Source of the DNA: a virus | Direction: 5' to 3' (one strand) | IMG/VR virus record: IMGVR_UViG_3300032116_015700 | Location: 1-64,000 of that record | DNA length: 64,000 nucleotides | Translations under genes and position numbers: made by a program | In this document: positions 1 through 64,000 of the stretch, one piece after another | Position numbering within the stretch: the first letter of the stretch is position 1 | Layout of the letters: every line of letters begins with the position of its first letter | Notes under the pieces: model-generated | Told to the model about the DNA's origin: nothing | Databases searched by the model: none | The model's input: the letters and a program-made list of their open reading frames with translations, nothing else

Positions 1-1051
1 CCATACCCAAACAACCTTCGTATTCTGCACCTAATGTTTGAATAAAATCATTCATTGGATTACATATCTCTTTATAACCTTTACCATCTCCTTTGGAACT
101 TGCATACACATCCGCAATATTAACTGCGAGAATACCACCTTTCTTTAAAGTGGGCCATACATTTGCAATTGTTTTGTGAAGGAACTGCTTATTCCACGCA
201 TCAATATTTTTATATCTCACCCAACTCTGTGTATCATCGTATGAATATCTTTCAACATTAAAATACGGCGGTGAACTGAATACAATATCAAAGTGATTTT
301 CATATTCACTCAAATCGGCATCTTCTGCAGGTGAAATAATAAAATCTGCTTTCTTTTCGGTTTCAAAAAATGAATTATTTTTGGAATAAAATTCAGCTTG
401 TTTATGGTATATTGGATGATTTTCTACCCTAGGGTCTATACCTACATAATGTTCACCATTTTCTGATGCAAAGAAACCACATAAACGGTCACCCCACCCA
501 GCTGATATATCTAATACATTTTTAGCACCATAAAAATCATATAGAACTTTTGCAGCATTTGGTTTGAATTGAGAGCAAATATATTTTCTCAAACTCAAAC
601 ATACTCTTAATTCGTTTCTTCCAACTTCATCAAATTTAAGAGTATATAATCCACCCATAAGTGTTGTCATAAATTCTTTACTTGCCCAAGTTCTTTTTGG
701 TCCAGGTGAAACGGTGCCATCAACACTCCAACGATTTGATTGTTGAAAATGATTTGATGCATCATTACCGGTGTTTAGTCTACGAATGTATTGTGGTTTA
801 CCTTGAAAATCTAATGAATATCTAAAATCAGATGCTTTTCTCGGAAACCATTCACCTTCGGTAAACAATTCATTCCAACGAATGCCTTTAAGTGCAAGGT
901 ATTCTTTTCTAGCCTCATCTTCACTTATTTCCGCATAAGGAAGTTCGTACGTCATAGCTACATCTGCCAATGATTCTTTTACATCATTAATATCAAATGT
1001 TGTTTTGATATGTTTCCATTCTTCAGCATTAATGTGAAGATACGGCTCCAT
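1..1051 (-). CDS. DNA methyltransferase (N6-adenine/N4-cytosine type), 3' end beyond window
   Basis: I translated about 350 residues by hand from the ATG at 1051; the frame stays open to the window edge, so the C-terminus is missing. A SAM-binding motif (DISAGWGDRLCGF) is followed about 85 residues later by SSPPYF, the catalytic (D/N/S)PPY/F motif of amino-group DNA methyltransferases. An SSPPYF variant also occurs in RNA and protein-modifying relatives, so the substrate is not certain. The N-terminal ~165 residues carry no motif I know and may recognise the target. The start is 23 bases below the stop of the GNAT gene; no earlier in-frame ATG was seen in that gap. It closes a run with a GNAT protein and asparagine synthetase, which raises the possibility of base modification. 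That link is inference. Confidence 0.75.
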   Translation of the reverse strand, partial: MEPYLHINAEEWKHIKTTFDINDVKESLADVAMTYELPYAEISEDEARKEYLALKGIRWNELFTEGEWFPRKASDFRYSLDFQGKPQYIRRLNTGNDASNHFQQSNRWSVDGTVSPGPKRTWASKEFMTTLMGGLYTLKFDEVGRNELRVCLSLRKYICSQFKPNAAKVLYDFYGAKNVLDISAGWGDRLCGFFASENGEHYVGIDPRVENHPIYHKQAEFYSKNNSFFETEKKADFIISPAEDADLSEYENHFDIVFSSPPYFNVERYSYDDTQSWVRYKNIDAWNKQFLHKTIANVWPTLKKGGILAVNIADVYASSKGDGKGYKEICNPMNDFIQTLGAEYEGCLGM

Positions 1052-1074
1052 ACCTTTAAATTTATCAAAATAAT

Positions 1075-1596
1075 TTAAATACATATGTTTTCAATATTTT
1101 TGTTTGCAACCAATCGTAATCGGAATACAATACCATTTATAATACCATCTTTTTTACTAGTCCAATTAATATCCGAGTCTTTTACAAAACCATATCTTTC
1201 ATAAAACAATACTGCTCTATAATTAAATGCCCTAACAGTTAAGAATAAGTTCTCTGCATGTTGTGATTTACAATACTCAACAAACTCATCCAATACTTCT
1301 CTACTAGCATTTGTTTTAGAATGATTTGTTGCAATCTGATGAAGGATAAAATCTCCCTTCTTTTTATATGTGGTAGCGTTTTTACTCATTCTACCATGAG
1401 ATTTATATTTTCCAAAAGTGATTACAACACCATCTTGCAATATCATACCACCTTTTTCAATATATTTTTCCAATTTAAATCCCTGCTTATGGAGATGTGG
1501 AAATATTTCAGGATACAAATCAATAATAGCAGATGCTTGATTTACAGCTTCTATCATTTCAGGTGTACCCTTCTCAGCTTTTACAAAATTAAGCAT
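1075..1596 (-). CDS. GNAT-family N-acetyltransferase
   Basis: This 173-aa protein ends in a typical GNAT signature: a helix, then LFLTVRAFNYRAVLFYERYGF, the C-terminal acetyl-CoA-binding strand and helix (roughly residues 115-138). The middle part (GRMSKNATTYKKKGDFILHQIA) fits the strand that contacts cofactor. The substrate cannot be told. Its start overlaps the end of the asparagine synthetase gene by 8 bases, so the two are probably co-translated. The Mom DNA-modification enzyme also has a GNAT fold, but I see no Mom-specific sequence here, so an ordinary acetyltransferase is the safer call. Confidence 0.75.
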   Translation of the reverse strand: MLNFVKAEKGTPEMIEAVNQASAIIDLYPEIFPHLHKQGFKLEKYIEKGGMILQDGVVITFGKYKSHGRMSKNATTYKKKGDFILHQIATNHSKTNASREVLDEFVEYCKSQHAENLFLTVRAFNYRAVLFYERYGFVKDSDINWTSKKDGIINGIVFRLRLVANKNIENICI

Positions 1597-3046
1597 ATTG
1601 AAAGAATTTATTTTGATTTATTTGGTCTTTATACAAATATACCGATTTTAATTGAGATTTCAAAATATCTTTTTTCGCTTCCATCATATCACCCGTCCTA
1701 CATCCTTTAGCGAAGTAAACTTTAGGTCTATATAATAACTCATCCGAAATCTCACCCTTAAATGCTGCTCTCAATAGTGGTTTCATATGCCCACCTTCTT
1801 TCTGATACAATGGTGGAATGTTTAGGGTATATTCTACAAACGGTCTCCAACTATAAGGAGTTCTTACTTCAACCGTTCCACCCCACATAATAGATTGATT
1901 AGTTGTTAAGAAGTTTGTTTTATGTACATCTTCTACTAACTTTCGTCTTGCCTTATCATAATCTTCCGGTCTCCAATGAAACGCCTGAATATGTCCATAA
2001 CTTCCCCAAATCTCATCCGAAAGGTCACCACTAAACACAACTTTGAAACCTAATTCATTTATCTTTTTTGAAAGTGCTATTTGTGCAATTGCTGAACCTA
2101 CATTTTGCCATCTACTCTGCTCAATCACATAAAGTGTTTCTTCAATTGCATCTTCTACATCTTTTTCAGTTAATATAATTTCATGCAATTTAACACCAAA
2201 CTCTTTAGCTGCAATTCTGGCATATTTTATATCATCGTTCTTTGTATCACCGTCACCCATTGAAACTACAAATGCCTCAATATCAGGTTTAATACGTGAA
2301 AGGATATAAGTTGTAATTACCGAATCAATACCACCGCTAAGAATTGTGCAAATAGGAACATCTGAAACCATTTTAGCTCTTACGGCTTCTTCCAACATTG
2401 TTCTTATCTTACTAACAATAACATCTCTATCATCGTTAATAATTTCGTTTGGAAGTGTGTAATAAGTTTGTGTTGAATGTTCTAATGTTTTATAATTGTA
2501 TTCTAAATAAGTACCTGGATAAATTGCCTTAACTTGTTTTTCATATAAATCAGTAAGTGGAAGACCTTTCTTTTCTGAGCAGAATACTAATTTACCATCA
2601 TTATCAATTCCATACCAAAGTGGAAGTTCACCTACATAATCTCTAACTACAAATACTTTATTAAGCTTTGTATCAACTATTGCAAATGAAAACATACCAT
2701 CCAATTCCTTAAACACATCTACACCAAATTGTTCATACCCATTGAGTATTATTTCGGTATCAGATTTTGTTCGGAAAGGTATAGTAATTCTTTCTCTTAA
2801 ATCTTTTGTGTATTGACTATCCCACAACTCACCATTATACACAATGCAAATAGTTTTATCACCATTCCACATTGGTTGGTTTGCGGTATCAGAAAGGTCC
2901 TGAATTGAAAGACGGTTGTGTCCTACAAAGAAATTACCAATCTTTTCAACTTTAGAAGCATCTCTACCTCTATGAATTATTTTTTGTAACTGGGTATTAG
3001 TTTGCCCTTTAGATGTAAACCAATTACCACCTATTATTCCACACAT
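1589..3046 (-). CDS. asnB: Asparagine synthetase, glutamine-hydrolysing
   Basis: This 485-aa protein has the two domains of AsnB. The N-terminal class II glutaminase starts MCGIIGG, where Cys2 is the nucleophile after Met removal, with RLSIQDLS near 45-52 and NGE at 71-73. The synthetase domain has the ATP-pyrophosphatase motif SGGIDS at 237-242. The enzyme makes asparagine from aspartate, ATP and glutamine. Because Cys2 must follow the initiator Met, the start is fixed. It is slightly shorter than many bacterial AsnB proteins (about 500-550 aa). A class A promoter lies immediately before the gene and would give an almost leaderless transcript. A relative acting on another carboxylate cannot be excluded. 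Confidence 0.9.
   Translation of the reverse strand: MCGIIGGNWFTSKGQTNTQLQKIIHRGRDASKVEKIGNFFVGHNRLSIQDLSDTANQPMWNGDKTICIVYNGELWDSQYTKDLRERITIPFRTKSDTEIILNGYEQFGVDVFKELDGMFSFAIVDTKLNKVFVVRDYVGELPLWYGIDNDGKLVFCSEKKGLPLTDLYEKQVKAIYPGTYLEYNYKTLEHSTQTYYTLPNEIINDDRDVIVSKIRTMLEEAVRAKMVSDVPICTILSGGIDSVITTYILSRIKPDIEAFVVSMGDGDTKNDDIKYARIAAKEFGVKLHEIILTEKDVEDAIEETLYVIEQSRWQNVGSAIAQIALSKKINELGFKVVFSGDLSDEIWGSYGHIQAFHWRPEDYDKARRKLVEDVHKTNFLTTNQSIMWGGTVEVRTPYSWRPFVEYTLNIPPLYQKEGGHMKPLLRAAFKGEISDELLYRPKVYFAKGCRTGDMMEAKKDILKSQLKSVYLYKDQINQNKFFQYA
1634..1663 (-). promoter_or_regulatory. Possible class A-like promoter for GNAT gene
   Basis: TTG (1663-1661), 19-base spacer, TATATTTG (1641-1634), inside the 3' end of the asparagine synthetase gene, 37 bases above the GNAT ATG. 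It lacks the extended TTTGG and has a spacer one base short, so it is weaker evidence than the other class A sites. Confidence 0.35.
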
Positions 3047-3050
3047 ATAA

Positions 3051-3081
3051 CAAATATACGAAACTTATTGAACTTTACCAA
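3051..3081 (-). promoter_or_regulatory. Class A promoter for asparagine synthetase
   Basis: ATTTGG (TTG at 3081-3079), 20-base spacer, TATATTTG (3058-3051). Only four bases separate the box from the ATG, so the transcript should start at or next to the start codon. It overlaps the stop region of the thioredoxin gene. Confidence 0.7.
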
Positions 3082-3083
3082 AT

Positions 3084-3350
3084 TTATTTTATTGCCTCAT
3101 TAATAGCATTTGTGTAGGCAAGTTTAGAAGATAAACCTTGAAATCTTTCTATAATTACACCATCTTTTTCAACCACAACCAATGGAATTGATGTTACATT
3201 GTATTGCTGTGCTTCTTCTGGAGAATTATCAACATCATATTCAATAAATGTTGCTTTACCTGTATATTCGGTTTTTAATTGTTCTAATACTGGCTTTAGT
3301 GCTCTGCATGGTCCACACCATACTGCTCCAAATTTTTTAATCGTTACCAT
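3084..3350 (-). CDS. Thioredoxin
   Basis: An 88-aa thioredoxin fold with the redox motif WCGPC at residues 11-15 and the cis-proline segment TSIPLVV further on. It is shorter than E. coli thioredoxin (about 108 aa) because the first strand and helix are trimmed, as in many phage thioredoxins. It lies two genes below a ribonucleotide reductase whose C-terminus carries a CX4C pair, so its likely job is to re-reduce that enzyme. The start overlaps the previous gene by 14 bases. Confidence 0.92.
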   Translation of the reverse strand: MVTIKKFGAVWCGPCRALKPVLEQLKTEYTGKATFIEYDVDNSPEEAQQYNVTSIPLVVVEKDGVIIERFQGLSSKLAYTNAINEAIK

Positions 3351-3561
3351 CTTTTAAATGTTTATATTGTTGTTCTATATTTGTATTATCGCTTTGATGT
3401 TTAGGTTCGTAAGGACAGTGTCTACATCCACTACCACAACAATATCCTCTTTCTATATGGTATTGTGGAGTAAACACTATCTTACTACCCTCAAAGTAAT
3501 ACAGCTCCTCTCTTTGTTTATTTAACTTCACAAGCTCCCCCTGCACATGCCAACTCACCAC
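3337..3561 (-). CDS. DUF5522-like small cysteine-rich protein
   Basis: A 74-aa protein (if it starts at 3561) with the pattern YYFEGSKIVFTPQYHIERGYCCGSGCRHCPY, seen in the Bacteroidetes family DUF5522. Four cysteines and nearby histidines could bind metal. The function is unknown. The ATG at 3561 lies inside the end of the ribonucleotide reductase gene (44-base overlap). A GTG at 3531 would reduce the overlap to 14 bases and still keep the whole conserved core, so the start is uncertain. Its place between reductase and thioredoxin suggests a redox or metal role, but this is inference. Confidence 0.7.
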   Translation of the reverse strand: MVSWHVQGELVKLNKQREELYYFEGSKIVFTPQYHIERGYCCGSGCRHCPYEPKHQSDNTNIEQQYKHLKDGND

Positions 3562-5374
3562 TTAAGTCAGTTGTATCTTCTAACTCTATAACTTTACTTA
3601 AATCAACATCATGCAATGTCTTCATAAGTTCTTCATACTTCTCTTTTGTACAATCTTCAAATGGTGCTTGAATATAAGTTCCACCATCGTAAGGTAATAC
3701 TGATAATCCGTTATAGAAATCTTTATTCTCCCACATCCACTCACCAACTGCTTTCCACTCATGCTCTCTAATAGAAATCGTAGCGGATACGTTGTGTGTA
3801 TTGTTACCACTTCTATGACCAGGCTTAACCCACTCACCATGTACTTTCTTTACTCTCTCCAACAATTGTAGTGGAGATTCAGTACGGAAGATTGCGTTAT
3901 CTGGTGCTTTTTGTGGAATACCAATTACTGCGGTATCATGTGGTCTGAAATATTCATCTTCAACCAATTCAGGATGATGAAGAACTAAATGTGAATAGAT
4001 ACTTTCGTTCTTACCAACTCTTACTCTACGAATATAGTAATCATTGTGCCAAGCGTGAATACCAGATGATGTACCTAAAGTTAATGATGTAGTTCCTGCA
4101 GGTTTTACAGTTGTACATCTAGCCGAAGCGTTGATTCCAATTAGGTCTGCAACTCTTTTGTTTTCTTCTTTTACAACTTTAGCTGCTGCTTTCATATCGT
4201 GCTTTAAAATAGCACCACTACCAATACCCGTCATAGATACACCAATTAGTGCATCCTTTTCAGTTGTTCTTTGCCAAATTGGTCTTAAATAATGAAAATC
4301 AGTATAACCCGCTTGCAAAGTTCCAATGAATGCCGCTGCTTTAACTCTTGCTTCCAAATCTTCCTGGTCTGCAATATCACTCACATTTACTTCACATAAG
4401 TTACAGAACTGATAAGGTCTTAAAGCGATTTCACAACAAGGGTTAGTTCCCCAATCTTTATCGTTACTCAAATAGATACCAGGTTCACCTGCTCCACTTG
4501 CTTCAATACGCTTCCACAAATCCATAAAGTATTCCTTTGTGATTTTGTGTCTCATCAATACTGCTGAGTTGTTTGCTCTACCTCTTTGTGGATTTGTTTC
4601 CCACCATGCACCACTCTTACAACTAATCATCTTCTCATCGGTTGCTGAGAATAATGAAATAAGTGCTGCTCTACGAATACCACCTGCTAATACTGCATCA
4701 GCGATGTGGCAAATAATATCGTGTACTTCAATTGGTTCTAATTTATCACCGTCTTTGTGTGCATCTAATATACCTTCTACCTTAATCAAACACTCTTTAA
4801 GTGGTTGAGGACCTGGTGCTTTACCACCTGATGTAATTAATCTTGCACCCTTTGGTCTGATATCTCTAAAATCAAATACAGGCTTACTTCCACCAAAGAA
4901 GTATGCTTTCATTAATACTAATACTGCATCCGCCCATCCTTCAATAGAATCACCAATAAGAAATCTTCTTGTTTTATCTGCATTTGGTTTTCTAATTTCA
5001 GGTAGTTGGTCAACGTGATGCTTTTGTACAGAGTAACCTACACCCGTTCCACCCAATAAAAGAAACATAATTTCTGAAAACACTCTCCAATCATCTGCTG
5101 GTGCGAATGCGCAGTTGTAAATTCTATTTGGTGAAATTTCAATTGGTTTACCAGCAAACTGCATTGAACGCATTGATGGTAATACCTTTTTATCATACAC
5201 GAATTTGTAGTTCTCTTTAATTTCTTTTTTTAAGGTTGGATACTTCTTAATATGCATTTCCATATTACGAGTCACCAATTCTTCCCATGTTTCTCTTCTG
5301 TTTAGTTCCGGCACATACTTTGCATACTTCATATACACTGTGATATCCGATAAAATTCGTGTTGAAATGTCCAT
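3518..5374 (-). CDS. nrdJ: Adenosylcobalamin-dependent (class II) ribonucleotide reductase
   Basis: This 618-aa protein reduces ribonucleotides to deoxyribonucleotides and resembles the monomeric RTPR type (739 aa in Lactobacillus leichmannii). Catalytic positions are visible: Cys88 (NCAF), the thiyl-radical motif N-x-C-x-E at Asn311, Cys313, Glu315 (NPCCEI), the second active-site Cys324 eleven residues later as in RTPR, and the C-terminal CX4C redox pair at Cys610 and Cys615. The loop PAGTTSLTLGTSSGIH is also present. No partner radical subunit is adjacent, which fits class II. It depends on host or environmental B12. The upstream leader contains a long inverted repeat (5391-5461). Thioredoxin is encoded just downstream. 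Confidence 0.9.
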   Translation of the reverse strand: MDISTRILSDITVYMKYAKYVPELNRRETWEELVTRNMEMHIKKYPTLKKEIKENYKFVYDKKVLPSMRSMQFAGKPIEISPNRIYNCAFAPADDWRVFSEIMFLLLGGTGVGYSVQKHHVDQLPEIRKPNADKTRRFLIGDSIEGWADAVLVLMKAYFFGGSKPVFDFRDIRPKGARLITSGGKAPGPQPLKECLIKVEGILDAHKDGDKLEPIEVHDIICHIADAVLAGGIRRAALISLFSATDEKMISCKSGAWWETNPQRGRANNSAVLMRHKITKEYFMDLWKRIEASGAGEPGIYLSNDKDWGTNPCCEIALRPYQFCNLCEVNVSDIADQEDLEARVKAAAFIGTLQAGYTDFHYLRPIWQRTTEKDALIGVSMTGIGSGAILKHDMKAAAKVVKEENKRVADLIGINASARCTTVKPAGTTSLTLGTSSGIHAWHNDYYIRRVRVGKNESIYSHLVLHHPELVEDEYFRPHDTAVIGIPQKAPDNAIFRTESPLQLLERVKKVHGEWVKPGHRSGNNTHNVSATISIREHEWKAVGEWMWENKDFYNGLSVLPYDGGTYIQAPFEDCTKEKYEELMKTLHDVDLSKVIELEDTTDLSGELACAGGACEVK

Positions 5375-5390
5375 AATTCTTTTTGATTAA

Positions 5391-5461
5391 ATTGTTTAGT
5401 GTATTTTTTTCAGGAAAATCCCAAAATAAAAAAATAAATATGGGTTGCCTGACTAAACAAT
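5391..5461 (-). promoter_or_regulatory. Inverted-repeat leader upstream of the reductase
   Basis: Perfect 10-base arms ATTGTTTAGT and ACTAAACAAT bracket 51 bases. Inside them CAGG pairs with CCTG and CCC with GGG, leaving an AT-rich loop of 19 bases. The structure ends 16 bases above the reductase ATG. It does not look like a cobalamin riboswitch. A role in controlling reductase expression is inferred from position only. Confidence 0.5.
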
Positions 5462-5469
5462 ACAAGCTT

Positions 5470-5486
5470 GTGGATAAAAAATCCAC
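5470..5486 (-). other. Small perfect hairpin in the reductase leader
   Basis: Six-base arms GTGGAT and ATCCAC enclose five bases of A (T on the coding strand). It sits between the H1 gene terminator and the larger inverted repeat. Purpose unknown. Confidence 0.4.
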
Positions 5487-5536
5487 TTTTCTTAAAATAT
5501 TTTTGAATGTTAAAATAAGTGTCTATTATAACATAT

Positions 5537-5560
5537 GAAAGGGGAGAGTTACTCCCCTAT
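5537..5560 (-). terminator. Hairpin after the H1-like gene
   Basis: A seven-base GC-rich stem (AGGGGAG / CTCCCCT) with a five-base loop starts five bases after the H1-like stop codon. Only a short T stretch follows (TTTCAT), so it may be a weak terminator or an mRNA-stabilising stem. Confidence 0.55.
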
Positions 5561-5562
5561 CA

Positions 5563-5742
5563 TTATGATGCCTTCTGCTCTTCTGTTGAAGCTTTCTTAT
5601 AGGCTGTTACTAACTTCTTCAACTCACCAATTGCTTTTCTTGCTCTTGATTTGTTTACTTTTTTAGTACCATTGTGCTCAGTTTCAAAAGTTACAAATAA
5701 ACCTTTGATTTGTTCGAATAATTCTTGACTTGTTTGTGCCAT
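5563..5742 (-). CDS. Histone H1-like (Hc1-like) DNA-binding protein
   Basis: I translated this 59-aa ORF by hand from the ATG at 5742. It has an N-terminal helix (SQELFEQIKGLFVTFETEH) followed by a lysine/arginine-rich segment, KSRARKAIGELKKLVTAYKKAS. This matches the layout of the roughly 60-residue histone H1-like proteins common in Bacteroidetes, where a sequence like GTRARKASLELEKALKEFRKLS is typical. It should bind DNA non-specifically, either on phage replicating DNA or host nucleoid. It starts 19 bases after the helicase stop codon and is followed by a hairpin. Confidence 0.7.
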   Translation of the reverse strand: MAQTSQELFEQIKGLFVTFETEHNGTKKVNKSRARKAIGELKKLVTAYKKASTEEQKAS

Positions 5743-5761
5743 AGTTTTTGTTTTTTAATTG

Positions 5762-7156
5762 TTATCCTAATCCTGTAACCATTTGCGGTTTGTTTCCAAC
5801 CGGCATAGTTTCTACATATTTTTTATGTAATAACTGTCTTTCTATTTCTACACCATTCGCACTTGCTTTTTGTGCCAATACTCCATCGGCTGATGTTGCA
5901 GTATATACATCCAAAATACCATGTGTGGTGTCCATTTTTGCGGGGAAGGTGATTCCATCTTGTCCAAAACGATTTTTCATTACGTGCACCCTTGCAGTAT
6001 TGCTCAGTTTATCTTTAGCTTTTCGGCTTAAACTCATAATGAAATCGGCGTTCATTACTTTAGCATATGAATCTGCAATCTTATCTGCTTCAATAACTTC
6101 CGAATCAATTGCTGAACGATTAGTTTGTGATGCTGTCCAAATTGGAATTCCTAACTCACCACTCATTCCTCTCAAATCAATATACACACCACCTTGCTCA
6201 GCGTATGTACTATCGGTTTTGTTTGAGTGTGATAATAATAGGTCAGCGTAATCTATAATTATAAGGTCAGGTTTATTACCTGCCGCTATCATCTTTTCTA
6301 AATGTGCCTGAATTGTTTTTGAACTTGCAGCTTTAGGTGGAAAATATTTGATTTTAAGTTTACCTTTCAACTTTTTAAGTGAAATTAATACTTCTTCTTT
6401 TTTATCCACCAATTCATGTGATGCGATGTGTGAGAATACAGTATCGTATCTTAAACCAACATACTCTTGTGATAGTTCTAATGAATAATGTGCCACAGTG
6501 AAACCAGCTCTTACTGCTGCTGCTCCCAACGCACACAATACCCAAGTCTTACCAACACCGGAAGGTGCTACCACTACTCCTAATTCACCAGGTCCTAAAC
6601 CCCCATTCATCAATTCGTTTATACATTGCCAATCAGTCCCAACAGTATCTCTCTTTGTTTCATCGTATCTCTTTTCAAAATCAATAAGATAATCCATTCC
6701 CAAATCCGAATCAACACCAACCTTCATTGCCTTATCAACCAATTCTTTGATTTTATCATAGTTGCCTGATTTTAACAAGTCAATAGATTGTACAATTACA
6801 TTCTTTAGGTTTTGGTTTATACAAAATGATGTGAACTCATCTTTGATATATGCTAAATCAGTATTACCAATTTGTCCATATACTTCTTTGAGTTGAGTTA
6901 CAATTGTTTTTTGTAAAGATTGATTATCAAGTTTAGATACTTGAACTTTAAATACATCCAACGAAGGTACTTTATTGTAATCTTTATGGTGAGATACAAT
7001 TTCATCCACTATCCACTTATTTGCTTCGGACTCAAAGAACTTCTTATGGATTACATCTGAAAGTGTATCCATCATTCGTTCATCCGTAAGCAAAGCAGAT
7101 ATTACTTTGGTCTGAAATGATTGCCCATATTTAGAGAGTGTATCTTCGCTGTGCAT
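5762..7156 (-). CDS. Replicative DNA helicase (DnaB / T4 gp41 type)
   Basis: 464 aa. An N-terminal helical region of about 160 residues matches the DnaB primase-binding domain. The C-terminal RecA-like motor has Walker A APSGVGKT at 197-204 and Walker B LIIIDYADLL near 298-307, with SLELSQ after strand 2 (the DnaB H2 region). It should form the hexameric 5'-3' fork helicase. A class A promoter lies 15 bases above the ATG. No primase gene is visible in the window. The start is supported by the promoter position and by the normal N-terminal domain length. Confidence 0.9.
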   Translation of the reverse strand: MHSEDTLSKYGQSFQTKVISALLTDERMMDTLSDVIHKKFFESEANKWIVDEIVSHHKDYNKVPSLDVFKVQVSKLDNQSLQKTIVTQLKEVYGQIGNTDLAYIKDEFTSFCINQNLKNVIVQSIDLLKSGNYDKIKELVDKAMKVGVDSDLGMDYLIDFEKRYDETKRDTVGTDWQCINELMNGGLGPGELGVVVAPSGVGKTWVLCALGAAAVRAGFTVAHYSLELSQEYVGLRYDTVFSHIASHELVDKKEEVLISLKKLKGKLKIKYFPPKAASSKTIQAHLEKMIAAGNKPDLIIIDYADLLLSHSNKTDSTYAEQGGVYIDLRGMSGELGIPIWTASQTNRSAIDSEVIEADKIADSYAKVMNADFIMSLSRKAKDKLSNTARVHVMKNRFGQDGITFPAKMDTTHGILDVYTATSADGVLAQKASANGVEIERQLLHKKYVETMPVGNKPQMVTGLG

Positions 7157-7171
7157 AATTTAATTGGTTTA

Positions 7172-7202
7172 CAAATATACAACAATTTAGTTAGTTCACC
7201 AA
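7172..7202 (-). promoter_or_regulatory. Class A promoter for helicase
   Basis: On the coding strand ATTTGG (TTG at 7202-7200), 20 bases, then TATATTTG (7179-7172). This matches the Bacteroidetes -33/-7 promoter. The start codon follows 15 bases later, so the leader is very short. Confidence 0.75.
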
Positions 7203-7203
7203 A

Positions 7204-8247
7204 TTATTTTATGATTATATTTGTATAAGTTGATTTTAACCAATCGTTTATATCTTTCCAGTTTTGAAGAATTTTATACTTCATAGCGGCTTTGATAAAT
7301 TCCATCTTATCAAACTTTCGGTTTGGTTCAGCGAATCTATCGTTAATTTTCAACTTCGTATTTGTATTGATATGTGGTTCTTGCAATTGCATGATTTGTC
7401 TATTTCTTAACACATCATCTTTAGCTGCAAGAATATCTTCATAGATTTTGGCTTCTCCTTTTTTATCTTCACATATTTGAAAGAACTCATCAAAAGTTAT
7501 TTCTCTATCTTCAGATAATTCAGGAAATCTTTTAAGAACTGTCTTTAATCCACATCCTTTAACACCAGGTACATTATCAGAATTATCACCATCTAATGTT
7601 CTGAATAGTAAAAGGTTTTGTGGATACAATCCATATTCTTCTTTAACCATTTCTCTATTGTAAAGTTTCTTTTTAGTTGGAGAAAATACAAATGTTTTTT
7701 CGTCTACTAATTGTAAAAAATCTTTATCGGTAGAAACGATATAACATTCTTCACCTTCACCAAGCACATGCTTAGCAATGTGTCCAATTACATCATCCGC
7801 TTCTATACCATCATATATCATTGTAGTGATTGGTAAACTATCTAATAGGTCTACTAACCATACAAATTGTCTTTTCATTGAAAGTTGCTCATCTTCTTGA
7901 GACATCATTTCAGGATATTGTCTATTAACCCTAAAACGATTCTTACCTCTATCAGCTTTATATCCTTCAAACAATTCTTTCCTACCTTTAGAACCACCCT
8001 TACCATCAAAGGTTAAGATAACTCTAGTTGGATTAAATTGGCGGATTTGATATCCGATTGAATTTAATGAACCAATAACTCCACCCGTATGTTCACCATC
8101 CTCATTCATTATGGGGTTGGTAGTCCAACTACGGATGAAGGTATTGAGTCCATCTATGATAAGAACTCTACCATTCCTTACCCTTTGGGTATTAGATTCA
8201 TGTTCAGATTCTACTTCATTGAGTAATTTTTTGTATAATTCTTTCAT
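7204..8247 (-). CDS. 5'-3' exonuclease / flap endonuclease (T4 RNase H-like)
   Basis: 347 aa with a PIN/FEN nuclease core. Acidic metal-binding positions appear in order: Asp32 in LIIDGLNTF, the DGKGG segment near 80, GIEADDVIG in the 140s, and STDKDFLQL in the 170s. A helix-three-turn-helix follows (GDNSDNVPGVKGCGLKT). This family removes RNA primers and flaps from lagging-strand fragments. It sits directly below the UvsX gene (15-base gap). There is no polymerase domain fused to it; a family A polymerase is encoded separately at 17263-18549. Confidence 0.88.
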   Translation of the reverse strand: MKELYKKLLNEVESEHESNTQRVRNGRVLIIDGLNTFIRSWTTNPIMNEDGEHTGGVIGSLNSIGYQIRQFNPTRVILTFDGKGGSKGRKELFEGYKADRGKNRFRVNRQYPEMMSQEDEQLSMKRQFVWLVDLLDSLPITTMIYDGIEADDVIGHIAKHVLGEGEECYIVSTDKDFLQLVDEKTFVFSPTKKKLYNREMVKEEYGLYPQNLLLFRTLDGDNSDNVPGVKGCGLKTVLKRFPELSEDREITFDEFFQICEDKKGEAKIYEDILAAKDDVLRNRQIMQLQEPHINTNTKLKINDRFAEPNRKFDKMEFIKAAMKYKILQNWKDINDWLKSTYTNIIIK

Positions 8248-8262
8248 ATTTTGTAACCTTTA

Positions 8263-9384
8263 TTAATCACCGATTACTTCCGAGTCTGTCACCAAACTAT
8301 CAGTATCCAATGAATCTTTTTTGTATTGTGAAATTGTTGCTTCGCAAATCCTTTTATAGATTTGCTCTTTTACTTCATTGTTAGCATCTAACGTTGAAGG
8401 AAAATCTTTGGATTGAAATTTAATCACTTCGCCAGTATCAATATCAGTATATTCATACCAAGCTCCTGATTGTTTTACAATACCATTGTCCTTCATTATT
8501 GCTAACCAAGCTCCATAGTTATCAATACCTCTGTCAAAGAAAATATCAAAATCAGCGGAACGTAACGGAGGTCCCATCCTATTCTTTACTACTTGACAAC
8601 GTACTTTGATACCTACGATTCTCTCATTACCATTCTCCTTAGCCTTAATCGTTCCCATACTCTTTAATCTTAAACGAACCGATGCGTGGAAAGCGATTGC
8701 TTTACCACCAGAAGTTGTCCAAGGGTCAGAGAATGGCATTGCGTTCATCTTCTGTCTTAATTGATTTGTGAAAACCAATGTGATTTTCTGTCTACCAATT
8801 AAGTTAGTGATTTTACGCATTGCTTTTGAGATTATGATTGCCTTATCGGTAGCGTAACCATCTTTACCATAATCAGCTTCCATTTCTTTTTCAGTAGATG
8901 CGGCGGCAACGGAATCCACCACAATCGTTACATACTTATCTTTGGATTGCGTTCTTACTTTTTCAATGATTGTTTCGGTGTACTCAAAACATTGCTCAAC
9001 AGTCTCAGCTGCTACATACAACATTTTAGATACATCAACTCCGATAGCTTCCAAGAACTCTCTACTTACGGCATTTTCAGTATCAATCAAAACAGCTATA
9101 CCACCTAACTTTTGTGTTTCGGCAAGTAAGTGTGCTGATAATAATGATTTACCGCTTTGTTCAAGTCCTGTCACTTCGGTAATTCTACCAACAGGCAAAC
9201 CACCATAAGGTCTATTGGAAATAGCAACGTCCAACAACGATGCTCCGGTTGAAATCCAACCATCTACATTTGTGGGTGCTTCATCAGAATCCAAAAAGAA
9301 TGCTACTCTTTGGTCTTTTGATTGTTTGTTTAGTGATTCGGCGAGCACTGCTGCCAAATCAACTTCTTTAGTTGCTTTTGCCAT
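8263..9384 (-). CDS. uvsX: UvsX/RecA-type recombinase
   Basis: 373 aa. Walker A is GLEQSGKS at 73-80. The context ISTGASLLDVAISNRPYGGLPVGRITEV is closer to phage UvsX than to bacterial RecA. Walker B is TIVVDSVAA, and loop 2 includes FTNQLRQKM before TTSGGKAIAFHASVR. It should form filaments on single-stranded DNA for strand exchange and recombination-dependent replication. It lies between the ssDNA-binding protein and the 5' exonuclease, a compact replication-recombination cassette. Confidence 0.92.
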   Translation of the reverse strand: MAKATKEVDLAAVLAESLNKQSKDQRVAFFLDSDEAPTNVDGWISTGASLLDVAISNRPYGGLPVGRITEVTGLEQSGKSLLSAHLLAETQKLGGIAVLIDTENAVSREFLEAIGVDVSKMLYVAAETVEQCFEYTETIIEKVRTQSKDKYVTIVVDSVAAASTEKEMEADYGKDGYATDKAIIISKAMRKITNLIGRQKITLVFTNQLRQKMNAMPFSDPWTTSGGKAIAFHASVRLRLKSMGTIKAKENGNERIVGIKVRCQVVKNRMGPPLRSADFDIFFDRGIDNYGAWLAIMKDNGIVKQSGAWYEYTDIDTGEVIKFQSKDFPSTLDANNEVKEQIYKRICEATISQYKKDSLDTDSLVTDSEVIGD

Positions 9385-9401
9385 ATTCTTTATAACTTAT
9401 T

Positions 9402-10217
9402 TTATGAATTGAAAAGGTCATCAAATGCCGCTGCTACATCATCTAATTTCTTAGCTGGTGCTGGTTTTGATGGAGTTGTATCAAATGGTGCTTCTTCCTC
9501 ATCTTTAGCGGTTGAAGAAAGAGTTTCAGCTGATGCTGATTTCTCATCTTCAGATGCGCCACCTGATGGGTTCAACCAACCTTCTAATACATTCTTCAAT
9601 TCTGCATAAGTTAATTCAGAATAAAGTTCGGTGATTTCCTTTTGTTCGTTAAGGAATTTGTCATTCTCAGCTTTAGTTGCTGCTAATGGTGTTTCTTTTG
9701 GTTTAACACGAATTGTTGTTACAGGGTAAGAAGTACCACTGTCTTCTGCGGATACAACTTCAACAGTAATATCTCTACCACTTTCTGGATCGGTAATATC
9801 GCCATAATCAGCGTCAGCCATATAACCAAGAATCTCTTGATATACGGTCTTACCAAAGCCCCAAAAACGAACACCTTCACCTTCTTCACCTCTTACCAAT
9901 ACTGGTACGAAAGTACGAAGTTTCGGCTCCATTTTCTTAGCAGCTTTCCAATCTTCCTTATCACCCATTCTTTTAAGTTTATCAGCAAACTCAACTATTG
10001 GGTCAGGTCTGCCAAAACTCATTGGAGATAAGTAAGTTTTGTTGTTGATGTTGTAGTGAAAATAAAGTTCAATAAAAGGATTCTCTTTATTGAATTTGTA
10101 CGGCACCAATCTGATTGTGTGTTTGCCTGGTGCTGGCTTCCAAAGTTCTACAGTTGTTCTTTGGGTGTTCTGCAGTTTGTTAAGTCTGCTCTTAATTGCG
10201 TCTAAATTAATTGCCAT
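9402..10217 (-). CDS. Single-stranded DNA-binding protein (T4 gp32-like)
   Basis: 271 aa. The N-terminal segment LDAIKSRLNKLQNTQRTT resembles the gp32 basic self-association region. The core has aromatic-rich strands (VELWKPAPGKHTIRLVPYKF, FIELYFHYNI, RFWGFGKTVYQEI) as expected for an OB fold. The end is an acidic tail with alternating D/E and a final DDVAAAFDDLFNS, the partner-binding tail. The gp32 zinc cysteines are absent. Two class A promoters and one class B box lie upstream, so it may be transcribed both early and late, fitting a protein needed in large amounts. Confidence 0.85.
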   Translation of the reverse strand: MAINLDAIKSRLNKLQNTQRTTVELWKPAPGKHTIRLVPYKFNKENPFIELYFHYNINNKTYLSPMSFGRPDPIVEFADKLKRMGDKEDWKAAKKMEPKLRTFVPVLVRGEEGEGVRFWGFGKTVYQEILGYMADADYGDITDPESGRDITVEVVSAEDSGTSYPVTTIRVKPKETPLAATKAENDKFLNEQKEITELYSELTYAELKNVLEGWLNPSGGASEDEKSASAETLSSTAKDEEEAPFDTTPSKPAPAKKLDDVAAAFDDLFNS

Positions 10218-10287
10218 GTCTTTTAAGTTTTAAGCGTTTAAGTTTTATGGTTTTATTTAAGTGTCTTTCCTACACTTCCGTTACACA

Positions 10288-10295
10288 TATAAATA
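10288..10295 (-). promoter_or_regulatory. Class B box before the ssDNA-binding gene
   Basis: TATTTATA on the coding strand, about 70 bases above the ATG and just below the nearer class A promoter. It could add late transcription. The distance is longer than at other class B sites, so this one is less certain. Confidence 0.4.
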
Positions 10296-10306
10296 TAAAG
10301 GAGATA

Positions 10307-10337
10307 CAAATATACAACAAGTTTTTGATATTACCAA
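10307..10337 (-). promoter_or_regulatory. Class A promoter 1 for ssDNA-binding gene
   Basis: ATTTGG (TTG at 10337-10335), 20-base spacer, TATATTTG (10314-10307). The gene starts about 90 bases downstream. Confidence 0.72.
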
Positions 10338-10375
10338 ATCTTTTTTTGATGTATTTTTGATTGATTTTGATGTAA

Positions 10376-10406
10376 CAAATATAGGTAAAATTTGTGACAA
10401 TTCCAA
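10376..10406 (-). promoter_or_regulatory. Class A promoter 2 for ssDNA-binding gene
   Basis: TTTGG (TTG at 10406-10404), 20-base spacer, TATATTTG (10383-10376). It is in tandem with the promoter at 10307-10337, and its -33 element abuts the T-tract of the preceding terminator. Confidence 0.7.
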
Positions 10407-10440
10407 ATAAAAAAGGGAGAATTTTTAGTTTCTCCCTTTT
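10405..10440 (-). terminator. Intrinsic terminator
   Basis: An 11-base perfect stem (AAAAGGGAGAA / TTCTCCCTTTT), eight-base loop, then TTTTTTATTT on the coding strand. It ends the unit of the gene at 10444-10920. The stem is flanked by T-rich sequence on both sides. Confidence 0.85.
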
Positions 10441-10443
10441 GTT

Positions 10444-10920
10444 TTATTTTTTAATCATTGATGTAAGTTTGGTTGAACTTTCTTCAATATCATCATCTCT
10501 ATGATTCCATACTTTATTTTTGTCATCATATCGGTAACCTAAACCGATTGCTGCATCTGCAAATCCTTCTTCATCAAAATCATCGCTACCAAATTCTCCG
10601 AAATCATATCCCATATCATACAATGCATCGTATAATTCCTCATCACTTTGTCCATCTATTGATGCATCCGAGTCAGCTTGAGGAGCTTCACCGCCTCTAT
10701 CTTTTGCATAATCTCCACCAAACATATCATTTGGTTTAGTATCTACGTTAGGCTCATCACCTTTTTTAGCTTTAGGGTCTTCATGAGAACCAGCTTTTAA
10801 TGCTGCATCTTTAGCCTGTTGTGTTTTGAAATAAACAAGTTTGCCAGTTTTTTTACTTCTAGCTACCAATTTAGGGTCTATGTTAGCCTCTATTAGTTCT
10901 TTTAATCTGATATTTGCCAT
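10444..10920 (-). CDS. Acidic protein of unknown function
   Basis: 158 aa. An N-terminal basic part (LVARSKKTGKLVYFKTQQAKDAALKAGSHE) is followed by a strongly acidic half rich in D, E and G (DEELYDALYDMGYDFGEFGSDDFDEEGF). The first part resembles a short segment found at the ends of several large phage structural proteins. I do not recognise the protein. It has its own class A promoter 20 bases above the ATG and a strong terminator directly after the stop, so it is a single-gene unit. Confidence 0.7.
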   Translation of the reverse strand: MANIRLKELIEANIDPKLVARSKKTGKLVYFKTQQAKDAALKAGSHEDPKAKKGDEPNVDTKPNDMFGGDYAKDRGGEAPQADSDASIDGQSDEELYDALYDMGYDFGEFGSDDFDEEGFADAAIGLGYRYDDKNKVWNHRDDDIEESSTKLTSMIKK

Positions 10921-10940
10921 CTATGTTCTATTATATTTTA

Positions 10941-10971
10941 TAAATATACGAAATTTTATTTAAACTTCCAA
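10941..10971 (-). promoter_or_regulatory. Class A promoter for the acidic protein
   Basis: ATTTGG (TTG at 10971-10969), 20-base spacer, TATATTTA (10948-10941). The -33 element lies next to the stop codon of the endolysin gene. Confidence 0.65.
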
Positions 10972-10972
10972 A

Positions 10973-11806
10973 TTATGCTAATAAGTGATAGTATTCCTTA
11001 AAGTGTTTTATTCGGTCTGCCAATCCAATAGTTCCACCATTTACTCTTTTTGTGATTGATGTTACTACGGCATCGGTTGCACCACCATCAGCCATTATGT
11101 GTAATTTATTCTTATTAAAGAACCATGCTGCTGAAAGTAAAGCGTATTTAGATGCTACTACATCAGGATTAGATGGAATATCTTCACCGATTGCTTTACC
11201 AAATGCTGTATAGTTATCCTTTCCTGTCAATTGAATATATCCTCTTCCGCGAAACTTATATCCTTCACCACTTCCCTCATCACCATTACCCATACGAGAT
11301 GCATATACTTTGTTTGCAATCTTTTGTGGGTTTCTTTGATATGCGTTTGCAATAGCTTCAGTTGGGAAATACTTTTTGAATATACCCATTAAACCTTTTG
11401 CTGAATAGTTTAAGTTTTCTTGCGTTGCTTTGAATCCACCACTCTCATGTCCGCATTGTGCCAAAAAGTGTGCCAATCTCAATGGAGTGTTGATTTGGAA
11501 TTTAGCTGCAGTATCAGGAATCATTGCAATTACCGCATCAGGAATATGTCCTTTAAGTTTATCTAACTTCAATCCACCAACAGGTGTTATTGGAGCCGGT
11601 GGCGGTGGCGGTGGAGTATTCTCACCCATAATCATCGCCCAAGTTTTATCACCAACAATACCATCAGCAGGAAGTCCGTGCTTAGCTTGAAATTCTTTTA
11701 CTGCTTGTTCAGTTTTAGGTCCAAAATTAGTAACTGCTGGGGAAATACCTAATTTCTCCTGCATTAATTTTACATTTTCGTTATTATCACCTTTTTTTAA
11801 TAACAT
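10973..11806 (-). CDS. Endolysin: peptidoglycan-binding domain plus GH19 lysozyme/chitinase
   Basis: 277 aa from the ATG at 11806. The N-terminal ~65 residues form a PG_binding_1 domain (GDNNENVKLMQEKLG... GPKTEQAVKEFQAKHGLPADGIVGDKTW). A proline hinge follows (PPPPPPAP), then a GH19-type domain with FLAQCGHESGGF, where the glutamate is the likely acid, and FRGRGYIQLTGKDNY. It degrades the cell wall at lysis. A longer frame exists to 11860, but that would overlap the preceding gene and adds nothing typical, so I use 11806, seven bases after the previous stop. No signal peptide is seen, so a holin is presumably encoded elsewhere. Confidence 0.88.
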   Translation of the reverse strand: MLLKKGDNNENVKLMQEKLGISPAVTNFGPKTEQAVKEFQAKHGLPADGIVGDKTWAMIMGENTPPPPPPAPITPVGGLKLDKLKGHIPDAVIAMIPDTAAKFQINTPLRLAHFLAQCGHESGGFKATQENLNYSAKGLMGIFKKYFPTEAIANAYQRNPQKIANKVYASRMGNGDEGSGEGYKFRGRGYIQLTGKDNYTAFGKAIGEDIPSNPDVVASKYALLSAAWFFNKNKLHIMADGGATDAVVTSITKRVNGGTIGLADRIKHFKEYYHLLA

Positions 11807-11813
11807 CGTGAAA

Positions 11814-12242
11814 TTATTTAGTTTCGTTAGATATAACTTCTTTACCATCACCAAAATCAATTACTTCAAAAACTCTTGTTTGAATTTTTTTAGTTCCTTC
11901 AGCGTTGGTTAATATGATTGAATTTTTGAATTTCTGCCAATTAATTACAAATGAATTATCTAGCACCCCACCATTTTCCTCTTTTACCAATTCGTTTAGG
12001 GCGTTAATTGTATATAATGTATTTGATTCTTTCTTTCTATGAATTAGAATAGTATTTTCCAACGGAGTATCCGGTTGGAATGCTGTATCTATATTGTACG
12101 TGATAAACAATTCATCTAAATTCGCCTTATTTTGGAGAATATAAATGTAATTATAAACGATGTGGTAAGTTTCTCTTATTAGTTGTAATGTATTTTGTAA
12201 CTCACCTTTCGTTGTAAACGTACATAATAACTGTGTTTTCAT
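11814..12242 (-). CDS. Hypothetical protein, 142 aa
   Basis: A 142-aa protein with alternating helix and strand segments, including an N-terminal CTFTTKGELQNTLQLIRETYHIVYNYIYIL and a C-terminal RVFEVIDFGDGKEV. I do not recognise a family. It is followed by the endolysin seven bases later. A class B box lies 30 bases above the ATG, so it may head a late unit with the endolysin. Confidence 0.6.
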   Translation of the reverse strand: MKTQLLCTFTTKGELQNTLQLIRETYHIVYNYIYILQNKANLDELFITYNIDTAFQPDTPLENTILIHRKKESNTLYTINALNELVKEENGGVLDNSFVINWQKFKNSIILTNAEGTKKIQTRVFEVIDFGDGKEVISNETK

Positions 12243-12272
12243 CCTCGTTTTCCCTTTTTCTTTTTAATCAAC

Positions 12273-12280
12273 TATAAATA
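12273..12280 (-). promoter_or_regulatory. Class B box
   Basis: GATATTTATAG on the coding strand, 30 bases above the ATG of the 142-aa protein that precedes the endolysin. No TTG partner at 20 bases. Confidence 0.5.
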
Positions 12281-12311
12281 TCAAAAAAGGGTTCAAAGGG
12301 TATTTTTACAA

Positions 12312-15300
12312 TTATCTCTTTATAGGTTCAATGTGAGATGAATTTGCATTGTTCAAAGAAAGGTACTTACATTCTTTACCGGTTGCCGCAATACCAGGAT
12401 CATAAGACCATCCCATACCACTCAATGTAGTTACACCATCAATTGTTTCATGTCTTGGGTCACCCTTTTTAGGATATACGGTTCTCAAATTACCAAACAA
12501 TTGATAATCCATATCATTGTTATTCAATGTTTCAGCGATTGCACCCATTTTACACCACATTCCACACTGTTTTTTATAATTTTCGTAATTTGCTTTTTGT
12601 TCTTTATCCGTCTTACCAAAGCACTGCTTAAAGTTTTTAAATGGAACTTTCTTTTCCACTTTTGCAGCCATTCTTGCAGCCTGTTCTTCACCTTCCATTT
12701 GAATTTCAGTTATTTGTTCTTCGGTAAGAATACCAGCTTTTTTAGCTCTTTCTAATACCGAATTTAACTCAGCTTCTTTAGCATCAATTTCTTCTTTACT
12801 CTTAACTCTGTTCTCTTCGCCAGGTGTAAATGACCATTTGTATGTATCAAATAATGTTAATATTTCTTTTTGTGTATCAAAGTTTTTATGTTTTCTATAT
12901 CTAGTCATAAGTACTTTATCATACCCCGCACTAGCACCACCTTTTTCGTATTTTACCGATAATCCACCTTCAATCAAAGATGTTGAAATAATATTTTGGA
13001 AATTATTTGCAATTGCTTCAGCAGGAGATTCACCTTTCTTCATTCTTATTTCTTGAGAAGGTTTATAAGTTACAATGTCAGTAACTTTCCAATTTGATGC
13101 AGATGGCATGAATCCCGCATACCCTTGTCCCAATTTAACCATAAAGTCAAATATCTCTTGCATATCAGGAACACCTGCTCTAAATTCCGGATTGGCGTTC
13201 ATCAACTTTGCAATTGCATCTATTTCTTCTTGCATTCTTTCAGGTGAGATACCATTATACGGATTTGAAATGTTTTTTATAAGATTAAGTACATTTTTTG
13301 CATCAGGTGGAATTTTACCTTTAAAGAATTTGCCAAAATCTGCATTTAATTTATTAAACATCATTTTTTTAATACTTTCAATGGTATTTTTTCTACCATC
13401 GGATGTATCAGTATCATATCCAAAATCAATAGTTTCAATATCTTCTTGAGAAGCAATAAATTCTACATATTCATTGTGCCTTTTTATTGCAATCAAAGTT
13501 TTACGAACTTCTTCTTCAGGATTAGTAATACCTCTTTTTTTAAATTGGTCTAACAATTCTTTTTCATCTGGCTCTGGGTATCTTTTAAATACAGTATTAC
13601 CAATTTTACAACTTTGTGTTTTACCATCTTTATCTTTTTCTATACCTTCTACTTTAATCGGTTTTCTATCACGAGTTAAATTACTTGCAACCATTGATTT
13701 TTTTCTAACAGCATGTCCTGCATCAAATATTTCATTTCTTTCCAAATATTCATTAAAAGAATCTCTATCTTCAATACCTTTACCCAATTCTACTTTAATG
13801 TGTGTTTTGAATTCACCTTTAGCCGGTGCAAAATATATTTTTGGGTCAGATGTAGCTGGGAATGTTACCCAATCACTTGCAAATCTTCTTTCTGCTTTTG
13901 TTAATTCCTCTCCTCTTAACGCTTTACCAACAATACCAAATAAAACCTTTTTTTCATCTTTGTTCATTGGTAGTTTACTAATAACAGTATTTACATCCTT
14001 TAGTTTATCCTGCACTTTTTTCTTTGAAAAGAAAGCATCATCTTCTTCCATTTTGTTAGAAATTTTACCAGATGGTGCTGCTTTTGGTTTTGGTGTAGGA
14101 ACAGACGTTGGTTTGGTTTTTTTATCTTTAGCCAATGCAGCCTTTTCTCTGCTTGCTCTTGCTTGTAAATCTTTGTCTTGAGCAACTGTCTTTATTGGTG
14201 CAGGTTTTTTACCTTTTACCGGTGGGGTTGTTGTTTGATTTTTTGCAGCTTTTTCTTTAGATGTTAATGCTCTAAAAGTTCCACGATCTGATTTGTGGGT
14301 TATCTCACCATCAGGTTGTTTTGAATAATACCCACCACCTCTATGGTAATAGCCAGGATGTTCTTTAGATGGACTAGCTTTTATATTAGGTTTAGCTTCT
14401 CTAATAAATTCTGCAATAATTCCCTCTATAAGAGAATCAATCATTGGAAAAAGTTCTTCTTTCATTTCAGTTTTTTCTTTTTTATTTCTTTGTCTCCACA
14501 TATCAACGTGAGAGTTGCCAACCGGTGCAATTACTTTGTATCCTTCAGCTTCAGCTTCTTTAATTTTTCTATCTAATTCCTTTTGGCGGAATCCATTATA
14601 TGTTTGTTGTGCTTTACTTATTTCCGTTTCACCATATCCATCATCATCTCTATAATTAAGTTGATATAAATCTTCTTTTTGCCCATCAGTTAAATTATTC
14701 CAATCCACATCACCATCAAATTCCGAACTTCCACCTTTTTTAGCTTGGTCTATTAACCATGCTTTACCCTCATCATCTAAATAATCATCAGGCTTCATAT
14801 TTTCATCCGGCCCATCCTGTCCATACATATTAGCCCATATAGCAGCTTTAGCTTTAGATTTACTTCCGCCTAACGTTTTACCAACTTCATCAAATATAGG
14901 AGAAGTATCATCCAATACATTTGCGTTTTCATCCCAACTACTTTCGTTTGAGTTAGTAAAATGATTTTTTACTGCATCTCTAATTTCAGCTTGCTCTCCT
15001 GATAATTCTAAATTACCTTCAGAATCTTTACTCATTCCACCTTCACCAACAAACATTACTTTTGTATCTTTTGGAAGTGATGTGATTTGATTAATTGTTT
15101 CTTTTGTACTTTCATTATCAGCACCATGTTCAACACCAATAATCATAGAACCATTATCGGTTGTTTCAATATCCAAAGATTCACCCTTTGCTGTTTTTCT
15201 ATCTTTAAGGGAGTTTACAACGTCTTCAGATTCTTTTTGTGTTAATTGTTTTGGTTCTTCTGCAGGTACATCTTCTTTGTTAGCATCTGCTTTCTTAGCA

Positions 15301-16616
15301 GCAATACCCATATCTTCTGCAAACTTATTACACATAGGAATTGCATCTTTAATATCCTGGTCAATCACTTGCACCTTCATAGGTATTTGAGAATCAGGAT
15401 GTGATGCGTTATATGCTGCAATTGCTGCCCATCTATGATGTCCATCAATTACAAATCCATCTCTACTAACATAAATTGGTGCAGTAATTTTTGGATGTTG
15501 TGGGTCTTGCTCTAATGCACCCATCATACCCAACACCTTTGCACCAACTAATTCATTTTGTGTTGCTTTTAATTTATCAGCAGGTACTTCGGTTTGTGAT
15601 ACTGTAATTCCTTTCTCTTTCAGCATTTCTCTAAATACTGGTTCGGTATCTACTTCGCCATCTTTATCCACCGGCATATTTTCTGCTCTTGTTCCTGGCA
15701 ACGCTTTACCTTTGAATTGTGGCATTTCTTCTCTTGGAATACCTAAATTATCATCACAATATAAGTTTGTACCAGGTACTGTTATTTGACACAAATTAAT
15801 ATTAGGTGCTTTTTCGCCTTTAGCTTTTGCATCATCAACAATTTGTTTTACCTTACTAATATCGGTATTGAATTTTTCTAAATCTTTTTTATCTATTCCA
15901 TCGGGTATATCAGATTCACCACCAAATGTATCAGGATCCGCTTCAGGTATTTCAGATTGTACATCTGCCGCTGGAATTGGATTAAATCCATCTTCTGCTT
16001 TAGGTTCTTCTTTTGGTTTTTCTTCTTCACCACTTCCTGCTAATTGAGCAAGTGTTTCTCTTTCTTTATCCAAACGAGCTCCCATAGCAGGGTCCTGTTT
16101 AGGGTCAAACATTGGTGCTGCTTTTTGAATCGGGTCCTCTTTAGGTGCAGATTCTTCACCACCATCACCTTTATCACCTTTTGGTTCCTGTGCTCCTTGT
16201 GGTTGTCCTTCTCCACCTAAATCCTTATTGATTGTATCTCTTTCTTCTGAACCTTCTGGTGGTAACATTCTTTCTGCTGCTTTACGGCCAGGATGTTCTT
16301 TTGGTAATCTTAAAAGGTTTCCAACCAATCCTTCCACATCTTCACCTTTTGCGTTTTTATATTTTACACTTTTATTTAGTACAGGATTTTTAAAATTCTT
16401 ATCCGCTTCTACTACATGCTTCTCAGGAGTTTTTCCTTTTTCAGTAAGAAGGTTTTCTACTAAATCATTCTTAATATGAGATAATCCCATTTCAGAAAGT
16501 ACAATACCCAACTCTTTTATGTGGGTTGGGTTTTTTGCATCAGGCATACCATCGTTTACTCTATACGCCCATTCAGAAATAATTTTATCAATTAATTGTA
16601 ATAAATTCATGTTCAT
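12312..16616 (-). CDS. Giant multidomain (polyvalent-type) protein with ParB-like motif
   Basis: 1434 aa. The first ~55 residues (IISEWAYRVNDGMPDAKNP... LGIVLSEMG) resemble an N-terminal segment shared by several marine phage proteins. After an acidic low-complexity region, a ParB/Srx-type active-site segment appears near residue 390 (PIYVSRDGFVIDGHHRWAAIAAY). Further on there is a region with VMFVGEGGMSKDSEGN and VIAPVGNSHVDMW, a proline/lysine linker, HPGYYHRGGGYYSKQPDGEITHKS, and a long C-terminal domain. This bead-string layout fits polyvalent or internal virion proteins injected with DNA. The function is not established. Its ATG overlaps the preceding stop in TAATG, so translation is probably coupled to the nuclease. 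Confidence 0.65.
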   Translation of the reverse strand: MNMNLLQLIDKIISEWAYRVNDGMPDAKNPTHIKELGIVLSEMGLSHIKNDLVENLLTEKGKTPEKHVVEADKNFKNPVLNKSVKYKNAKGEDVEGLVGNLLRLPKEHPGRKAAERMLPPEGSEERDTINKDLGGEGQPQGAQEPKGDKGDGGEESAPKEDPIQKAAPMFDPKQDPAMGARLDKERETLAQLAGSGEEEKPKEEPKAEDGFNPIPAADVQSEIPEADPDTFGGESDIPDGIDKKDLEKFNTDISKVKQIVDDAKAKGEKAPNINLCQITVPGTNLYCDDNLGIPREEMPQFKGKALPGTRAENMPVDKDGEVDTEPVFREMLKEKGITVSQTEVPADKLKATQNELVGAKVLGMMGALEQDPQHPKITAPIYVSRDGFVIDGHHRWAAIAAYNASHPDSQIPMKVQVIDQDIKDAIPMCNKFAEDMGIAAKKADANKEDVPAEEPKQLTQKESEDVVNSLKDRKTAKGESLDIETTDNGSMIIGVEHGADNESTKETINQITSLPKDTKVMFVGEGGMSKDSEGNLELSGEQAEIRDAVKNHFTNSNESSWDENANVLDDTSPIFDEVGKTLGGSKSKAKAAIWANMYGQDGPDENMKPDDYLDDEGKAWLIDQAKKGGSSEFDGDVDWNNLTDGQKEDLYQLNYRDDDGYGETEISKAQQTYNGFRQKELDRKIKEAEAEGYKVIAPVGNSHVDMWRQRNKKEKTEMKEELFPMIDSLIEGIIAEFIREAKPNIKASPSKEHPGYYHRGGGYYSKQPDGEITHKSDRGTFRALTSKEKAAKNQTTTPPVKGKKPAPIKTVAQDKDLQARASREKAALAKDKKTKPTSVPTPKPKAAPSGKISNKMEEDDAFFSKKKVQDKLKDVNTVISKLPMNKDEKKVLFGIVGKALRGEELTKAERRFASDWVTFPATSDPKIYFAPAKGEFKTHIKVELGKGIEDRDSFNEYLERNEIFDAGHAVRKKSMVASNLTRDRKPIKVEGIEKDKDGKTQSCKIGNTVFKRYPEPDEKELLDQFKKRGITNPEEEVRKTLIAIKRHNEYVEFIASQEDIETIDFGYDTDTSDGRKNTIESIKKMMFNKLNADFGKFFKGKIPPDAKNVLNLIKNISNPYNGISPERMQEEIDAIAKLMNANPEFRAGVPDMQEIFDFMVKLGQGYAGFMPSASNWKVTDIVTYKPSQEIRMKKGESPAEAIANNFQNIISTSLIEGGLSVKYEKGGASAGYDKVLMTRYRKHKNFDTQKEILTLFDTYKWSFTPGEENRVKSKEEIDAKEAELNSVLERAKKAGILTEEQITEIQMEGEEQAARMAAKVEKKVPFKNFKQCFGKTDKEQKANYENYKKQCGMWCKMGAIAETLNNNDMDYQLFGNLRTVYPKKGDPRHETIDGVTTLSGMGWSYDPGIAATGKECKYLSLNNANSSHIEPIKR

Positions 16617-17224
16617 TAAAATTTGTGGTCTTCCGCTTCACATATCATTTCTAATTCTTCCCAATGAAATTTTGGTCTTTCATTAAGAAATACAAAACAT
16701 TTCCATTTCTTTTGTTTTTCAAAGTAAATGTGTTTTTGTAAATGTGAAGGAATTGCTGCACCAGTTGGTACTCTTTTAACAGGAGTATCAAAGAAAACTT
16801 TTATTAAAACAGTAATTGGTTCTACATCATCCCATTTACGGATTTGTTCTTCCAACATTCTCCACTCACCTCTATTAAGATATTGATTTTGCATTATTGA
16901 ATTTAGGTATGAGAATGTTTGTTTTAAGTTCGCCTCATTATCAGAAAATGTTGCTGCAGGAGCTCCATGTCCTTTATCGTAAACATTTCCTTTGTAATCC
17001 TCACCATCCGATGTTTTGATTCCCTTTTCTGTATAGAAATCCATATGACCTCTATTCACATTTGTAGGGCGGTTTGTAGAACGATACTTAATAATTAGTG
17101 GTTGTTCTAATGATTGTGAATAAAGTATATCAAACACTTCATTCTTAACTCTCACATCGGGTAATTGTCCAAAAGATGTTAAAGAAACTAAAAGGAACGA
17201 TAATAAAACAAAGAGTTTTCTCAT
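16616..17224 (-). CDS. Secreted DNA/RNA non-specific endonuclease
   Basis: 202 aa from the ATG at 17224. It begins with a clear Sec signal peptide: MRKLF, a hydrophobic core VLLSFLLVSLTSFG, then Q. The mature part has YDKGHGAPAATFS, a variant of the DRGH active site of NUC1-type nucleases with the catalytic His, followed by a helix with conserved Asn and Trp (YLNSIMQNQYLNRGEW). It should act in the periplasm or outside the cell. A longer frame from 17290 would bury the signal peptide, so the internal start is preferred. Its stop overlaps the start of the giant protein. Confidence 0.8.
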   Translation of the reverse strand: MRKLFVLLSFLLVSLTSFGQLPDVRVKNEVFDILYSQSLEQPLIIKYRSTNRPTNVNRGHMDFYTEKGIKTSDGEDYKGNVYDKGHGAPAATFSDNEANLKQTFSYLNSIMQNQYLNRGEWRMLEEQIRKWDDVEPITVLIKVFFDTPVKRVPTGAAIPSHLQKHIYFEKQKKWKCFVFLNERPKFHWEELEMICEAEDHKF

Positions 17225-17248
17225 ATTATAGCATATTTTTGTATATAC

Positions 17249-17256
17249 TATAAATA
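17249..17256 (-). promoter_or_regulatory. Class B box before the secreted nuclease
   Basis: CATATTTATAG on the coding strand, 24 bases above the chosen ATG at 17224. This spacing also supports that start over the longer one. Confidence 0.5.
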
Positions 17257-17262
17257 TGGTGG

Positions 17263-18549
17263 TTAAACGTTTCCGTAATCCTTTCCCCAACTGGCTTTAA
17301 TAGGGAATCCACCTTCTTCAATTATTTCTTTTAACCCCTTAATCAAACTCTTATCCACATCGGTAGGTACATCAAAAAGGAATGAGTCATAAGTGTACAA
17401 TTCCAAACTTATTCCACTCCCCTTTATGTAATCCAATATCTTCCTCATTTTATCCACATTCACTTCAGTTTCATATGCTTGTAGGAGATAGTTAAATACT
17501 TTTTGTGCGTTTGGTTGTTCTACCCACATTGTAGGGATTTGGCGGTTTGGTGTTTGGATGTAACCCTTCACCACACTCTCTTTCCAAAACCTTTCAATAA
17601 AATCAGCTACCTTATCAAAGTATGGTATTTGTCTAAACTCATCATCAATCCCACCATAAAGGAGACGGAACGTTACTCCCTTACCTTCAGCCAAATCACA
17701 CCCATATTGGTCAGCTAACCATTGGTGAACATTTGTTTGTGGAAGTGGGAAATCAATCAGTTTACCAATAAGACGTGGGTGATACGAATCATAATCCATT
17801 TGTAAGAATATCCCATCCGCTATTAAGGTATCTCTACTCCCATCCGATTTGTTGAGAGCCGCATAGTTTACTCCCGCATGTCTATTGGATGGACGACCAG
17901 TAATTGTAAATGGATTGTATTCGGTGTACACCACATTATCGGATGTAATGTGTTTGGAAGACTGTGGCCATCTATCAATGAATTTTTCCCTTGCGACACG
18001 AATTCCGAATTGTTCAATTTCTGAAAGGATTGGTAAGAAAATATCGTTATACCAATTATAAGTTTTAGTCTTTTGATTACGGTGTTTTAAGAATTCATTA
18101 TCTACCGCTTCCGCAAGTTTAAGAATGGGAATGGATTGAATGACATCTTCTTTGTAACCTTTGTGTAGTAAGGGAGCTACTAAACCTTGTAGTGGTTGGT
18201 TGTAATCTATGGTATCTCCAGTTTTTAGAAAGTGAGCCGTATCAATGTCATTCAATCCTTCCCTTAAATTGGAGAACGATTGTAGTAGCTTCTTCTTTTG
18301 GAAAACCCACTTTTCACCCATTGTATTTAGAACACCCTCTATAAGTGATTTAGAGAGTGATAGAGTATCGGTATGCCGATGTGGAAGAATATACCTATCT
18401 TCTACAGTTCGTATCAGGATAAAGGATATATCGGTGTTTCGTGGGTGTTTATCATTATCTACCCAAAACGGATACCAAAGGGATACTTCAGTTTCCAATT
18501 TCACCTTCAATTCATCCAGCTCACCAATATTTTCCACTATCTTTATCAT
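17263..18549 (-). CDS. Family A DNA polymerase, polymerase domain
   Basis: 428 aa. The C-terminal half holds the three polymerase motifs: A, MDYDSYHPRLIG with Asp252; B, EGKGVTFRLLYGG with Lys290, Phe294, Tyr298; C, TYDSFLF with Asp388. TEYNPFTITGRPSNRH before motif A matches the template-primer region of PolA. By alignment the usual steric-gate Glu (E. coli Glu710) is His257, and the Glu after the motif C Asp is Ser389. The N-terminal ~170 residues show no exonuclease carboxylates I can recognise. This is probably the phage replicase, or a repair enzyme if another polymerase lies outside the window. It overlaps the preceding small gene by 29 bases. Confidence 0.85.
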   Translation of the reverse strand: MIKIVENIGELDELKVKLETEVSLWYPFWVDNDKHPRNTDISFILIRTVEDRYILPHRHTDTLSLSKSLIEGVLNTMGEKWVFQKKKLLQSFSNLREGLNDIDTAHFLKTGDTIDYNQPLQGLVAPLLHKGYKEDVIQSIPILKLAEAVDNEFLKHRNQKTKTYNWYNDIFLPILSEIEQFGIRVAREKFIDRWPQSSKHITSDNVVYTEYNPFTITGRPSNRHAGVNYAALNKSDGSRDTLIADGIFLQMDYDSYHPRLIGKLIDFPLPQTNVHQWLADQYGCDLAEGKGVTFRLLYGGIDDEFRQIPYFDKVADFIERFWKESVVKGYIQTPNRQIPTMWVEQPNAQKVFNYLLQAYETEVNVDKMRKILDYIKGSGISLELYTYDSFLFDVPTDVDKSLIKGLKEIIEEGGFPIKASWGKDYGNV

Positions 18550-18787
18550 TCTTCTTTGCTGCTTGTGCTTTTTCTAATACTGATTGTTTTTTAGCCAACT
18601 TAGCTTCTTTATAAGCTTTCTTCATCATCTTATCATACCCAGCTGGAAACTTATTGGTAACTTCAATTGGTCCATTTGGAAATTTCTTCAAATCATATTT
18701 CCATACGGATTCAGTTCCATCATCATCTTTATATGTTATTTCAAACTTTGTTGGTTTATCTATTGGTTTTTCCGGCCATCTACCCAT
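18521..18787 (-). CDS. Small basic protein of unknown function
   Basis: 88 aa from the ATG at 18787: GRWPEKPIDKPTKFEITYKD, then a two-strand region (SVWKYDLKKFPNGPIEV) and a lysine/alanine-rich helix. A longer frame reaches 18832 but would start inside the class A promoter and tmRNA terminator, so 18787 is the better start. It overlaps the polymerase gene by 29 bases and probably is co-translated with it. I do not recognise the family. Confidence 0.65.
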   Translation of the reverse strand: MGRWPEKPIDKPTKFEITYKDDDGTESVWKYDLKKFPNGPIEVTNKFPAGYDKMMKKAYKEAKLAKKQSVLEKAQAAKKNDKDSGKYW

Positions 18788-18801
18788 AAAAACAATTTGT
18801 A

Positions 18802-18832
18802 CAAATATACAAAAAAAATCCCAAACTACCAA
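18802..18832 (-). promoter_or_regulatory. Class A promoter inside the tmRNA terminator
   Basis: ATTTGG (TTG at 18832-18830, in the terminator loop), 20-base spacer made of the hairpin 3' arm and T-tract, then TATATTTG (18809-18802). It would drive the small protein and DNA polymerase, with the ATG 14 bases on. Confidence 0.72.
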
Positions 18833-18848
18833 ATAATAGTTCGGGATT
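18811..18848 (-). terminator. Intrinsic terminator of tmRNA
   Basis: A 12-base stem (AATCCCGAACTA / TAGTTTGGGATT, one G-T pair) with an eight-base loop, followed by a run of eight T on the coding strand. It starts two bases after the encoded CCA end of the tmRNA. Confidence 0.9.
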
Positions 18849-18850
18849 TG

Positions 18851-19224
18851 TGGTGGAGATGGTGGGATTCGAACCCACGTCTTACGAAGTAACCATAATA
18901 CCAGCTTTTCACACGTTTAGGATAAGGTTTAATCTTATTCACCTTCCAAAATAATTGGGGCCGTTTGGTTAGAACAGCGCTACCACCAACCGATTTAAAG
19001 TTTCGGTAAACTTAATGCTCATTCTTTTTAAATTCCACGATGAGTGCGGAAGGGATTAGGCTGCTACAGCGTAATCAGCACCTACGAATGCCATAACGTC
19101 ATCGAAGGTCCATGTAGATAATTCTACGTCATTTATTGTTTGATTCCGAGATTAAAGTGGTTTGAGAACCTTCCCACTACGTGTGATACTACAATTCGCA
19201 TCGCAATCAAGTCCAGTCATCCCC
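18851..19224 (-). ncRNA. ssrA: tmRNA (transfer-messenger RNA)
   Basis: A 374-base gene. The 5' end GGGGATG pairs with CATCTCC at the 3' end, with a G-U pair at the third position as in alanine-charged tmRNA; A plus CCA is encoded. A T-arm GTGGG-TTCGAAT-CCCAC is present. A first pseudoknot can be drawn (GTGG/CCAC and GGTTC/GAATC), and the likely resume codon GAC follows it after 11 bases, the same gap as in E. coli. The open frame then encodes a 24-residue tag that starts DVELSTW and ends VGADYAVAA, then TAA. It has its own class A promoter and terminator. It would rescue stalled ribosomes and mark the peptides for proteolysis. Confidence 0.95.
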
Positions 19225-19231
19225 ATATTTG

Positions 19232-19262
19232 TAAATATACAAAAAGTATTTGAATTTACCAA
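19232..19262 (-). promoter_or_regulatory. Class A promoter for tmRNA
   Basis: ATTTGG (TTG at 19262-19260), 20-base spacer, TATATTTA (19239-19232). The mature 5' end of tmRNA lies eight bases downstream. Confidence 0.8.
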
Positions 19263-19263
19263 A

Positions 19264-19629
19264 TTAATATAAAGAAAATTGCGAATGAAACGGAAGATGA
19301 TTTATAATACCAATAATTTTTTTTGAAGCTATTTTGAGTGATTGTTTATTTGAATTTTCAATTTCATTTAAATTACCTGTTATTCTCCATTCTAAAGAAG
19401 AAGTATTCCAAAATGGGTCAGTTAAATACTTCTCATACTCTTTTGAATTTATTTCATATATTGTGGCATCTTTATCATTAACTCTTTGAATAAAATACCT
19501 CACAATATATCCTCTCCTATAATCAATATAATTTGGAGTTGGTATAAATGTTCTAATAGTATGGTTTACTGGTCCACGCTTATTTTGTGCATTTAGCAAT
19601 TGATTATATTCAAATGTACTTATTCCCAT
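19264..19629 (-). CDS. Hypothetical protein in baseplate cluster
   Basis: 121 aa: GISTFEYNQLLNAQNKRGPVNHTIRTFIPTPNYIDYRRGYIVRYFIQRVN, followed by a mixed region with LEWRITGN and a basic helix. It begins one base after the hub protein stop codon, so it is co-translated with baseplate genes and is probably structural. No family is recognised. Its stop is just above the tmRNA promoter. Confidence 0.6.
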   Translation of the reverse strand: MGISTFEYNQLLNAQNKRGPVNHTIRTFIPTPNYIDYRRGYIVRYFIQRVNDKDATIYEINSKEYEKYLTDPFWNTSSLEWRITGNLNEIENSNKQSLKIASKKIIGIINHLPFHSQFSLY

Positions 19630-19630
19630 T

Positions 19631-22600
19631 TTATTGTATTTGTCTATATTCTCCTTGTACTCTTGTTGTCCATTTCATATCCTGTATAGTTTGTTCAATT
19701 TCAGTCACTTGAAAGAACCCGTACTTACTATATTTATCCGGTATTCCAATTATATTAAACGTATCACCCCTTCTTATTCCACTTCTCCCTAATATTGTAA
19801 ATGAATATTTTATAGGAAGTGGTGGTGACATTTGTCCTTTTCCTAATACTGCAGGTACTTGATTTGTTTTAAGGATGTTTAAAAATTTGGAATCTCTACA
19901 ACAATAAATTTTAAATTTATTTTTAAATACATCAATATTATTTATAAAGTTATTTAAATCATCTTGTGTTAATGTATTTTGTGTTGGGTCAGGAACAATA
20001 TCAATTTTTTCTAAATTTTGTGATATATTTGCAGCTGCTGCTTGTTGTGCTGCTGCAGCAAATTCTTCACCTTTAGTTTTTAAATCATTCTCTATTCTCA
20101 ATTGCTCCGCTTTTTCCGCATCTACTTCTTTTTTTATTTTATCAATTTCAGCCTGTATTTCTTTTTGTTTACCTTTATAATAATTTAATTTAGCAGGGTC
20201 AGAAGTTTCGTTTACATCTATTTCAAAATATTCAGTACCATCAACACTATCTTCAAGTCTCTTATATGCTTTTATTCTTTTTTCATTTGCAGCAATTAGT
20301 TCTTCTTTCTTTTTTGTTTTTTCTTTGTTTGCGTTATTTTCTTTTTCTTTTTGTATTAATTCTTCACCAGATTTTTTTTGTTCTTCACTAATTGCTTTTT
20401 GGTTTACTGAATTTACTTTAGTTTGTAAATCGGTTGGTTTATCTTCACCAACTTTCGTTTGTGCAGTTTCATCTTCTTTTTTAGCACCCTCACCACTTGA
20501 TGAAGGTCCGCTATCTGCTACAGGTAAATATTTTTTAAAAAATCTATCAGTTGAATTAGAAAAACATCCCCCTATTGCAATATCCTTTTGGTCTGGATTT
20601 GATGATAAACTTAATCTTTGGTTTATAATTTTATTCATCATTGCACCAGGTATTTCAATATTCAAATCAGCTGCTAAAAATCTACTCTTTTCACCACTAT
20701 GAACAAACACAGGTGGTGTGACATTTTTTTTACCAACCCAATTTTCATCATAAACAGTAAAAATTGTAGTTTTTTGTCCATTTACAGTTTTATTTTTTTC
20801 AGCTATTTGAAAATTCCAAAACGAATTTGTTGCTAAACTCATTTCATTTAAAAGAGTTTGTAAAACCTCTCTCATAGTACGATTAGGTTTTTCCATTTCT
20901 TCTTTAAAAAAATCAAAATTTATATACAAGTTTTTAAGATACCCCCATTTATATGAGTCTTCTACAAACCCATCATCATTGAGGATATCTGATTGTGCAA
21001 ATCTTATTTCAACATCCCCTACTTTAATAGCGTTATCTATTAATTCTTCATCTAAGCTTAATTCAGCTCTATTTTGTTCCATAAAAAATTTACTAAAATT
21101 TGGCATCCAACCAGGTATTAATAATCTTTCTGGTTTAGTTGAATAAATTCCTTTAAATGCGCCAATTTTAGTATCATTAATATCAACTACAACATTAATT
21201 GGTATTGTTGAAACTAATAATGCTTTTAAATTAGAGTTAGCATTTAATATTTGTACTGCCTTTCCAAATCTTAAATACCTGTTTTTTGAAAATAATTTTT
21301 CTTTTGGTAACGGTAATCCACCAGCCAACATAATTTCAGTTGCGTTTGCTTGACCAGTTGGAGCTGCAGTAAATCCTCCTGCTCCACCAACTTGTCCAGG
21401 TTGCCCTGCAGGCTGTGGTGTTGGGTCTGCGGGTACGGGTGGTCCTTGCTTTAAAAACCAACGTTGCCCACTAGTCTTATTAATATCTTCACCCTTTTCA
21501 TTTTGTTTATAACCAAAACGTGCTCTTGATGTTTTTGCTTCTTCAAATTCAGTATCGGTTACTTTATTAGTCTCTTTCCACGTAATCCACGCAGGTGCTT
21601 TTTCTCCAGCTTTTCCCGTACCATTTACCCATTCATTTGCAATAAGGTTAAGTCTTTCCCATTTTTTAAATTCCGGGTCAGTTCTTTTTTTACCATTATT
21701 TGCATCTTCAGTAACTTTTCTTTCTTGACCTGATTGATTGGCTGCGGTATTAGTTGTTGACGTTGAATTAGTCCCTGCCGTACTAGAACTTCCCGATACA
21801 AATCCTCCCAATCCATCTATTGTTCTACCATCTCTATAAATTGAAATTTGATTTTCTATTACAGGATCTAAATTAATAAAATCTAAATTGGAAAATTGGT
21901 CAGTTTTACTAAATAATAAGTTTTTTACTTGTGTTGTCTGACGAGTTTTTGGAAGTTGATTAAACATAAATTTAAATCTTCTTTCCGCCATTTGGTCTGC
22001 TGATTCCAAGTTTAAATCAGGTAATGTAAATGGATGTGTTGCATCATCATTTGATATTACACCTTTTTTGTTTGCTTTTTCAACATTATGGTGAGTTTGT
22101 AAATATGTTGGTAATCCAGGTGCACCTCTTAATTTAATTGAAATTTCAAATGCATCTCCATTAGAAACTACATTACCACCTACAATAAAACCAAAAAATG
22201 AGTCATACTCACCACCTGTATCCCTTCTCCATTCATGCAATGTTGAATAGTCTAGATTTCTATTACCAACCAAATATGCAATTTTTCTTGCATCAGAAGT
22301 ATTAATTAATCCAGAGTATGCGTTGGCCGTGTTCCATCCGTATTCTAAATTTAACGAATGACCAGGCTCCATAAAATATTTTTGAATTAATTCTACCTGC
22401 CCTAATGTAAATGCGGTAATTTTTAAATCAGCATGTCTAGATATTTGGTCCTTTCCTTCTTTAATGTTTATCGCAGTAACAATAGGTGATGGTTTAAAAG
22501 GTATATCTCCTATTTCAGTATTACTTACGTTAATTGGTTTACCATTCCAATCTACACCAATAGTACCACTTCTATCCGCATTACCATAAAAAGATGCCCC

Positions 22601-22774
22601 ATTAAGACCGGTTGCTTCAAAAAGTTTCCAATCAGGATTAGAAATCATTATACATCCATCTCCTGTGCCTGATATTAATCTTACAAACACATTTAGTCTT
22701 GAATAATCTAAAAGGCTTGTATTTTTAATTTTATCAACAATTACACTCTCTATTGCGGTAAGACGTGGAAACAT
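19631..22774 (-). CDS. Baseplate hub protein (gp27/gpD-like)
   Basis: 1047 aa. The N-terminal ~250 residues contain features of baseplate hub proteins: ITAFTLGQVELIQKYFMEPGHSLNLEYGWN and FFGFIVGGNVVSNGDAFEISIKLRGAPG. A low-complexity linker with Gly/Thr/Pro follows. A long charged coiled-coil stretch (KKSGEELIQKEKENNANKEK and on) lies near residues 760-900. The end, YSFTILGRSGIRRGDTFNIIGIPDKYSKYGFFQVTEIEQTIQDMKW, matches late-control D type hub domains. The hub joins tail tube and spike. The ATG shares one base with the stop of the LysM gene. Which T4 hub subunit it replaces is inferred from position. Confidence 0.7.
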   Translation of the reverse strand: MFPRLTAIESVIVDKIKNTSLLDYSRLNVFVRLISGTGDGCIMISNPDWKLFEATGLNGASFYGNADRSGTIGVDWNGKPINVSNTEIGDIPFKPSPIVTAINIKEGKDQISRHADLKITAFTLGQVELIQKYFMEPGHSLNLEYGWNTANAYSGLINTSDARKIAYLVGNRNLDYSTLHEWRRDTGGEYDSFFGFIVGGNVVSNGDAFEISIKLRGAPGLPTYLQTHHNVEKANKKGVISNDDATHPFTLPDLNLESADQMAERRFKFMFNQLPKTRQTTQVKNLLFSKTDQFSNLDFINLDPVIENQISIYRDGRTIDGLGGFVSGSSSTAGTNSTSTTNTAANQSGQERKVTEDANNGKKRTDPEFKKWERLNLIANEWVNGTGKAGEKAPAWITWKETNKVTDTEFEEAKTSRARFGYKQNEKGEDINKTSGQRWFLKQGPPVPADPTPQPAGQPGQVGGAGGFTAAPTGQANATEIMLAGGLPLPKEKLFSKNRYLRFGKAVQILNANSNLKALLVSTIPINVVVDINDTKIGAFKGIYSTKPERLLIPGWMPNFSKFFMEQNRAELSLDEELIDNAIKVGDVEIRFAQSDILNDDGFVEDSYKWGYLKNLYINFDFFKEEMEKPNRTMREVLQTLLNEMSLATNSFWNFQIAEKNKTVNGQKTTIFTVYDENWVGKKNVTPPVFVHSGEKSRFLAADLNIEIPGAMMNKIINQRLSLSSNPDQKDIAIGGCFSNSTDRFFKKYLPVADSGPSSSGEGAKKEDETAQTKVGEDKPTDLQTKVNSVNQKAISEEQKKSGEELIQKEKENNANKEKTKKKEELIAANEKRIKAYKRLEDSVDGTEYFEIDVNETSDPAKLNYYKGKQKEIQAEIDKIKKEVDAEKAEQLRIENDLKTKGEEFAAAAQQAAAANISQNLEKIDIVPDPTQNTLTQDDLNNFINNIDVFKNKFKIYCCRDSKFLNILKTNQVPAVLGKGQMSPPLPIKYSFTILGRSGIRRGDTFNIIGIPDKYSKYGFFQVTEIEQTIQDMKWTTRVQGEYRQIQ

Positions 22775-23064
22775 TATTCAGTAAATTTATTAACTATTTC
22801 AATATATTGTACAGGTATTCTCAAAACAGTACCATCTTCAAAACCAAATACTGCATTATGAATATTATTAGCCGATGCAATAATCCACCATAAATTTGGG
22901 TCATTATAAAAAGTTTTTGCCAATGTATCCAATCTATCACCGGTTTCAGTTGCTATGTATATATCACTTTCTCTTAAAGGAATATTAGGAAATCTTCTAG
23001 TACGATAGACGGTTTTACCATCTATTGTTTTTCTTGTTCCTAATCTTGCATATCTACTTTTCAT
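22774..23064 (-). CDS. LysM-type baseplate protein (gp53/gpX-like)
   Basis: 96 aa. The sequence IYIATETGDRLDTLAKTFYNDPNLWWIIASANNI followed by FEDGTVLRIP is a LysM-like domain, as in tail protein X and T4 gp53. It is shorter than gp53 (about 196 aa). These proteins join baseplate wedge and hub. It overlaps the hub gene by one base in TAATG and follows the next baseplate gene by 12 bases. Confidence 0.8.
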   Translation of the reverse strand: MKSRYARLGTRKTIDGKTVYRTRRFPNIPLRESDIYIATETGDRLDTLAKTFYNDPNLWWIIASANNIHNAVFGFEDGTVLRIPVQYIEIVNKFTE

Positions 23065-23076
23065 ATATTAAGTTAA

Positions 23077-25149
23077 TTAAAGTTGAGCAGGAGGATTTAC
23101 AGCACTACCATCTCCAAAAAATTGTTTATTTGTTCTTTTTTGAACATAAATATATCTCCAAGTTGTTGTTCCTTCTATTCTTTGTTGAGTATTAGATTTC
23201 GTTAATCTTAATCTTTTTTGAATTTTTTTAGCTTCATCACTATCATCATCAAATTGCGTATCACTACCTTGTTCATCTTTTTCAGGTGTCAGAGGAGTAG
23301 CAGAAGGTGTACCTTTATTTGTTGACTCAAATTTATTAGCATTTTGTCTGTTAGCTTCTAACCTTGCATCATCTTTTGATGGTTTATATCCATACAAATA
23401 GTCTCCAACCAACGCTTTATTACTTTGTGTTTCTGAACCAGGAACATAATTAAATGTATTTGATTTTGCTTCAACAAATTTTAGTGTCAAAGTAATTTCT
23501 ATAATCATTGGTAAGCGGTAGTTTTGTACATCCTGCCCATTTAAACCAACTTCCCATGGATAGTCATCATCTATGTTATAAGTCATATTTTCTATAAAAC
23601 ATTCCTTATTTCTGTACATATCCCCTAAAGTAATTCTTAAAAATGGTGCTGATACGGCGCCTGTTATATTTTCATAATTTTGTGGATATACTAAAGATGA
23701 AAGGTAGGCTATTTTATGCCAATTCATTTTATGTTCTTCTTTATGTAAAGATGCAACTTTAAATGTAAACTGAACACTTCTTTCTATACTTTGATATGTG
23801 TAAAAATTAAACGGTGAACCAATGAATCGGCTACTATCCCAAGTTGGTGAAAATTGTTCACTTAAACCAGTAATTGTTCCTCTAAATACAACTGCTGTAG
23901 AGTTTGCTATTGAAACAAATTTTAATGGAATATAATCTAAACCATCTAATTGTTTTTCAACTTCGGCTGTTTTTTCTGATTTATTAAAAGGACCGGTCTG
24001 ATTTAAAACATCTCTATAAAGTTTTCCAACATCAGTTAAACCCAATTTATTTCTATCAGTTGTTCTTTGAACTTTTGAATAAATAGGATTTTCATCGGTT
24101 TCATATTCTGATTTATTTTGTGCTAATTCTGGTAAAAATTTTAGTTTTGTTTGTTTTGCAGTTTCTGCATCTCCAACATAATTTGCTAATAAATTACTTG
24201 ATAAATCGTTTCTTTCTGTATAATCAGTATCATTTGTTTTAAACGGCTGATTAGCAAAATTGAGTGGGTTTTTTCCAAAATCTCTCTCATTTTTTGTTAC
24301 ATCGGAATATTTTCTTAATGATGAATATTTAATACTCACATTTCCGGTTTCTCTGAGCTCTTTCGCTAATTGTTGAGCTTTTTCTCCACCCGTTGATAAC
24401 CAACCTGCAACTTTTTTTGCAACCAATTTTTTAGCTTGCTCTTGTGCTATGTTTAAACCTTGATTGACCAATGTTTGTTTTATTTGGTCAGGTGTTCCAG
24501 TTGCGTTTCTAGCTAAAAATGTTGCAACTTTTGTACCATTTGAAATATTTTTAAGAGTTGCCAGTATTTGATGTGTACGAAATTCTTCACTTACACCTGG
24601 TACTTTTATTTTAAATAACGGACTAGAAACAACTTTTGAAGGTATTAATACATCTGGAAAAAATGAACCAAATGTATTTTTAAATTGTCCAACTGCTTTT
24701 GTTGCAAGTGCTTTTGGATTAAATGTTGCAGGAACTCCAACTGCCTTTGAAGCACCAAATTTAAATGCCTCTCCTACAGTATCTCCTACAATTTGTGCAG
24801 CAGTTGCTGCTAATCCTTTACCCCCAGTTCCAATCTTCATTGTTTCTACTAATGAAGTTTGTTGTGTGGACATTCTTAATACATCAGTACCATAAATGGC
24901 AGGTGAACCTAAAACCATGTATTGAAATAATCCAACGTTTTCTTGTTCTAATCTCGTTTCTCCAATTCTTTCTGTCTTATTTCCACTTCTCAATCTAATA
25001 ATACCAGGTGTAGCAGTTTTGTTTAATGCAAAACTCGTAGATGATATAGGTACACTTTTACTATCTCTAACTTCAAACGCATCTTTTGGCGTTTGATTTG
25101 CAAGAGTATCATATTTTTTATTATTAAAAAGTTCTAATAATGTTGGCAT
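23077..25149 (-). CDS. Baseplate / tail-tube initiation protein
   Basis: 690 aa. The N-terminal third includes Gly/Ala-rich helices (TGGKGLAATAAQIVGDTVGEAFKFGASKA). The C-terminal half has a compact domain: VFRGTITGLSEQFSPTWDSSRFIG, SIERSVQFTFKVASLHKEEH, ITLGDMYRNKECFIENMTYNIDDDYPWEVG, and LPMIIEITLTLKFVE. It looks like the tube-initiator proteins found next to the tape measure and hub genes, but I cannot assign it to gp48 or gp54. It starts 12 bases after the tape measure stop. Confidence 0.6.
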   Translation of the reverse strand: MPTLLELFNNKKYDTLANQTPKDAFEVRDSKSVPISSTSFALNKTATPGIIRLRSGNKTERIGETRLEQENVGLFQYMVLGSPAIYGTDVLRMSTQQTSLVETMKIGTGGKGLAATAAQIVGDTVGEAFKFGASKAVGVPATFNPKALATKAVGQFKNTFGSFFPDVLIPSKVVSSPLFKIKVPGVSEEFRTHQILATLKNISNGTKVATFLARNATGTPDQIKQTLVNQGLNIAQEQAKKLVAKKVAGWLSTGGEKAQQLAKELRETGNVSIKYSSLRKYSDVTKNERDFGKNPLNFANQPFKTNDTDYTERNDLSSNLLANYVGDAETAKQTKLKFLPELAQNKSEYETDENPIYSKVQRTTDRNKLGLTDVGKLYRDVLNQTGPFNKSEKTAEVEKQLDGLDYIPLKFVSIANSTAVVFRGTITGLSEQFSPTWDSSRFIGSPFNFYTYQSIERSVQFTFKVASLHKEEHKMNWHKIAYLSSLVYPQNYENITGAVSAPFLRITLGDMYRNKECFIENMTYNIDDDYPWEVGLNGQDVQNYRLPMIIEITLTLKFVEAKSNTFNYVPGSETQSNKALVGDYLYGYKPSKDDARLEANRQNANKFESTNKGTPSATPLTPEKDEQGSDTQFDDDSDEAKKIQKRLRLTKSNTQQRIEGTTTWRYIYVQKRTNKQFFGDGSAVNPPAQL

Positions 25150-25161
25150 TTTACTAATTTT

Positions 25162-27546
25162 TTATTGAAGTGCAAAATCGTTTCTAGTTCCTCTACCTAC
25201 AACTTTTGCCACACCTGCTGTAACTCTATCACCGTCCATATAAACACCTATCTTTCCCGCTTGCATATCTGCTCTTACACCTCTAAATTCTTGAATTAGT
25301 GCTCCTATCATATTATTACTATTTGAAGATATTACTGATTGAGTCTGACCACCTGTATTATTAATTGTAGATAATGCTTTTACTGCACCAGGTGCAGCTA
25401 CAACATCATCATTTTTTGATAAATTAAGTAAAGCTCCTTCTTTTGTAGAAATTTGAGTTTTACCACTAGCAGGTGACATCACATCTCCAGCTGCTTGGCC
25501 CTTTGCTTTACCCATTTGTGACATAAAACCCGCAACTGCGGCTATAGCGAGAGGAACACCAAAAGGCCCCAACCACGCTAATCCAGCAAATATAGCACTT
25601 ATCGCTGAGCCTACCATTGAGATTAATAAAGGAGAAAGAACAACTAGCATTGCAATCGCTCCAGCTTTACCTTCTTTTAACCCTTGAATAAACATCTGAA
25701 TACCTGCTACTGCCCATTCTAATGGTTTAAATAACATTTCCATTACAGGTACTAAAGATGTCATAAGTGGCATCAATGTACCACCTAATTGAGCTATTAT
25801 ACCTTTAAAGGAATCTTCCATTTTGGTAAGTTGTCCATTTATTTCCTGTTGCTTTGAAAATTCTTCAACTTTTTGTTTTAATTGGTCTTCATTTAAATTA
25901 CTTATATCTAATCCTTTAGCAATGGCATCTTCTGCTGCTTTTTTATCAGTTTCATTTAAATTAGCCAATTGTTCTCTCATTGCCAATTGTTTGCTAATTT
26001 GTTCAACTGTCATATTTGTAGCATCTGCTAATGCTCTTTTGGAAAACACATCCATTTTAGTAAAATCTCCGGCTTGCTCAATAGCATCTAATGATGCTTT
26101 TTGTGCTCCTAGTATATCACCTTCATAAGCCAGTGCTCTTGCTCTACTTAAATTGAATTGACCACCAACCATAGTTGCCGCAACCAATTCTTTTTCTATA
26201 CCATTTTCAAAATCAAGAAGACCTTCAGCAGTTTTTTCAACTTCTTGTAGATTAGTACCCAATCTTTTAGCCTCTGCAGCCTGTTTTATTAATAGTGAAA
26301 CATCTCCTTTAAAATATTTTGCTGTTATGCCCGCACTTTTAGCTATGTCCTCCATCATTTCTTTTGGAGATACTTTCAATTGTTTAGCTAAATTTATAGC
26401 TTGCATTTGAACATTTGCGGCAGTTTGTTGTGATAACCCACCAATTTGTTCAAAAATACCTTGTACCTCTGCACCAGTTTGGGCCGAAACACCAAAGTTG
26501 GATTTCATTAAAGTAATTGCACTTAATGTTTGTTCCGAGTGTGCTACAACATCACTAAATGTATTTGCTAAAGCGTTGGCAGTATCATAAACATCTTTCA
26601 GTTCTACACCCACTTTTCTATAATACATTTCTATGTGGTGTGCCTGATGTCCTAATTCTTCGGTTTGAGAAACAGTCATACCCGTTTCTTTTCTATAATC
26701 TTCCGCTGCTTTATCTAATTCTGAAAATGCATGATATGCCGCCATTAACGCACCGGCTAAAAGAAATGTACCCGCTAATTTGAGTGACATTGATTTAGCA
26801 ACTGAACCCATTTCTTTAACAAACCCTAATGCAGATTGTACCGATTCTGGTAAAATATGTGCCATCTTATGTTGTTGCTCGTGTATTTTTTTTATTCTTT
26901 CTTCTGCAGCTAACAATTTTTCTTTTGCTTTAAAACTTGCTTCTGCTGCGGCTTTATCTTTACCTGTCAATCCAGCTGTATCTCTTTGAAATTTTTGCTT
27001 TCTTTTTTCTGCTTCACTTATACCATGTGCGTGTTTTTTTGCCTCAATCATTGATTCAGCAGCACCCTCTTGTTGATTTCTTATGTTAGTTAGGACATCT
27101 ATTCTCTTTTGTAATTGAGAATATTCTTCATCTGAAGCATTTATTTGTTCTTTTTTTAATTCTAAAATTCTTCCAGTTATAGTTGAAAATGCGTTACTCT
27201 CATTTGTAGATTTTTGTAAAGTTGTTTGAACATCTTTACCCAATCTACCAAAAGATTTTTGAAAATCTTCTTGCGTATCATTATAATCTCCTTGTCTTTT
27301 TAATGCTTTTTCCCAAACATCTGTATATTCTTTTGATTTCTTTTCGGAATCAGATATTACTTTTAATTCCTCTTTTAAATTCTTTATATGTTCTTTATCC
27401 TGCTCATTTCTTTTTTTAAGACGCTTGATTTCATCTTGTCCTGCCAACGCCATACGTTTATTACGTTCTTCTATTCGTTGTTGGACTTCGTTCTGTTCGT
27501 CTAACAGCTGCTTCTTTTTGGATTCATCGGATAAATTTTCTGCCAT
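25162..27546 (-). CDS. Tail tape measure protein
   Basis: 794 aa. A long charged coiled coil fills the first ~230 residues. Hydrophobic segments follow near 260 (AGTFLLAGALMAAYHAF) and near 630-680 (GAIAMLVVLSPLLISMVGSAISAIF and AWLGPFGVPLAIAAVAGFM). The middle is helical with repeats of Q, A, E and K. This composition, its position between tube/chaperone and baseplate genes, and its length fit a tape measure that sets tail length and is ejected through the tube. Confidence 0.88.
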   Translation of the reverse strand: MAENLSDESKKKQLLDEQNEVQQRIEERNKRMALAGQDEIKRLKKRNEQDKEHIKNLKEELKVISDSEKKSKEYTDVWEKALKRQGDYNDTQEDFQKSFGRLGKDVQTTLQKSTNESNAFSTITGRILELKKEQINASDEEYSQLQKRIDVLTNIRNQQEGAAESMIEAKKHAHGISEAEKRKQKFQRDTAGLTGKDKAAAEASFKAKEKLLAAEERIKKIHEQQHKMAHILPESVQSALGFVKEMGSVAKSMSLKLAGTFLLAGALMAAYHAFSELDKAAEDYRKETGMTVSQTEELGHQAHHIEMYYRKVGVELKDVYDTANALANTFSDVVAHSEQTLSAITLMKSNFGVSAQTGAEVQGIFEQIGGLSQQTAANVQMQAINLAKQLKVSPKEMMEDIAKSAGITAKYFKGDVSLLIKQAAEAKRLGTNLQEVEKTAEGLLDFENGIEKELVAATMVGGQFNLSRARALAYEGDILGAQKASLDAIEQAGDFTKMDVFSKRALADATNMTVEQISKQLAMREQLANLNETDKKAAEDAIAKGLDISNLNEDQLKQKVEEFSKQQEINGQLTKMEDSFKGIIAQLGGTLMPLMTSLVPVMEMLFKPLEWAVAGIQMFIQGLKEGKAGAIAMLVVLSPLLISMVGSAISAIFAGLAWLGPFGVPLAIAAVAGFMSQMGKAKGQAAGDVMSPASGKTQISTKEGALLNLSKNDDVVAAPGAVKALSTINNTGGQTQSVISSNSNNMIGALIQEFRGVRADMQAGKIGVYMDGDRVTAGVAKVVGRGTRNDFALQ

Positions 27547-27555
27547 ATTTTATAA

Positions 27556-27792
27556 TTACTTACTTAAAAATCCAGCTTTTTTCAAGTAATCGTAAATGTC
27601 TGGATTTTCTTTTTTTATACGATTTAATTGAACAATTGTATCTGAATTTATTTTTTCATAATCTTTCATTATTTTTTTCAATTCAGGATCATCATCAATC
27701 ACCTTTTGAATTGGTTTAGGTGCAGGTTTTTTTCCTGTAATAAAATCCCAAAATTTTTGAAAATTTCCTTCTGATATTTTATATCTTTTCAT
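27556..27792 (-). CDS. Small protein before tape measure
   Basis: 78 aa, helical and charged: MKRYKISEGNFQKFWDFITG, KPAPKP, then DDPELKKIMKDYEKINSDTIVQLNRIKKENPDIYDYLKKAGF. It sits between the chaperone unit and the tape measure with a class B box 20 bases above the ATG. The function is unknown. Confidence 0.65.
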   Translation of the reverse strand: MKRYKISEGNFQKFWDFITGKKPAPKPIQKVIDDDPELKKIMKDYEKINSDTIVQLNRIKKENPDIYDYLKKAGFLSK

Positions 27793-27812
27793 AATGAGTA
27801 TAATTTAACACT

Positions 27813-27820
27813 TATAAATA
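27813..27820 (-). promoter_or_regulatory. Class B box before tape measure unit
   Basis: GATATTTATAAG on the coding strand, 20 bases above an ATG and 11 bases after a terminator. Confidence 0.6.
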
Positions 27821-27830
27821 TCCTATAAAA

Positions 27831-27862
27831 GAAAAAAGTTAGGATTATCTTTTAATCCTAAC
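27831..27862 (-). terminator. Intrinsic terminator of tail chaperone unit
   Basis: A nine-base stem GTTAGGATT / AATCCTAAC with a seven-base loop, then TTTTTTCTTTT. The stop codon of the second chaperone frame lies inside the hairpin. Confidence 0.88.
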
Positions 27863-28012
27863 TCTTGAAGGTTGTTTTTGTGTTTGTGCGTTTTTCACAC
27901 TTTCATTCTCTTTTTTCTTTGCATCTGCTAACTTATTATAATAAAAGTTTCGTAGATACGTTGGCATATTATATATTTCCATTACCGTAAATCCTTGTCC
28001 ATAGTACACCAT
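27845..28012 (-). CDS. Second tail-assembly chaperone frame (probable frameshift extension)
   Basis: A 55-aa ORF if it starts at the ATG at 28012: MVYYGQGFTVMEIYNMPT, then YLRNFYYNKLADAKKKEN and a basic tail. The frame is open further up to 28069, adding a protein-like stretch (GLPSNHSINLHTQIFD). It overlaps the end of the upstream gene in the +1 frame and starts right at a run of seven T, so it is better explained as a frameshift extension than as an independent gene. The position between tube and tape measure is that of the G/GT-type tail chaperones. Confidence 0.7.
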   Translation of the reverse strand: MVYYGQGFTVMEIYNMPTYLRNFYYNKLADAKKKENESVKNAQTQKQPSRVRIKR

Positions 28013-28046
28013 ATCAAAGATTTGTGTATGGAGATTTATGCTATGA

Positions 28047-28802
28047 TTACTCGGAAGGCCAAAAAAAGTTTACGCCTAATGCAATAGGCGCCTCCTCCAC
28101 CTCTCCATTTTCATGAGTATAAGTAAATTTCATATCCATATCCGGAGAAATTGCTTTAACATAATCTCTAAATGCTTTACTATCTCTAGCTAACATATTA
28201 TTAATATATTTAGTGATATGTCCAATATCAGAATTTCCGTCTACTGATTTTATCATATATCTCAAACGAGTGGTAATATCACTCTTTATATCTTTATTAA
28301 GTTTTTCTAATGCCGTAATATCCTTCTCTACAGCCTTTTCATCACCGTGTGTCAATAGTTTGAATATAAGTTTATTTTTACCAGCTGGTGTTATAAACTC
28401 AAATTCGTTTTTACTATTATAAATTGAAGTATCAACATTTTTTGTTTTTATTTGGGAAAGGTCACATCTTGCTTTCAAAACTTCATTTTTTACCGAAGAA
28501 AAAAAAGAAAAATCATAATCTGGACCATAACCCAACATACGCGTTGCTAATAATATTGCGTTTTTATCTCCTATTAGTATTTCATCAGGATTAATATTAT
28601 CAACTAAAATAGATTCAAATAATTTATCTAAAACTATACCCTTTCTAATTAGATTACCTGAAGCTAAAATATCTTCTTCTTTAGCTGTCATTAATTTTAT
28701 TGTAATTCTACCAGATGAAAGTGGATTATCTTTTGGATAAAGTTTACCTTCAGATGGTAAATCTAACACTTCCGTTGGAAAATCAAATTGTTTTTCTTGC
28801 AT
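28047..28802 (-). CDS. Tail assembly chaperone / T4 gp26-like baseplate hub protein
   Basis: 251 aa. The start FDFPTEVLDLPSEGKLYPKDNPLSSGRITIKLMTAKEEDILAS, then LLATRMLGYGPDYDF and GVNFFWPSE at the end, match proteins annotated as gp26-like in T4-related phages. It lies between tail tube and tape measure, where tail assembly chaperones are normally encoded. Near its end the coding strand reads AAC TTT TTT TGG; a +1 or -2 slip here leads into the overlapping frame and would give a fused product of about 318 aa. Class B box 23 bases above the ATG, terminator before that. Confidence 0.75.
   Translation of the reverse strand: MQEKQFDFPTEVLDLPSEGKLYPKDNPLSSGRITIKLMTAKEEDILASGNLIRKGIVLDKLFESILVDNINPDEILIGDKNAILLATRMLGYGPDYDFSFFSSVKNEVLKARCDLSQIKTKNVDTSIYNSKNEFEFITPAGKNKLIFKLLTHGDEKAVEKDITALEKLNKDIKSDITTRLRYMIKSVDGNSDIGHITKYINNMLARDSKAFRDYVKAISPDMDMKFTYTHENGEVEEAPIALGVNFFWPSE
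28061..28070 (-). other. Candidate programmed frameshift site
   Basis: The coding strand reads AAC TTT TTT T, seven T in a row, four codons before the zero-frame stop region. The +1 frame has a stop (TAA at 28072-28070) just upstream and is then open for 74 codons. This is the arrangement of tail chaperone frameshift sites; Mu-like phages are thought to use -2. Confidence 0.65.
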
Positions 28803-28825
28803 AACGTTATATTTTGTTTTGTATA

Positions 28826-28833
28826 TATAAATA
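28826..28833 (-). promoter_or_regulatory. Class B box before tail chaperone gene
   Basis: TGTATTTATATATA on the coding strand, 23 bases above the ATG and about 20 bases after the terminator of the tail tube gene. Confidence 0.6.
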
Positions 28834-28852
28834 CATTATTCTAAAAAAATTA

Positions 28853-28887
28853 GAAATAAAAAAGGGATACCTTTTGAGTATCCCTTA
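28853..28887 (-). terminator. Intrinsic terminator after tail tube gene
   Basis: Nine-base stem AAGGGATAC / GTATCCCTT with a seven-base loop, followed by TTTTTTATTT on the coding strand. Confidence 0.88.
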
Positions 28888-28907
28888 TTTTTATCTTTTT
28901 TCTTAAA

Positions 28908-29405
28908 TTAAAATTCAAGAACTGCGTAATCGTAAGTAAGTGTTAAAGTGATATTAACTGGCTCATTTTCAGAGTTGTATGCTAAATCACCAAAGTTTGC
29001 CTGAGATATAAATGCTCCCTTTAACTTCCACTGCTCAATCTTATCACCAACAGGTCCTAACAAATAGAAATCAATATCTTTCTTATACATTTCTGCATAT
29101 CCATCTCTACCGGTAATAGATTCATGTGATAAACGAACCCACTCCATTACCGCTTGTGCTCCAGATGGAACAATAGGGTCATAAAGAGTGATTTCCAAAT
29201 CTTGCCATTCACCTTTACCTTTAAGCTTTCTATATACGTTGATATGGTCAAGCTTCACAGTTTGGAACTGAATTGTTGGTCTATTTGCTGCACTCACTAA
29301 AAATGAAGGGATTGATAAATCGCTAAACTCCATAATGTAGCGATTCTTCATTTTAGGTTCGAAGTTCGTATAGAACATCTTATCAAAGGATAGTATATCT
29401 GCCAT
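28908..29405 (-). CDS. Tail tube protein (gp19-like)
   Basis: 165 aa, the normal length for T4 gp19. It shows RYIMEFSDLSIPSFLVSAANRPTIQFQ, WQDLEITLYDPIVPSG, and a C-terminal VNITLTLTYDYAVLEF, typical of the tube fold shared with Hcp. It forms stacked hexamers inside the sheath. It follows the sheath gene after 54 bases and ends at a strong terminator, so tube transcripts end before the chaperone gene. Confidence 0.92.
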   Translation of the reverse strand: MADILSFDKMFYTNFEPKMKNRYIMEFSDLSIPSFLVSAANRPTIQFQTVKLDHINVYRKLKGKGEWQDLEITLYDPIVPSGAQAVMEWVRLSHESITGRDGYAEMYKKDIDFYLLGPVGDKIEQWKLKGAFISQANFGDLAYNSENEPVNITLTLTYDYAVLEF

Positions 29406-29430
29406 TTTTAATTACCTTTTATTTTATATT

Positions 29431-29438
29431 AATAAATA
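29431..29438 (-). promoter_or_regulatory. Class B-like box before tail tube gene
   Basis: GATATTTATTAATA on the coding strand, one mismatch to TATTTATA, 25 bases above the ATG. Confidence 0.5.
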
Positions 29439-29459
29439 TCTATTTTGTTTGTTTTCGTA

Positions 29460-31820
29460 TTATGCTGAGAAACTTGCTCCAGTTGGTAAGATGTTGAAAT
29501 CAATTACTATGAATTCCGCAGTCTTAGCAGGTTGTAAGAAAATTTGTCCAGCCATAATATTTCTATCAATTACATCCGGTGTGTTATTGGTTTCATCCAT
29601 AACTACTTTGAATGCGTACAAACCTTGTCTTTGTTGAATAGTTTCCAAGTAAGGATTTACAGTGTTTAAGAATCTTCCTCTAGTTTCAGAAGTGTTTTGT
29701 TCAAACACTAAATAACGAGATGTAGATGCGATAAACTTCTTAACTGCAATCAATAATCTTCTTACGTTGATTCTATCCAATGCAGATGCTTTATCTTGCA
29801 AAGTTTTCTGTCCGAATGCTACAATACCTTGTCCAGGGAATGTTGCAATTGGGTTTACTTTGTTTTCATAAAGTGTATCTCTTTCAGCGTGTGTTAATCT
29901 ATTCAATACACTCACAGCTCCTACGATACCACCTCTATTCAAACCAGCTGGTGCGAACCACTCAGCCGCTAATCTATCGTTACTTGCATAAACTGCTGGT
30001 AACAATGTAGAAGGTGGAACAGTTGTAAGTTTGTTTGTGTTTGTATCAATTGTTTTTACCCAAGGGTAGTAAGTTGCTACATAGTTTGAATCAACAGCAT
30101 TTGCTTGCTCAGTTGCTTGAGTTATTGTATCCGCGTAATCGTTGAAATCAGCGATATAGAATGCATCTTGTCTAGCTTCAACCATATCAATCACTTTAGT
30201 CACAATTGAAGGATGTAATTGTCTTACAATACCAGGAGTTGCTACTAAATTGATATCCCATTCGTCAGGATTTGATACGGCGTTAATTGCTTTTGTATAT
30301 GCAACTGAACCAGATGAGGTTGATGTTGCACAATTAAATCCTTGTGTATTAGATGGTCCCCATACTGGATTGTTATTGTAATCGTTTACACCAGGTTTAC
30401 CAATTCTCAATACAGGATTTGTACCATCAAAACCATCTTGGAAAGCCAAAACAAATTGTCTTTTCACCATATCAGTTGCTGCAGAACCAGTCATTTGATA
30501 ACTCAATCCTACACCACTAATATTACCATCAAATGCAAATGCGGTATTTGAACCCGTTTGTGCACCGATTGGAAGTGGTTTTAAATATTGTTTATTATCC
30601 AAAGATACTCCACTAGTTTCATAATCAAAACCAGAGAAATATACTGGAGATGATGAAGTATTGCCAATTGAATTTGTTTGGAAAGTTACTTTTTGAACTT
30701 TTAATGCCTGTGCGTTATCAGTTGCCTTAATTGGATTTGTATAAGCTCCATGTCCAAATGGTGCTGCTGAAATTGGGAATGAACCCGCATCAGCTACAAC
30801 CACTCTTACATATTGTGATTTATTGGAGTAATCACCATTTTCGGTAATTTTACCATTATTATCAATCGTCAACCATCTGTCACCAATTCTTCTTGCGATA
30901 TAGTTTGGAGAAGCAGGGTCTAAATTTACTCCATTGTAAGTTTCCAATACACTCTTTCTCTTATCAGTATCACCATATCCTCTAATTGTTACAGTAAATG
31001 TAGAATAATCGGTTGAACCATCTTCACCTGCTGCTTTTACATTAGAAATACCAATTTTAAATTTAGTATTATAAAGTGTACCTTGTCCTAAAGTTACAAA
31101 TTTAAAGAGGTCATATCTTTCACCACTAATCAATTGAGATTGTACATATGGAGTTTCTGCAGATTGTGCATCGTATGCAAAATCTTGTGTTGGAAGTGCA
31201 ACTGCACTAACAACCGTACCACCCCATAAACCTGCTGCTGCATTTGAATAAGATGCAGATGCTAAATGTTCAAAGTATGTATATCCAAAAGCTTTTTTAC
31301 TTCCTAATGGAGATTCACCAAATACGTCTGAAATATCATTTGTATCTCTTGGAAGAATAGATGCAGAAACCCAACCAAAATCAGAACCAGAAAGTAAGAA
31401 CGAACCAGAGTATGCTGCTCTTGGGTCAGATATTAATTGTACTGCTTTTTCAACATCTTGATTACCTCTTTCAGTTGTATGTAATGTTGCAATTAATTTT
31501 TCGCCAACTAATCCACCAGATGCAAAAATACCAATTGGAGCAGCTTCTTGGTAACCACCAACTCCACCTACTCTTACAATTGTTACAATGCCGGTTTCTC
31601 TTAAATAATTTTGTACTGCATATTCAGTATAATAAGTTCCATCAGGAGTTCCGAAGATTGCTTCAAACTCTGATTGTGTTCTTACGATAGTAGGAACGAA
31701 AACAGGTCCTTGTTTGAAAGGTCCTATGATTGCTGCTCCAATTTCGCCTATTCCTTGCGATAAGAAGGATAGGTCATTTTCTCTCGTAAATACGCCTGGT
31801 GATACGATTCTTTCTGCCAT
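29460..31820 (-). CDS. Tail sheath protein (gp18-like)
   Basis: 786 aa, longer than T4 gp18 (659 aa). The N-terminus SPGVFTRENDLSFLSQGIGEIGAAIIGPFKQGP is the sheath handshake region. The C-terminal domain has FGQKTLQDKASALDRINVRRLLIAVKKFIASTSRYLVFEQN and ends in VIDFNILPTGASFS. The middle ~400 residues are the variable surface domains. It contracts to drive the tube through the envelope. A GGAG ribosome site lies upstream of the ATG and a class B box 56 bases above. Confidence 0.93.
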   Translation of the reverse strand: MAERIVSPGVFTRENDLSFLSQGIGEIGAAIIGPFKQGPVFVPTIVRTQSEFEAIFGTPDGTYYTEYAVQNYLRETGIVTIVRVGGVGGYQEAAPIGIFASGGLVGEKLIATLHTTERGNQDVEKAVQLISDPRAAYSGSFLLSGSDFGWVSASILPRDTNDISDVFGESPLGSKKAFGYTYFEHLASASYSNAAAGLWGGTVVSAVALPTQDFAYDAQSAETPYVQSQLISGERYDLFKFVTLGQGTLYNTKFKIGISNVKAAGEDGSTDYSTFTVTIRGYGDTDKRKSVLETYNGVNLDPASPNYIARRIGDRWLTIDNNGKITENGDYSNKSQYVRVVVADAGSFPISAAPFGHGAYTNPIKATDNAQALKVQKVTFQTNSIGNTSSSPVYFSGFDYETSGVSLDNKQYLKPLPIGAQTGSNTAFAFDGNISGVGLSYQMTGSAATDMVKRQFVLAFQDGFDGTNPVLRIGKPGVNDYNNNPVWGPSNTQGFNCATSTSSGSVAYTKAINAVSNPDEWDINLVATPGIVRQLHPSIVTKVIDMVEARQDAFYIADFNDYADTITQATEQANAVDSNYVATYYPWVKTIDTNTNKLTTVPPSTLLPAVYASNDRLAAEWFAPAGLNRGGIVGAVSVLNRLTHAERDTLYENKVNPIATFPGQGIVAFGQKTLQDKASALDRINVRRLLIAVKKFIASTSRYLVFEQNTSETRGRFLNTVNPYLETIQQRQGLYAFKVVMDETNNTPDVIDRNIMAGQIFLQPAKTAEFIVIDFNILPTGASFSA

Positions 31821-31876
31821 TTTATTTCTCCAATTAGGTTTTTAATTGTAATTTGTATTCAATCCAAAAATACAGA

Positions 31877-31884
31877 TATAAATA
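31877..31884 (-). promoter_or_regulatory. Class B box before sheath gene
   Basis: TATATTTATATC on the coding strand, immediately after a terminator and 56 bases above the sheath ATG, which has its own GGAG site. Confidence 0.58.
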
Positions 31885-31885
31885 T

Positions 31886-31924
31886 AAAGAAAATATCCAA
31901 AACACAATATAATGCTTTGGATAC
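31886..31924 (-). terminator. Intrinsic terminator before sheath unit
   Basis: Stem TATCCAAA / TTTTGGATA with a 12-13 base loop, followed by TTTTCTTTA. It ends the unit of the gene at 31953-32342. Confidence 0.75.
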
Positions 31925-31952
31925 TATCTATATAAAAAGGTTTTTATTCAAA

Positions 31953-32342
31953 TTAGATTGGTACTGAACCAGAAATTGAACCAGAAGATGGTGACCAAGG
32001 CAAATCAAATGTATCTACATTTTTGATTACACCTTTCTTATTATTGATATCTTTTTGAATTCTATCAGAAATATGGTCCCAATAACCTGTTTGTGTTGAA
32101 CTACTTACGTGATGTTTTATCCATCCTAAAACTTGTTCTTCGGTAAGTTGTGAATATTCTGTAAAGTTATCTGGATCTACTGAATCTAATTTAAAAGGTG
32201 TTGCACCGATAAATGTTCCAGTAGTATTATCAGAATCATCAGTACCTACACATTCCCATCTAGTACCGATTATCACATCAGTAAGACCATTACCACTTGT
32301 TTTTGAAAGAGCTTTTACAGCCCAAGTATAATTTATAGCCAT
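31953..32342 (-). CDS. Phage structural-region protein (DUF7936-like)
   Basis: 129 aa. It begins MAINYTWAVKALSKTSGNGLTDVIIGTRWECVGTDD and has LTEEQVLGWIKHHV, a pattern I associate with a small phage protein family (DUF7936). The last residues are Ser/Gly-rich like the neighbouring fibres. The role is unknown; its location suggests a virion or neck component. Confidence 0.6.
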   Translation of the reverse strand: MAINYTWAVKALSKTSGNGLTDVIIGTRWECVGTDDSDNTTGTFIGATPFKLDSVDPDNFTEYSQLTEEQVLGWIKHHVSSSTQTGYWDHISDRIQKDINNKKGVIKNVDTFDLPWSPSSGSISGSVPI

Positions 32343-32358
32343 TGTTTCCTATTTTTAT

Positions 32359-32366
32359 AATAAATA
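32359..32366 (-). promoter_or_regulatory. Class B-like box
   Basis: AATATTTATTAT on the coding strand, 16 bases above the ATG of the 129-aa protein. One mismatch to TATTTATA. Confidence 0.45.
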
Positions 32367-32379
32367 TTTGTTTTTAAAA

Positions 32380-32667
32380 TTAACCATTTTCTTGTCCCGT
32401 AACAACAAAGTTAAAATCACTACACATTCTTTCTGCTAAATAAAAATTACTACCACTCCATGCATTTAATACATTTTGTGGTACTTTCCATTCACCAGTT
32501 GATACTGTTGTATCTGGTATTGCAACCGATTCTCTATTTGGGTCTCTATATCTCAATTCATATCTTAAAATACAATCATCATCATTTAAATCATATCTTA
32601 AAATGTTTGTAAATACAGTATTAACTTTTTTACCAAATAAATTTTTTTCTTCAATAAAAGTTATCAT
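32380..32667 (-). CDS. Hypothetical protein, 95 aa
   Basis: 95 aa with strands and charged turns (FTNILRYDLNDDDCILRYELRYRD, WKVPQNVLNAWSGSNFYLAERMCSDF). No family recognised. It is 15 bases below the 141-aa gene and probably a small virion protein. Confidence 0.6.
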   Translation of the reverse strand: MITFIEEKNLFGKKVNTVFTNILRYDLNDDDCILRYELRYRDPNRESVAIPDTTVSTGEWKVPQNVLNAWSGSNFYLAERMCSDFNFVVTGQENG

Positions 32668-32682
32668 CTTCTTTTTAATTTT

Positions 32683-33108
32683 TTATACGTCCTGCAAAAC
32701 AGTTGCTGATTGAATTACATTTCTTTCTATTAAATCCGCAGCTATTTTTTGTTTTAAAAGTGGATATGCTTTTGAAAATATATCACCACCTTCCAAAACA
32801 CTAAAATCTGGAACTTTCTTTTCGTAAACTCTACCATCAATAACTTCTTGCTCAGTTCTATTCATAGGTAATGAGTGCCAATGTGGAATCGCATCTACCT
32901 TTGCAAGAAATCTTTCTTGAATAGGTGCTCCCATACGATTAGAAATGTTTGTTTCTAATAATCTTGCAGTTTCTTCGTTTTTAAATACGTTCACATACAA
33001 TTCTAATGCACCTTTGTTTCTATCTACCACATATCGGTAGATTCTAACATAAGCTTCATCAGTTATACCTTGCGATGTTCCAATGTTTGCTGCTATTTTA
33101 ATTGCCAT
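32683..33108 (-). CDS. Hypothetical structural-region protein, 141 aa
   Basis: 141 aa: AIKIAANIGTSQGITDEAYVRIYRYVVDRNKGALELYVNVFKNEE, HWHSLPMNRTEQE, then a helical end. I do not recognise it. The alternating strands with a helical C-terminus suggest a fibre-connecting or decoration protein, but that is inference. AAGGAG lies eight bases above the ATG and a class B box 20 bases above it. Confidence 0.6.
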   Translation of the reverse strand: MAIKIAANIGTSQGITDEAYVRIYRYVVDRNKGALELYVNVFKNEETARLLETNISNRMGAPIQERFLAKVDAIPHWHSLPMNRTEQEVIDGRVYEKKVPDFSVLEGGDIFSKAYPLLKQKIAADLIERNVIQSATVLQDV

Positions 33109-33128
33109 AGTTATTCTCCTTTAATATA

Positions 33129-33136
33129 TATAAATA
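33129..33136 (-). promoter_or_regulatory. Class B box after giant fibre gene
   Basis: TATATTTATATATA on the coding strand, 20 bases above an ATG that also has a good AAGGAG site. Confidence 0.6.
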
Positions 33137-33144
33137 TATAGTTG

Positions 33145-36100
33145 TTATCCCAAACCTAATTTTTCTTCTAACATTTTTACTTTAGCTTTCAATTCTTCAA
33201 TTTGAGCCTGTTGTTCTTTCATAGCGTTTACCAATAATGCCGGCATTGCTCTATCTCTTATTGCTAAATATCCAGCTTCATCTGCTCTTACTAATAATGG
33301 TTCTATATCTTCAACCTCTTGCGCAATGAAACCAATATCATGTCTTAAACCGGTTGTTTCGTACTCATCAGTTCCCTCCTTCCAATCAAATTCAACACCT
33401 CTTAATTTAAGAACTTTTTCTAAAGCATTTTCGTAGAATTTAACATTATCTTTTAATCTTCTATCCGAAGGTGAACCATACGCAATAATGTTGTTTGATG
33501 CAATAATTACACCGTCATATCTTAAGTTAATATTTGCACCACCACCTCTATTACCAGAGAAGATTCTCAATCCATAAGATGCACGAAGTGATAAATATCC
33601 GTCATTTACGTCTGCCAAATCACCATCATCGGATACCCACATACCACCACCACCATAGTTATCAAAGTTTGCACGAACTACATATGGAGTACCAATAGTA
33701 TCATCATTCAAATAGTATCTCTGCCATCTAGATGACCATCCACCCCATCTTACAACGTTATCGCCATCCAAACCTAAATTCAATGCGTAGTAACCACCTT
33801 TGTGGAAACTCATAAATGCACCATTATTGCCGGTTGAGTACGGCTGACACATTGCCGAATCGGTTTGTGTTGCGTAGTATCCTCTATTATAAGTAAAGTA
33901 AACTCTTGAATAGTGGTTATAATCATAAGTTGGAATACAATATTCACCTCTATTATTTGAGTCAACCTGTGCTTTCCATCCACTATTGTTTGGCCAAGAG
34001 TTTCTGAACCACAATCTATCCACAGGTCCACCAACTAACTGCCATCCATATCCCGAATTATAACTCCAAGTATAGTGGTATGATTGAACACCCACCCAGT
34101 GAGATGTACCAGGAGGTTGGTTAGCAGGGTTTGACCAAGTATCAATATCACCACTACCCCAATCCATTACCCAGTTGAAGTCAGTTGTACCCCAACCCAT
34201 ATTACCTGTCCAATAATAAACATCACCAGTGTAATCTTGTGGTCTTCTCCAGTTTGACCTACCGGTTAATGATATATTACCTTTACCTCTATTTTCTAAT
34301 CCTAACCATTGAGAACGAGAGTTAGGGTCCATATAGTATCCGGTATCACCTCTATCATAGAAAATATATGCTCTCATATCGTTTGCCCATGTCACACGAT
34401 ATAATTCCATATGAGCATTACCATATTCAATACGAATCTGCCAGTTACCAGATGAGTTCAACATACCAAAACCACTACCATCCCAATATCCAGCATATCC
34501 TCTTAAATCAGATTCGTAGTTATTGTACATTACAATACCACCATATCCATATCCACCACCAGCTGATTTCCAATATCCGTTATTTGAATACCAGTGCATT
34601 CCTCTGTTTTGGTTATATAAACCATGTCCAGAAGTATTGTTTCTAAACCATCCATTTACATAAACTTCTTGGAATGTAGGTCCTGCATCAGTTCTTACGT
34701 TTTGGTTGATGTAGTTACTCATCCAACCCATATATCTATTCCAATAGTTTCCATCTCTTGCAAACTGATGGGATTCTAAACCATCAGAACCATATCTCAT
34801 AATGAAATAACCATTACCATAAATTTGGCCATACATATGTGATGAGTGCCATTGTAATTTATAGTGTTCACCAGTCCAACCACCAGGATCAGAATGTAAC
34901 ATATATCCAGGTCTAATATAGAGATTATTAGTTGTGACCTGATTCATACTAGAACCACCATCTGGATTTATATAATATCCACTATTATTTGAATCATAGA
35001 AAATAGTTGCGTAGAAATCACCACCACTTCCTAAATACATATTACCAACCCACCAGTTATACATTGCTACTCTGTATCCATTTAGATACATTTCATATAC
35101 GTTATAATAGAAGTTTGAACGGTCAGTATAAATGTGAGCATGTGATGAGTTAGCCGGTCCAAATTCAATATATCCATAAGGAGTATTGTGTCTATAACCC
35201 CAACTACCACCAGCTAAATAGTATCCACCATTTCCATAATCCATTGAAGATAAACGAGAACGTCCTGCTGGGTCAACAAAATATCCAGAGTTGTTTCTAT
35301 CATACATTATTGGAGTTTGGATATTACCTGGTACGTGGAATTCACCACCATAAAAATATCCACTACCTTCAATATTACCAGTACCGGCCGCAGATATATA
35401 ATCGTTTACATTACCATATGTTGCTGTTGAATGGAATACGATTCTACCAGTTGCAGCAACTCTTAAACGGTCATGTATAGTTGAAGTATCAGGATCATTT
35501 CCCTTAAATAAAAGTAATTCTGATTCATCACCGTTTCTCCAAATTCTTTCAATAAGAGCAGTGTGGTTATAAGAACCAGGATTATCACCTACAACACCAT
35601 AAAAATATATACCATTTGAAGATGATGAAATACCACTTAAATAGATACCGCTAAATCTAGAATCACCTGCTGGGTTGACGTAATATGTAGTATCATTTGC
35701 ATCATAGTAAATACCCGCTCTCATTTGGTCTCTTACCCAAAGATGTCCATCAGGATGGAATTGTGCTACACCTGTCCATCCAGAAGTTAAGATACTGAAT
35801 GATTTTGATGAACTCATATGAATACCAAAACCTTCTCTACCCCAATACCCTCTTGATGTTGAGTGTTTAATCAAACCTTCATCCCAACTACCAGCTCTTA
35901 ACCAATAAATGTAAGGCCATTGGTCAGAGTTTGATGTATCATATCCATATCCATTCACATAAAAGTATCCAGATGTTAATGAATATATATTTGAGTTTCC
36001 ATTAGGGTCTACATAGTATCCAGTGTTATTATAATCGTAGAAAATTGGTGAACGCATCTGATTGTATGCGTAGAAAATACCACTACTAAATTCTCCCCAG

Positions 36101-39100
36101 TTATTATATGCACCACCACCAAAATAAATTACGTTACCATCATAATAGTTAAGGTACAATTGATACCCACTACCAGCATCCAAATGTAAGTTACCATTTG
36201 TAGATGCTACCGAAGGAGTACCACTATCAACTAACCCTTGTCTACCATCAGTACCAACATAAAGATACGCTCCCCAAGTTGGATTTGGGCCAAACAAAAT
36301 ACCACCACGCATTCTTCCTGCGGATTGGGAAGTTGAATTAGGGTCTATATAATAACCACTATCATTTGCATCATAGAATATAGTTCCATAAACCGAACCA
36401 CCAAAGTATGCAATAGGACTACCACTTTCTCTACCTATGTAAGCAAATTGGTTATTACCAGAGGTATTATCCATAAATCTTACATAAGAGTTGTTGTTAT
36501 TATCATTTGAGTCAACCCTTAAAATAATATCATTAAATGAGTTTATACTTATTGAATCACTAAACGAACCATTTAAATCAGTAGATGCAATACCATGATA
36601 ATAATATAAATCATAACTAGCGTTCCAGTCAAATGAAATGTATGCCATTCTAGTTAGATACGCACTATATGTTCCGTAAGTTCCCCAAATTGAATATTCA
36701 GAACCAACTCTAAACGAACCCTGTGCTCTTATATACGAATCAACATAAACATTTCTACCACCACTAGAACGAATCCAAGTACTATCTTGCATATACCATC
36801 CGCCACCCCAACCAAATCTAAGCTCCTCATCTTTAAGGAAGGTTGATGTACCTCTACCAAATACAATTGCATCGTTATTACCTAACAATTGTACTGAACC
36901 ATTTATGAATAATCTATTATTAGTTATACTACCAACAGTTGCTGAGTTGTCTGATGCGGTGTATGAAAAATCCGATGTTGATATACCAACTCTTTCAGAT
37001 GAATCAGAATATAGGACTAAGTTTCCACCATATCCAGTTCTGTTAAATTCAAATCCGTTTAAGTTCCATATTTGTCTTCCACCACTCGCATATGTTCTCG
37101 TCTGCCAACTTCCTAATGAACCATTACTATGTCCAAAGTAAATAAAATTAGCACCGGTGATACCCATATCACCATTTACATTTATACCAGAAACATCCCA
37201 TGCTGCTCCTGAAGAACCAACAGCTAATTGTTGTAGTCTTGATTGTCCATCACCATCTATACGATATGCTGAGTTTGCTAAATCATAGAAAATATATGTT
37301 TGAAGATAGTTGTTGTATATACCCCAACCATCAACTCTTACGTTCAAATCACCACTGTCCGAACTCATGCGGAATTCTCCAGCAGCTCCATACATTCCTA
37401 TTCCAGTATATCCCCAATCATTATATCCAAATCTTAATCTACCACCATATGAACTACCATTCCAATAAGGAATTGTTACTGATTGTTTAAATTCTTCATG
37501 AGTTGCCTCTCTAATTCTTGGTGCATAAAAATATGTTTTACTTCCGTTCACACCACCATAACAAGTACCAAATCTCATTTGTACTCTACGAGTTGATGAG
37601 TGCATTACACCATCTGCATTTGAGTTTGTATTATCAATTACATTTGATGATGTTGATGCGTATCTATCTACCCCTTCCGTATTTCCTTGAGGTGATGGAG
37701 TTCTCCAGCTTCTAAATTTATGAACTAATTTAACCCATGTACCACCAGTATTTAATGGTGATGTATGGAAATACGGATTTGAACTTATACCCGTACCATC
37801 AGTCCTTTGCTCATTCCATCCAACATAAAGGTTATCATTACCTGTACTTCTTACCCATACGATGAATTCATAATCTTTTTCAGCATTAACTTCTACCCAT
37901 TCGGTAGTGTACCATTGATAACAACCTGAAGGGTTACCATTACCGGTAGAAACGTGCGCTTGAACAACTGTGCCATCAATGAATGTAATTGCTTCATATA
38001 TACCACTACCATTTACACCAACATCCGTACTTCTTACGTTTAGTGTTGCACCACCTAAATTTTGTGGATATACAGTATTAAGTCTTGAAGAGCCTGCTGG
38101 GTCTAAATAATAGTATGTATCATTATAATCATAATAAATTGGTGAACGCATATCGGTTACACCATAAACTCTATTATAGAATATTTCACTACCATTTAAG
38201 TAATATGTACTTTGATTATTAAGGAACATATTACCATTTACTTCCTTTCTAATATCCCAACTTGCCCAAGCTCCATTTAAAAATCCGTAGTTAGCACCAG
38301 TACCGTAAATTTGTACTTTATAACTACCACCACTATTTTGTAATAATAATCCTACATCAGAGTTATTATTCTGACTTCTGATTGCAATATTAGAACCATT
38401 GTTTGATGTATAATAATGTCCAGCAATTGTTGCGTTAGCAAATGTTGGTGAGTCAGTTGTTCTTACATCCTGATTCATATTTGCTGCATAAGGATACGAT
38501 GTTGTATCCATTATACGTTTCCACGCACCCCAAGATGTACTTGAACCATATCTCAACCACATATTACCATTATCCGTAAATCCTAATTCATTTGCTCCGC
38601 CGCCACTCCAATCAGTAGTTGAACCATATTTTCTAAAGTACATTACGCCATTGTAAGTACCACCATCATTTAATCCATTTGTAGAATTTTGTTTGAAATC
38701 AAATCTAACGCCCTGATTTGCGTTTTGTGTTTGTGGTGTACTAGCTGTTGCTCTTGTATCTTGTACATTTATAAATGTTGCAGTTGTTGCAGTTGTTGCA
38801 TTTCCAGATAAACTACCAACAAAAGTATTTGCTGTTACTTGATTAAAAGTTACATTATCAGTAGTACGCAGATTTTGGTTCATTAAGTAAACCTCTGTAG
38901 CTCCTTGACCGGTATCAATAGTACCTGTAAGAACCACATTACCATTTACATATAAAGTATTATCCGCTGTCCATCTATCATTTGATTCATCCCAATAAAA
39001 CGAAACAGTTGCTGAAGAACCTCTCCTTACTTCAATACCAGCATTTTCAGTTGGTGCACCTGAAGTAAAGTTTGAGTTTAACGTTATAATATTATCAGCA

Positions 39101-41763
39101 AGATTTATTGTTTCGGTATTAATTGTAGTTGTTGTACCACTTACAGTTAAGTTACCAGTAATTGTTGCATTACCAGTCACTGTCAATAATGTACCATCAA
39201 AAGTTAAATTACTTTCAACAGTACCATTTGGTGCACTTCCATTTAATGTGATTACACCATTATCAGTTGTACCAGTTAATGCTAATAAACCAGATGAACC
39301 ACCACTACCTGAAGTTCCTGCAGTTCCACCACTACCCGATGTACCCGATGTGCCACCACTACCAGAAGTACCAGATGTACCACCACTTCCTGCGGTGCCT
39401 CTTGTACCAGATGAACCACCACTACCTGCAGTTCCAGATGAACCACCGCTACCCGATGTGCCGGCAGTACCACCACTTCCTGCACTACCGGATGTGCCTC
39501 CGCTACCAGCAGTACCAGATGAACCTCCACTACCTGCAGTTCCAGATGAACCACCGCTACCCGATGTACCAGAAGAACCTCCACTACCTGCAGTTCCAGC
39601 AGAACCAGATGTACCTCCACTACCAGATGAGCCAGCAGAGCCACTTGTTCCTGCTGAACCAGAACTTCCCGAAGAACCTGCTGAACCAGATGTACCCGAA
39701 GTACCACTATCTCCTGTTCTTACAAAATCAAGAACCAATTGTGCGTTATTTGAAGGAAGTGTACCACTTACATAAGAAACAGGAATTTTAAAATAGCCTG
39801 ATGCGTTTGTTACCGCGCCATTAACTAAAAATATATTATTAACAGTACCACTATCTCTTGAAGATAATACTACATATCCTCTAGCTCCTAATGTTGTACT
39901 ATCATCCCATGTATTAAGCCATGCTAATTGGTTATTGCCATTTTGGTCTAAAATATCAATATAGATAAATGTTACTGAACCGATTGTTGCATTATTATAC
40001 TGAACCTTACCATTACCAGGATCAGTATCAGTTATTATTGTACTAAAATCATACTTGATACCACCACTTTGTCCACTTGTACCACCACTACCAGCAGTTC
40101 CTGCTGAACCAGATGTACCAGATGTGCCGGCACTTCCAGAAGTACCTGTTGTACCAGATGAGCCGGTTGTACCTGAAGTGCCTCCACTTCCAGATGTACC
40201 CGAACTACCACCAGAACCAGAACTACCACTTAAACCCGATGAACCTGCTGAGCCGGATGTACCCGCAGTGCCTCCACTACCAGATGTGCCAGAACTACCA
40301 GATGTACCTGATGTACCTCCACTACCTGAAGAACCTGCACTACCACCTGCTCCTGTAATACCAGAAGAACCCGTTGAACCGGATGTGCCAGAACTACCTG
40401 AACTGCCTGATGTTCCTGATGTTGATGAAGAACCCGAAGAACCGGATGTACCTGCACTACCACCTGCGCCTGAAATGCCAGATGTACCTCCACTACCTGC
40501 TGTACCAGCACTACCTCCGGTACCAGATGAACCATTTGTACCAGAACTACCTGATGAGCCAGAAATACCGGATGAACCCGTTGTACCAGAAGAACCTGTG
40601 CTTCCCGAAGAACCACCACTACCTGCAGTACCCGTTGTACCTGCCGAGCCGGTTGTACCAGATGAACCGGTTGTACCAGATGAACCCGAACTACCAGAAC
40701 TTCCTGATGAACCCGAACTACCTGAAGAACCAGAAGTTCCTCCGCTACCCGATGTACCACCGGAACCAGATGTGCCTCCTGAACCAGAAGTACCACCGGA
40801 ACCAGAAGTTCCTCCACTACCAGAAGTACCTGATGTACCTCCGGATCCAGAACTACCTGAACTACCACCACTACCAGATGTACCAGATGTACCACCACTA
40901 CCCGAAGTTCCTGAAGAACCCGAGCTACCAGATGTGCCACTTGTACCACCACTACCAGAACTACCTGAACTACCACCACTACCTGATGTACCAGAGCTGC
41001 CGCTTGAACCAGAAGAACCTGATGAGCCTCCACTACCTGATGTGCCAGAAGTACCAGATGTACCAGATGTTGCTGCTGCAAATCTTCTACCTACTCTGCC
41101 TGTTGTTAAGTTTACAACTAAAACTTCATTCGTTGTATTATCAGTAGGTATTGTATCACCAGTAACTCCTATTGAGCCACTTACTGAAAGTGAACCTGTA
41201 ATTTCTTGTCTATCTGATGTTGCATCACCAAATTTATTTGAACCACTTGCATAGATAATTGATGATGATATGAATGTTGTATGTAATTCGGTTGTAGTAA
41301 TTTTTCCACCAACTACTAAATTATTTGCAATTGTTGCATTACTACCAATTGTTGCACTTCCACTTACTATTAAAAAATTATCAATAGAAACACCAGTGTT
41401 TACAATCAAACCTTTATTTGGTGAAATATTTGCAATTGCTGAACCAGACTTTAGTTGATTCAAATCCCCAATTGCAGATGCATTAATATTAAATAATCCA
41501 CCACCATCGCCTCTAAATAAAGAAGCCGATATTGATGATGAAATATTTAAAGAACCGGTAATTTGTACATTACCTAAAATTTGTATCGGAGAATTAGATT
41601 GTGATACAATTAAATTTGTTTGTACACCAGAAGCACTAAAACTACCAACTATACTCACCGATGCAGATGAAAAGTCAGCAATTTTACTTCCACTTACAAA
41701 TAATCCAATTAAGGATGAACTTAATTGATTTAAACCATTAGGACTTTTACCTAAATACTCCAT
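33145..41763 (-). CDS. Giant tail fibre with S74-type C-terminal chaperone
   Basis: 2872 aa. Order: a Ser/Gly-rich N-terminal part; Gly-X-X triplet tract 1 (about 226-566); a ~120-residue module (YDFSTIITDTDPGNGKVQYN...); triplet tract 2 (about 686-826); a beta module (LTFDGTLLTVTGNATITGN); a long Gly/Tyr/Asn-rich shaft with eight repeats of the form FYDxNNTGYYVDPxGxS (about 1200-2480); and a C-terminal domain from about 2763 starting SDRRLKDNVKFYENAL, the S74 intramolecular chaperone that trimerises and cleaves itself off. The end is a coiled coil. It should be a trimeric receptor-binding fibre. It is far longer than T4 long tail fibre subunits. Confidence 0.85.
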   Translation of the reverse strand: MEYLGKSPNGLNQLSSSLIGLFVSGSKIADFSSASVSIVGSFSASGVQTNLIVSQSNSPIQILGNVQITGSLNISSSISASLFRGDGGGLFNINASAIGDLNQLKSGSAIANISPNKGLIVNTGVSIDNFLIVSGSATIGSNATIANNLVVGGKITTTELHTTFISSSIIYASGSNKFGDATSDRQEITGSLSVSGSIGVTGDTIPTDNTTNEVLVVNLTTGRVGRRFAAATSGTSGTSGTSGSGGSSGSSGSSGSSGTSGSGGSSGSSGSGGTSGTSGSSGSSGTSGSGGTSGTSGSGGSSGSSGSGGTSGTSGSGGTSGSGGTSGSGGTSGSGGTSGSGGTSGSSGSSGSSGSSGSSGSSGTTGSSGTTGSAGTTGTAGSGGSSGSTGSSGTTGSSGISGSSGSSGTNGSSGTGGSAGTAGSGGTSGISGAGGSAGTSGSSGSSSTSGTSGSSGSSGTSGSTGSSGITGAGGSAGSSGSGGTSGTSGSSGTSGSGGTAGTSGSAGSSGLSGSSGSGGSSGTSGSGGTSGTTGSSGTTGTSGSAGTSGTSGSAGTAGSGGTSGQSGGIKYDFSTIITDTDPGNGKVQYNNATIGSVTFIYIDILDQNGNNQLAWLNTWDDSTTLGARGYVVLSSRDSGTVNNIFLVNGAVTNASGYFKIPVSYVSGTLPSNNAQLVLDFVRTGDSGTSGTSGSAGSSGSSGSAGTSGSAGSSGSGGTSGSAGTAGSGGSSGTSGSGGSSGTAGSGGSSGTAGSGGTSGSAGSGGTAGTSGSGGSSGTAGSGGSSGTRGTAGSGGTSGTSGSGGTSGTSGSGGTAGTSGSGGSSGLLALTGTTDNGVITLNGSAPNGTVESNLTFDGTLLTVTGNATITGNLTVSGTTTTINTETINLADNIITLNSNFTSGAPTENAGIEVRRGSSATVSFYWDESNDRWTADNTLYVNGNVVLTGTIDTGQGATEVYLMNQNLRTTDNVTFNQVTANTFVGSLSGNATTATTATFINVQDTRATASTPQTQNANQGVRFDFKQNSTNGLNDGGTYNGVMYFRKYGSTTDWSGGGANELGFTDNGNMWLRYGSSTSWGAWKRIMDTTSYPYAANMNQDVRTTDSPTFANATIAGHYYTSNNGSNIAIRSQNNNSDVGLLLQNSGGSYKVQIYGTGANYGFLNGAWASWDIRKEVNGNMFLNNQSTYYLNGSEIFYNRVYGVTDMRSPIYYDYNDTYYYLDPAGSSRLNTVYPQNLGGATLNVRSTDVGVNGSGIYEAITFIDGTVVQAHVSTGNGNPSGCYQWYTTEWVEVNAEKDYEFIVWVRSTGNDNLYVGWNEQRTDGTGISSNPYFHTSPLNTGGTWVKLVHKFRSWRTPSPQGNTEGVDRYASTSSNVIDNTNSNADGVMHSSTRRVQMRFGTCYGGVNGSKTYFYAPRIREATHEEFKQSVTIPYWNGSSYGGRLRFGYNDWGYTGIGMYGAAGEFRMSSDSGDLNVRVDGWGIYNNYLQTYIFYDLANSAYRIDGDGQSRLQQLAVGSSGAAWDVSGINVNGDMGITGANFIYFGHSNGSLGSWQTRTYASGGRQIWNLNGFEFNRTGYGGNLVLYSDSSERVGISTSDFSYTASDNSATVGSITNNRLFINGSVQLLGNNDAIVFGRGTSTFLKDEELRFGWGGGWYMQDSTWIRSSGGRNVYVDSYIRAQGSFRVGSEYSIWGTYGTYSAYLTRMAYISFDWNASYDLYYYHGIASTDLNGSFSDSISINSFNDIILRVDSNDNNNNSYVRFMDNTSGNNQFAYIGRESGSPIAYFGGSVYGTIFYDANDSGYYIDPNSTSQSAGRMRGGILFGPNPTWGAYLYVGTDGRQGLVDSGTPSVASTNGNLHLDAGSGYQLYLNYYDGNVIYFGGGAYNNWGEFSSGIFYAYNQMRSPIFYDYNNTGYYVDPNGNSNIYSLTSGYFYVNGYGYDTSNSDQWPYIYWLRAGSWDEGLIKHSTSRGYWGREGFGIHMSSSKSFSILTSGWTGVAQFHPDGHLWVRDQMRAGIYYDANDTTYYVNPAGDSRFSGIYLSGISSSSNGIYFYGVVGDNPGSYNHTALIERIWRNGDESELLLFKGNDPDTSTIHDRLRVAATGRIVFHSTATYGNVNDYISAAGTGNIEGSGYFYGGEFHVPGNIQTPIMYDRNNSGYFVDPAGRSRLSSMDYGNGGYYLAGGSWGYRHNTPYGYIEFGPANSSHAHIYTDRSNFYYNVYEMYLNGYRVAMYNWWVGNMYLGSGGDFYATIFYDSNNSGYYINPDGGSSMNQVTTNNLYIRPGYMLHSDPGGWTGEHYKLQWHSSHMYGQIYGNGYFIMRYGSDGLESHQFARDGNYWNRYMGWMSNYINQNVRTDAGPTFQEVYVNGWFRNNTSGHGLYNQNRGMHWYSNNGYWKSAGGGYGYGGIVMYNNYESDLRGYAGYWDGSGFGMLNSSGNWQIRIEYGNAHMELYRVTWANDMRAYIFYDRGDTGYYMDPNSRSQWLGLENRGKGNISLTGRSNWRRPQDYTGDVYYWTGNMGWGTTDFNWVMDWGSGDIDTWSNPANQPPGTSHWVGVQSYHYTWSYNSGYGWQLVGGPVDRLWFRNSWPNNSGWKAQVDSNNRGEYCIPTYDYNHYSRVYFTYNRGYYATQTDSAMCQPYSTGNNGAFMSFHKGGYYALNLGLDGDNVVRWGGWSSRWQRYYLNDDTIGTPYVVRANFDNYGGGGMWVSDDGDLADVNDGYLSLRASYGLRIFSGNRGGGANINLRYDGVIIASNNIIAYGSPSDRRLKDNVKFYENALEKVLKLRGVEFDWKEGTDEYETTGLRHDIGFIAQEVEDIEPLLVRADEAGYLAIRDRAMPALLVNAMKEQQAQIEELKAKVKMLEEKLGLG
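33148..33475 (-). other. S74 intramolecular chaperone domain
   Basis: The motif SDRRLKDNV followed by LRGVEFDWKEG, HDIGFIAQEVEDI and a terminal coiled coil is the conserved peptidase S74 layout. The Ser of SDRRLKDN is the expected self-cleavage residue. Confidence 0.85.
34315..38160 (-). repeat. Eight YD/DP shaft repeats
   Basis: Eight copies of about 20-27 residues with the pattern (M/I)(F/Y)YDxN(N/D)(S/T)xYY(V/I/L/M)(D/N)Px(G/S)xS are spaced irregularly through the shaft. Between them lie Gly/Tyr/Trp-rich variable segments. Each copy may mark a domain boundary in the trimeric shaft. Confidence 0.8.
39285..39705 (-). repeat. Gly-X-X triplet tract 2 of the 2872-aa fibre
   Basis: About 140 residues in strict Gly-X-X register with X = Ser, Thr, Ala, Gly and no proline. 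At DNA level the repeat unit is nine bases with varied synonymous codons. Confidence 0.85.
40065..41085 (-). repeat. Gly-X-X triplet tract 1 of the 2872-aa fibre
   Basis: About 340 residues of Gly-X-X triplets, mainly GSS, GTS, GGS/T, GSA. No proline. The opposite strand shows a long proline-rich open frame that is only its shadow. Confidence 0.85.
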
Positions 41764-41775
41764 TCATTACAACTT

Positions 41776-42108
41776 TTATGTTATCTCCAATACCGAAACA
41801 ATTACATCCGCTGAACTAGCTAATGATGATGTTACTGAAAGAAAATCTCCAGTCTCCAATACTAATTTTTGTTCACCACCAACTAATACGTTAGAACTAC
41901 CAGGTAAAATTAATGAATCCTTTACTAAATACGCTGTTTTATTGGAAGAACTATCTCTTACCATCACACTAACAGAAATATTTTGAGAATTTACATTTGC
42001 TACACCAACTCCAATTACGGTTGTTGATGTGTTTGCAGGTGTTGTATAAACTGTCACACCTGTTGTTCCAATTGAACCTGTAATACTATTTTTAAAAGCG
42101 TTTGCCAT
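41776..42108 (-). CDS. Small beta-rich fibre-cluster protein
   Basis: 110 aa: ITGSIGTTGVTVYTTPANTSTTVIGVGVANVN, then VMVRDSSSNKTAYLVKDSLILPGSSNVL, and a final VTSSLASSADVIVSVLEIT. It is all-beta in character, similar to small head or tail decoration proteins. It resembles the N-terminal part of the 310-aa protein at 54418 (VPVGVSSIVLSAQITNNS..., both listing NNS/NVNS and V(T/M)V elements). It sits 12 bases above the giant fibre. Function inferred only from place. Confidence 0.6.
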   Translation of the reverse strand: MANAFKNSITGSIGTTGVTVYTTPANTSTTVIGVGVANVNSQNISVSVMVRDSSSNKTAYLVKDSLILPGSSNVLVGGEQKLVLETGDFLSVTSSLASSADVIVSVLEIT

Positions 42109-42119
42109 TTATTCTAATT

Positions 42120-42401
42120 TTATCCTAAAGCTATTGCAAATGCAATTGCTGAATCTAAAACATTTACTCCATCTACTAAATATCCTCCAGCAGTTAAATT
42201 CATAGAACCTGTCATTCTAATTGAACCACTAACTGATAAACTATTATTTACAACAAGATTATCAAATGATGCTTGTTGTACATCAATAGTACCTTTAAAA
42301 GAACCCGTCACCGAACCAGTAAACGAACCACTCAAATCCGCATATGCGTTATTTCTATCTTGAATGATTGAACCTGAAAATATGGGGCTGTGAATTACCA
42401 T
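42120..42401 (-). CDS. Mini fibre-like protein
   Basis: 93 aa. It contains LSGSFTGSVTGSFKGTIDVQQASFDNLVVNNSLSVSGSIRMTGS, the same FTGS/SGSI beta-repeat language found in both giant fibres. It may be a small separate fibre segment or a fragment left by recombination between them. Class B box 26 bases above the ATG. Confidence 0.6.
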   Translation of the reverse strand: MVIHSPIFSGSIIQDRNNAYADLSGSFTGSVTGSFKGTIDVQQASFDNLVVNNSLSVSGSIRMTGSMNLTAGGYLVDGVNVLDSAIAFAIALG

Positions 42402-42427
42402 TTTACCTTAATTATTAAACTTATAGG

Positions 42428-42435
42428 TATAAATA
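42428..42435 (-). promoter_or_regulatory. Class B box before mini fibre gene
   Basis: TATATTTATACC on the coding strand, 26 bases above the ATG at 42401. Confidence 0.55.
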
Positions 42436-42449
42436 TAAAACAATCCCAA

Positions 42450-42893
42450 TTAAGGTTTTACCGGCCATACTATATTAAAAGGGGTTGTTTGTGTTGTCAC
42501 ATCTCTTAACTGTTGTCTATACGATTGCCAAATTGTTTTAGTTTCATTTGGAATATCAGCTAATTGTGTCCAATCACATTCTATTAATAATTCGTTTCTA
42601 ATTTGTCTAATTTCTTCCCACTTAATTTCTATTCTATTATCTATCTCACTTTGCGAGGCGTTGGTTTGAACCCAATTTTGATAATAAACACCATCTACTA
42701 ATATTGGTGTTCCTTCGGTAATATTTTTTGTATAATCATTTGGTTTTGGGGTTTGTCTTACTTCAAATATATTATATTCATTCATTACCGATTCCGTCAT
42801 CTCTGATGGGAAACTGATTCGCGGATTATCTTCTCTTAATTGTTTTAAAGAGTAAGGATATGTTGTTTCATTATTTACAATTCTTAAATACAT
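42450..42893 (-). CDS. Probable tail fibre assembly chaperone
   Basis: 147 aa. The C-terminal half, IRQIRNELLIECDWTQLADIPNETKTIWQSYRQQLRDVTTQTTPFNIVWP, matches the conserved end of phage tail assembly chaperones found beside fibre genes (RNxLLxxCDWTQxxD...WxxYRQxLRD...WP). The N-terminal half is less conserved. It should help fold or attach one of the giant fibres. It lies three bases after the BspA-like gene. Confidence 0.75.
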   Translation of the reverse strand: MYLRIVNNETTYPYSLKQLREDNPRISFPSEMTESVMNEYNIFEVRQTPKPNDYTKNITEGTPILVDGVYYQNWVQTNASQSEIDNRIEIKWEEIRQIRNELLIECDWTQLADIPNETKTIWQSYRQQLRDVTTQTTPFNIVWPVKP

Positions 42894-42895
42894 AA

Positions 42896-43795
42896 TTACT
42901 TAAAGTTTAATGGAATTGAAGCAAAATTAGATAAACCTGTGCAGTTATTAAAACAATCAACTCCCGATGGTGTTGGTACTCTATTCCAAAGTTCTGGTGC
43001 TGTACCTGTTAAAGAATTTGTAGTTGTACTCATATTGTAACAACTATTAAAAATTGTTACAGAAGTATTAAAGGTAAATTGTAAAACGTTTGTTAATGAT
43101 AAACAGTTTCTAAATGTACCCGAAAAGTTTGTTGCTAATGTGTTTTGGTCAAATAATGTTGATGGTACTGATGTTAAACCGGTACACGCAAAAAAGCAAG
43201 AAGAAAATATAGTTGCACTTGTATTTGCATCAAATAATCCCGAAGGCACTGTTGATAACGTTGGTATGGATGAAAACGTATCCGAAAATGTTGTTGCTAA
43301 AGGAGAGAATGCAAATATATCCGAAGGTATCGTTGTTATACGTGTGGCTCTCATAAAATTTGCAAATGAACGCATTTCATTTAAGCCATCGTAGCCACCA
43401 ACTGCACTCATACTTGCACTTGAAGGTATAGATGTAATATTTACACATCCATAAAAATTTATAGTTCTAGAACCAACACTACCCCATTGAACAATCGCTG
43501 TTATTAAATTTCTAATTGATGCCGAATTATTTACTGTAAAGCCAGGCATTAATCCGCTAATTGTAATTGTATATGTTCCAGCAGAAACATAAGTATGAAT
43601 TCTTGCTACCGAAGAAGAAGAAGTTATTAAACCAGAATTAGAACCATCTCCCCAATCTATATTAAGATTTGGAGAAAGACCTCCAAAATCAGATAATGGA
43701 CAAGTAAAAACGGTGTTTGCCGCTGTTGTTGTTACTTGAAATTTAAAAGGAAACGTTTCTTCTCCCGTTGGTATTAATTTTCTTGCTATACTCAT
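42896..43795 (-). CDS. PKD/BspA-like surface adhesin
   Basis: 299 aa. A first domain contains LNIDWGDGSNSGLI and HTYVSAGTYTITISG, the PKD-like signature. It is followed by BspA/DUF285-type leucine-rich repeats of about 24 residues: MRSFANFMRATRITTIPSDIF, FSDTFSSIPTLSTVPSGLF, FSSCFFACTGLTSVPSTLF, FSGTFRNCLSLTNV. Such repeats bind proteins or glycans, so it may be a fibre tip or accessory adhesin. It sits between the 3513-aa fibre and the chaperone. Confidence 0.75.
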   Translation of the reverse strand: MSIARKLIPTGEETFPFKFQVTTTAANTVFTCPLSDFGGLSPNLNIDWGDGSNSGLITSSSSVARIHTYVSAGTYTITISGLMPGFTVNNSASIRNLITAIVQWGSVGSRTINFYGCVNITSIPSSASMSAVGGYDGLNEMRSFANFMRATRITTIPSDIFAFSPLATTFSDTFSSIPTLSTVPSGLFDANTSATIFSSCFFACTGLTSVPSTLFDQNTLATNFSGTFRNCLSLTNVLQFTFNTSVTIFNSCYNMSTTTNSLTGTAPELWNRVPTPSGVDCFNNCTGLSNFASIPLNFK

Positions 43796-43806
43796 AACTC
43801 TAATTA

Positions 43807-46800
43807 TTAACTAATATTTTTTCCTACTACAAATCCGTAATATGTTGTACCACCATTAAATGTAAAGAATGTTAATACATCCGTACCGGCTGATGTTAAT
43901 ACAGGTGCTGTACCACCTGGCCAATCAACACTTGCTGGCCATGTTATAGCAAATGCTCCCGCATTTACTGTTGTTAAAGTAAATCCAAACGCGTTTGAAG
44001 CAGGTGGATTACTAAATGCTATTGTTGCGGCTCCATTAAATTGTCTTCTAAAGTTATTACCGGTTGAAAGGTCAATTGTTACACTTCCACCAGTTCCTTG
44101 GTCTGCATAAGTTTCTCTAAATGTTGTTGCTGATATGAAAGTACTTGCAGCAATTGAAGTTGTTACTGTCACATTTCCGGTAATAGCCAATGTACTACCA
44201 TTGAATGTCATATTATCTTCAACTCTTACATTCGGAGGTGTTCCTTCTAATGTTAATACACCATTATCAAGCGTACCACTAAATGATGCGAATCCAGAAG
44301 TACCATTTGTACCATTTACACCAGAACTACCGTTTGTCCCCGATGTTACTCCTAATGCTGAAGTACCAGACGTTCCACTTACACCAGCACTACCCGATGT
44401 ACCAGATGAAATTCCTGGTGTTGATGTGCCCGAAGAACCCGATGTTCCACTAAATCCATCAGTACCAGATGTACCAGAAGTAAAGCCTGGAGGAGTTGTT
44501 CCTGAAGTACCTGATGTACCTGCGTCTCCTTGCGAACCTTGTGCTCCAGATGTACCAGAAGTTCCACTACTTCCAAAGAATGTACCATTTAGACCAGAAC
44601 TACCAGAAGTGCCAGATGTACCATCGGTACCTGTACTACCAGAGCTTCCAGCTGAACCATTTGTTCCATTTACACCCGAAGTGCCATTTGAACCAGAGCT
44701 TCCTGCAGTTCCACTACTTCCAAAGAATGTACCATTTAGACCAGAGGAACCCGAACTACCAGATGTTCCATCAGTACCACTTACTCCAGAACTACCTGCG
44801 GTGCCAGTTGAGCCTGAACTACCCGATGTTCCACTACTTCCAAAGAATGTACCATTTAATCCACTGCTACCTGAACTACCTGAAGTACCAGATGTTCCAC
44901 CGGTTCCGTCCAATCCAGATGAACCTGCGGTACCTGTACTACCCGAACTTCCTGCGGTACCAGATGAACCAAAGAATGTACCATTTAATCCTGAACTACC
45001 AGAAGAACCTGATGAACCAGCTGAGCCAGTTGTACCTCCACTACCAGATGTACCCGATTCGCCTGAAGAACCAGAAGAACCCGATGAACCACTACTACCA
45101 AAGAATGTACCATTTAGACCAGAACTACCTGAAGAACCCGAACTTCCACTTATACCCGATGTACCGTCTACGCCACTTGTCCCTCCGGTGCCCGATGTAC
45201 CTGTGGTACCAGATGAACCAAAATAAGTTCCATCTAAACCAGATGTACCTCCACTACCCGAAGTGCCATCAGTACCAGAGAGCCCGCTAGAGCCTGAAGT
45301 TCCATCTAATCCAGATGAACCTGCAGTACCAGTGGTACCGTTTGTACCCGATGTACCCGAACTTCCAAAATATGTACCATCTAAACCAGATGTACCTGCT
45401 GAGCCAGTTGTACCATCCGAGCCGCTACTACCAGAGCTTCCTCCACTACCAGATGAACCAGAACTACCCGAACTTCCCGATGTACCTGATGAACCAAAGA
45501 ACGTTCCATTCAAACCAGAAGAACCGGATGAGCCAGAACTACCAGATGTACCGGATGTGCCTCCACTTCCACTACTACCATCGGTACCAGATGAGCCGGA
45601 TGTGCCACTACTTCCATCTATACCACTCGTACCATCAGAACCAGTTGTACCAGATGAGCCCGTTGTTCCTGAACTACCAGATGAACCTGCACTACCCGAT
45701 GAACCTGCTGAACCAGATGAGCCATCAGTACCGCTACTACCATCACTGCCAGAGGTGCCCGAAGTACCTTCAGAGCCGGTTGTACCAGAAGACCCGGTTG
45801 TACCAGATGAACCTGATGTTGATGATGAACCCGATGAACCCGAACTACCTGAGCTTCCACTTGTACCATCAATTCCACTTGTGCCATCAGAGCCAGTTGT
45901 ACCGGATGAACCCGTTGTGCCACTGCTACCTGCGGTGCCAGAACTTCCTCCCGAGCCGGAACTACCATCAGTACCCGAAGAACCTGCAGTTCCAGAGGAA
46001 CCAGAACTACCCGATGAACCTGATGTACCCGAACTTCCTGAACTTCCTGATGAACCTGAGCTGCCCGCTGAACCGCTACTACCATCAGTACCAGATGAAC
46101 CATCACTTCCGCTTGTACCAGAACTACCCGAACTTCCTGAACTTCCTGATGAACCAGATGTGCCAGATGTACCCGATGTACCGGATGTGCCATCAACACC
46201 TGAAGAACCTGCAGTACCAGAGCTTCCAGATGTACCCGAAGAACCTGTTGTACCAGATGAACCCGTTGTGCCTGAGCTGCCACTAGTACCACTACTACCA
46301 GATGTTCCTGAACTTCCAGAACTACCAGATGAACCTGATGAACCTGTGGTACCAGAACTTCCACTTGAGCCAGAACTACCCGAACTACCAGATGTTCCCG
46401 ATGTGCCATCTACTCCGCTTGTTCCTGAACTTCCTGAAGTACCTGCTGAACCCGTAGTACCAGATGAGCCGGAACTTCCTGAGGTGCCACTTGTACCGGA
46501 TGTGCCCGATGTGCCTCCACTACCTGAAGTACCTGATGTGCCCGCTTCACCACTACTACCTGAAGTTCCCGAAGTACCAGATGTACCATCTGAACCAGAT
46601 GTTCCCGATGAGCCTCCACTACCAGAACTACCACTTGTGCCGCTTGTACCAGATGTACCACCCGTACCTGCAGTTGCAGATGAACCAGAACTTCCTGATG
46701 TACCAGAACTTCCTGAGGTGCCAGATGAGCCTCCGGTACCAGTTGTACCTGATGTGCCTGCAGTACCTCCTGAACCAGAAGTACCTCCACTACCTGATGT

Positions 46801-49800
46801 TGCAGATGTACCAGAACTACCCGAACTTCCTGAGGTGCCAGATGTACCAGAACTTCCTGATGTGCCACTTGTACCAGAAGAACCAGATGTGCCTCCACTA
46901 CCTGATGTTCCCGATGTACCATCTGAACCAGTTGTACCAGAACTTCCAGATGTACCAGAACTTCCTGAGGTGCCACTTGTGCCAGAAGAACCCGATGTGC
47001 CACTTGTGCCAGATGTGCCGGATGTGCCCGAACTTCCAGAACTACCAGATGTGCCGGAGCTTCCACTTGTACCTGCAGTGCCACTACTTCCAGATGTACC
47101 AGAACTACCAGATGAACCTGTTGTACCAGAGCTTCCGCTTGTACCAGAGCTGCCGCTAGAACCTGATGAGCCGGAAGTACCAGATGAGCCGGAACTTCCT
47201 GAACTTCCGCTAGAGCCAGAGCTTCCGGAAGTTCCAGCAGTACCAGATGAACCAGAACTACCAGAAGAACCTGATGAACCATCGGTACCAGATGTGCCAC
47301 TAGAACCCGAACTACCTGCAGAGCCAGTTGAGCCAGAAGTACCAGAAGTTCCCGATGAACCAGATGAACCATCAAAACCAGAAGTACCACCTGTACCAGA
47401 AGAACCTACCGCTGCTGCTACGTTTCTATATGCTAATCTTTTTGTTATTGGGTCCCAAATTACCACCTCATTTGAAGAACCAGATGGTAAACTTTGTAAT
47501 GCTACACTACTACTAAAAAATACACTTCCACTTACACCTAAACTTCCACTAATTGTAAGTGATGCATTTATTGTTTGGTTTGTATTGATGTTTAAGAATG
47601 ATGATGTATCGGATGATGGGGTATTTAATGCAAACATTGCATAAGATGCAGTTCTTGCAAAAGTTATACTATCCATTCCCAATGGACCATCAACATCAGA
47701 TGAAAGTACATAGGATGCTGTCAATGATGTTTGTGCTAATCCACCATTTATAGTTACTAATACACCATCCGAGCCAGATGCAATTACATCAACACCCGAA
47801 CCACTAAAGTTAATTTTAGCAACTTGAGATTTTGTTAATGAACCGGTATGGAAAATAAATAAATCAGTTCCTCCACCTTGTCCAGCATTTAATGCGTAAG
47901 ATGCGGTTAATGCGTAAGATGAACTTACTGCACTAAATACCGCCATTGAAGATGTTTGGTTATTTCTTACATATTCATTTGCATTTGCTAATGATGCAGA
48001 TAAAGCCGAAAGTGATGCTGAATCAAATCCAGTTACCGCATCAGCAAATCCTGCTTTAACAGCGTATGATGCAGAAAGTACAGTACCAAACACTCTATCA
48101 CCAGGTATCGTACCATTAATCAATGAACCACCACTACCAATTACAACGTGTCCAGAGGTTAATCCAGCAAATATTAATTGAATAGTATCATCATCAATTG
48201 ATTTTACAGTACCAGGTATAATTTGGTCTTCCGAACCTGTTGCGTAAACTTGTACAACTGGATATCTAATACCCAAATTATGTACAATTGTTAAAGTACT
48301 TACATTATTAAAAGATACAGTTTCAGTTAATGAAGTTTCAGGTTGTGGTACAAAATATCCTCTCGCTTCGTCAAATCTTAAAATATCATATTCAGCAGAT
48401 GCAGTTGGTCCTACTCCTTGGAAATTGTATGTACCCAAGAATGAACCACTAACTAATGGAGAAAATAAATAATGACTTGCCGTAATTTCATTTGCTCTCA
48501 ATCTACCATCAACATAAGAATCACCCCAAACAAATGAAGATGTATTAACTACAAATCCTTTATCAGGTGAAATTGATGCCGTTGCTGAACCACTCTTTAA
48601 TATAAATGTTTCAAACGATAAGTTAGCAATATTGATATTTGTCAATCCACTACCATCACCAAAGAAAACAGAACCAGAGTTTGCTACAATGTTTCCACCT
48701 GTAACGAACAATGCACCGGTTACACTTAAGTTACCAGATACGAATGTTCTAGTTCCAATTTGCAATCCTTTATTTGGTGATATTACTGCTTCAACTGAAC
48801 CAGACTGAATTCTATCAATCTTTAAATCATCTAATGCTTCCGGTGGGATATTAAATAATCCACTACCATCTCCGTCATATCTTGCAGCAGTAATTGGTAC
48901 GTTTACATTTAATATATTTGGGTCAATAATAGCAACGCCTGAGCCAGAGTTAATTTTAAATAACTCCAAGTTTTCAATCGCATCAGGTGGGATATTAAAT
49001 AATCCGCCACCATCACCAAAATATATTGATGCTGTAATTGCACCACTAACCGCCAATGAGGCTGTAATTTCTGCTTTAAATGAGCCAGATTGAGGTGAAG
49101 TTATGACTTGAAATCTATCACCACTTGCTACCGATGCGGTTGCACTACCACTAGCAATCAAAGGAGATGCTGCCGCAACTACGTTTGTTAATTGAGAACC
49201 ATCTCCAACAAATGCAAACGCTGTAATACTACCACTAACATCTACAGAACCAGTAATTCTAGTTCCAATTTGTGAACCAGTTGCTCCGGTTGTTACAATA
49301 AATGTATCTCCACTTTGAACTGATGCTGTTGCCGAACCACTACCAATGAATGGTGCAGCTGCCGCTTGTACATTAGTAATATAAGAACCATCACCAACAA
49401 GATATTGTGCTTTAACACTTCCACTTACATCAATAGAACCAGTGAATCTAGAACCATATTGTACATCCAAACCACTACCAGTTGCTGCAGTTGTAATAAT
49501 AAATGTATCACCACTTTGAACGGATGCAGTTGCACTACCACTAGCAATTAATGGTGCTGCTGCCGCTTGTACATTTGTAATATATCTACCGTCACCAAAT
49601 AAGAATTCAGTTGCTCTTATACTTCCACTAACTTCAATAGAACCAGTGAATTGAGAACCAACTTGCGATTGTGTGAATGGAGTTATTACTCTAAATCCTT
49701 CATCAGGAGTAACCGATGCAGTTACTGAACCTGATTTGATTTCAGTACTAATAAGTGCATCTTCTGTTAATGCTGATTTTGGAATACGTCTTAAATAAGT

Positions 49801-52800
49801 ACCTTCAGCGTATATGAATGAACTAGAATCAATAAATAATCCGCCACTTATATCTGATATAAATAAACTACCACTTACTGAAACAGAACCTGTAAATTGA
49901 GATGCAATAGATGCCGTAAACGAACCATCTTCACCAAATGATGATGTAAATGGAGTTAGTACAACGAATCCAAAATCAGGAGATACCGATGCTGTTACGG
50001 ATCCAGATTTAATTTCAGCAGATATTAATGCATCTTCAGTAAGTGCTGAACGAGGTATGTTTCTTAAATATGCACCCTCTCCAAAGAAATTAGAAGATGA
50101 TTCAAGCAATAATGCTCCAGAAGTTGCATTTATTATCATACTACCAGTAATCAATAAGCTACCGGTAAATTGTGAACCACTATCTACGGATTCTACTTTA
50201 AATCCATAATCAGGTGCTACTGAAGCGGTTACGCTTCCACTCGCTATACGGAATACTTCTTCTGATAATGCTGAACGAGGTATATCAAATAATCCTCTAC
50301 CACTACCACTATACATTGAAGCGGTTAATGTACCTTCTATTTTAGTTGCACCAATAAATTTAATTTCCGCAGGTATTACAATTGAATCTACAATATTCAT
50401 TGTACCTGCCATAGATGAATGCAATTGACAGTTATAATACAAAACATTTGGAGAACCAGATGGTGGAGTAAATGTTATTGTTCCATTATCAGTACCATTG
50501 TTAGATACTCCACTATTATATTGATTTGCAGTACCTGTTGTTTGTGTTGTCTTAATTAAGAATGGGTGTCCACTTGCATTTATGTTAAAAGTATGAGTGA
50601 CACCTCTTACTAAAGTAAGTGTTGGATTTGAACCTTGTATTGAACCACTAAACACATACTCACCACTTCCATTATTAGTTACATTATAAACAGGAAATAA
50701 AGATGAAGTTAGTACTTCTCTTGCCGATGATGAAACTATAAAACTACCACTAATTGTGGAATATGTATTAACCTCAAATCCTCTATCAGGTGCTATTGAT
50801 GCTGTTACACTTCCACTAAATATTTTTGTAGAATCAATTGCTAAATTGGCTAATGTAATATTTGTTAATTTAGAACCATCCCCAACAAAGAAAGAACCAC
50901 TTTCTACATAAAGACTTCCACTTACTCTTACACTACCAGTAAAGAATGAACCACTTGCGGCAGATTTAACTACAAATCCAAAATTAGGTGAAACTGATGC
51001 CGTTACTGAACCAGATTTGATTTCAGTTGATATCAATGCATCTTCACTTAATGCATTTCTTGGAATATTTCTTAAATAAGTACCTTCACCAAAATATGCA
51101 GATGATGAATCTAAAATTAATGAGCCCGATGTTGTTGTTACTCTTAAACTTCCAGTTATAGCAACACTACCCGTTATTCTAGAACCCAAATCTGACGATT
51201 CAACGATAAATCCTCTATCAGGTAATGCAGAGGCAGTAACACTACCACTTGCAATTCTAAATAATTCTTGCGAAAGTGCTGAAAACGGAATATCTGTCAA
51301 TCCAGCACCACTACCACTAAATACCGATGCGGAAACTCCCATTCTAAATCTTGCACTGCCACTTACACTTAAACTACCACTAAATGCAGAACCACTTGCT
51401 ACTGAATTTACTACAAATCCAAAATTAGGTGCTACTGAAGCGGTAACGCTACCACTAAAGATTTTAGAAGTATCTAAATCAGATATTGCGGAACGAGGTA
51501 TATCAAATAAATTTCTACCGCTACCAGAATATGATGAACCGGATGATAAGAATACACCACCTCCACTTATGAATAAACTTCCACTAAATCTTGAACCACT
51601 TGTTATTGATTCTACTCTAAATCCAAAATTAGGTGCTACCGATGCGGTTACACTACCACTAGCAATTAACGAAATATCAAAAGATAAAGCAGAACGTGGA
51701 ATATCGTAAAGAAATCTACCACTACCACTAAATGAAGAACCCGTCTCCAAAAATACACCACCACCAGTAATAAACAACGAACCAGTGAATCTAGAACCAA
51801 ATTCAGCAGATTCAACTTTAAAACCAACACTATCAGGATTTACTGATGCGGTTACACTACCACTTGAAATTCTGTTTGATACTTCCGATGGAACATTTCT
51901 CAATCCACTACCATCTCCTACAAAAGAACCAGATACTAAAGAAGCACTGACTATAAAAGCTCTCAAACTACCACTTATATCAACAGAACCTGTAAATTGA
52001 GAACCATACGCTGAGCCCGTTCTATCGGTTTCAACTTTGAATCCAAAATCAGGTGTTGTTGATGCGGTAATTGAACCTGATGCTATTCTAAATGCATCAC
52101 CGGTAAATGCAGAACGTGGAATATTAAATAATCCACTACCATCTCCTTGAAAGAATGAACCACTAAAAGAGCCTGTAAATTCCCTTGCTCTTACATAATC
52201 TCTTACATACAATCCACCACTTATAGCAGTATTGCCTTCAAATAAAATTCTATCTTGAAGATATAAGTTATCAACTATACTCATTGATGCACCCATCGCA
52301 GAGTGGAATTGACACTGATAAAATAAAGTATCAGGTGAACCCGAAGGAGGTGTGAAATATACTGAACCACTATCTTCACCGTTATTTACAACTCCAGTAT
52401 TATATTGTGCTGCTGTACCAGTTGTGGCAGTTGTTTTTATAAAGAAAGGATGCCCGTTTGCATTTACTTCAAAGCGGTAAGTTACCCCTCTTACTAAAGT
52501 CAATGCTGGGTTTTGTCCACTTGCTGCACCATCAAATACATATGCAGATGAACCAGCTGAAGTTACATAAAAATAATTTGGTATTGATGAGGTTGCTAGC
52601 GGTTCTGCTGAAGATGATACTACAAAACTACCACTAATTGTTGAACGAGTATTTACAGTAAATCCGTAATCTGGTGTAATTGATGCGGTATATGAACCAC
52701 TAAATATTTTTGATGTATCTAAATCAGATATTGCCGTTTTTGGAATATCAAAAAGGAATCTACCGCTACCAGAATAAGAACCAGAATATAATTCTACTCT

Positions 52801-54348
52801 ACTACCACTTATTTTTAAACTACCGGTAAATTGAGAACCACTTGCTTCTGATATTACCTGAAATCCTTTATCCAAAGAAACTGATGCGGTCACCGAACCA
52901 GTCTGAATTCTTGTTGCTGCTACAACTTCTTCTGCTAAAGCGGATAATGGAATATTAAATAATCCCTCACCACTACCAGAATAAAAAGAACCATCTGCTA
53001 ATTGAACAATACCACCGGTTACAAATAAAGAACCAGTAAATTTTGAACCACTAAAAGGTGATGTTACTACAAACCCCCTATCAGGAGAAACTGATGCAGT
53101 TACGCTACCACTTTTAATTTCTACTGATATTAATGCATCTTCGGTAAGTGCATTTCTTGGAATATTTCTTAAATAAGTACCTTCACCAAAATATGCAGAT
53201 GATGAACCCAAAATAAGTGCACCGCTTGTAGCAGTAATAATCATACTTCCGGTAATAAACACACTACCTGTAATACGAGAACCACTATCTACTGAAATTA
53301 CTTGAAATCCAAAATTTGGTGCTACTGAAGCAGTTACTGAACCGGATTTGATTTCGGTACTAATTAAAGCATCTTCAGTAAGTGCCGAACGAGGTATTTC
53401 TCTCAAATATTTACCTTCACCATAATATACTGAACCTGACCTTAATTGTATAGAGCCACTAAATGGATTTATAAATAAACTACCAGATATATCAACACTA
53501 CCAGTAAATTCTGAACCACTCTCTATTGATTCTACTCTAAATCCAAATTCAGGTGTTACAGATGCGGTTATAGAACCTGTTGCCAATTTAGTAGCTTCAG
53601 GCAGATTTATTAAATTTCTACCATCACCAAAAAATGAACCAGTAAATGAACCGCTAAAAGAACCTGTCAATTCCGCAGAACCTGTGAAAGTACCAAAAGC
53701 GCTTGCACTTCCTATAAATGAACCCGTAAGATTACCTGATATAGTTGAACCAGAAATCACATATGCATTTAATCTATCTCTTACTTCTACCGAACCTGTA
53801 AATTGTTGTATATCAGTTTCCTCATCACCAAATACATTTGAACCTGATGAGTAAATTATTGAAGAAGAAATATAAGATACTAAAATCTGCTCAGCGTATA
53901 TTGTATCATCTACATATAAATCACCTTGTATCCTAGTATTTGTATTGACTAATAAATCATTATTAATAAAAGAGGCAGTTGCCGAACCACTTGCTATAAA
54001 AGTTGCATCAGGTAGATTTCTTAATCCACTACCATCACCACTAAACGAACCGGAAAAAGAGCCGGAAAAAGAACCCGTAAAACTACCACTTAATGATGTA
54101 GCACTACCAGTAAAAGAACCTGTAAATTGTCCAGTTACTCTATCTAAATCTAAACTCCTTACAAATCCTCTATTACCCTGGTCATCCGAAACTACTATCG
54201 CAGGGGAGCCAGAAAGTGAAGCAGAAAAGTTTGGAACACCTAAATTTGGTTCAACTTGAGATAAATCTATAAATTGATACCTATCCGGTGTTACATTTTT
54301 GGGTGAAACTACCCTTACCCTACCCGTTAAAAGATTACTTATTGCCAT
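43807..54348 (-). CDS. Giant fibre (3513 aa) with beta repeats, cupredoxin-like domains and Gly-X-X stalk
   Basis: 3513 aa. The N-terminal ~2100 residues hold about 20 imperfect repeats of 70-80 residues: (I/V)xSGSVTASVxPxxGFxV, then FTGSxxxSGS, then GxGxxLxxIPxSAL. Two cupredoxin-like domains interrupt them near 586-693 and 1216-1321. A further beta region leads to a Gly-X-X tract (about 2314-3353) that carries eight copies of GL(N/D)GT(F/Y)FGSSG. The final ~160 residues resemble the beta module of the 2872-aa fibre (LTFNGSTLAITGNVTV). There is no S74 domain. It is probably a long trimeric fibre; which end contacts the host is unknown. A pair of class B boxes precedes it. Confidence 0.82.
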   Translation of the reverse strand: MAISNLLTGRVRVVSPKNVTPDRYQFIDLSQVEPNLGVPNFSASLSGSPAIVVSDDQGNRGFVRSLDLDRVTGQFTGSFTGSATSLSGSFTGSFSGSFSGSFSGDGSGLRNLPDATFIASGSATASFINNDLLVNTNTRIQGDLYVDDTIYAEQILVSYISSSIIYSSGSNVFGDEETDIQQFTGSVEVRDRLNAYVISGSTISGNLTGSFIGSASAFGTFTGSAELTGSFSGSFTGSFFGDGRNLINLPEATKLATGSITASVTPEFGFRVESIESGSEFTGSVDISGSLFINPFSGSIQLRSGSVYYGEGKYLREIPRSALTEDALISTEIKSGSVTASVAPNFGFQVISVDSGSRITGSVFITGSMIITATSGALILGSSSAYFGEGTYLRNIPRNALTEDALISVEIKSGSVTASVSPDRGFVVTSPFSGSKFTGSLFVTGGIVQLADGSFYSGSGEGLFNIPLSALAEEVVAATRIQTGSVTASVSLDKGFQVISEASGSQFTGSLKISGSRVELYSGSYSGSGRFLFDIPKTAISDLDTSKIFSGSYTASITPDYGFTVNTRSTISGSFVVSSSAEPLATSSIPNYFYVTSAGSSAYVFDGAASGQNPALTLVRGVTYRFEVNANGHPFFIKTTATTGTAAQYNTGVVNNGEDSGSVYFTPPSGSPDTLFYQCQFHSAMGASMSIVDNLYLQDRILFEGNTAISGGLYVRDYVRAREFTGSFSGSFFQGDGSGLFNIPRSAFTGDAFRIASGSITASTTPDFGFKVETDRTGSAYGSQFTGSVDISGSLRAFIVSASLVSGSFVGDGSGLRNVPSEVSNRISSGSVTASVNPDSVGFKVESAEFGSRFTGSLFITGGGVFLETGSSFSGSGRFLYDIPRSALSFDISLIASGSVTASVAPNFGFRVESITSGSRFSGSLFISGGGVFLSSGSSYSGSGRNLFDIPRSAISDLDTSKIFSGSVTASVAPNFGFVVNSVASGSAFSGSLSVSGSARFRMGVSASVFSGSGAGLTDIPFSALSQELFRIASGSVTASALPDRGFIVESSDLGSRITGSVAITGSLRVTTTSGSLILDSSSAYFGEGTYLRNIPRNALSEDALISTEIKSGSVTASVSPNFGFVVKSAASGSFFTGSVRVSGSLYVESGSFFVGDGSKLTNITLANLAIDSTKIFSGSVTASIAPDRGFEVNTYSTISGSFIVSSSAREVLTSSLFPVYNVTNNGSGEYVFSGSIQGSNPTLTLVRGVTHTFNINASGHPFLIKTTQTTGTANQYNSGVSNNGTDNGTITFTPPSGSPNVLYYNCQLHSSMAGTMNIVDSIVIPAEIKFIGATKIEGTLTASMYSGSGRGLFDIPRSALSEEVFRIASGSVTASVAPDYGFKVESVDSGSQFTGSLLITGSMIINATSGALLLESSSNFFGEGAYLRNIPRSALTEDALISAEIKSGSVTASVSPDFGFVVLTPFTSSFGEDGSFTASIASQFTGSVSVSGSLFISDISGGLFIDSSSFIYAEGTYLRRIPKSALTEDALISTEIKSGSVTASVTPDEGFRVITPFTQSQVGSQFTGSIEVSGSIRATEFLFGDGRYITNVQAAAAPLIASGSATASVQSGDTFIITTAATGSGLDVQYGSRFTGSIDVSGSVKAQYLVGDGSYITNVQAAAAPFIGSGSATASVQSGDTFIVTTGATGSQIGTRITGSVDVSGSITAFAFVGDGSQLTNVVAAASPLIASGSATASVASGDRFQVITSPQSGSFKAEITASLAVSGAITASIYFGDGGGLFNIPPDAIENLELFKINSGSGVAIIDPNILNVNVPITAARYDGDGSGLFNIPPEALDDLKIDRIQSGSVEAVISPNKGLQIGTRTFVSGNLSVTGALFVTGGNIVANSGSVFFGDGSGLTNINIANLSFETFILKSGSATASISPDKGFVVNTSSFVWGDSYVDGRLRANEITASHYLFSPLVSGSFLGTYNFQGVGPTASAEYDILRFDEARGYFVPQPETSLTETVSFNNVSTLTIVHNLGIRYPVVQVYATGSEDQIIPGTVKSIDDDTIQLIFAGLTSGHVVIGSGGSLINGTIPGDRVFGTVLSASYAVKAGFADAVTGFDSASLSALSASLANANEYVRNNQTSSMAVFSAVSSSYALTASYALNAGQGGGTDLFIFHTGSLTKSQVAKINFSGSGVDVIASGSDGVLVTINGGLAQTSLTASYVLSSDVDGPLGMDSITFARTASYAMFALNTPSSDTSSFLNINTNQTINASLTISGSLGVSGSVFFSSSVALQSLPSGSSNEVVIWDPITKRLAYRNVAAAVGSSGTGGTSGFDGSSGSSGTSGTSGSTGSAGSSGSSGTSGTDGSSGSSGSSGSSGTAGTSGSSGSSGSSGSSGSSGTSGSSGSSGSSGTSGSSGTTGSSGSSGTSGSSGTAGTSGSSGTSGSSGSSGTSGTSGTSGTSGSSGTSGTSGSSGTSGSSGTTGSDGTSGTSGSGGTSGSSGTSGTSGSSGTSGTSGSSGSSGTSATSGSGGTSGSGGTAGTSGTTGTGGSSGTSGSSGTSGSSGSSATAGTGGTSGTSGTSGSSGSGGSSGTSGSDGTSGTSGTSGSSGEAGTSGTSGSGGTSGTSGTSGTSGSSGSSGTTGSAGTSGSSGTSGVDGTSGTSGSSGSSGSSGSSGTTGSSGSSGSSGSSGTSGSSGTSGSSGTTGSSGTTGSSGTSGSSGTAGSSGVDGTSGTSGTSGTSGSSGSSGSSGSSGTSGSDGSSGTDGSSGSAGSSGSSGSSGSSGTSGSSGSSGSSGTAGSSGTDGSSGSGGSSGTAGSSGTTGSSGTTGSDGTSGIDGTSGSSGSSGSSGSSSTSGSSGTTGSSGTTGSEGTSGTSGSDGSSGTDGSSGSAGSSGSAGSSGSSGTTGSSGTTGSDGTSGIDGSSGTSGSSGTDGSSGSGGTSGTSGSSGSSGSSGLNGTFFGSSGTSGSSGSSGSSGSGGSSGSSGSDGTTGSAGTSGLDGTYFGSSGTSGTNGTTGTAGSSGLDGTSGSSGLSGTDGTSGSGGTSGLDGTYFGSSGTTGTSGTGGTSGVDGTSGISGSSGSSGSSGLNGTFFGSSGSSGSSGSSGESGTSGSGGTTGSAGSSGSSGSSGLNGTFFGSSGTAGSSGSTGTAGSSGLDGTGGTSGTSGSSGSSGLNGTFFGSSGTSGSSGSTGTAGSSGVSGTDGTSGSSGSSGLNGTFFGSSGTAGSSGSNGTSGVNGTNGSAGSSGSTGTDGTSGTSGSSGLNGTFFGSSGTSGTSGAQGSQGDAGTSGTSGTTPPGFTSGTSGTDGFSGTSGSSGTSTPGISSGTSGSAGVSGTSGTSALGVTSGTNGSSGVNGTNGTSGFASFSGTLDNGVLTLEGTPPNVRVEDNMTFNGSTLAITGNVTVTTSIAASTFISATTFRETYADQGTGGSVTIDLSTGNNFRRQFNGAATIAFSNPPASNAFGFTLTTVNAGAFAITWPASVDWPGGTAPVLTSAGTDVLTFFTFNGGTTYYGFVVGKNIS
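44290..47405 (-). repeat. Gly-X-X triplet stalk of the 3513-aa fibre
   Basis: Roughly 1040 residues in Gly-X-X register, X mainly Ser/Thr/Ala/Asp, almost without proline. The 5'-distal third carries eight GL(N/D)GT(F/Y)FGSSG inserts. Glycine is coded by GGT, GGA, GGC in mixed order and serine by AGT, TCT, TCA, so DNA copies are less alike than the protein. Confidence 0.88.
50385..50700 (-). other. Cupredoxin-like domain 2 in fibre
   Basis: Contains GEYVFSGSIQGSNPTLTLVRG, GHPFLIKT, and YYNCQLHSSMAGTM. The His, Cys-x-x-His-x-x-Met set matches type 1 copper ligands. Confidence 0.65.
52270..52590 (-). other. Cupredoxin-like domain 1 in fibre
   Basis: Contains NPALTLVRGVTYRFEV, GHPFFIKT and FYQCQFHSAMGASM, with the same His, Cys-x-x-His-x-x-Met pattern as domain 2. 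Confidence 0.65.
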
Positions 54349-54367
54349 TCGTACTTACCAGCTTTGT

Positions 54368-54375
54368 TATAAATA
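54368..54375 (-). promoter_or_regulatory. Class B box 1 before giant fibre
   Basis: GATATTTATAAC on the coding strand, 19 bases above the ATG. Confidence 0.58.
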
Positions 54376-54389
54376 TCTAAAAAATCACC

Positions 54390-54397
54390 TATAAATA
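54390..54397 (-). promoter_or_regulatory. Class B box 2 before giant fibre
   Basis: AATATTTATAGG on the coding strand, 22 bases above the first box. Tandem copies before one gene suggest strong late expression. Confidence 0.5.
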
Positions 54398-54417
54398 TTA
54401 ATAGATAATTTATATCG

Positions 54418-55350
54418 TTATTCATTTGCAGATTCAAGAAGTGAAAGAATTACTGATAAATCTGGCGAGCCAGAAACAATAAAGCCATATCCTTCCTCTA
54501 ATACTAATTTACCTGCTACAACAGGTGAAAGTGAATCCGCTGCCGGAATTGTTACGTTTGTAACCAACTGAATAGGATTTTGTGCTATTAAAGTTGGATT
54601 TTCAATTGTGTTTATTACAGTATTTACTAATCCATTTATAACATAAGCAGAACTACTAAATTGTAAAGTTGTAGGACTAAAAGAATTAAAAGATTGAGTT
54701 ACTGTGTTTTGATACAATCTACTAACAAATTGAGATGCTGTTACTGATTGATTTTTTATTACTTGTTGACTTAAATAATTAAAATATTCTAAAGCGTCTA
54801 ACGATGATGAATATTCCTCAGGAAAATTTGTTTTTATAATATTAATACCGTTTTTTGTAAAATATGATTTTGCAGCTTTATCAGTTCTAATTTTTAGATT
54901 ATTATCTAAATCATAAGAAATTGCGTCTGCTAAATCTAAAGCGTAATTTTCAAATCTTGAAGAAGTAAATACAAAAGGAGTTTCAGAAAGATTATTTTGA
55001 AATGATGAATATGCAGCCACTTCTTTTCTTAAAAATTGTCTATTAAGAGCCAGAAGTGCCGATGCACTATCAAAACTTCCACTAAAATTATCTAATGTTA
55101 CAAACCCACCAACAGATGCGCTTATAAAAGAACTACCACTATAAACACCTTCAAAAGATGGTAATGGAATTTCTCTATTAGATGTTACTAATATAGTTAC
55201 AGGCTGTGTAACAAAACTATTGTTTGTAATTTGTGCAGAAAGAACAATTGATGAAACACCTACCGGCGTAACATAAACTTCATCCTGCTCACCAGTCAGA
55301 GATGTTACTACTGACTGAAATCGGTTTAACGGTACAAATACATTTGCCAT
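54418..55350 (-). CDS. Structural-region protein, 310 aa
   Basis: 310 aa. The N-terminal ~100 residues are beta-rich (VTSLTGEQDEVYVTPVGVSSIVLSAQITNNS, VTILVTSNREIPLP). The centre has a helical part resembling capsid or tail attachment segments (FENYALDLADAISYDLDNNL), and the end returns to strands (AGKLVLEEGYGFIVSGSPDLSVILSLLESANE). I do not recognise a family. It lies 17 bases below the 19-repeat protein and may link it to the fibre. Confidence 0.6.
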   Translation of the reverse strand: MANVFVPLNRFQSVVTSLTGEQDEVYVTPVGVSSIVLSAQITNNSFVTQPVTILVTSNREIPLPSFEGVYSGSSFISASVGGFVTLDNFSGSFDSASALLALNRQFLRKEVAAYSSFQNNLSETPFVFTSSRFENYALDLADAISYDLDNNLKIRTDKAAKSYFTKNGINIIKTNFPEEYSSSLDALEYFNYLSQQVIKNQSVTASQFVSRLYQNTVTQSFNSFSPTTLQFSSSAYVINGLVNTVINTIENPTLIAQNPIQLVTNVTIPAADSLSPVVAGKLVLEEGYGFIVSGSPDLSVILSLLESANE

Positions 55351-55367
55351 TTCTTTTTATTTTCCTT

Positions 55368-58300
55368 TTATATTTGAAGTGCCAATGAGAACGGAGTTAC
55401 CAATGAGAATAGAGATTTACTAAACGTTCTACCCACAAGAGTACCAGTTGCCTGGTTAATACTTAAACCAGTACCGATTCTAAAGTCACCATCTTGGTTA
55501 CCGGATGTGAAGAAGATTCTACCCCCACCCAATTCGGTAATTTCAAAAGCCGGATTTGCAACACCACTACCACCTTGGTTTGGAGGGAGTGCTTTAAATG
55601 TCACACCACTACCATTATAGGAGTAGTCAATACCAGTTGCCACAATTAGAGAACCAAATGATTCCAATGGTGCTCCAGCTGCGATAAACTCAGCTCTCGT
55701 TCTTAAATATCTATTTGTTTCAAGAGTCTCTAATTTTTGAGAAGAAATTACCGCTTGTGCACTTCCATATTGTCCTGTATAGTAAGAAGATGCTGCTGCA
55801 ATTGCTCTTTCATTGCCACCATACAACAAATCAGTTGCACATGCATCAACAATCAATCCAGTATCTCTTGAACAACTAGCTTCATTATATACTAAATATG
55901 GGAATGCTCCATTTGTATATCCGATTGCTCTTTGTTTCAATTCATCTTTAGCCGCTACTAATCTTGCTGCTGCTTGTCTTCTCTTTGTAGAAGGTGCTAA
56001 ATAAGTTAATTGAGTGTTTCTAACTAATTTTTCAGCTATACCTCTTGCAAAGTTAATACCATCTACAGTTTGTTTCTTTTGTCCAACTTCACCATTATCA
56101 GTATATGATTCTGCGATTGCTACTGAAGGTATTCTATAATAATAAGAACCTGCCTCAATACTTCTTTCATTACCACCATATACCAAGTCAGTTCTGATAG
56201 CGTCTATAATAAATCCTAAATCACGAGAACAACTTACTTCGTTATATTTTAATGTACTCCAAGAAGAACTCAAGAAAGTAATTGTTTCTTTTTGAATTAA
56301 TGGTTTATTGAATGTTAATAGTTGAGCCGTTCTCATTAATGAACCAGAAGCAACCCACACATCTACATAAGTTGGATTTGTTACTGATTTACTTGCCAAT
56401 CTTCCCGCATATCTTACACCAGTAATTGTTGGGTCCAATTGGTTTTGTTCAGAAGGTACACCTGCGTTAGTTGCCCTTGATGGGAATAAATAATAGTATG
56501 TTCCCGCTATTACACTTCTTTCTTGTCCACCATAAAGAAGGTCAGTTGTTGCTGCATCAATCAAATACTTAACATCTCTACTACAACTTGCTTCGTTATA
56601 TTTAACACCACTCCAAGAAGATGAAACATATGCAATAGCTTCCGCCGCAATAAAGTTTTTGTTTTCTCTTAATAAGTAAACTGAAGAAGATACTGCCAAA
56701 GATGCTGTATTAAACTCAACGTTTTGTATTACCTTTTGTGCTATTCTACTTGCGTAGTTTATACCATCATTGGTTTGTTTTAATTGCCCATCACCATCTC
56801 CATCGCCCAATAAAGTTGCTTTAGATGGATATTTGAAATAGAATTCTCCACTCATCACAGTTCTTTCATTACCACCATACAATAGGTCAGTTGCTACACC
56901 ATCAATAATATATCCAACATCTCGTCTACACTTAGCTTTATCATAATTAAAGTTAGCCCAACTTGATGTTAAGTAATGTAATGTTTCTTCTTGTATAAAC
57001 TCTCTATTACTTCTTAACAATGCTACTGAAGCAGATACTACTTGCGATGCGGTAACAAATACTTTATTTTGAATAATGTTCTTAGCTATTCCACCCGCGT
57101 AATCAATTGCATTTACAGTAGATTCTAATTGAGAACCAGTAGCCAATGAAGGATATAAGAAATAATACAATCCTGCTTTAGCACTTCTCTCATTACCACC
57201 ATAAAGAATATCAGTTGATACGGCATCTATTAGGTGTCCAACATCCCTTCTACATTTAGATTCGGTATATTGTAAACCAACCCAAGAAGAACTTACATAA
57301 GCAATAGTTTCTTCTTGTATGAATGCCTTATTTTGTTTCATTAACGCGTGAGATGCTGATGCGTAGATTGAAGCGGTAAAGAATTGAGTATTTACAATTA
57401 CTTTTTGTGCCAATTGCCCTGCATATCTCATAGCATCCAATGTTTCATCTAATTGAGAACCAGTTGCCGCTGATGGATATAAGTAATAATATAATCCCGC
57501 AGTTCTTATTCTTTCATTACCACCATAATAAACATCGGTTGCAACAGCGTCTATAATGTGAGAAATATCTCTCTTACACTTATCTTCGTTATATGTAAAT
57601 GCTACATCAGAATTAGAACCAGTCACCCAAGATGAACTAATATACGCTATTGTTTCATTCTGAATAAATGGTTTATTTTGATTTAGCAATGTCCATGCAG
57701 TTGTTCTTTCAATTGAAGCTGTTTGGTACTCAATATTTTGAAGTACTTTTTGTGCTAATTTACTTGCGTAGAATAATCCATCCAATGTGTAGTTCAATTG
57801 AGAATCAGTTGCTTGTGATGCTGATTCAAAATAGAACTTACCATTTACAATTGATGCAGAATCTACACCAAACAACATATCTTCAGCTGCACCACTAATA
57901 ATCAATCCAACATCTCTCTTACATTTAGTTTCATCGTAAGATGCAGTACTCCAAGAAGAACTAATATACGCGATAGTTTCATTTTGAATGAATCCTATGT
58001 TTTCTTTTAATAAGTTATATGCGTAATAAACATTAGATGCAGTTGATGGAGTTGTGTAAACTACAGGAGTTGGTAATGAAGCAGTTCCAATTGCCACAAT
58101 ATTTGTTACTATTGAAATTGATGCTGAAATTAAAGAAGCCTCATAAGTTGTTCCATAATTAGATGATGCAGTTATATACTGATTTGCATTTGTAAACTTA
58201 ATACTTTCAGATGTATTTGAAATTAATGATGGAATTGAACCCGTACCAACTTCTACAATATTTGTTACTACTGCAAATGATGAACTTACTCTATTCACTT

Positions 58301-61300
58301 CATATGCGGATGCTGAGTATGAAGCTGAGTATTGTGTTGTTCCAGTAACTTTAATATTATTCGCAGTATTCAATATAATTTGTGGTTCTGCTATTAAGTT
58401 ACTATTAATGATTTGCTCAGTTAATCTTCTAGCATAATCAATTGCAGTTGTTGTTTCAACTACCTGCTCTGATTCGGTTGCCAATGAAGGATATAAGTAA
58501 TAGAACTCTCCAGCTTTATTACTTCTTTCATTACCACCGTATAATAGGTCAGTTGCTACTGCATCTACAATATATCCAACATCTCTACGGCATTTAGATT
58601 CAATATAATCCAACTCAGGCCATTTAGCGTTTACAAACGCTACGGTTTCTTCCTGAATGAAAGTTTTGTTATTTTTAATTAGATTATATGCGGTTTGGTT
58701 GTTAGCAGATGGTGATACAAATGTTGAACCACTCACAATATTCATCGCTAATCCCCTAGCATGTCTAACGCCGGTTAATGTTGGTTCTAATTGTTCATCA
58801 GTTGCTTCGGATGGGTAATCATAATAATATCTACCTGCAATAATACTTCTCTCATTACCACCATATAAAATATCGGTTGCAACCGCATCTATAATGTAAC
58901 CTAAATCTCTTTCACATTTAGATTGAGAATACACAAATCCTTGCCAAGATGAACTTAAATACGCAATAGATTCTGATACTATAAATTGTTTGTTTGTTCT
59001 TAATGATGCCCAAGAAGAAGAAACAAATGATGAAGAAAAATGTGTTAATACAGTATTTCTAACTACTTTTTCAGCCATTCCACCTGCAAACTTTAATGCA
59101 GTTACAGTCTGGTCTAATTGAGAACCAGTAGCTTGAGAAGGATAGTCAAAATAGAATCTTCCATTTACGAAAGATGCGGAGTTTCCACCATATAATAAAT
59201 CAAATGCTGCACCACTTATAATTAACCCTACATCTCTACTACAACTTGCCTCATTATATACAAATGTTGACCAAGATGAACTCATAAATGCAATTGTTTC
59301 ATCTATAATCATTTGTTTATTATCTAATAATAAATTATACGCATTATTGATTTTTGCATTAGTATTTGGAGTAATAGCAGGTGCCTCATAAACAACTGAA
59401 CTCGTACCATCATTTAATAATGTATCAATTACTAAAGAGAATGATGAAGAAATAAGTTTAGCTTGTAATCTATCTGCACTACTTCCACTTATTATTTGCG
59501 GTGTTGCTGTAACTTTAATACTTGCAGATGTATTTGGTATTAATGTTGGAATTACCGATGTTCCGGTATTTACTATATTCAATACAATACCAAACAAGTT
59601 ACCAATTCTATTTATTTCAGAACCACTACCCGTAATTGAAATTGCGGTTGCGGTTGTTGTTTTTATTGAAGAAGAAGTATTTGAAACCAATGTTGGTATA
59701 GAACCAGTTCCATTGTTTATAATATTAATTACGTTTCCAAATGAACTACTAATACTTGCAGTTTGGGTGTTATACGTTCCACTTCCTAAACTTTGTGTTA
59801 TTGATGAAATATGCAATAAAGTTGGTGTACTTAATTGGAATCCATAATTGTAATTATTTGCCAAACTATCAGGCACAGACGCAGAACCCCAATAAATAAT
59901 ATCTCTTATTAATCCAAATGATGCCGTTGTTATACCAACTTCAATTGAACTTGCTGATACAGATGAAGTAATTTGAGATTCATTTGATACTTTAATAGAA
60001 GAACTTGAGTTTGTTACAAGTGGTGGTACTACATTCAATCCACCTGCAATAATTTCAGTAACTAATGCAAATGATGAACTCACTTTATTAATTTCTACTG
60101 TTGTGGCAGATATTGATGATGTAATTGGAGTTATATGACTTACTCTAATATTTGCATTAGTATTTGAAACTAAAGTAGGTGAAGATAATTGTAAATTTTG
60201 AACTATCTTTTTAGAAAGTGATTTTGCATATTCAACACCCGCTACAGTTTCAACTACCTGGTCAACTTTAGTTGCTTTAGATGGATATCTATAATAGTAA
60301 TCACCAGCAATAATACTTCTCTGATTACCACCATACCAAAGGTCAGTTGCTACGTTATCAACGATATACCCAACATCCCTTCTACATTTTTCTCTATTAT
60401 ATCTCAAATATGGATAGAAAGCATCAATAAATTGAATAGTTTCGTTTTGTATAAATGTTCTATTATTTTTAAGAAGATTATACGAAGATGAAACAAATTC
60501 AGTTGGTGAAGTCAATAATTGTGAAGATATTACTTTTTGTGAAATACCCGCTGCAAATTGAATACCATCAATAGTAGGTCCTTTTTGTGCATTCGTTGTT
60601 GGAGAAATTGATGAAGTATATACTGCTGCAGAAGGATATAAATAATAGTATTCACCTGCTTTAGAACTTCTTTCGTTACCACCATATAATAGGTCAGTTG
60701 CTACATTATCAATAATATACGCAACATCTCTACTACAACTTAATTCGTTAAATGTAAAACCACCAACATTAGTCCAAGATGAACTCAAAAATGCAATAGT
60801 TTCTTTTTGAATTAATTGTTTATTTTGTCTTAACAAATTCCATGCAGTAAGTTCTGAATTAGTAGGTTGTAATAATGTTATATTTTTTGCTACCTTTTCA
60901 ACTAAACCTTTAGCGTGTTTAATACCATCCAATGTTTGGTCTAATTGTCCTTCATCATTACCATCACCTTCTACTATTGCAAGAGATGGATATAAATAAT
61001 AGTATTCACCAGCTTCTCTACTTCTCTCATTTCCACCATAAAGTATATCAGTTGCCACAGCGTCAATTATGTAACCAACATCCCTTCTACATTTAATTTG
61101 GTCATATTGGAAAAAACTCCATGCAGAATTAAGGAATCCAATAGTTTCAGTTTGTACTAAATCTTTATTTTCTTTTACTAAATTATATGTAGTTTGAACT
61201 GAAAGTGAAGCTGTTACAAATACTCTATTATTAAGTATTTGCTCCACCATATGCTTAGCGTGCTTAATACCACTTAATGTTGGTCCTAATTGAGATGTTG

Positions 61301-64000
61301 TTGCTTGAGATGGGTATCTATAATAAAACTCCCCTGCCTCTATACTTCTTTCATTACCACCATAAACTAAATCAGTTGCAACTGCATCTAAAATATAACC
61401 AACATCTCTTTTACATGTTTGTTCGTTATATGATGCAGTACTCCAACTTGCAGAAACATATGCGATAACTTCATCGGCAATAAATCCTTTATTATTGTAA
61501 ATCAACTCTCTTGCCTGCAATCTATTTTGAGATACTTTACTAAATGTATTACCTCTTAATAGTTTATCTGCCAAATCTCTTGCATATCCAATACCAGTAA
61601 CAGTTTCTTGTATTTGTGAGCCTGTTGCTTCTGATGGATAAAGGTAATAATAAACTCCTGCTTTAATTGTTCTTTCGTTGCCACCCCACTTAACATCAGT
61701 TGCCACTGCGTCAATTATATAACCAACATCTCTCTTACAAGTATTTTGGTCATAAGAATGAGATGCCCAAGAAGAAGATAAATATGCAATTGTTTCTTCT
61801 TGAATAAATCTTTTGTTGTTTACTAAAATATCATGTGCAACTAATGATTGTGAATTTGGATATGATAATACCGTATTTACAATTAGTTTTTGTGCTAATC
61901 TACTTGCATAGAATACTCCATCTAAAGTTTGATTTAATTGTGAACCTTGTGCTTGAGATGGGTAATCGTAATAAAATTTACCGTTTACTACTGATGCGGA
62001 GTTACTATTCCAAATAAGGTCTTCAGCTGCGCCACTAATAATTAATCCAACATCTCTACGGCATTTTTCTTCATCATAAGATGCAGTTGACCAAGATGAA
62101 CTCAAATAAGCAATAACTTCATTTTGTATGAATGGTATATTTTGTTTTAATATTCCGTATGCTGCTAATACAGCCGATGAAGATACCGATGAAGTATATG
62201 ATGATGTAGGTAAATTTGCTATAAATGAACCAGTACCATTTGATATAATATTTGTTACTATTGAAATAGATGCCGATATTGCATTTACTTCGGTTTGTGT
62301 TGCAGATGATGCAGAAATGTATTGTGGTGTTGATGTAACTTTAATATTATTTACAGTATTTAGAACAAGTGTTGGTAAAGAGCCTGTACCATTTTCTAAT
62401 ATATTAATTACTCTATTAAAACTAGAAGTTATATTATTAGCTAATGATTTAGATACTGCAACTGATGATGAATATTGAGTTTCATTTGTTATTCTCAACA
62501 ATGCGTTTACATTCTTTACCAATGTTGGTAATGAGCCAGTTCCTTCTTTCACAATATCTAAAACAATATCAAAACTATTGTTTGAGCCAGTAATAAATGT
62601 ATTAGATATAGATGCGGTTGAAATAAATTGAGGATAGTTTGTATTTTTAATTAATCCACTTGCATTATTTACCAAATTTGGAATTGAACCAGTACCATTT
62701 GCTATAATATCCAATACTATATTAAAACCAGTAGTTACTTTTGCAGAATCAGATGGAAGTGGTTGTACCGATGAACTAAATTGATTATTAGTTAAACGTA
62801 TAACACCCTTTATTGAAGAAGATGTAATTGTTGGTATTGCAGAAATACCTTTATCTATAATATTAATTACATTTCCAAATGATTGAGATACAATGTTTTT
62901 ATCGGTTTGATTTACAATACTTGAAGTAATTGTTTGTACTTCACTAGTCTTTTTAATACCATTTTCAGTATTTGAAACTAAAGTTGGAAACGCAGAACTA
63001 CCACTTTCAATAATTTTTGCTACATTATCAAAACTATCTTCTATTGCCTTACCACCAATCGCAACCAACTTTGCCAAATCTCTCGTAAATCTTACTGCAT
63101 CGGTTGTTTCGGTTACTTGTGCATCCGTTGCTTGTGATGGGTATAAGAAATAGAATCTTCCTGCAGTAATTGCTCTCTCATTTCCACCATATACTAAATC
63201 AGTTAAAACATTATCAGTTATAAATCCAACATCTCTAAAGCATTTAGATTGTATATAATTTAATGTTGGATATGTATCGTTCACATACTCAATAGTATTT
63301 TGTTGTAAGAATGTTCTATTATCTTTTACTAATTTTCTTGCGGCTAATACAGCTTCAGATGGATTAGTTAAACTAACATTCTTAATAATATTTTGTACTA
63401 ATTGATTTGCGTAATAAACACCTGTTATAGTTGGGTCTAATTGCTGAGATACGGAAGGTTCTCCACCCACCGTTGCTGCAGATGGATATCTATAATAAAA
63501 ATCACCAGCAACAATACTTCTTTCATTTCCACCATATACCAAATCAGTTCTTACTGCATCTAAAATATATCCCACATCTCTTTTACACTTAGCCTCATTA
63601 TAATAAACTCCACTCCAAGAAGATGAAACATATTCTACAACTTCTGCCGCAATAAGTTCTTTGTTTCTTCTTATTAACTCACTTGCGTTTATTGAATTAA
63701 GTGAAGCTTGTGTGAATGTTTCTCCAACAACAATCTTTTGTGCTAATCTACTTGCGTAGTTGATAGCATCAGTTGTTTGAATTAATTGTGAACCAGTTGC
63801 TGCCGATGGATATGTAAAATAGTAATCCGCTGCTATTCTAGTTCTTTCATTACCGCCATAGATAATATCAGTTCTGATTGCATCTAAAATATATCCAATA
63901 TCCCTTCTACAAGTTGTTTCATTGTAATCAAAACTTCCCCAAGATGAACTCATATATGCTATGGTTTCATCTGCTATAAAATCTTTGTTATTCAATATCA
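55368..64000 (-). CDS. Giant 19-repeat virion protein, 5' end outside window
   Basis: At least 2875 aa, still open at the window edge. The first possible initiator inside the window is only a TTG (63995) in the middle of a repeat, so the true start lies beyond. I count 19 copies of a ~90-residue repeat: NKxFIQxETIAYLSSSW, then YxExKCxRDVGYIIDAVATDLLYGGNERS, then AGxYYYLYPSxAT. Each has one invariant Cys. Three linker blocks of a different type (GTGSxPTLVxNT repeats) interrupt the series, each followed by a variant repeat with GLIISGAAxDL. Similar repeats occur in cyanophage and pelagiphage virion proteins. The C-terminal ~130 residues are non-repetitive. Confidence 0.8.
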   Translation of the reverse strand, partial: ILNNKDFIADETIAYMSSSWGSFDYNETTCRRDIGYILDAIRTDIIYGGNERTRIAADYYFTYPSAATGSQLIQTTDAINYASRLAQKIVVGETFTQASLNSINASELIRRNKELIAAEVVEYVSSSWSGVYYNEAKCKRDVGYILDAVRTDLVYGGNERSIVAGDFYYRYPSAATVGGEPSVSQQLDPTITGVYYANQLVQNIIKNVSLTNPSEAVLAARKLVKDNRTFLQQNTIEYVNDTYPTLNYIQSKCFRDVGFITDNVLTDLVYGGNERAITAGRFYFLYPSQATDAQVTETTDAVRFTRDLAKLVAIGGKAIEDSFDNVAKIIESGSSAFPTLVSNTENGIKKTSEVQTITSSIVNQTDKNIVSQSFGNVINIIDKGISAIPTITSSSIKGVIRLTNNQFSSSVQPLPSDSAKVTTGFNIVLDIIANGTGSIPNLVNNASGLIKNTNYPQFISTASISNTFITGSNNSFDIVLDIVKEGTGSLPTLVKNVNALLRITNETQYSSSVAVSKSLANNITSSFNRVINILENGTGSLPTLVLNTVNNIKVTSTPQYISASSATQTEVNAISASISIVTNIISNGTGSFIANLPTSSYTSSVSSSAVLAAYGILKQNIPFIQNEVIAYLSSSWSTASYDEEKCRRDVGLIISGAAEDLIWNSNSASVVNGKFYYDYPSQAQGSQLNQTLDGVFYASRLAQKLIVNTVLSYPNSQSLVAHDILVNNKRFIQEETIAYLSSSWASHSYDQNTCKRDVGYIIDAVATDVKWGGNERTIKAGVYYYLYPSEATGSQIQETVTGIGYARDLADKLLRGNTFSKVSQNRLQARELIYNNKGFIADEVIAYVSASWSTASYNEQTCKRDVGYILDAVATDLVYGGNERSIEAGEFYYRYPSQATTSQLGPTLSGIKHAKHMVEQILNNRVFVTASLSVQTTYNLVKENKDLVQTETIGFLNSAWSFFQYDQIKCRRDVGYIIDAVATDILYGGNERSREAGEYYYLYPSLAIVEGDGNDEGQLDQTLDGIKHAKGLVEKVAKNITLLQPTNSELTAWNLLRQNKQLIQKETIAFLSSSWTNVGGFTFNELSCSRDVAYIIDNVATDLLYGGNERSSKAGEYYYLYPSAAVYTSSISPTTNAQKGPTIDGIQFAAGISQKVISSQLLTSPTEFVSSSYNLLKNNRTFIQNETIQFIDAFYPYLRYNREKCRRDVGYIVDNVATDLWYGGNQRSIIAGDYYYRYPSKATKVDQVVETVAGVEYAKSLSKKIVQNLQLSSPTLVSNTNANIRVSHITPITSSISATTVEINKVSSSFALVTEIIAGGLNVVPPLVTNSSSSIKVSNESQITSSVSASSIEVGITTASFGLIRDIIYWGSASVPDSLANNYNYGFQLSTPTLLHISSITQSLGSGTYNTQTASISSSFGNVINIINNGTGSIPTLVSNTSSSIKTTTATAISITGSGSEINRIGNLFGIVLNIVNTGTSVIPTLIPNTSASIKVTATPQIISGSSADRLQAKLISSSFSLVIDTLLNDGTSSVVYEAPAITPNTNAKINNAYNLLLDNKQMIIDETIAFMSSSWSTFVYNEASCSRDVGLIISGAAFDLLYGGNSASFVNGRFYFDYPSQATGSQLDQTVTALKFAGGMAEKVVRNTVLTHFSSSFVSSSWASLRTNKQFIVSESIAYLSSSWQGFVYSQSKCERDLGYIIDAVATDILYGGNERSIIAGRYYYDYPSEATDEQLEPTLTGVRHARGLAMNIVSGSTFVSPSANNQTAYNLIKNNKTFIQEETVAFVNAKWPELDYIESKCRRDVGYIVDAVATDLLYGGNERSNKAGEFYYLYPSLATESEQVVETTTAIDYARRLTEQIINSNLIAEPQIILNTANNIKVTGTTQYSASYSASAYEVNRVSSSFAVVTNIVEVGTGSIPSLISNTSESIKFTNANQYITASSNYGTTYEASLISASISIVTNIVAIGTASLPTPVVYTTPSTASNVYYAYNLLKENIGFIQNETIAYISSSWSTASYDETKCKRDVGLIISGAAEDMLFGVDSASIVNGKFYFESASQATDSQLNYTLDGLFYASKLAQKVLQNIEYQTASIERTTAWTLLNQNKPFIQNETIAYISSSWVTGSNSDVAFTYNEDKCKRDISHIIDAVATDVYYGGNERIRTAGLYYYLYPSAATGSQLDETLDAMRYAGQLAQKVIVNTQFFTASIYASASHALMKQNKAFIQEETIAYVSSSWVGLQYTESKCRRDVGHLIDAVSTDILYGGNERSAKAGLYYFLYPSLATGSQLESTVNAIDYAGGIAKNIIQNKVFVTASQVVSASVALLRSNREFIQEETLHYLTSSWANFNYDKAKCRRDVGYIIDGVATDLLYGGNERTVMSGEFYFKYPSKATLLGDGDGDGQLKQTNDGINYASRIAQKVIQNVEFNTASLAVSSSVYLLRENKNFIAAEAIAYVSSSWSGVKYNEASCSRDVKYLIDAATTDLLYGGQERSVIAGTYYYLFPSRATNAGVPSEQNQLDPTITGVRYAGRLASKSVTNPTYVDVWVASGSLMRTAQLLTFNKPLIQKETITFLSSSWSTLKYNEVSCSRDLGFIIDAIRTDLVYGGNERSIEAGSYYYRIPSVAIAESYTDNGEVGQKKQTVDGINFARGIAEKLVRNTQLTYLAPSTKRRQAAARLVAAKDELKQRAIGYTNGAFPYLVYNEASCSRDTGLIVDACATDLLYGGNERAIAAASSYYTGQYGSAQAVISSQKLETLETNRYLRTRAEFIAAGAPLESFGSLIVATGIDYSYNGSGVTFKALPPNQGGSGVANPAFEITELGGGRIFFTSGNQDGDFRIGTGLSINQATGTLVGRTFSKSLFSLVTPFSLALQI
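55780..63970 (-). repeat. Nineteen RDVGYIIDA repeats
   Basis: Units of roughly 270-300 bases, grouped in blocks separated by three linkers of GTGSxPTLV-type repeats. The conserved core is C-x-RDVGYIIDAVATDLLYGGNERS. Confidence 0.85.

Follow-up and report, generated by a model that had tools for sequence, protein, structure and literature searches.

Known tmRNAs and their tags

The tags encoded by tmRNAs are usually viewed as short degrons, with little difference between those of a phage and those of its host. In Mesoplasma the tag reaches about 27 residues, and that of Mesoplasma florum is read by Lon; in this mollicute tag, which belongs to a cellular organism lacking ClpXP, the front part bears the protease signal. 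Phage tmRNAs have been reported in the mycobacteriophages Bxz1, Wildcat and others and in Bacillus phage G (PMC4131195), as well as in the OM43 phage Melnitz and 402 tmRNA-bearing phages (PMC9004378), and these lists make clear that phage tmRNA as such is already known. The passages of the two papers that deal with tmRNA, phages and tags do not describe the tag family presented here. The 2025 tmRNA database paper gives 10 as the commonest tag length, and its passages on tags and phages make no mention of long phage tags (PMC11915505). The tag peptide strings themselves were not found in the literature searched.

Identity and architecture of the tmRNA gene

The window, that is, the whole analysed stretch of 64,000 nucleotides, contains a single tmRNA according to ARAGORN, and no other was found in the 91-kb (91,093-base) virus record from which it is taken. 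The gene and its main elements are as follows.

18851..19224, minus strand: one-piece tmRNA (ssrA) of 374 nt with encoded CCA (ARAGORN and Rfam RF00023)
19142..19177, minus strand: pseudoknot 1, GTGG/CCAC and GGTTC/GAATC (sequence, Rfam alignment and alignment with relatives)
19056..19130, minus strand: tag frame DVELSTWTFDDVMAFVGADYAVAA with stop codon TAA (ARAGORN; frame common to at least 142 relatives)

An earlier note on this DNA had claimed a complete one-piece tmRNA, and this was borne out by ARAGORN and by an Infernal match of RF00023 to the window at 80.3 bits (gathering score 47; E 1.5e-29), in which model positions 1-374 were fully covered; the two methods concur on the ends of the gene. 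The acceptor stem GGGGATG/CATCTCC with its G3-U pair, the signal for charging with alanine, the T arm and the encoded CCA are present, and the resume codon GAC (19130-19128) lies exactly 11 nt after the last base of pseudoknot 1 (AAACAATAAAT); sequence and Rfam alignment agree with the earlier note on these points. The tag is coded at 95-169 of the gene and comprises the 24 residues already read by that note; in the covariance model, GAC aligns with the resume codon of E. coli. Furthermore, the open tag frame ends in a hydrophobic degron, as ARAGORN and the relatives indicate, and the final DYAVAA is of the VAA type that had been proposed.

Among the relatives listed, position 3 is G in all 142, and its partner is U in all 68 that could be read, the other 74 being left unread by the simple end rule of the script. 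Ahead of the resume codon, T occupies −5 in 43 of 46 distinct contexts, and A at −4, A at −3 and G at 0 are found in all 46. A two-piece (permuted) tmRNA was ruled out by the one-piece form given by ARAGORN, and a chance or false call by ARAGORN, the RF00023 match and the conserved family. A later resume codon with a tag of normal length was likewise ruled out, because GAC is the codon indicated both by the covariance model and by the signal ahead of it. Relatives that ARAGORN reads in other frames (VNKPEHYLSAP, AEYAVAA) contain, at the usual position, the long frame conserved in the family, and since independent relatives hold the same frame, the length of 24 residues is not a reading error. 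That the element is a tmRNA is virtually beyond doubt.

A long-tag family in phages

Scans of IMG/VR with patterns for the tag start, the tag end, both ends and a relaxed core recovered at least 142 ARAGORN-complete one-piece tmRNAs (at least 112 distinct) with tags of 23-26 residues, which form one family; at least 50 distinct tags occur among the tmRNAs listed for it. The tag-start pattern led to six other viral contigs, all with a complete tmRNA and a long tag, and when just DYAVAA and the stop codon were fixed, every one-piece tmRNA among the matches listed was of the long form. Additional loci with the same peptide were missed by ARAGORN, mostly being cut by contig ends. Tags of the family consist of three to five variable residues (DVEL, DEM, AEEL, GEEK and others), the core S[TS][MWF]TF[ED]D[ALV]M[AS]F[VI]G and an A-ending degron. 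In the window the core is located as follows.

19080..19118, minus strand: extension core STWTFDDVMAFVG (codon test and core identity)

With the core fixed, the ends DLAVAA, EYAVAA, DEYAYAA, NEYALAA, DDYALAA, GEVLMAA, DEATFA and DELAIA, and also EYAYAA, were seen, so that the degron differs while the core stays and the last residue is Ala throughout; as each scan fixes one part of the tag (core or end), both views are to be read together. All length variants are in frame with the degron.

The relaxed pattern M-x-[FW]-[VIM]-x-x-[DN]-Y-A-x-A-A-stop covers about 80% of the family tags, the remaining 20% or so, which are one residue longer, escaping it. It was found in at least 119 viral stretches, and among 84,980 prokaryote species it gave no tmRNA with such a tag; one prokaryote match lay inside a helicase gene without a tmRNA and was dismissed as chance. 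A tblastn search with the 24-mer found nothing among 50,697 phage records, and 72,556 plasmid records gave no match either. The statement of the earlier note that the front part has no match thus holds for cellular organisms, in which no relative was found, and fails for uncultured phages, which supply many. The terminase of the window phage is 28 to 90% identical to those of tag-bearing records, and other large records show no such identity. The nearest cultured relatives by protein are Microcystis phage Mel-JY01 and Flavobacterium phage immuto, in neither of which a tmRNA was found. The tmRNA annotated in Maribacter phage Panino (PP540027.1 27557-27889) was set aside as a probable miscall by ARAGORN, given its overlap with the tRNA-Asp and tRNA-Thr genes.

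If the long tag were what some unsampled bacterial lineage normally uses, the phages would simply have copied a host tmRNA. The hosts are uncultured, and the pattern used for the genome scan misses about one fifth of the family tags, which leaves some room for such a lineage; the single chance helicase match in 84,980 species against at least 119 viral stretches, and the sharing of the tag by phages as diverse as the terminase identities imply, make this origin very improbable. The long-tag family is, with good confidence, specific to phages.

Selection on the extension and structure of its RNA

In counts that were not adjusted for shared ancestry but whose direction is clear, the nonsynonymous/synonymous ratio per potential site was about 0.10 for 61 distinct core sequences, and in pairs in which the rest of the tmRNA aligned at 47-57%, the core was about 70% identical in amino acids and 83% identical at codon positions 1 and 2 versus 55% at position 3. 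The same ratio was 0.11 in 41 core sequences that were fetched without fixing the core, by a pattern that fixed only DYAVAA, and the mean entropy at codon positions 1, 2 and 3 was 0.46, 0.31 and 0.99 bits, respectively. The extension has the look of a capping box: a hydrophobic residue, a T/N/S cap, F, E/D, D, A/L/V and a final G. In 37 distinct cores the presumed helix cap is T in 34, N in two and S in one, all of which are good caps, and the third residue after it is D in 35. The helical hydrophobic (amphipathic) moment of the extension was not significant, and a search of solved structures with the 24-mer gave no match. The conserved extension is kept as a peptide at least as well as the degron itself. 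It is almost certain that the tag is translated and selected as a peptide.

The coding region also folds, and two hairpins were delineated.

19080..19109, minus strand: extra hairpin over codons T8-G17, ACCTTCGAT...ATTCGTAGGT (RNA folds and pair counts)
19054..19076, minus strand: hairpin GATTACGCTGTAGCAGCCTAATC, which contains DYAVAA plus the stop codon and corresponds to helix 5 of canonical tmRNA (fold)

In the stop hairpin, two Ala codons covary at their third positions (GCA..GCT / GCT..GCA), which are A-T or T-A paired in 98% of 62 sequences, compared with 56% after shuffling. Since the stop codon of canonical tmRNA lies in helix 5, the family has one added hairpin in front of it, which is read as codons. 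Folding gave this extension hairpin a mean energy of -9.7 kcal/mol, compared with -7.2 kcal/mol for synonymous shuffles, and pair counts revealed some compensatory change; the codon bias of the extension partly also serves the RNA hairpin. These two observations, together with the variable tag length of many phage tmRNAs, are what would be expected of an ordinary phage tmRNA in which the extension is an RNA structural insert or spacer and the peptide only exposes the degron. A spacer is, however, hard to reconcile with the large excess of synonymous over nonsynonymous changes, with swaps of one hydrophobic residue for another (M/W/F; F/W/Y) despite altered codons and with length variants that are all in frame with the degron, and this explanation is considered unlikely. 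Conservation at the peptide level favours a redirecting or second-signal role over a mere spacer.

Gene context, phage and presumed host

The tmRNA gene of the window is bordered by the following features.

19232..19263, minus strand: promoter TTTGGTA-N17-TATATTTA of the Bacteroidota -33/-7 type (sequence motif)
18816..18849, minus strand: terminator-like stem-loop with T run (sequence)
19264..19629, minus strand: upstream gene of 121 aa, no Pfam family, adjoining the tmRNA in 53 loci
18521..18832, minus strand: downstream gene of 103 aa, no family above the cut-off

The promoter begins right after the stop codon of the upstream gene and ends 7 nt ahead of the tmRNA 5' end; with the terminator-like stem behind the gene, this fits the host-type promoter and terminator that the earlier note had assigned to it. 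Promoter motifs of the TTTG/TAnnTTTG type precede the tmRNAs of 41 of 97 relatives, compared with 5.4 in shuffles. The next promoter (TTTGGTAGTTTGGGATTTTTTTTGTATATTTG, 18802-18833) overlaps the terminator after the tmRNA, a layout that recurs in many relatives, and gene neighbourhoods vary among tag-bearing records. A boxA-like element (GTTCTTTAA / GTTATTTGA) was observed in 43 of 83 relatives, 5-6 nt ahead of the tmRNA 5' end (for example, loci L013, L018, L119 and L154; background, 1.8%), and is absent upstream of the window tmRNA; it may act as a signal for antitermination or processing.

The record belongs to a tailed phage whose tail is contractile. The window phage encodes tail sheath, tail tube, baseplate wedge, tape measure, portal, large terminase and major head proteins, and also a DnaB-like helicase, UvsX, a DNA polymerase fragment and ribonucleotide reductase. 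It further carries an asparagine-synthase/glutamine-amidotransferase-like gene (1589-3046) beside a GNAT acetyltransferase-like gene (1075-1596). Lack of Shine-Dalgarno sequences and TTTG/TAnnTTTG promoters are traits of Bacteroidota. In the family loci, Shine-Dalgarno sequences precede genes at 3.8% against a background of 6.1%, compared with 33.7% against 6.7% in phages with ANDxxxALAA tags, and TTTG-N17-23-TAnnTTTG promoters are enriched (79 versus 18 in shuffles). Judged by these promoters and the lack of Shine-Dalgarno sequences, the hosts look like Bacteroidota-type bacteria. SmpB was found neither in 48 family records nor in the record of the window, and host SmpB must therefore serve. 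ClpP homologues occur in four of the 48 records and may be capsid-maturation proteases.

Other long tags and their possible meaning

In an unbiased sample of 86 viral tmRNAs found via the 3' end, at least 10 combined a resume codon at the normal position with a tag longer than 20 residues; in a Pseudomonadota sample, the tags of chromosomal one-piece tmRNAs comprised 10-13 residues. A second, unrelated family with tags of 21 residues, G[NE]xxxKLxTxGLIRTEEV[TS]VA (…KLSTLGLIRTEEVTVA), was found at about 35 loci in similar phages, which lack Shine-Dalgarno sequences and have the same promoters as the first. Loci of this second family include L215, L236, L315 and L317, and the ARAGORN start is often four codons late in them. 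Other long tags were observed in individual phage tmRNAs; these tags comprise 24-31 residues at the normal resume position, e.g., ANKYNSEDMMSIPTSITRVAEEAELLLAA.

L219:6747-7152: single phage tmRNA with another long tag
L235:2034-2438: single phage tmRNA with another long tag
L322:911-1308: single phage tmRNA with another long tag
L285:2223-2591: single phage tmRNA with another long tag

It thus seems that phages evolved a tmRNA tag version of their own. A tentative possibility is that they did so repeatedly, with docking-module tags in at least two unrelated families (…STxTFEDxMxFVG-degron and …KLxTxGLIRTEEV[TS]VA, both in Bacteroidota-type phages) that redirect rescued polypeptides by way of a specific interaction with an adaptor or protease in which the host's own tmRNA would take no part.

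The opposite purpose, a tag that decouples or protects rescued phage chains from the host pathway or counters a host defence or adaptor, was also considered. The phage-specific extension and the varying degron, which once ends in SA or IA, would suit such a tag, as would the short host-like tag GENNYALAA in seven viral contigs (several from isolate genomes), which indicates that the short form is available to phages. Nearly all members nevertheless retain a hydrophobic degron with AA or A at its end, and this retention argues that degradation is wanted; decoupling is accordingly given a small but real chance.

Should the extension bind a specific partner, phage tmRNAs would do more than supplement host ribosome rescue. 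The module is conserved, occurs in diverse phages and was not found in bacteria, and the question of why phages carry tmRNA thereby becomes testable. Tag ends such as ...STWTFDDVMAFVGADYAVAA and ...STMTFEDAMAFVGADYAVAA provide a signature for tagged peptides in metaproteomes, and the extension with its degron is a candidate for a new degron or adaptor pair.

Proposed mechanism

A working tmRNA whose tag combines a docking segment with a ClpXP-type degron in a Bacteroidota-type host is the reading that we somewhat favour. By analogy with general tmRNA biology, the phage tmRNA would be charged by host alanyl-tRNA synthetase and carried to stalled ribosomes by host SmpB, and translation would then resume at GAC to add the 24-residue tag. 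The final DYAVAA could act as a C-terminal degron, whose Ala-Ala end may engage a ClpX-like unfoldase or a ClpXP-type host AAA+ protease. Ahead of it, the inserted 12-14 residues may adopt a short helix, with S/T/N as the cap and F-[ED]-D after it, and this helix could dock an adaptor, an unfoldase or another partner in infected cells. A docking role of the extension has a little under an even chance. Docking would cause rescued chains to be treated differently from chains with the short host tag, and the redirected peptides or second signal suggested by the earlier note may then be the function of the tag.

Comparison with known systems

The phage tmRNA resembles canonical RF00023 tmRNA (E. 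coli ssrA) in its match to the whole covariance model, the G3-U stem, CCA, the T arm and pseudoknot 1, and also in the resume codon about 11 nt after the pseudoknot, the stop codon in a hairpin and the AA-ending degron. In contrast to canonical tmRNA and the Bacteroidota-type tag GENNYALAA, its tag has 24 rather than 9-10 residues, with about 13 extra residues ahead of DYAVAA coded by an added hairpin, and the gene is phage-borne without an accompanying SmpB gene. As far as the tmRNA passages of PMC4131195 and PMC9004378 describe them, the earlier phage tmRNAs are similar in being complete, phage-borne and dependent on host SmpB. The tag of Mesoplasma florum is also long; the phage tag differs from it in sequence, and no homology is claimed. 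Since longer tags were already known, the unusual part of the phage tag is the conserved, phage-specific extension more than its length.

Follow-up and report, generated by a model that had tools for sequence, protein, structure and literature searches.

A tail gene of this virus very probably gives rise to two forms of a tail assembly chaperone from a single message, the longer of which would be produced by +1 ribosomal slippage at a YUU_U motif close to the end of the first frame. The sequences show that both frames are coding, that their junction precedes any start codon, and that the site is conserved and compatible with a +1 shift. We infer that the shift takes place on the ribosome, and the exact slippery codon and the efficiency likewise. 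A programmed shift joining two tail chaperone frames at this place, either +1 or -2, had been proposed from the letters of this DNA alone (hereafter the sequence-only reading), and such a joining is now strongly supported by a +1-frame extension in 252 relatives.

The locus and its two reading frames

The window analysed here is a stretch of 64,000 nt from a 91-kb virus record, in which the tail genes are read on the minus strand (Table 1). The sequence-only reading had placed the chaperone gene between those for the tail tube and the tape measure protein, which is borne out, with a small 78-aa ORF also lying between them, and the order tube, chaperone, tape measure is repeated in two related loci (L006 and L012). 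The gene ends in GGC GTA AAC TTT TTT TGG CCT TCC GAG TAA, and the coordinates given earlier, among them those of the +1-frame stop ahead of the run of seven T, are all correct. As had also been described, the +1 frame can then be read through 74 codons (28069-27845) and closes inside a terminator, since its stop (27847-27845) sits in the 3′ arm of the hairpin GTTAGGATTA-aaaga-TAATCCTAAC-TTTTTT. Translation with one base skipped gives 318 aa, in agreement with the length of about 318 aa expected for the fusion. Elsewhere in the window, a 2872-aa tail protein (33145-41763, minus strand) carries long collagen-like SGTSGSS/GGSSG stretches and a chaperone-like C-terminal end (SDRRLKDNVKF), and a phage-encoded tmRNA (18851-19224, minus strand; Rfam RF00023, 80 bits) with the predicted tag DVELSTWTFDDVMAFVGADYAVAA lies near the tail gene cluster.

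Table 1. Features of the tail chaperone locus in the window.
Feature	Position	Strand	Remark
Sheath gene	31820-29460	-	Tail cluster
gp19-like tube gene	29405-28908	-	Before the 251-aa gene in the tail cluster
TAC-N, 251-aa tail assembly chaperone of T4 gp26 type	28047..28802	-	ORF, phrog_150, AF2 model; normal decoding
+1-frame stop ahead of the run	28072-28070	-	Second frame opens after it
+1 shift site AAC TTT TTT TGG C	28058..28070	-	YUU_U in 73/73 lineages
Base 5′ of the U run	28068	-	C of AAC; never T among the +1 lineages
T7 run	28067-28061	-	Within AAC TTT TTT TGG CCT TCC GAG TAA
0-frame stop TAA of TAC-N	28049-28047	-	Sequence
TAC-C, +1-frame extension (FFGLPSNHS...VRIKR)	27845..28066	-	73 codons from the run plus stop; dN/dS, open frame
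TAC-NC, predicted 318-aa frameshift product	27845..28802	-	Translation with one base skipped
ATG, candidate alternative start of the second frame	28010..28012	-	Not the main route
Intrinsic-terminator-like hairpin	27832..27862 (about)	-	Over the TAC-NC stop codon; read from sequence
Small 78-aa ORF	27792-27556	-	Between the 251-aa gene and the tape measure gene
Tape measure gene	27546-25162	-	Downstream of the 251-aa gene and the 78-aa ORF

By profile searches, the 251-aa protein belongs distantly to the T4 gp26/gp51 family. It matches phrog_150 with an E-value of 7.5e-6 and reaches 22.2 bits (E 1.3e-4) against PF12322, slightly under the cut-off of 24.5, and phage SP-15 forms a bridge to the family, being matched by the window protein at E 2e-4 and itself matching phrog_150 at 2.9e-31. 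Modelled by AF2 (pLDDT 89.9), the first-frame protein matches predicted hub or chaperone proteins of T4-like phages in BFVD, with SP-15 at E 6e-18. In Foldseek this model has its top PDB match in 2ob9, a tail assembly chaperone of HK97, at an E-value of 0.67 that is not significant alone, and an AF2 run of the 318-aa fusion made without an alignment gave a pLDDT of 33. Direct hhalign comparison of the window-group alignments (A5 or A2) with T4 gp26 or gp51 alone was uninformative. Taken together, the structure matches, the gene position and the family support a role for TAC-N and TAC-NC like that of lambda gpG and gpGT. Such a lambda-type chaperone role is suggested by family and position. By that analogy, the tape measure protein would carry a coat of many TAC-N and a few TAC-NC copies, with the C domain bringing in tube subunits, and tail length would thereby be fixed.

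Evidence for translation of the second frame from the first

Relatives were gathered by tblastn against cultured phages and by scans of IMG/VR and GTDB contigs, seeded by an alignment of the first frame, an alignment of the second frame only and a divergent set, which together gave several hundred loci. The cultured relatives include immuto (Flavobacterium), Mel-JY01 (Microcystis), LR756508, GXN1, RM378 and SP-15, and later LIS04. Wherever a relative has a recognisable site, the +1 frame is open and encodes the same domain; the extension lies in the +1 frame in 252 of 252 such loci, which represent 189 distinct 120-nt sequences. A sequencing indel or a decayed gene is ruled out by the identical layout in these 189 sequences. 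The fairest test for other layouts is the search with the second frame only, and its best 80 matches all followed an ORF of at least 245 codons and lay in the +1 frame relative to it, with no in-frame fusion and no -1 arrangement among them. The loci were dereplicated to 73 +1 lineages, less than 80% identical to one another in nucleotides, and in all of these the 0-frame stop falls 5-10 codons downstream of the site.

The extension evolves as a protein-coding sequence in the +1 frame only, with a dN/dS of 0.13-0.16. Counted from the slip, +1 codons 8-17 fall for the most part beyond the 0-frame stop and ahead of the ATG, which is codon 18 (window position 28012), and here dN/dS is 0.13 over 31 independent pairs, vs. 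1.3 and 5.8 in the other frames. Conservation of the frame upstream of this ATG, which the sequence-only reading had singled out for comparison among homologues, is therefore confirmed.

These values bear on the strongest of the competing explanations, that the second protein (55 aa) is a separate gene whose translation re-initiates at the ATG at 28012 past the first stop. The ATG does exist in the window, and many close relatives have one at the same +1 codon 18, a remote giant-phage relative has a separate ORF with a TAATG overlap (LR756511, L011), and public records of -1 relatives list a short “gp51” gene. Against this, the +1 frame is under strong purifying selection upstream of the ATG, and its conservation sets in precisely with the T run. 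Only 32 of the 73 lineages have an ATG by +1 codon 18; 36 have no ATG before +1 codon 25, and 26 have no ATG, GTG or TTG before that codon. The loci L029, L030 and L031 have no ATG in the +1 frame at all. Because of the selection upstream of the ATG and the many lineages that lack an early start codon, a separate start is not the general route, and we consider this explanation very improbable. The ATG that had been put forward as an alternative start is thus present but is not the main route. As for the giant phage LR756511 (595 kb; L011 4001-4925), the stop of its chaperone gene overlaps the start of a separate 50-aa ORF (TAATGG) that resembles the C domain, and translational coupling has probably taken over from the shift in this remote genome.

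In public records, the C-terminal part of the long chaperone is annotated as a separate gene, either as “hypothetical” or as “baseplate hub assembly catalyst gp51” (L006 4854-4964, L012 4809-4928, L246 2193-2366, L248 2154-2330, L258 1705-1887), and the records examined for these five loci carry no frameshift annotation.

The proposed slip site and the direction of the shift

Of the 73 lineages, 67 have TTTTTTT as the run, four have TTTCTTT and two have TTCTTTT, and since these are the only variants, YUU_U is universal among them. Conservation of the T run had been named beforehand as a check; the seven T are kept in 67 lineages, and the remaining six are still slippery in the +1 direction. 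The run is followed by GGCCT in 50 lineages and by A[CT]CCT in 23, so that the A-site codon is TGG in 50, TAC in 22 and TAT in one. Position 5 of the run is T in 73/73. The second codon of the pair ends in T in all 73, vs. 76% TTT (525/692) for phenylalanine elsewhere in the gene, a probability of about 1e-9 assuming independent lineages. A YUU peptidyl-tRNA could re-pair on UUU in the +1 direction in each of the 73 lineages, and also in RM378. UUU_C is found in the remote GXN1, SP-15 and L276, and one codon earlier in LR756508, and in LIS04 the first UUU is able to slip onto UUU. For the Firmicutes phages (GXN1, SP-15, LIS04) the exact slip codon is unsure because CC_CGA just downstream provides an alternative.

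In the window, the slippery codon is most likely the second TTT, held in the P site while TGG occupies the A site. Most ribosomes would terminate at the TAA and release TAC-N. In a minority, translation would pause as UGG enters the A site, when Phe-tRNA sits on the second UUU in the P site; this tRNA would then move one base forward (UUU_U to UUU), and with GGC as the next codon, translation would continue to TAC-NC. UUU_U by itself is a modest shifter. No conserved stimulatory RNA structure was found by alifold across the 73 lineages, a diverse gapless set that makes this a weak test, and RNA folding around the site has a mean z of -0.58 in the 3′ region and -1.16 in the 5′ region. A Shine-Dalgarno-like GGNG at -9 to -6 was considered as a stimulator and rejected, as it comes along with Gly-Val codons, is not strictly conserved and stands at a spacing that does not fit RF2.

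A homopolymer of seven T in an AT-rich genome also invites transcriptional slippage, in which RNA polymerase adds or drops bases on the run and shifts some mRNAs into the second frame. A run of seven T is, on the other hand, short for efficient slippage of this kind, and the +1 arrangement is kept where only three to four T remain in a row (TTTCTTT in L006, L088, L091, L185 and L186; TTCTTTT in L068 and L181; also L008, L009 and L276). A further possibility is a ribosomal shift of -2, known from phage Mu, which would add one residue more than +1; on the seven-T run itself the second UUU can re-pair at -2, but no such re-pairing is possible at TTTCTTT and TTCTTTT, yet the frame and the product are conserved. 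The interrupted runs therefore exclude both mechanisms in those lineages, and overall we regard transcriptional slippage and a -2 shift alike as extremely improbable. Hence, of the two directions left open by the sequence-only reading, +1 is borne out, and -2 is ruled out wherever the run is interrupted.

In T4-like phages with a clear gp26 it is the -1 frame that holds the short second domain, the site being U_UUU_UUY in most. These include P-SSM5, S-RSM4, S-CRM01, Melnitz, phiAS5, S13, VmeM-32, Vibrio D532 and Vibrio K571, Rhizobium LG08, Rhizobium RL38J1, Cygsa01, PA5oct and Atu_ph07. After the group was enlarged with IMG/VR loci, the -1 extension was found in 58 of 58 lineages. The C domains of the +1 group (A2) and the -1 group match each other by hhalign (probability 80%, E 1.3e-5), and phrog_634 is matched both by the -1-type C domain and by the C-terminal half of T4 gp51, whereas direct comparison of the window-group C domain with T4 gp51 alone gave no match. 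The Phe-Phe pairs of the +1 and -1 sites fall in the same alignment column. An unrooted tree of 42 first-frame proteins, in which the long branches of RM378, T4 and LR756511 are uncertain, requires three changes among the +1, -1 and separate-gene states.

The two groups differ in the single base 5′ of the run. In the 73 +1 lineages the third base of the preceding codon is C in 43, G in 28, A in two and T in none, vs. 37.5 T expected from the codon usage of the genes themselves (log10 P about -27, assuming independent lineages), while T is present in 55 of 57 -1 lineages vs. 35 expected. The window does not carry a -1 site of the T4-like kind, having C at 28068 and its extension in the +1 frame. 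A T before the run would create the canonical -1 heptamer U_UUU_UUU, and its absence from the +1 lineages looks, from these counts, like selection against -1 slipping. A is avoided at this position as well (two of 73 +1 lineages vs. a third-position background of about 42%); avoidance of -1 accounts for T only, and for A an effect on the E site or a G/C edge to the run may play a part. It may be, and with equal reason may not be, that within one chaperone family the direction changed at one homologous U-rich site with a mainly local switch, made up of the synonymous third base just 5′ of the run, where U allows -1 slipping and C or G prevents it, and of the U after the Phe-Phe pair, which allows +1.

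Relation to known frameshifting systems

It is known that tailed phages use -1, -2 or +1 shifts for the chaperone pair depending on lineage, with T4 named as lacking a shift, and both chaperone frameshifting and +1 at YUU_U have deep precedent (PMC5009743). The present locus supplies the frameshift for a large T4-like branch, in a group long described as the exception without one, and identifies the short “hypothetical” gene annotated there as the C-terminal part of the long chaperone. A single Phe-Phe codon pair at which one branch shifts -1 and the other +1, marked by a one-base signature, is a natural experiment on how the direction of frameshifting is set and can be reversed, directly testable by synonymous changes. 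It also yields a strict annotation rule for hundreds of environmental phages, namely TTTTTTTGGCCT or TTTTTTTACCCT shortly ahead of a stop. In a literature search that left the 2022 study of T4-like chaperones outside its scope, no report was found that describes a +1 site for immuto, for Mel-JY01 or for related phages, nor one of a +1 T4-like group or a direction switch at a homologous site. That study, by Vladimirov, Gautam and Davidson (Virology 566:9-15), is said to have identified the T4-like chaperones and to describe frameshifting in several T4-like groups, with T4 genes 26 and 51 being separate.

The lambda G/GT pair likewise lies between the tube and tape measure genes and consists of a short form and a C-terminally extended form, the shift falling close to where the first frame ends; lambda, however, shifts -1, compared with +1 at UUU_U(GG/AC) here, and the sequences are unrelated (Xu, Hendrix, Duda 2004; PMC5009743). 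In release factor 2 (prfB) a P-site YUU also re-pairs +1 to UUU, its site being mostly CUU_U and, in a minority of species, UUU_U. Unlike RF2, which has UGA in the A site, the window group has a sense codon there (UGG or UAC), has no conserved RF2-like Shine-Dalgarno at a 3-nt spacing, and makes a structural rather than an autoregulatory product. Vandenendeviridae and Andersonviridae (phage Adele) share a T-rich slip site where TAC-N ends and a second frame open in all genomes, but they are other phage families and shift -1 at GTTTTT (PMC12846349). A further close system is the T4-like gp26 (TAC-N)/gp51 (TAC-NC) pair, with the same phrog_150 family, a probably homologous C domain and the site at the aligned Phe-Phe column; the cyanophage, Aeromonas, Vibrio, Rhizobium, PA5oct and Atu_ph07 members shift -1, and T4 itself has two separate genes, 26 and 51, unlike the +1 window group. 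Hence frameshifted chaperones, +1 included, are already known, and what is new is the comparison of +1 with -1, a clean change of direction within one T4-like chaperone family.
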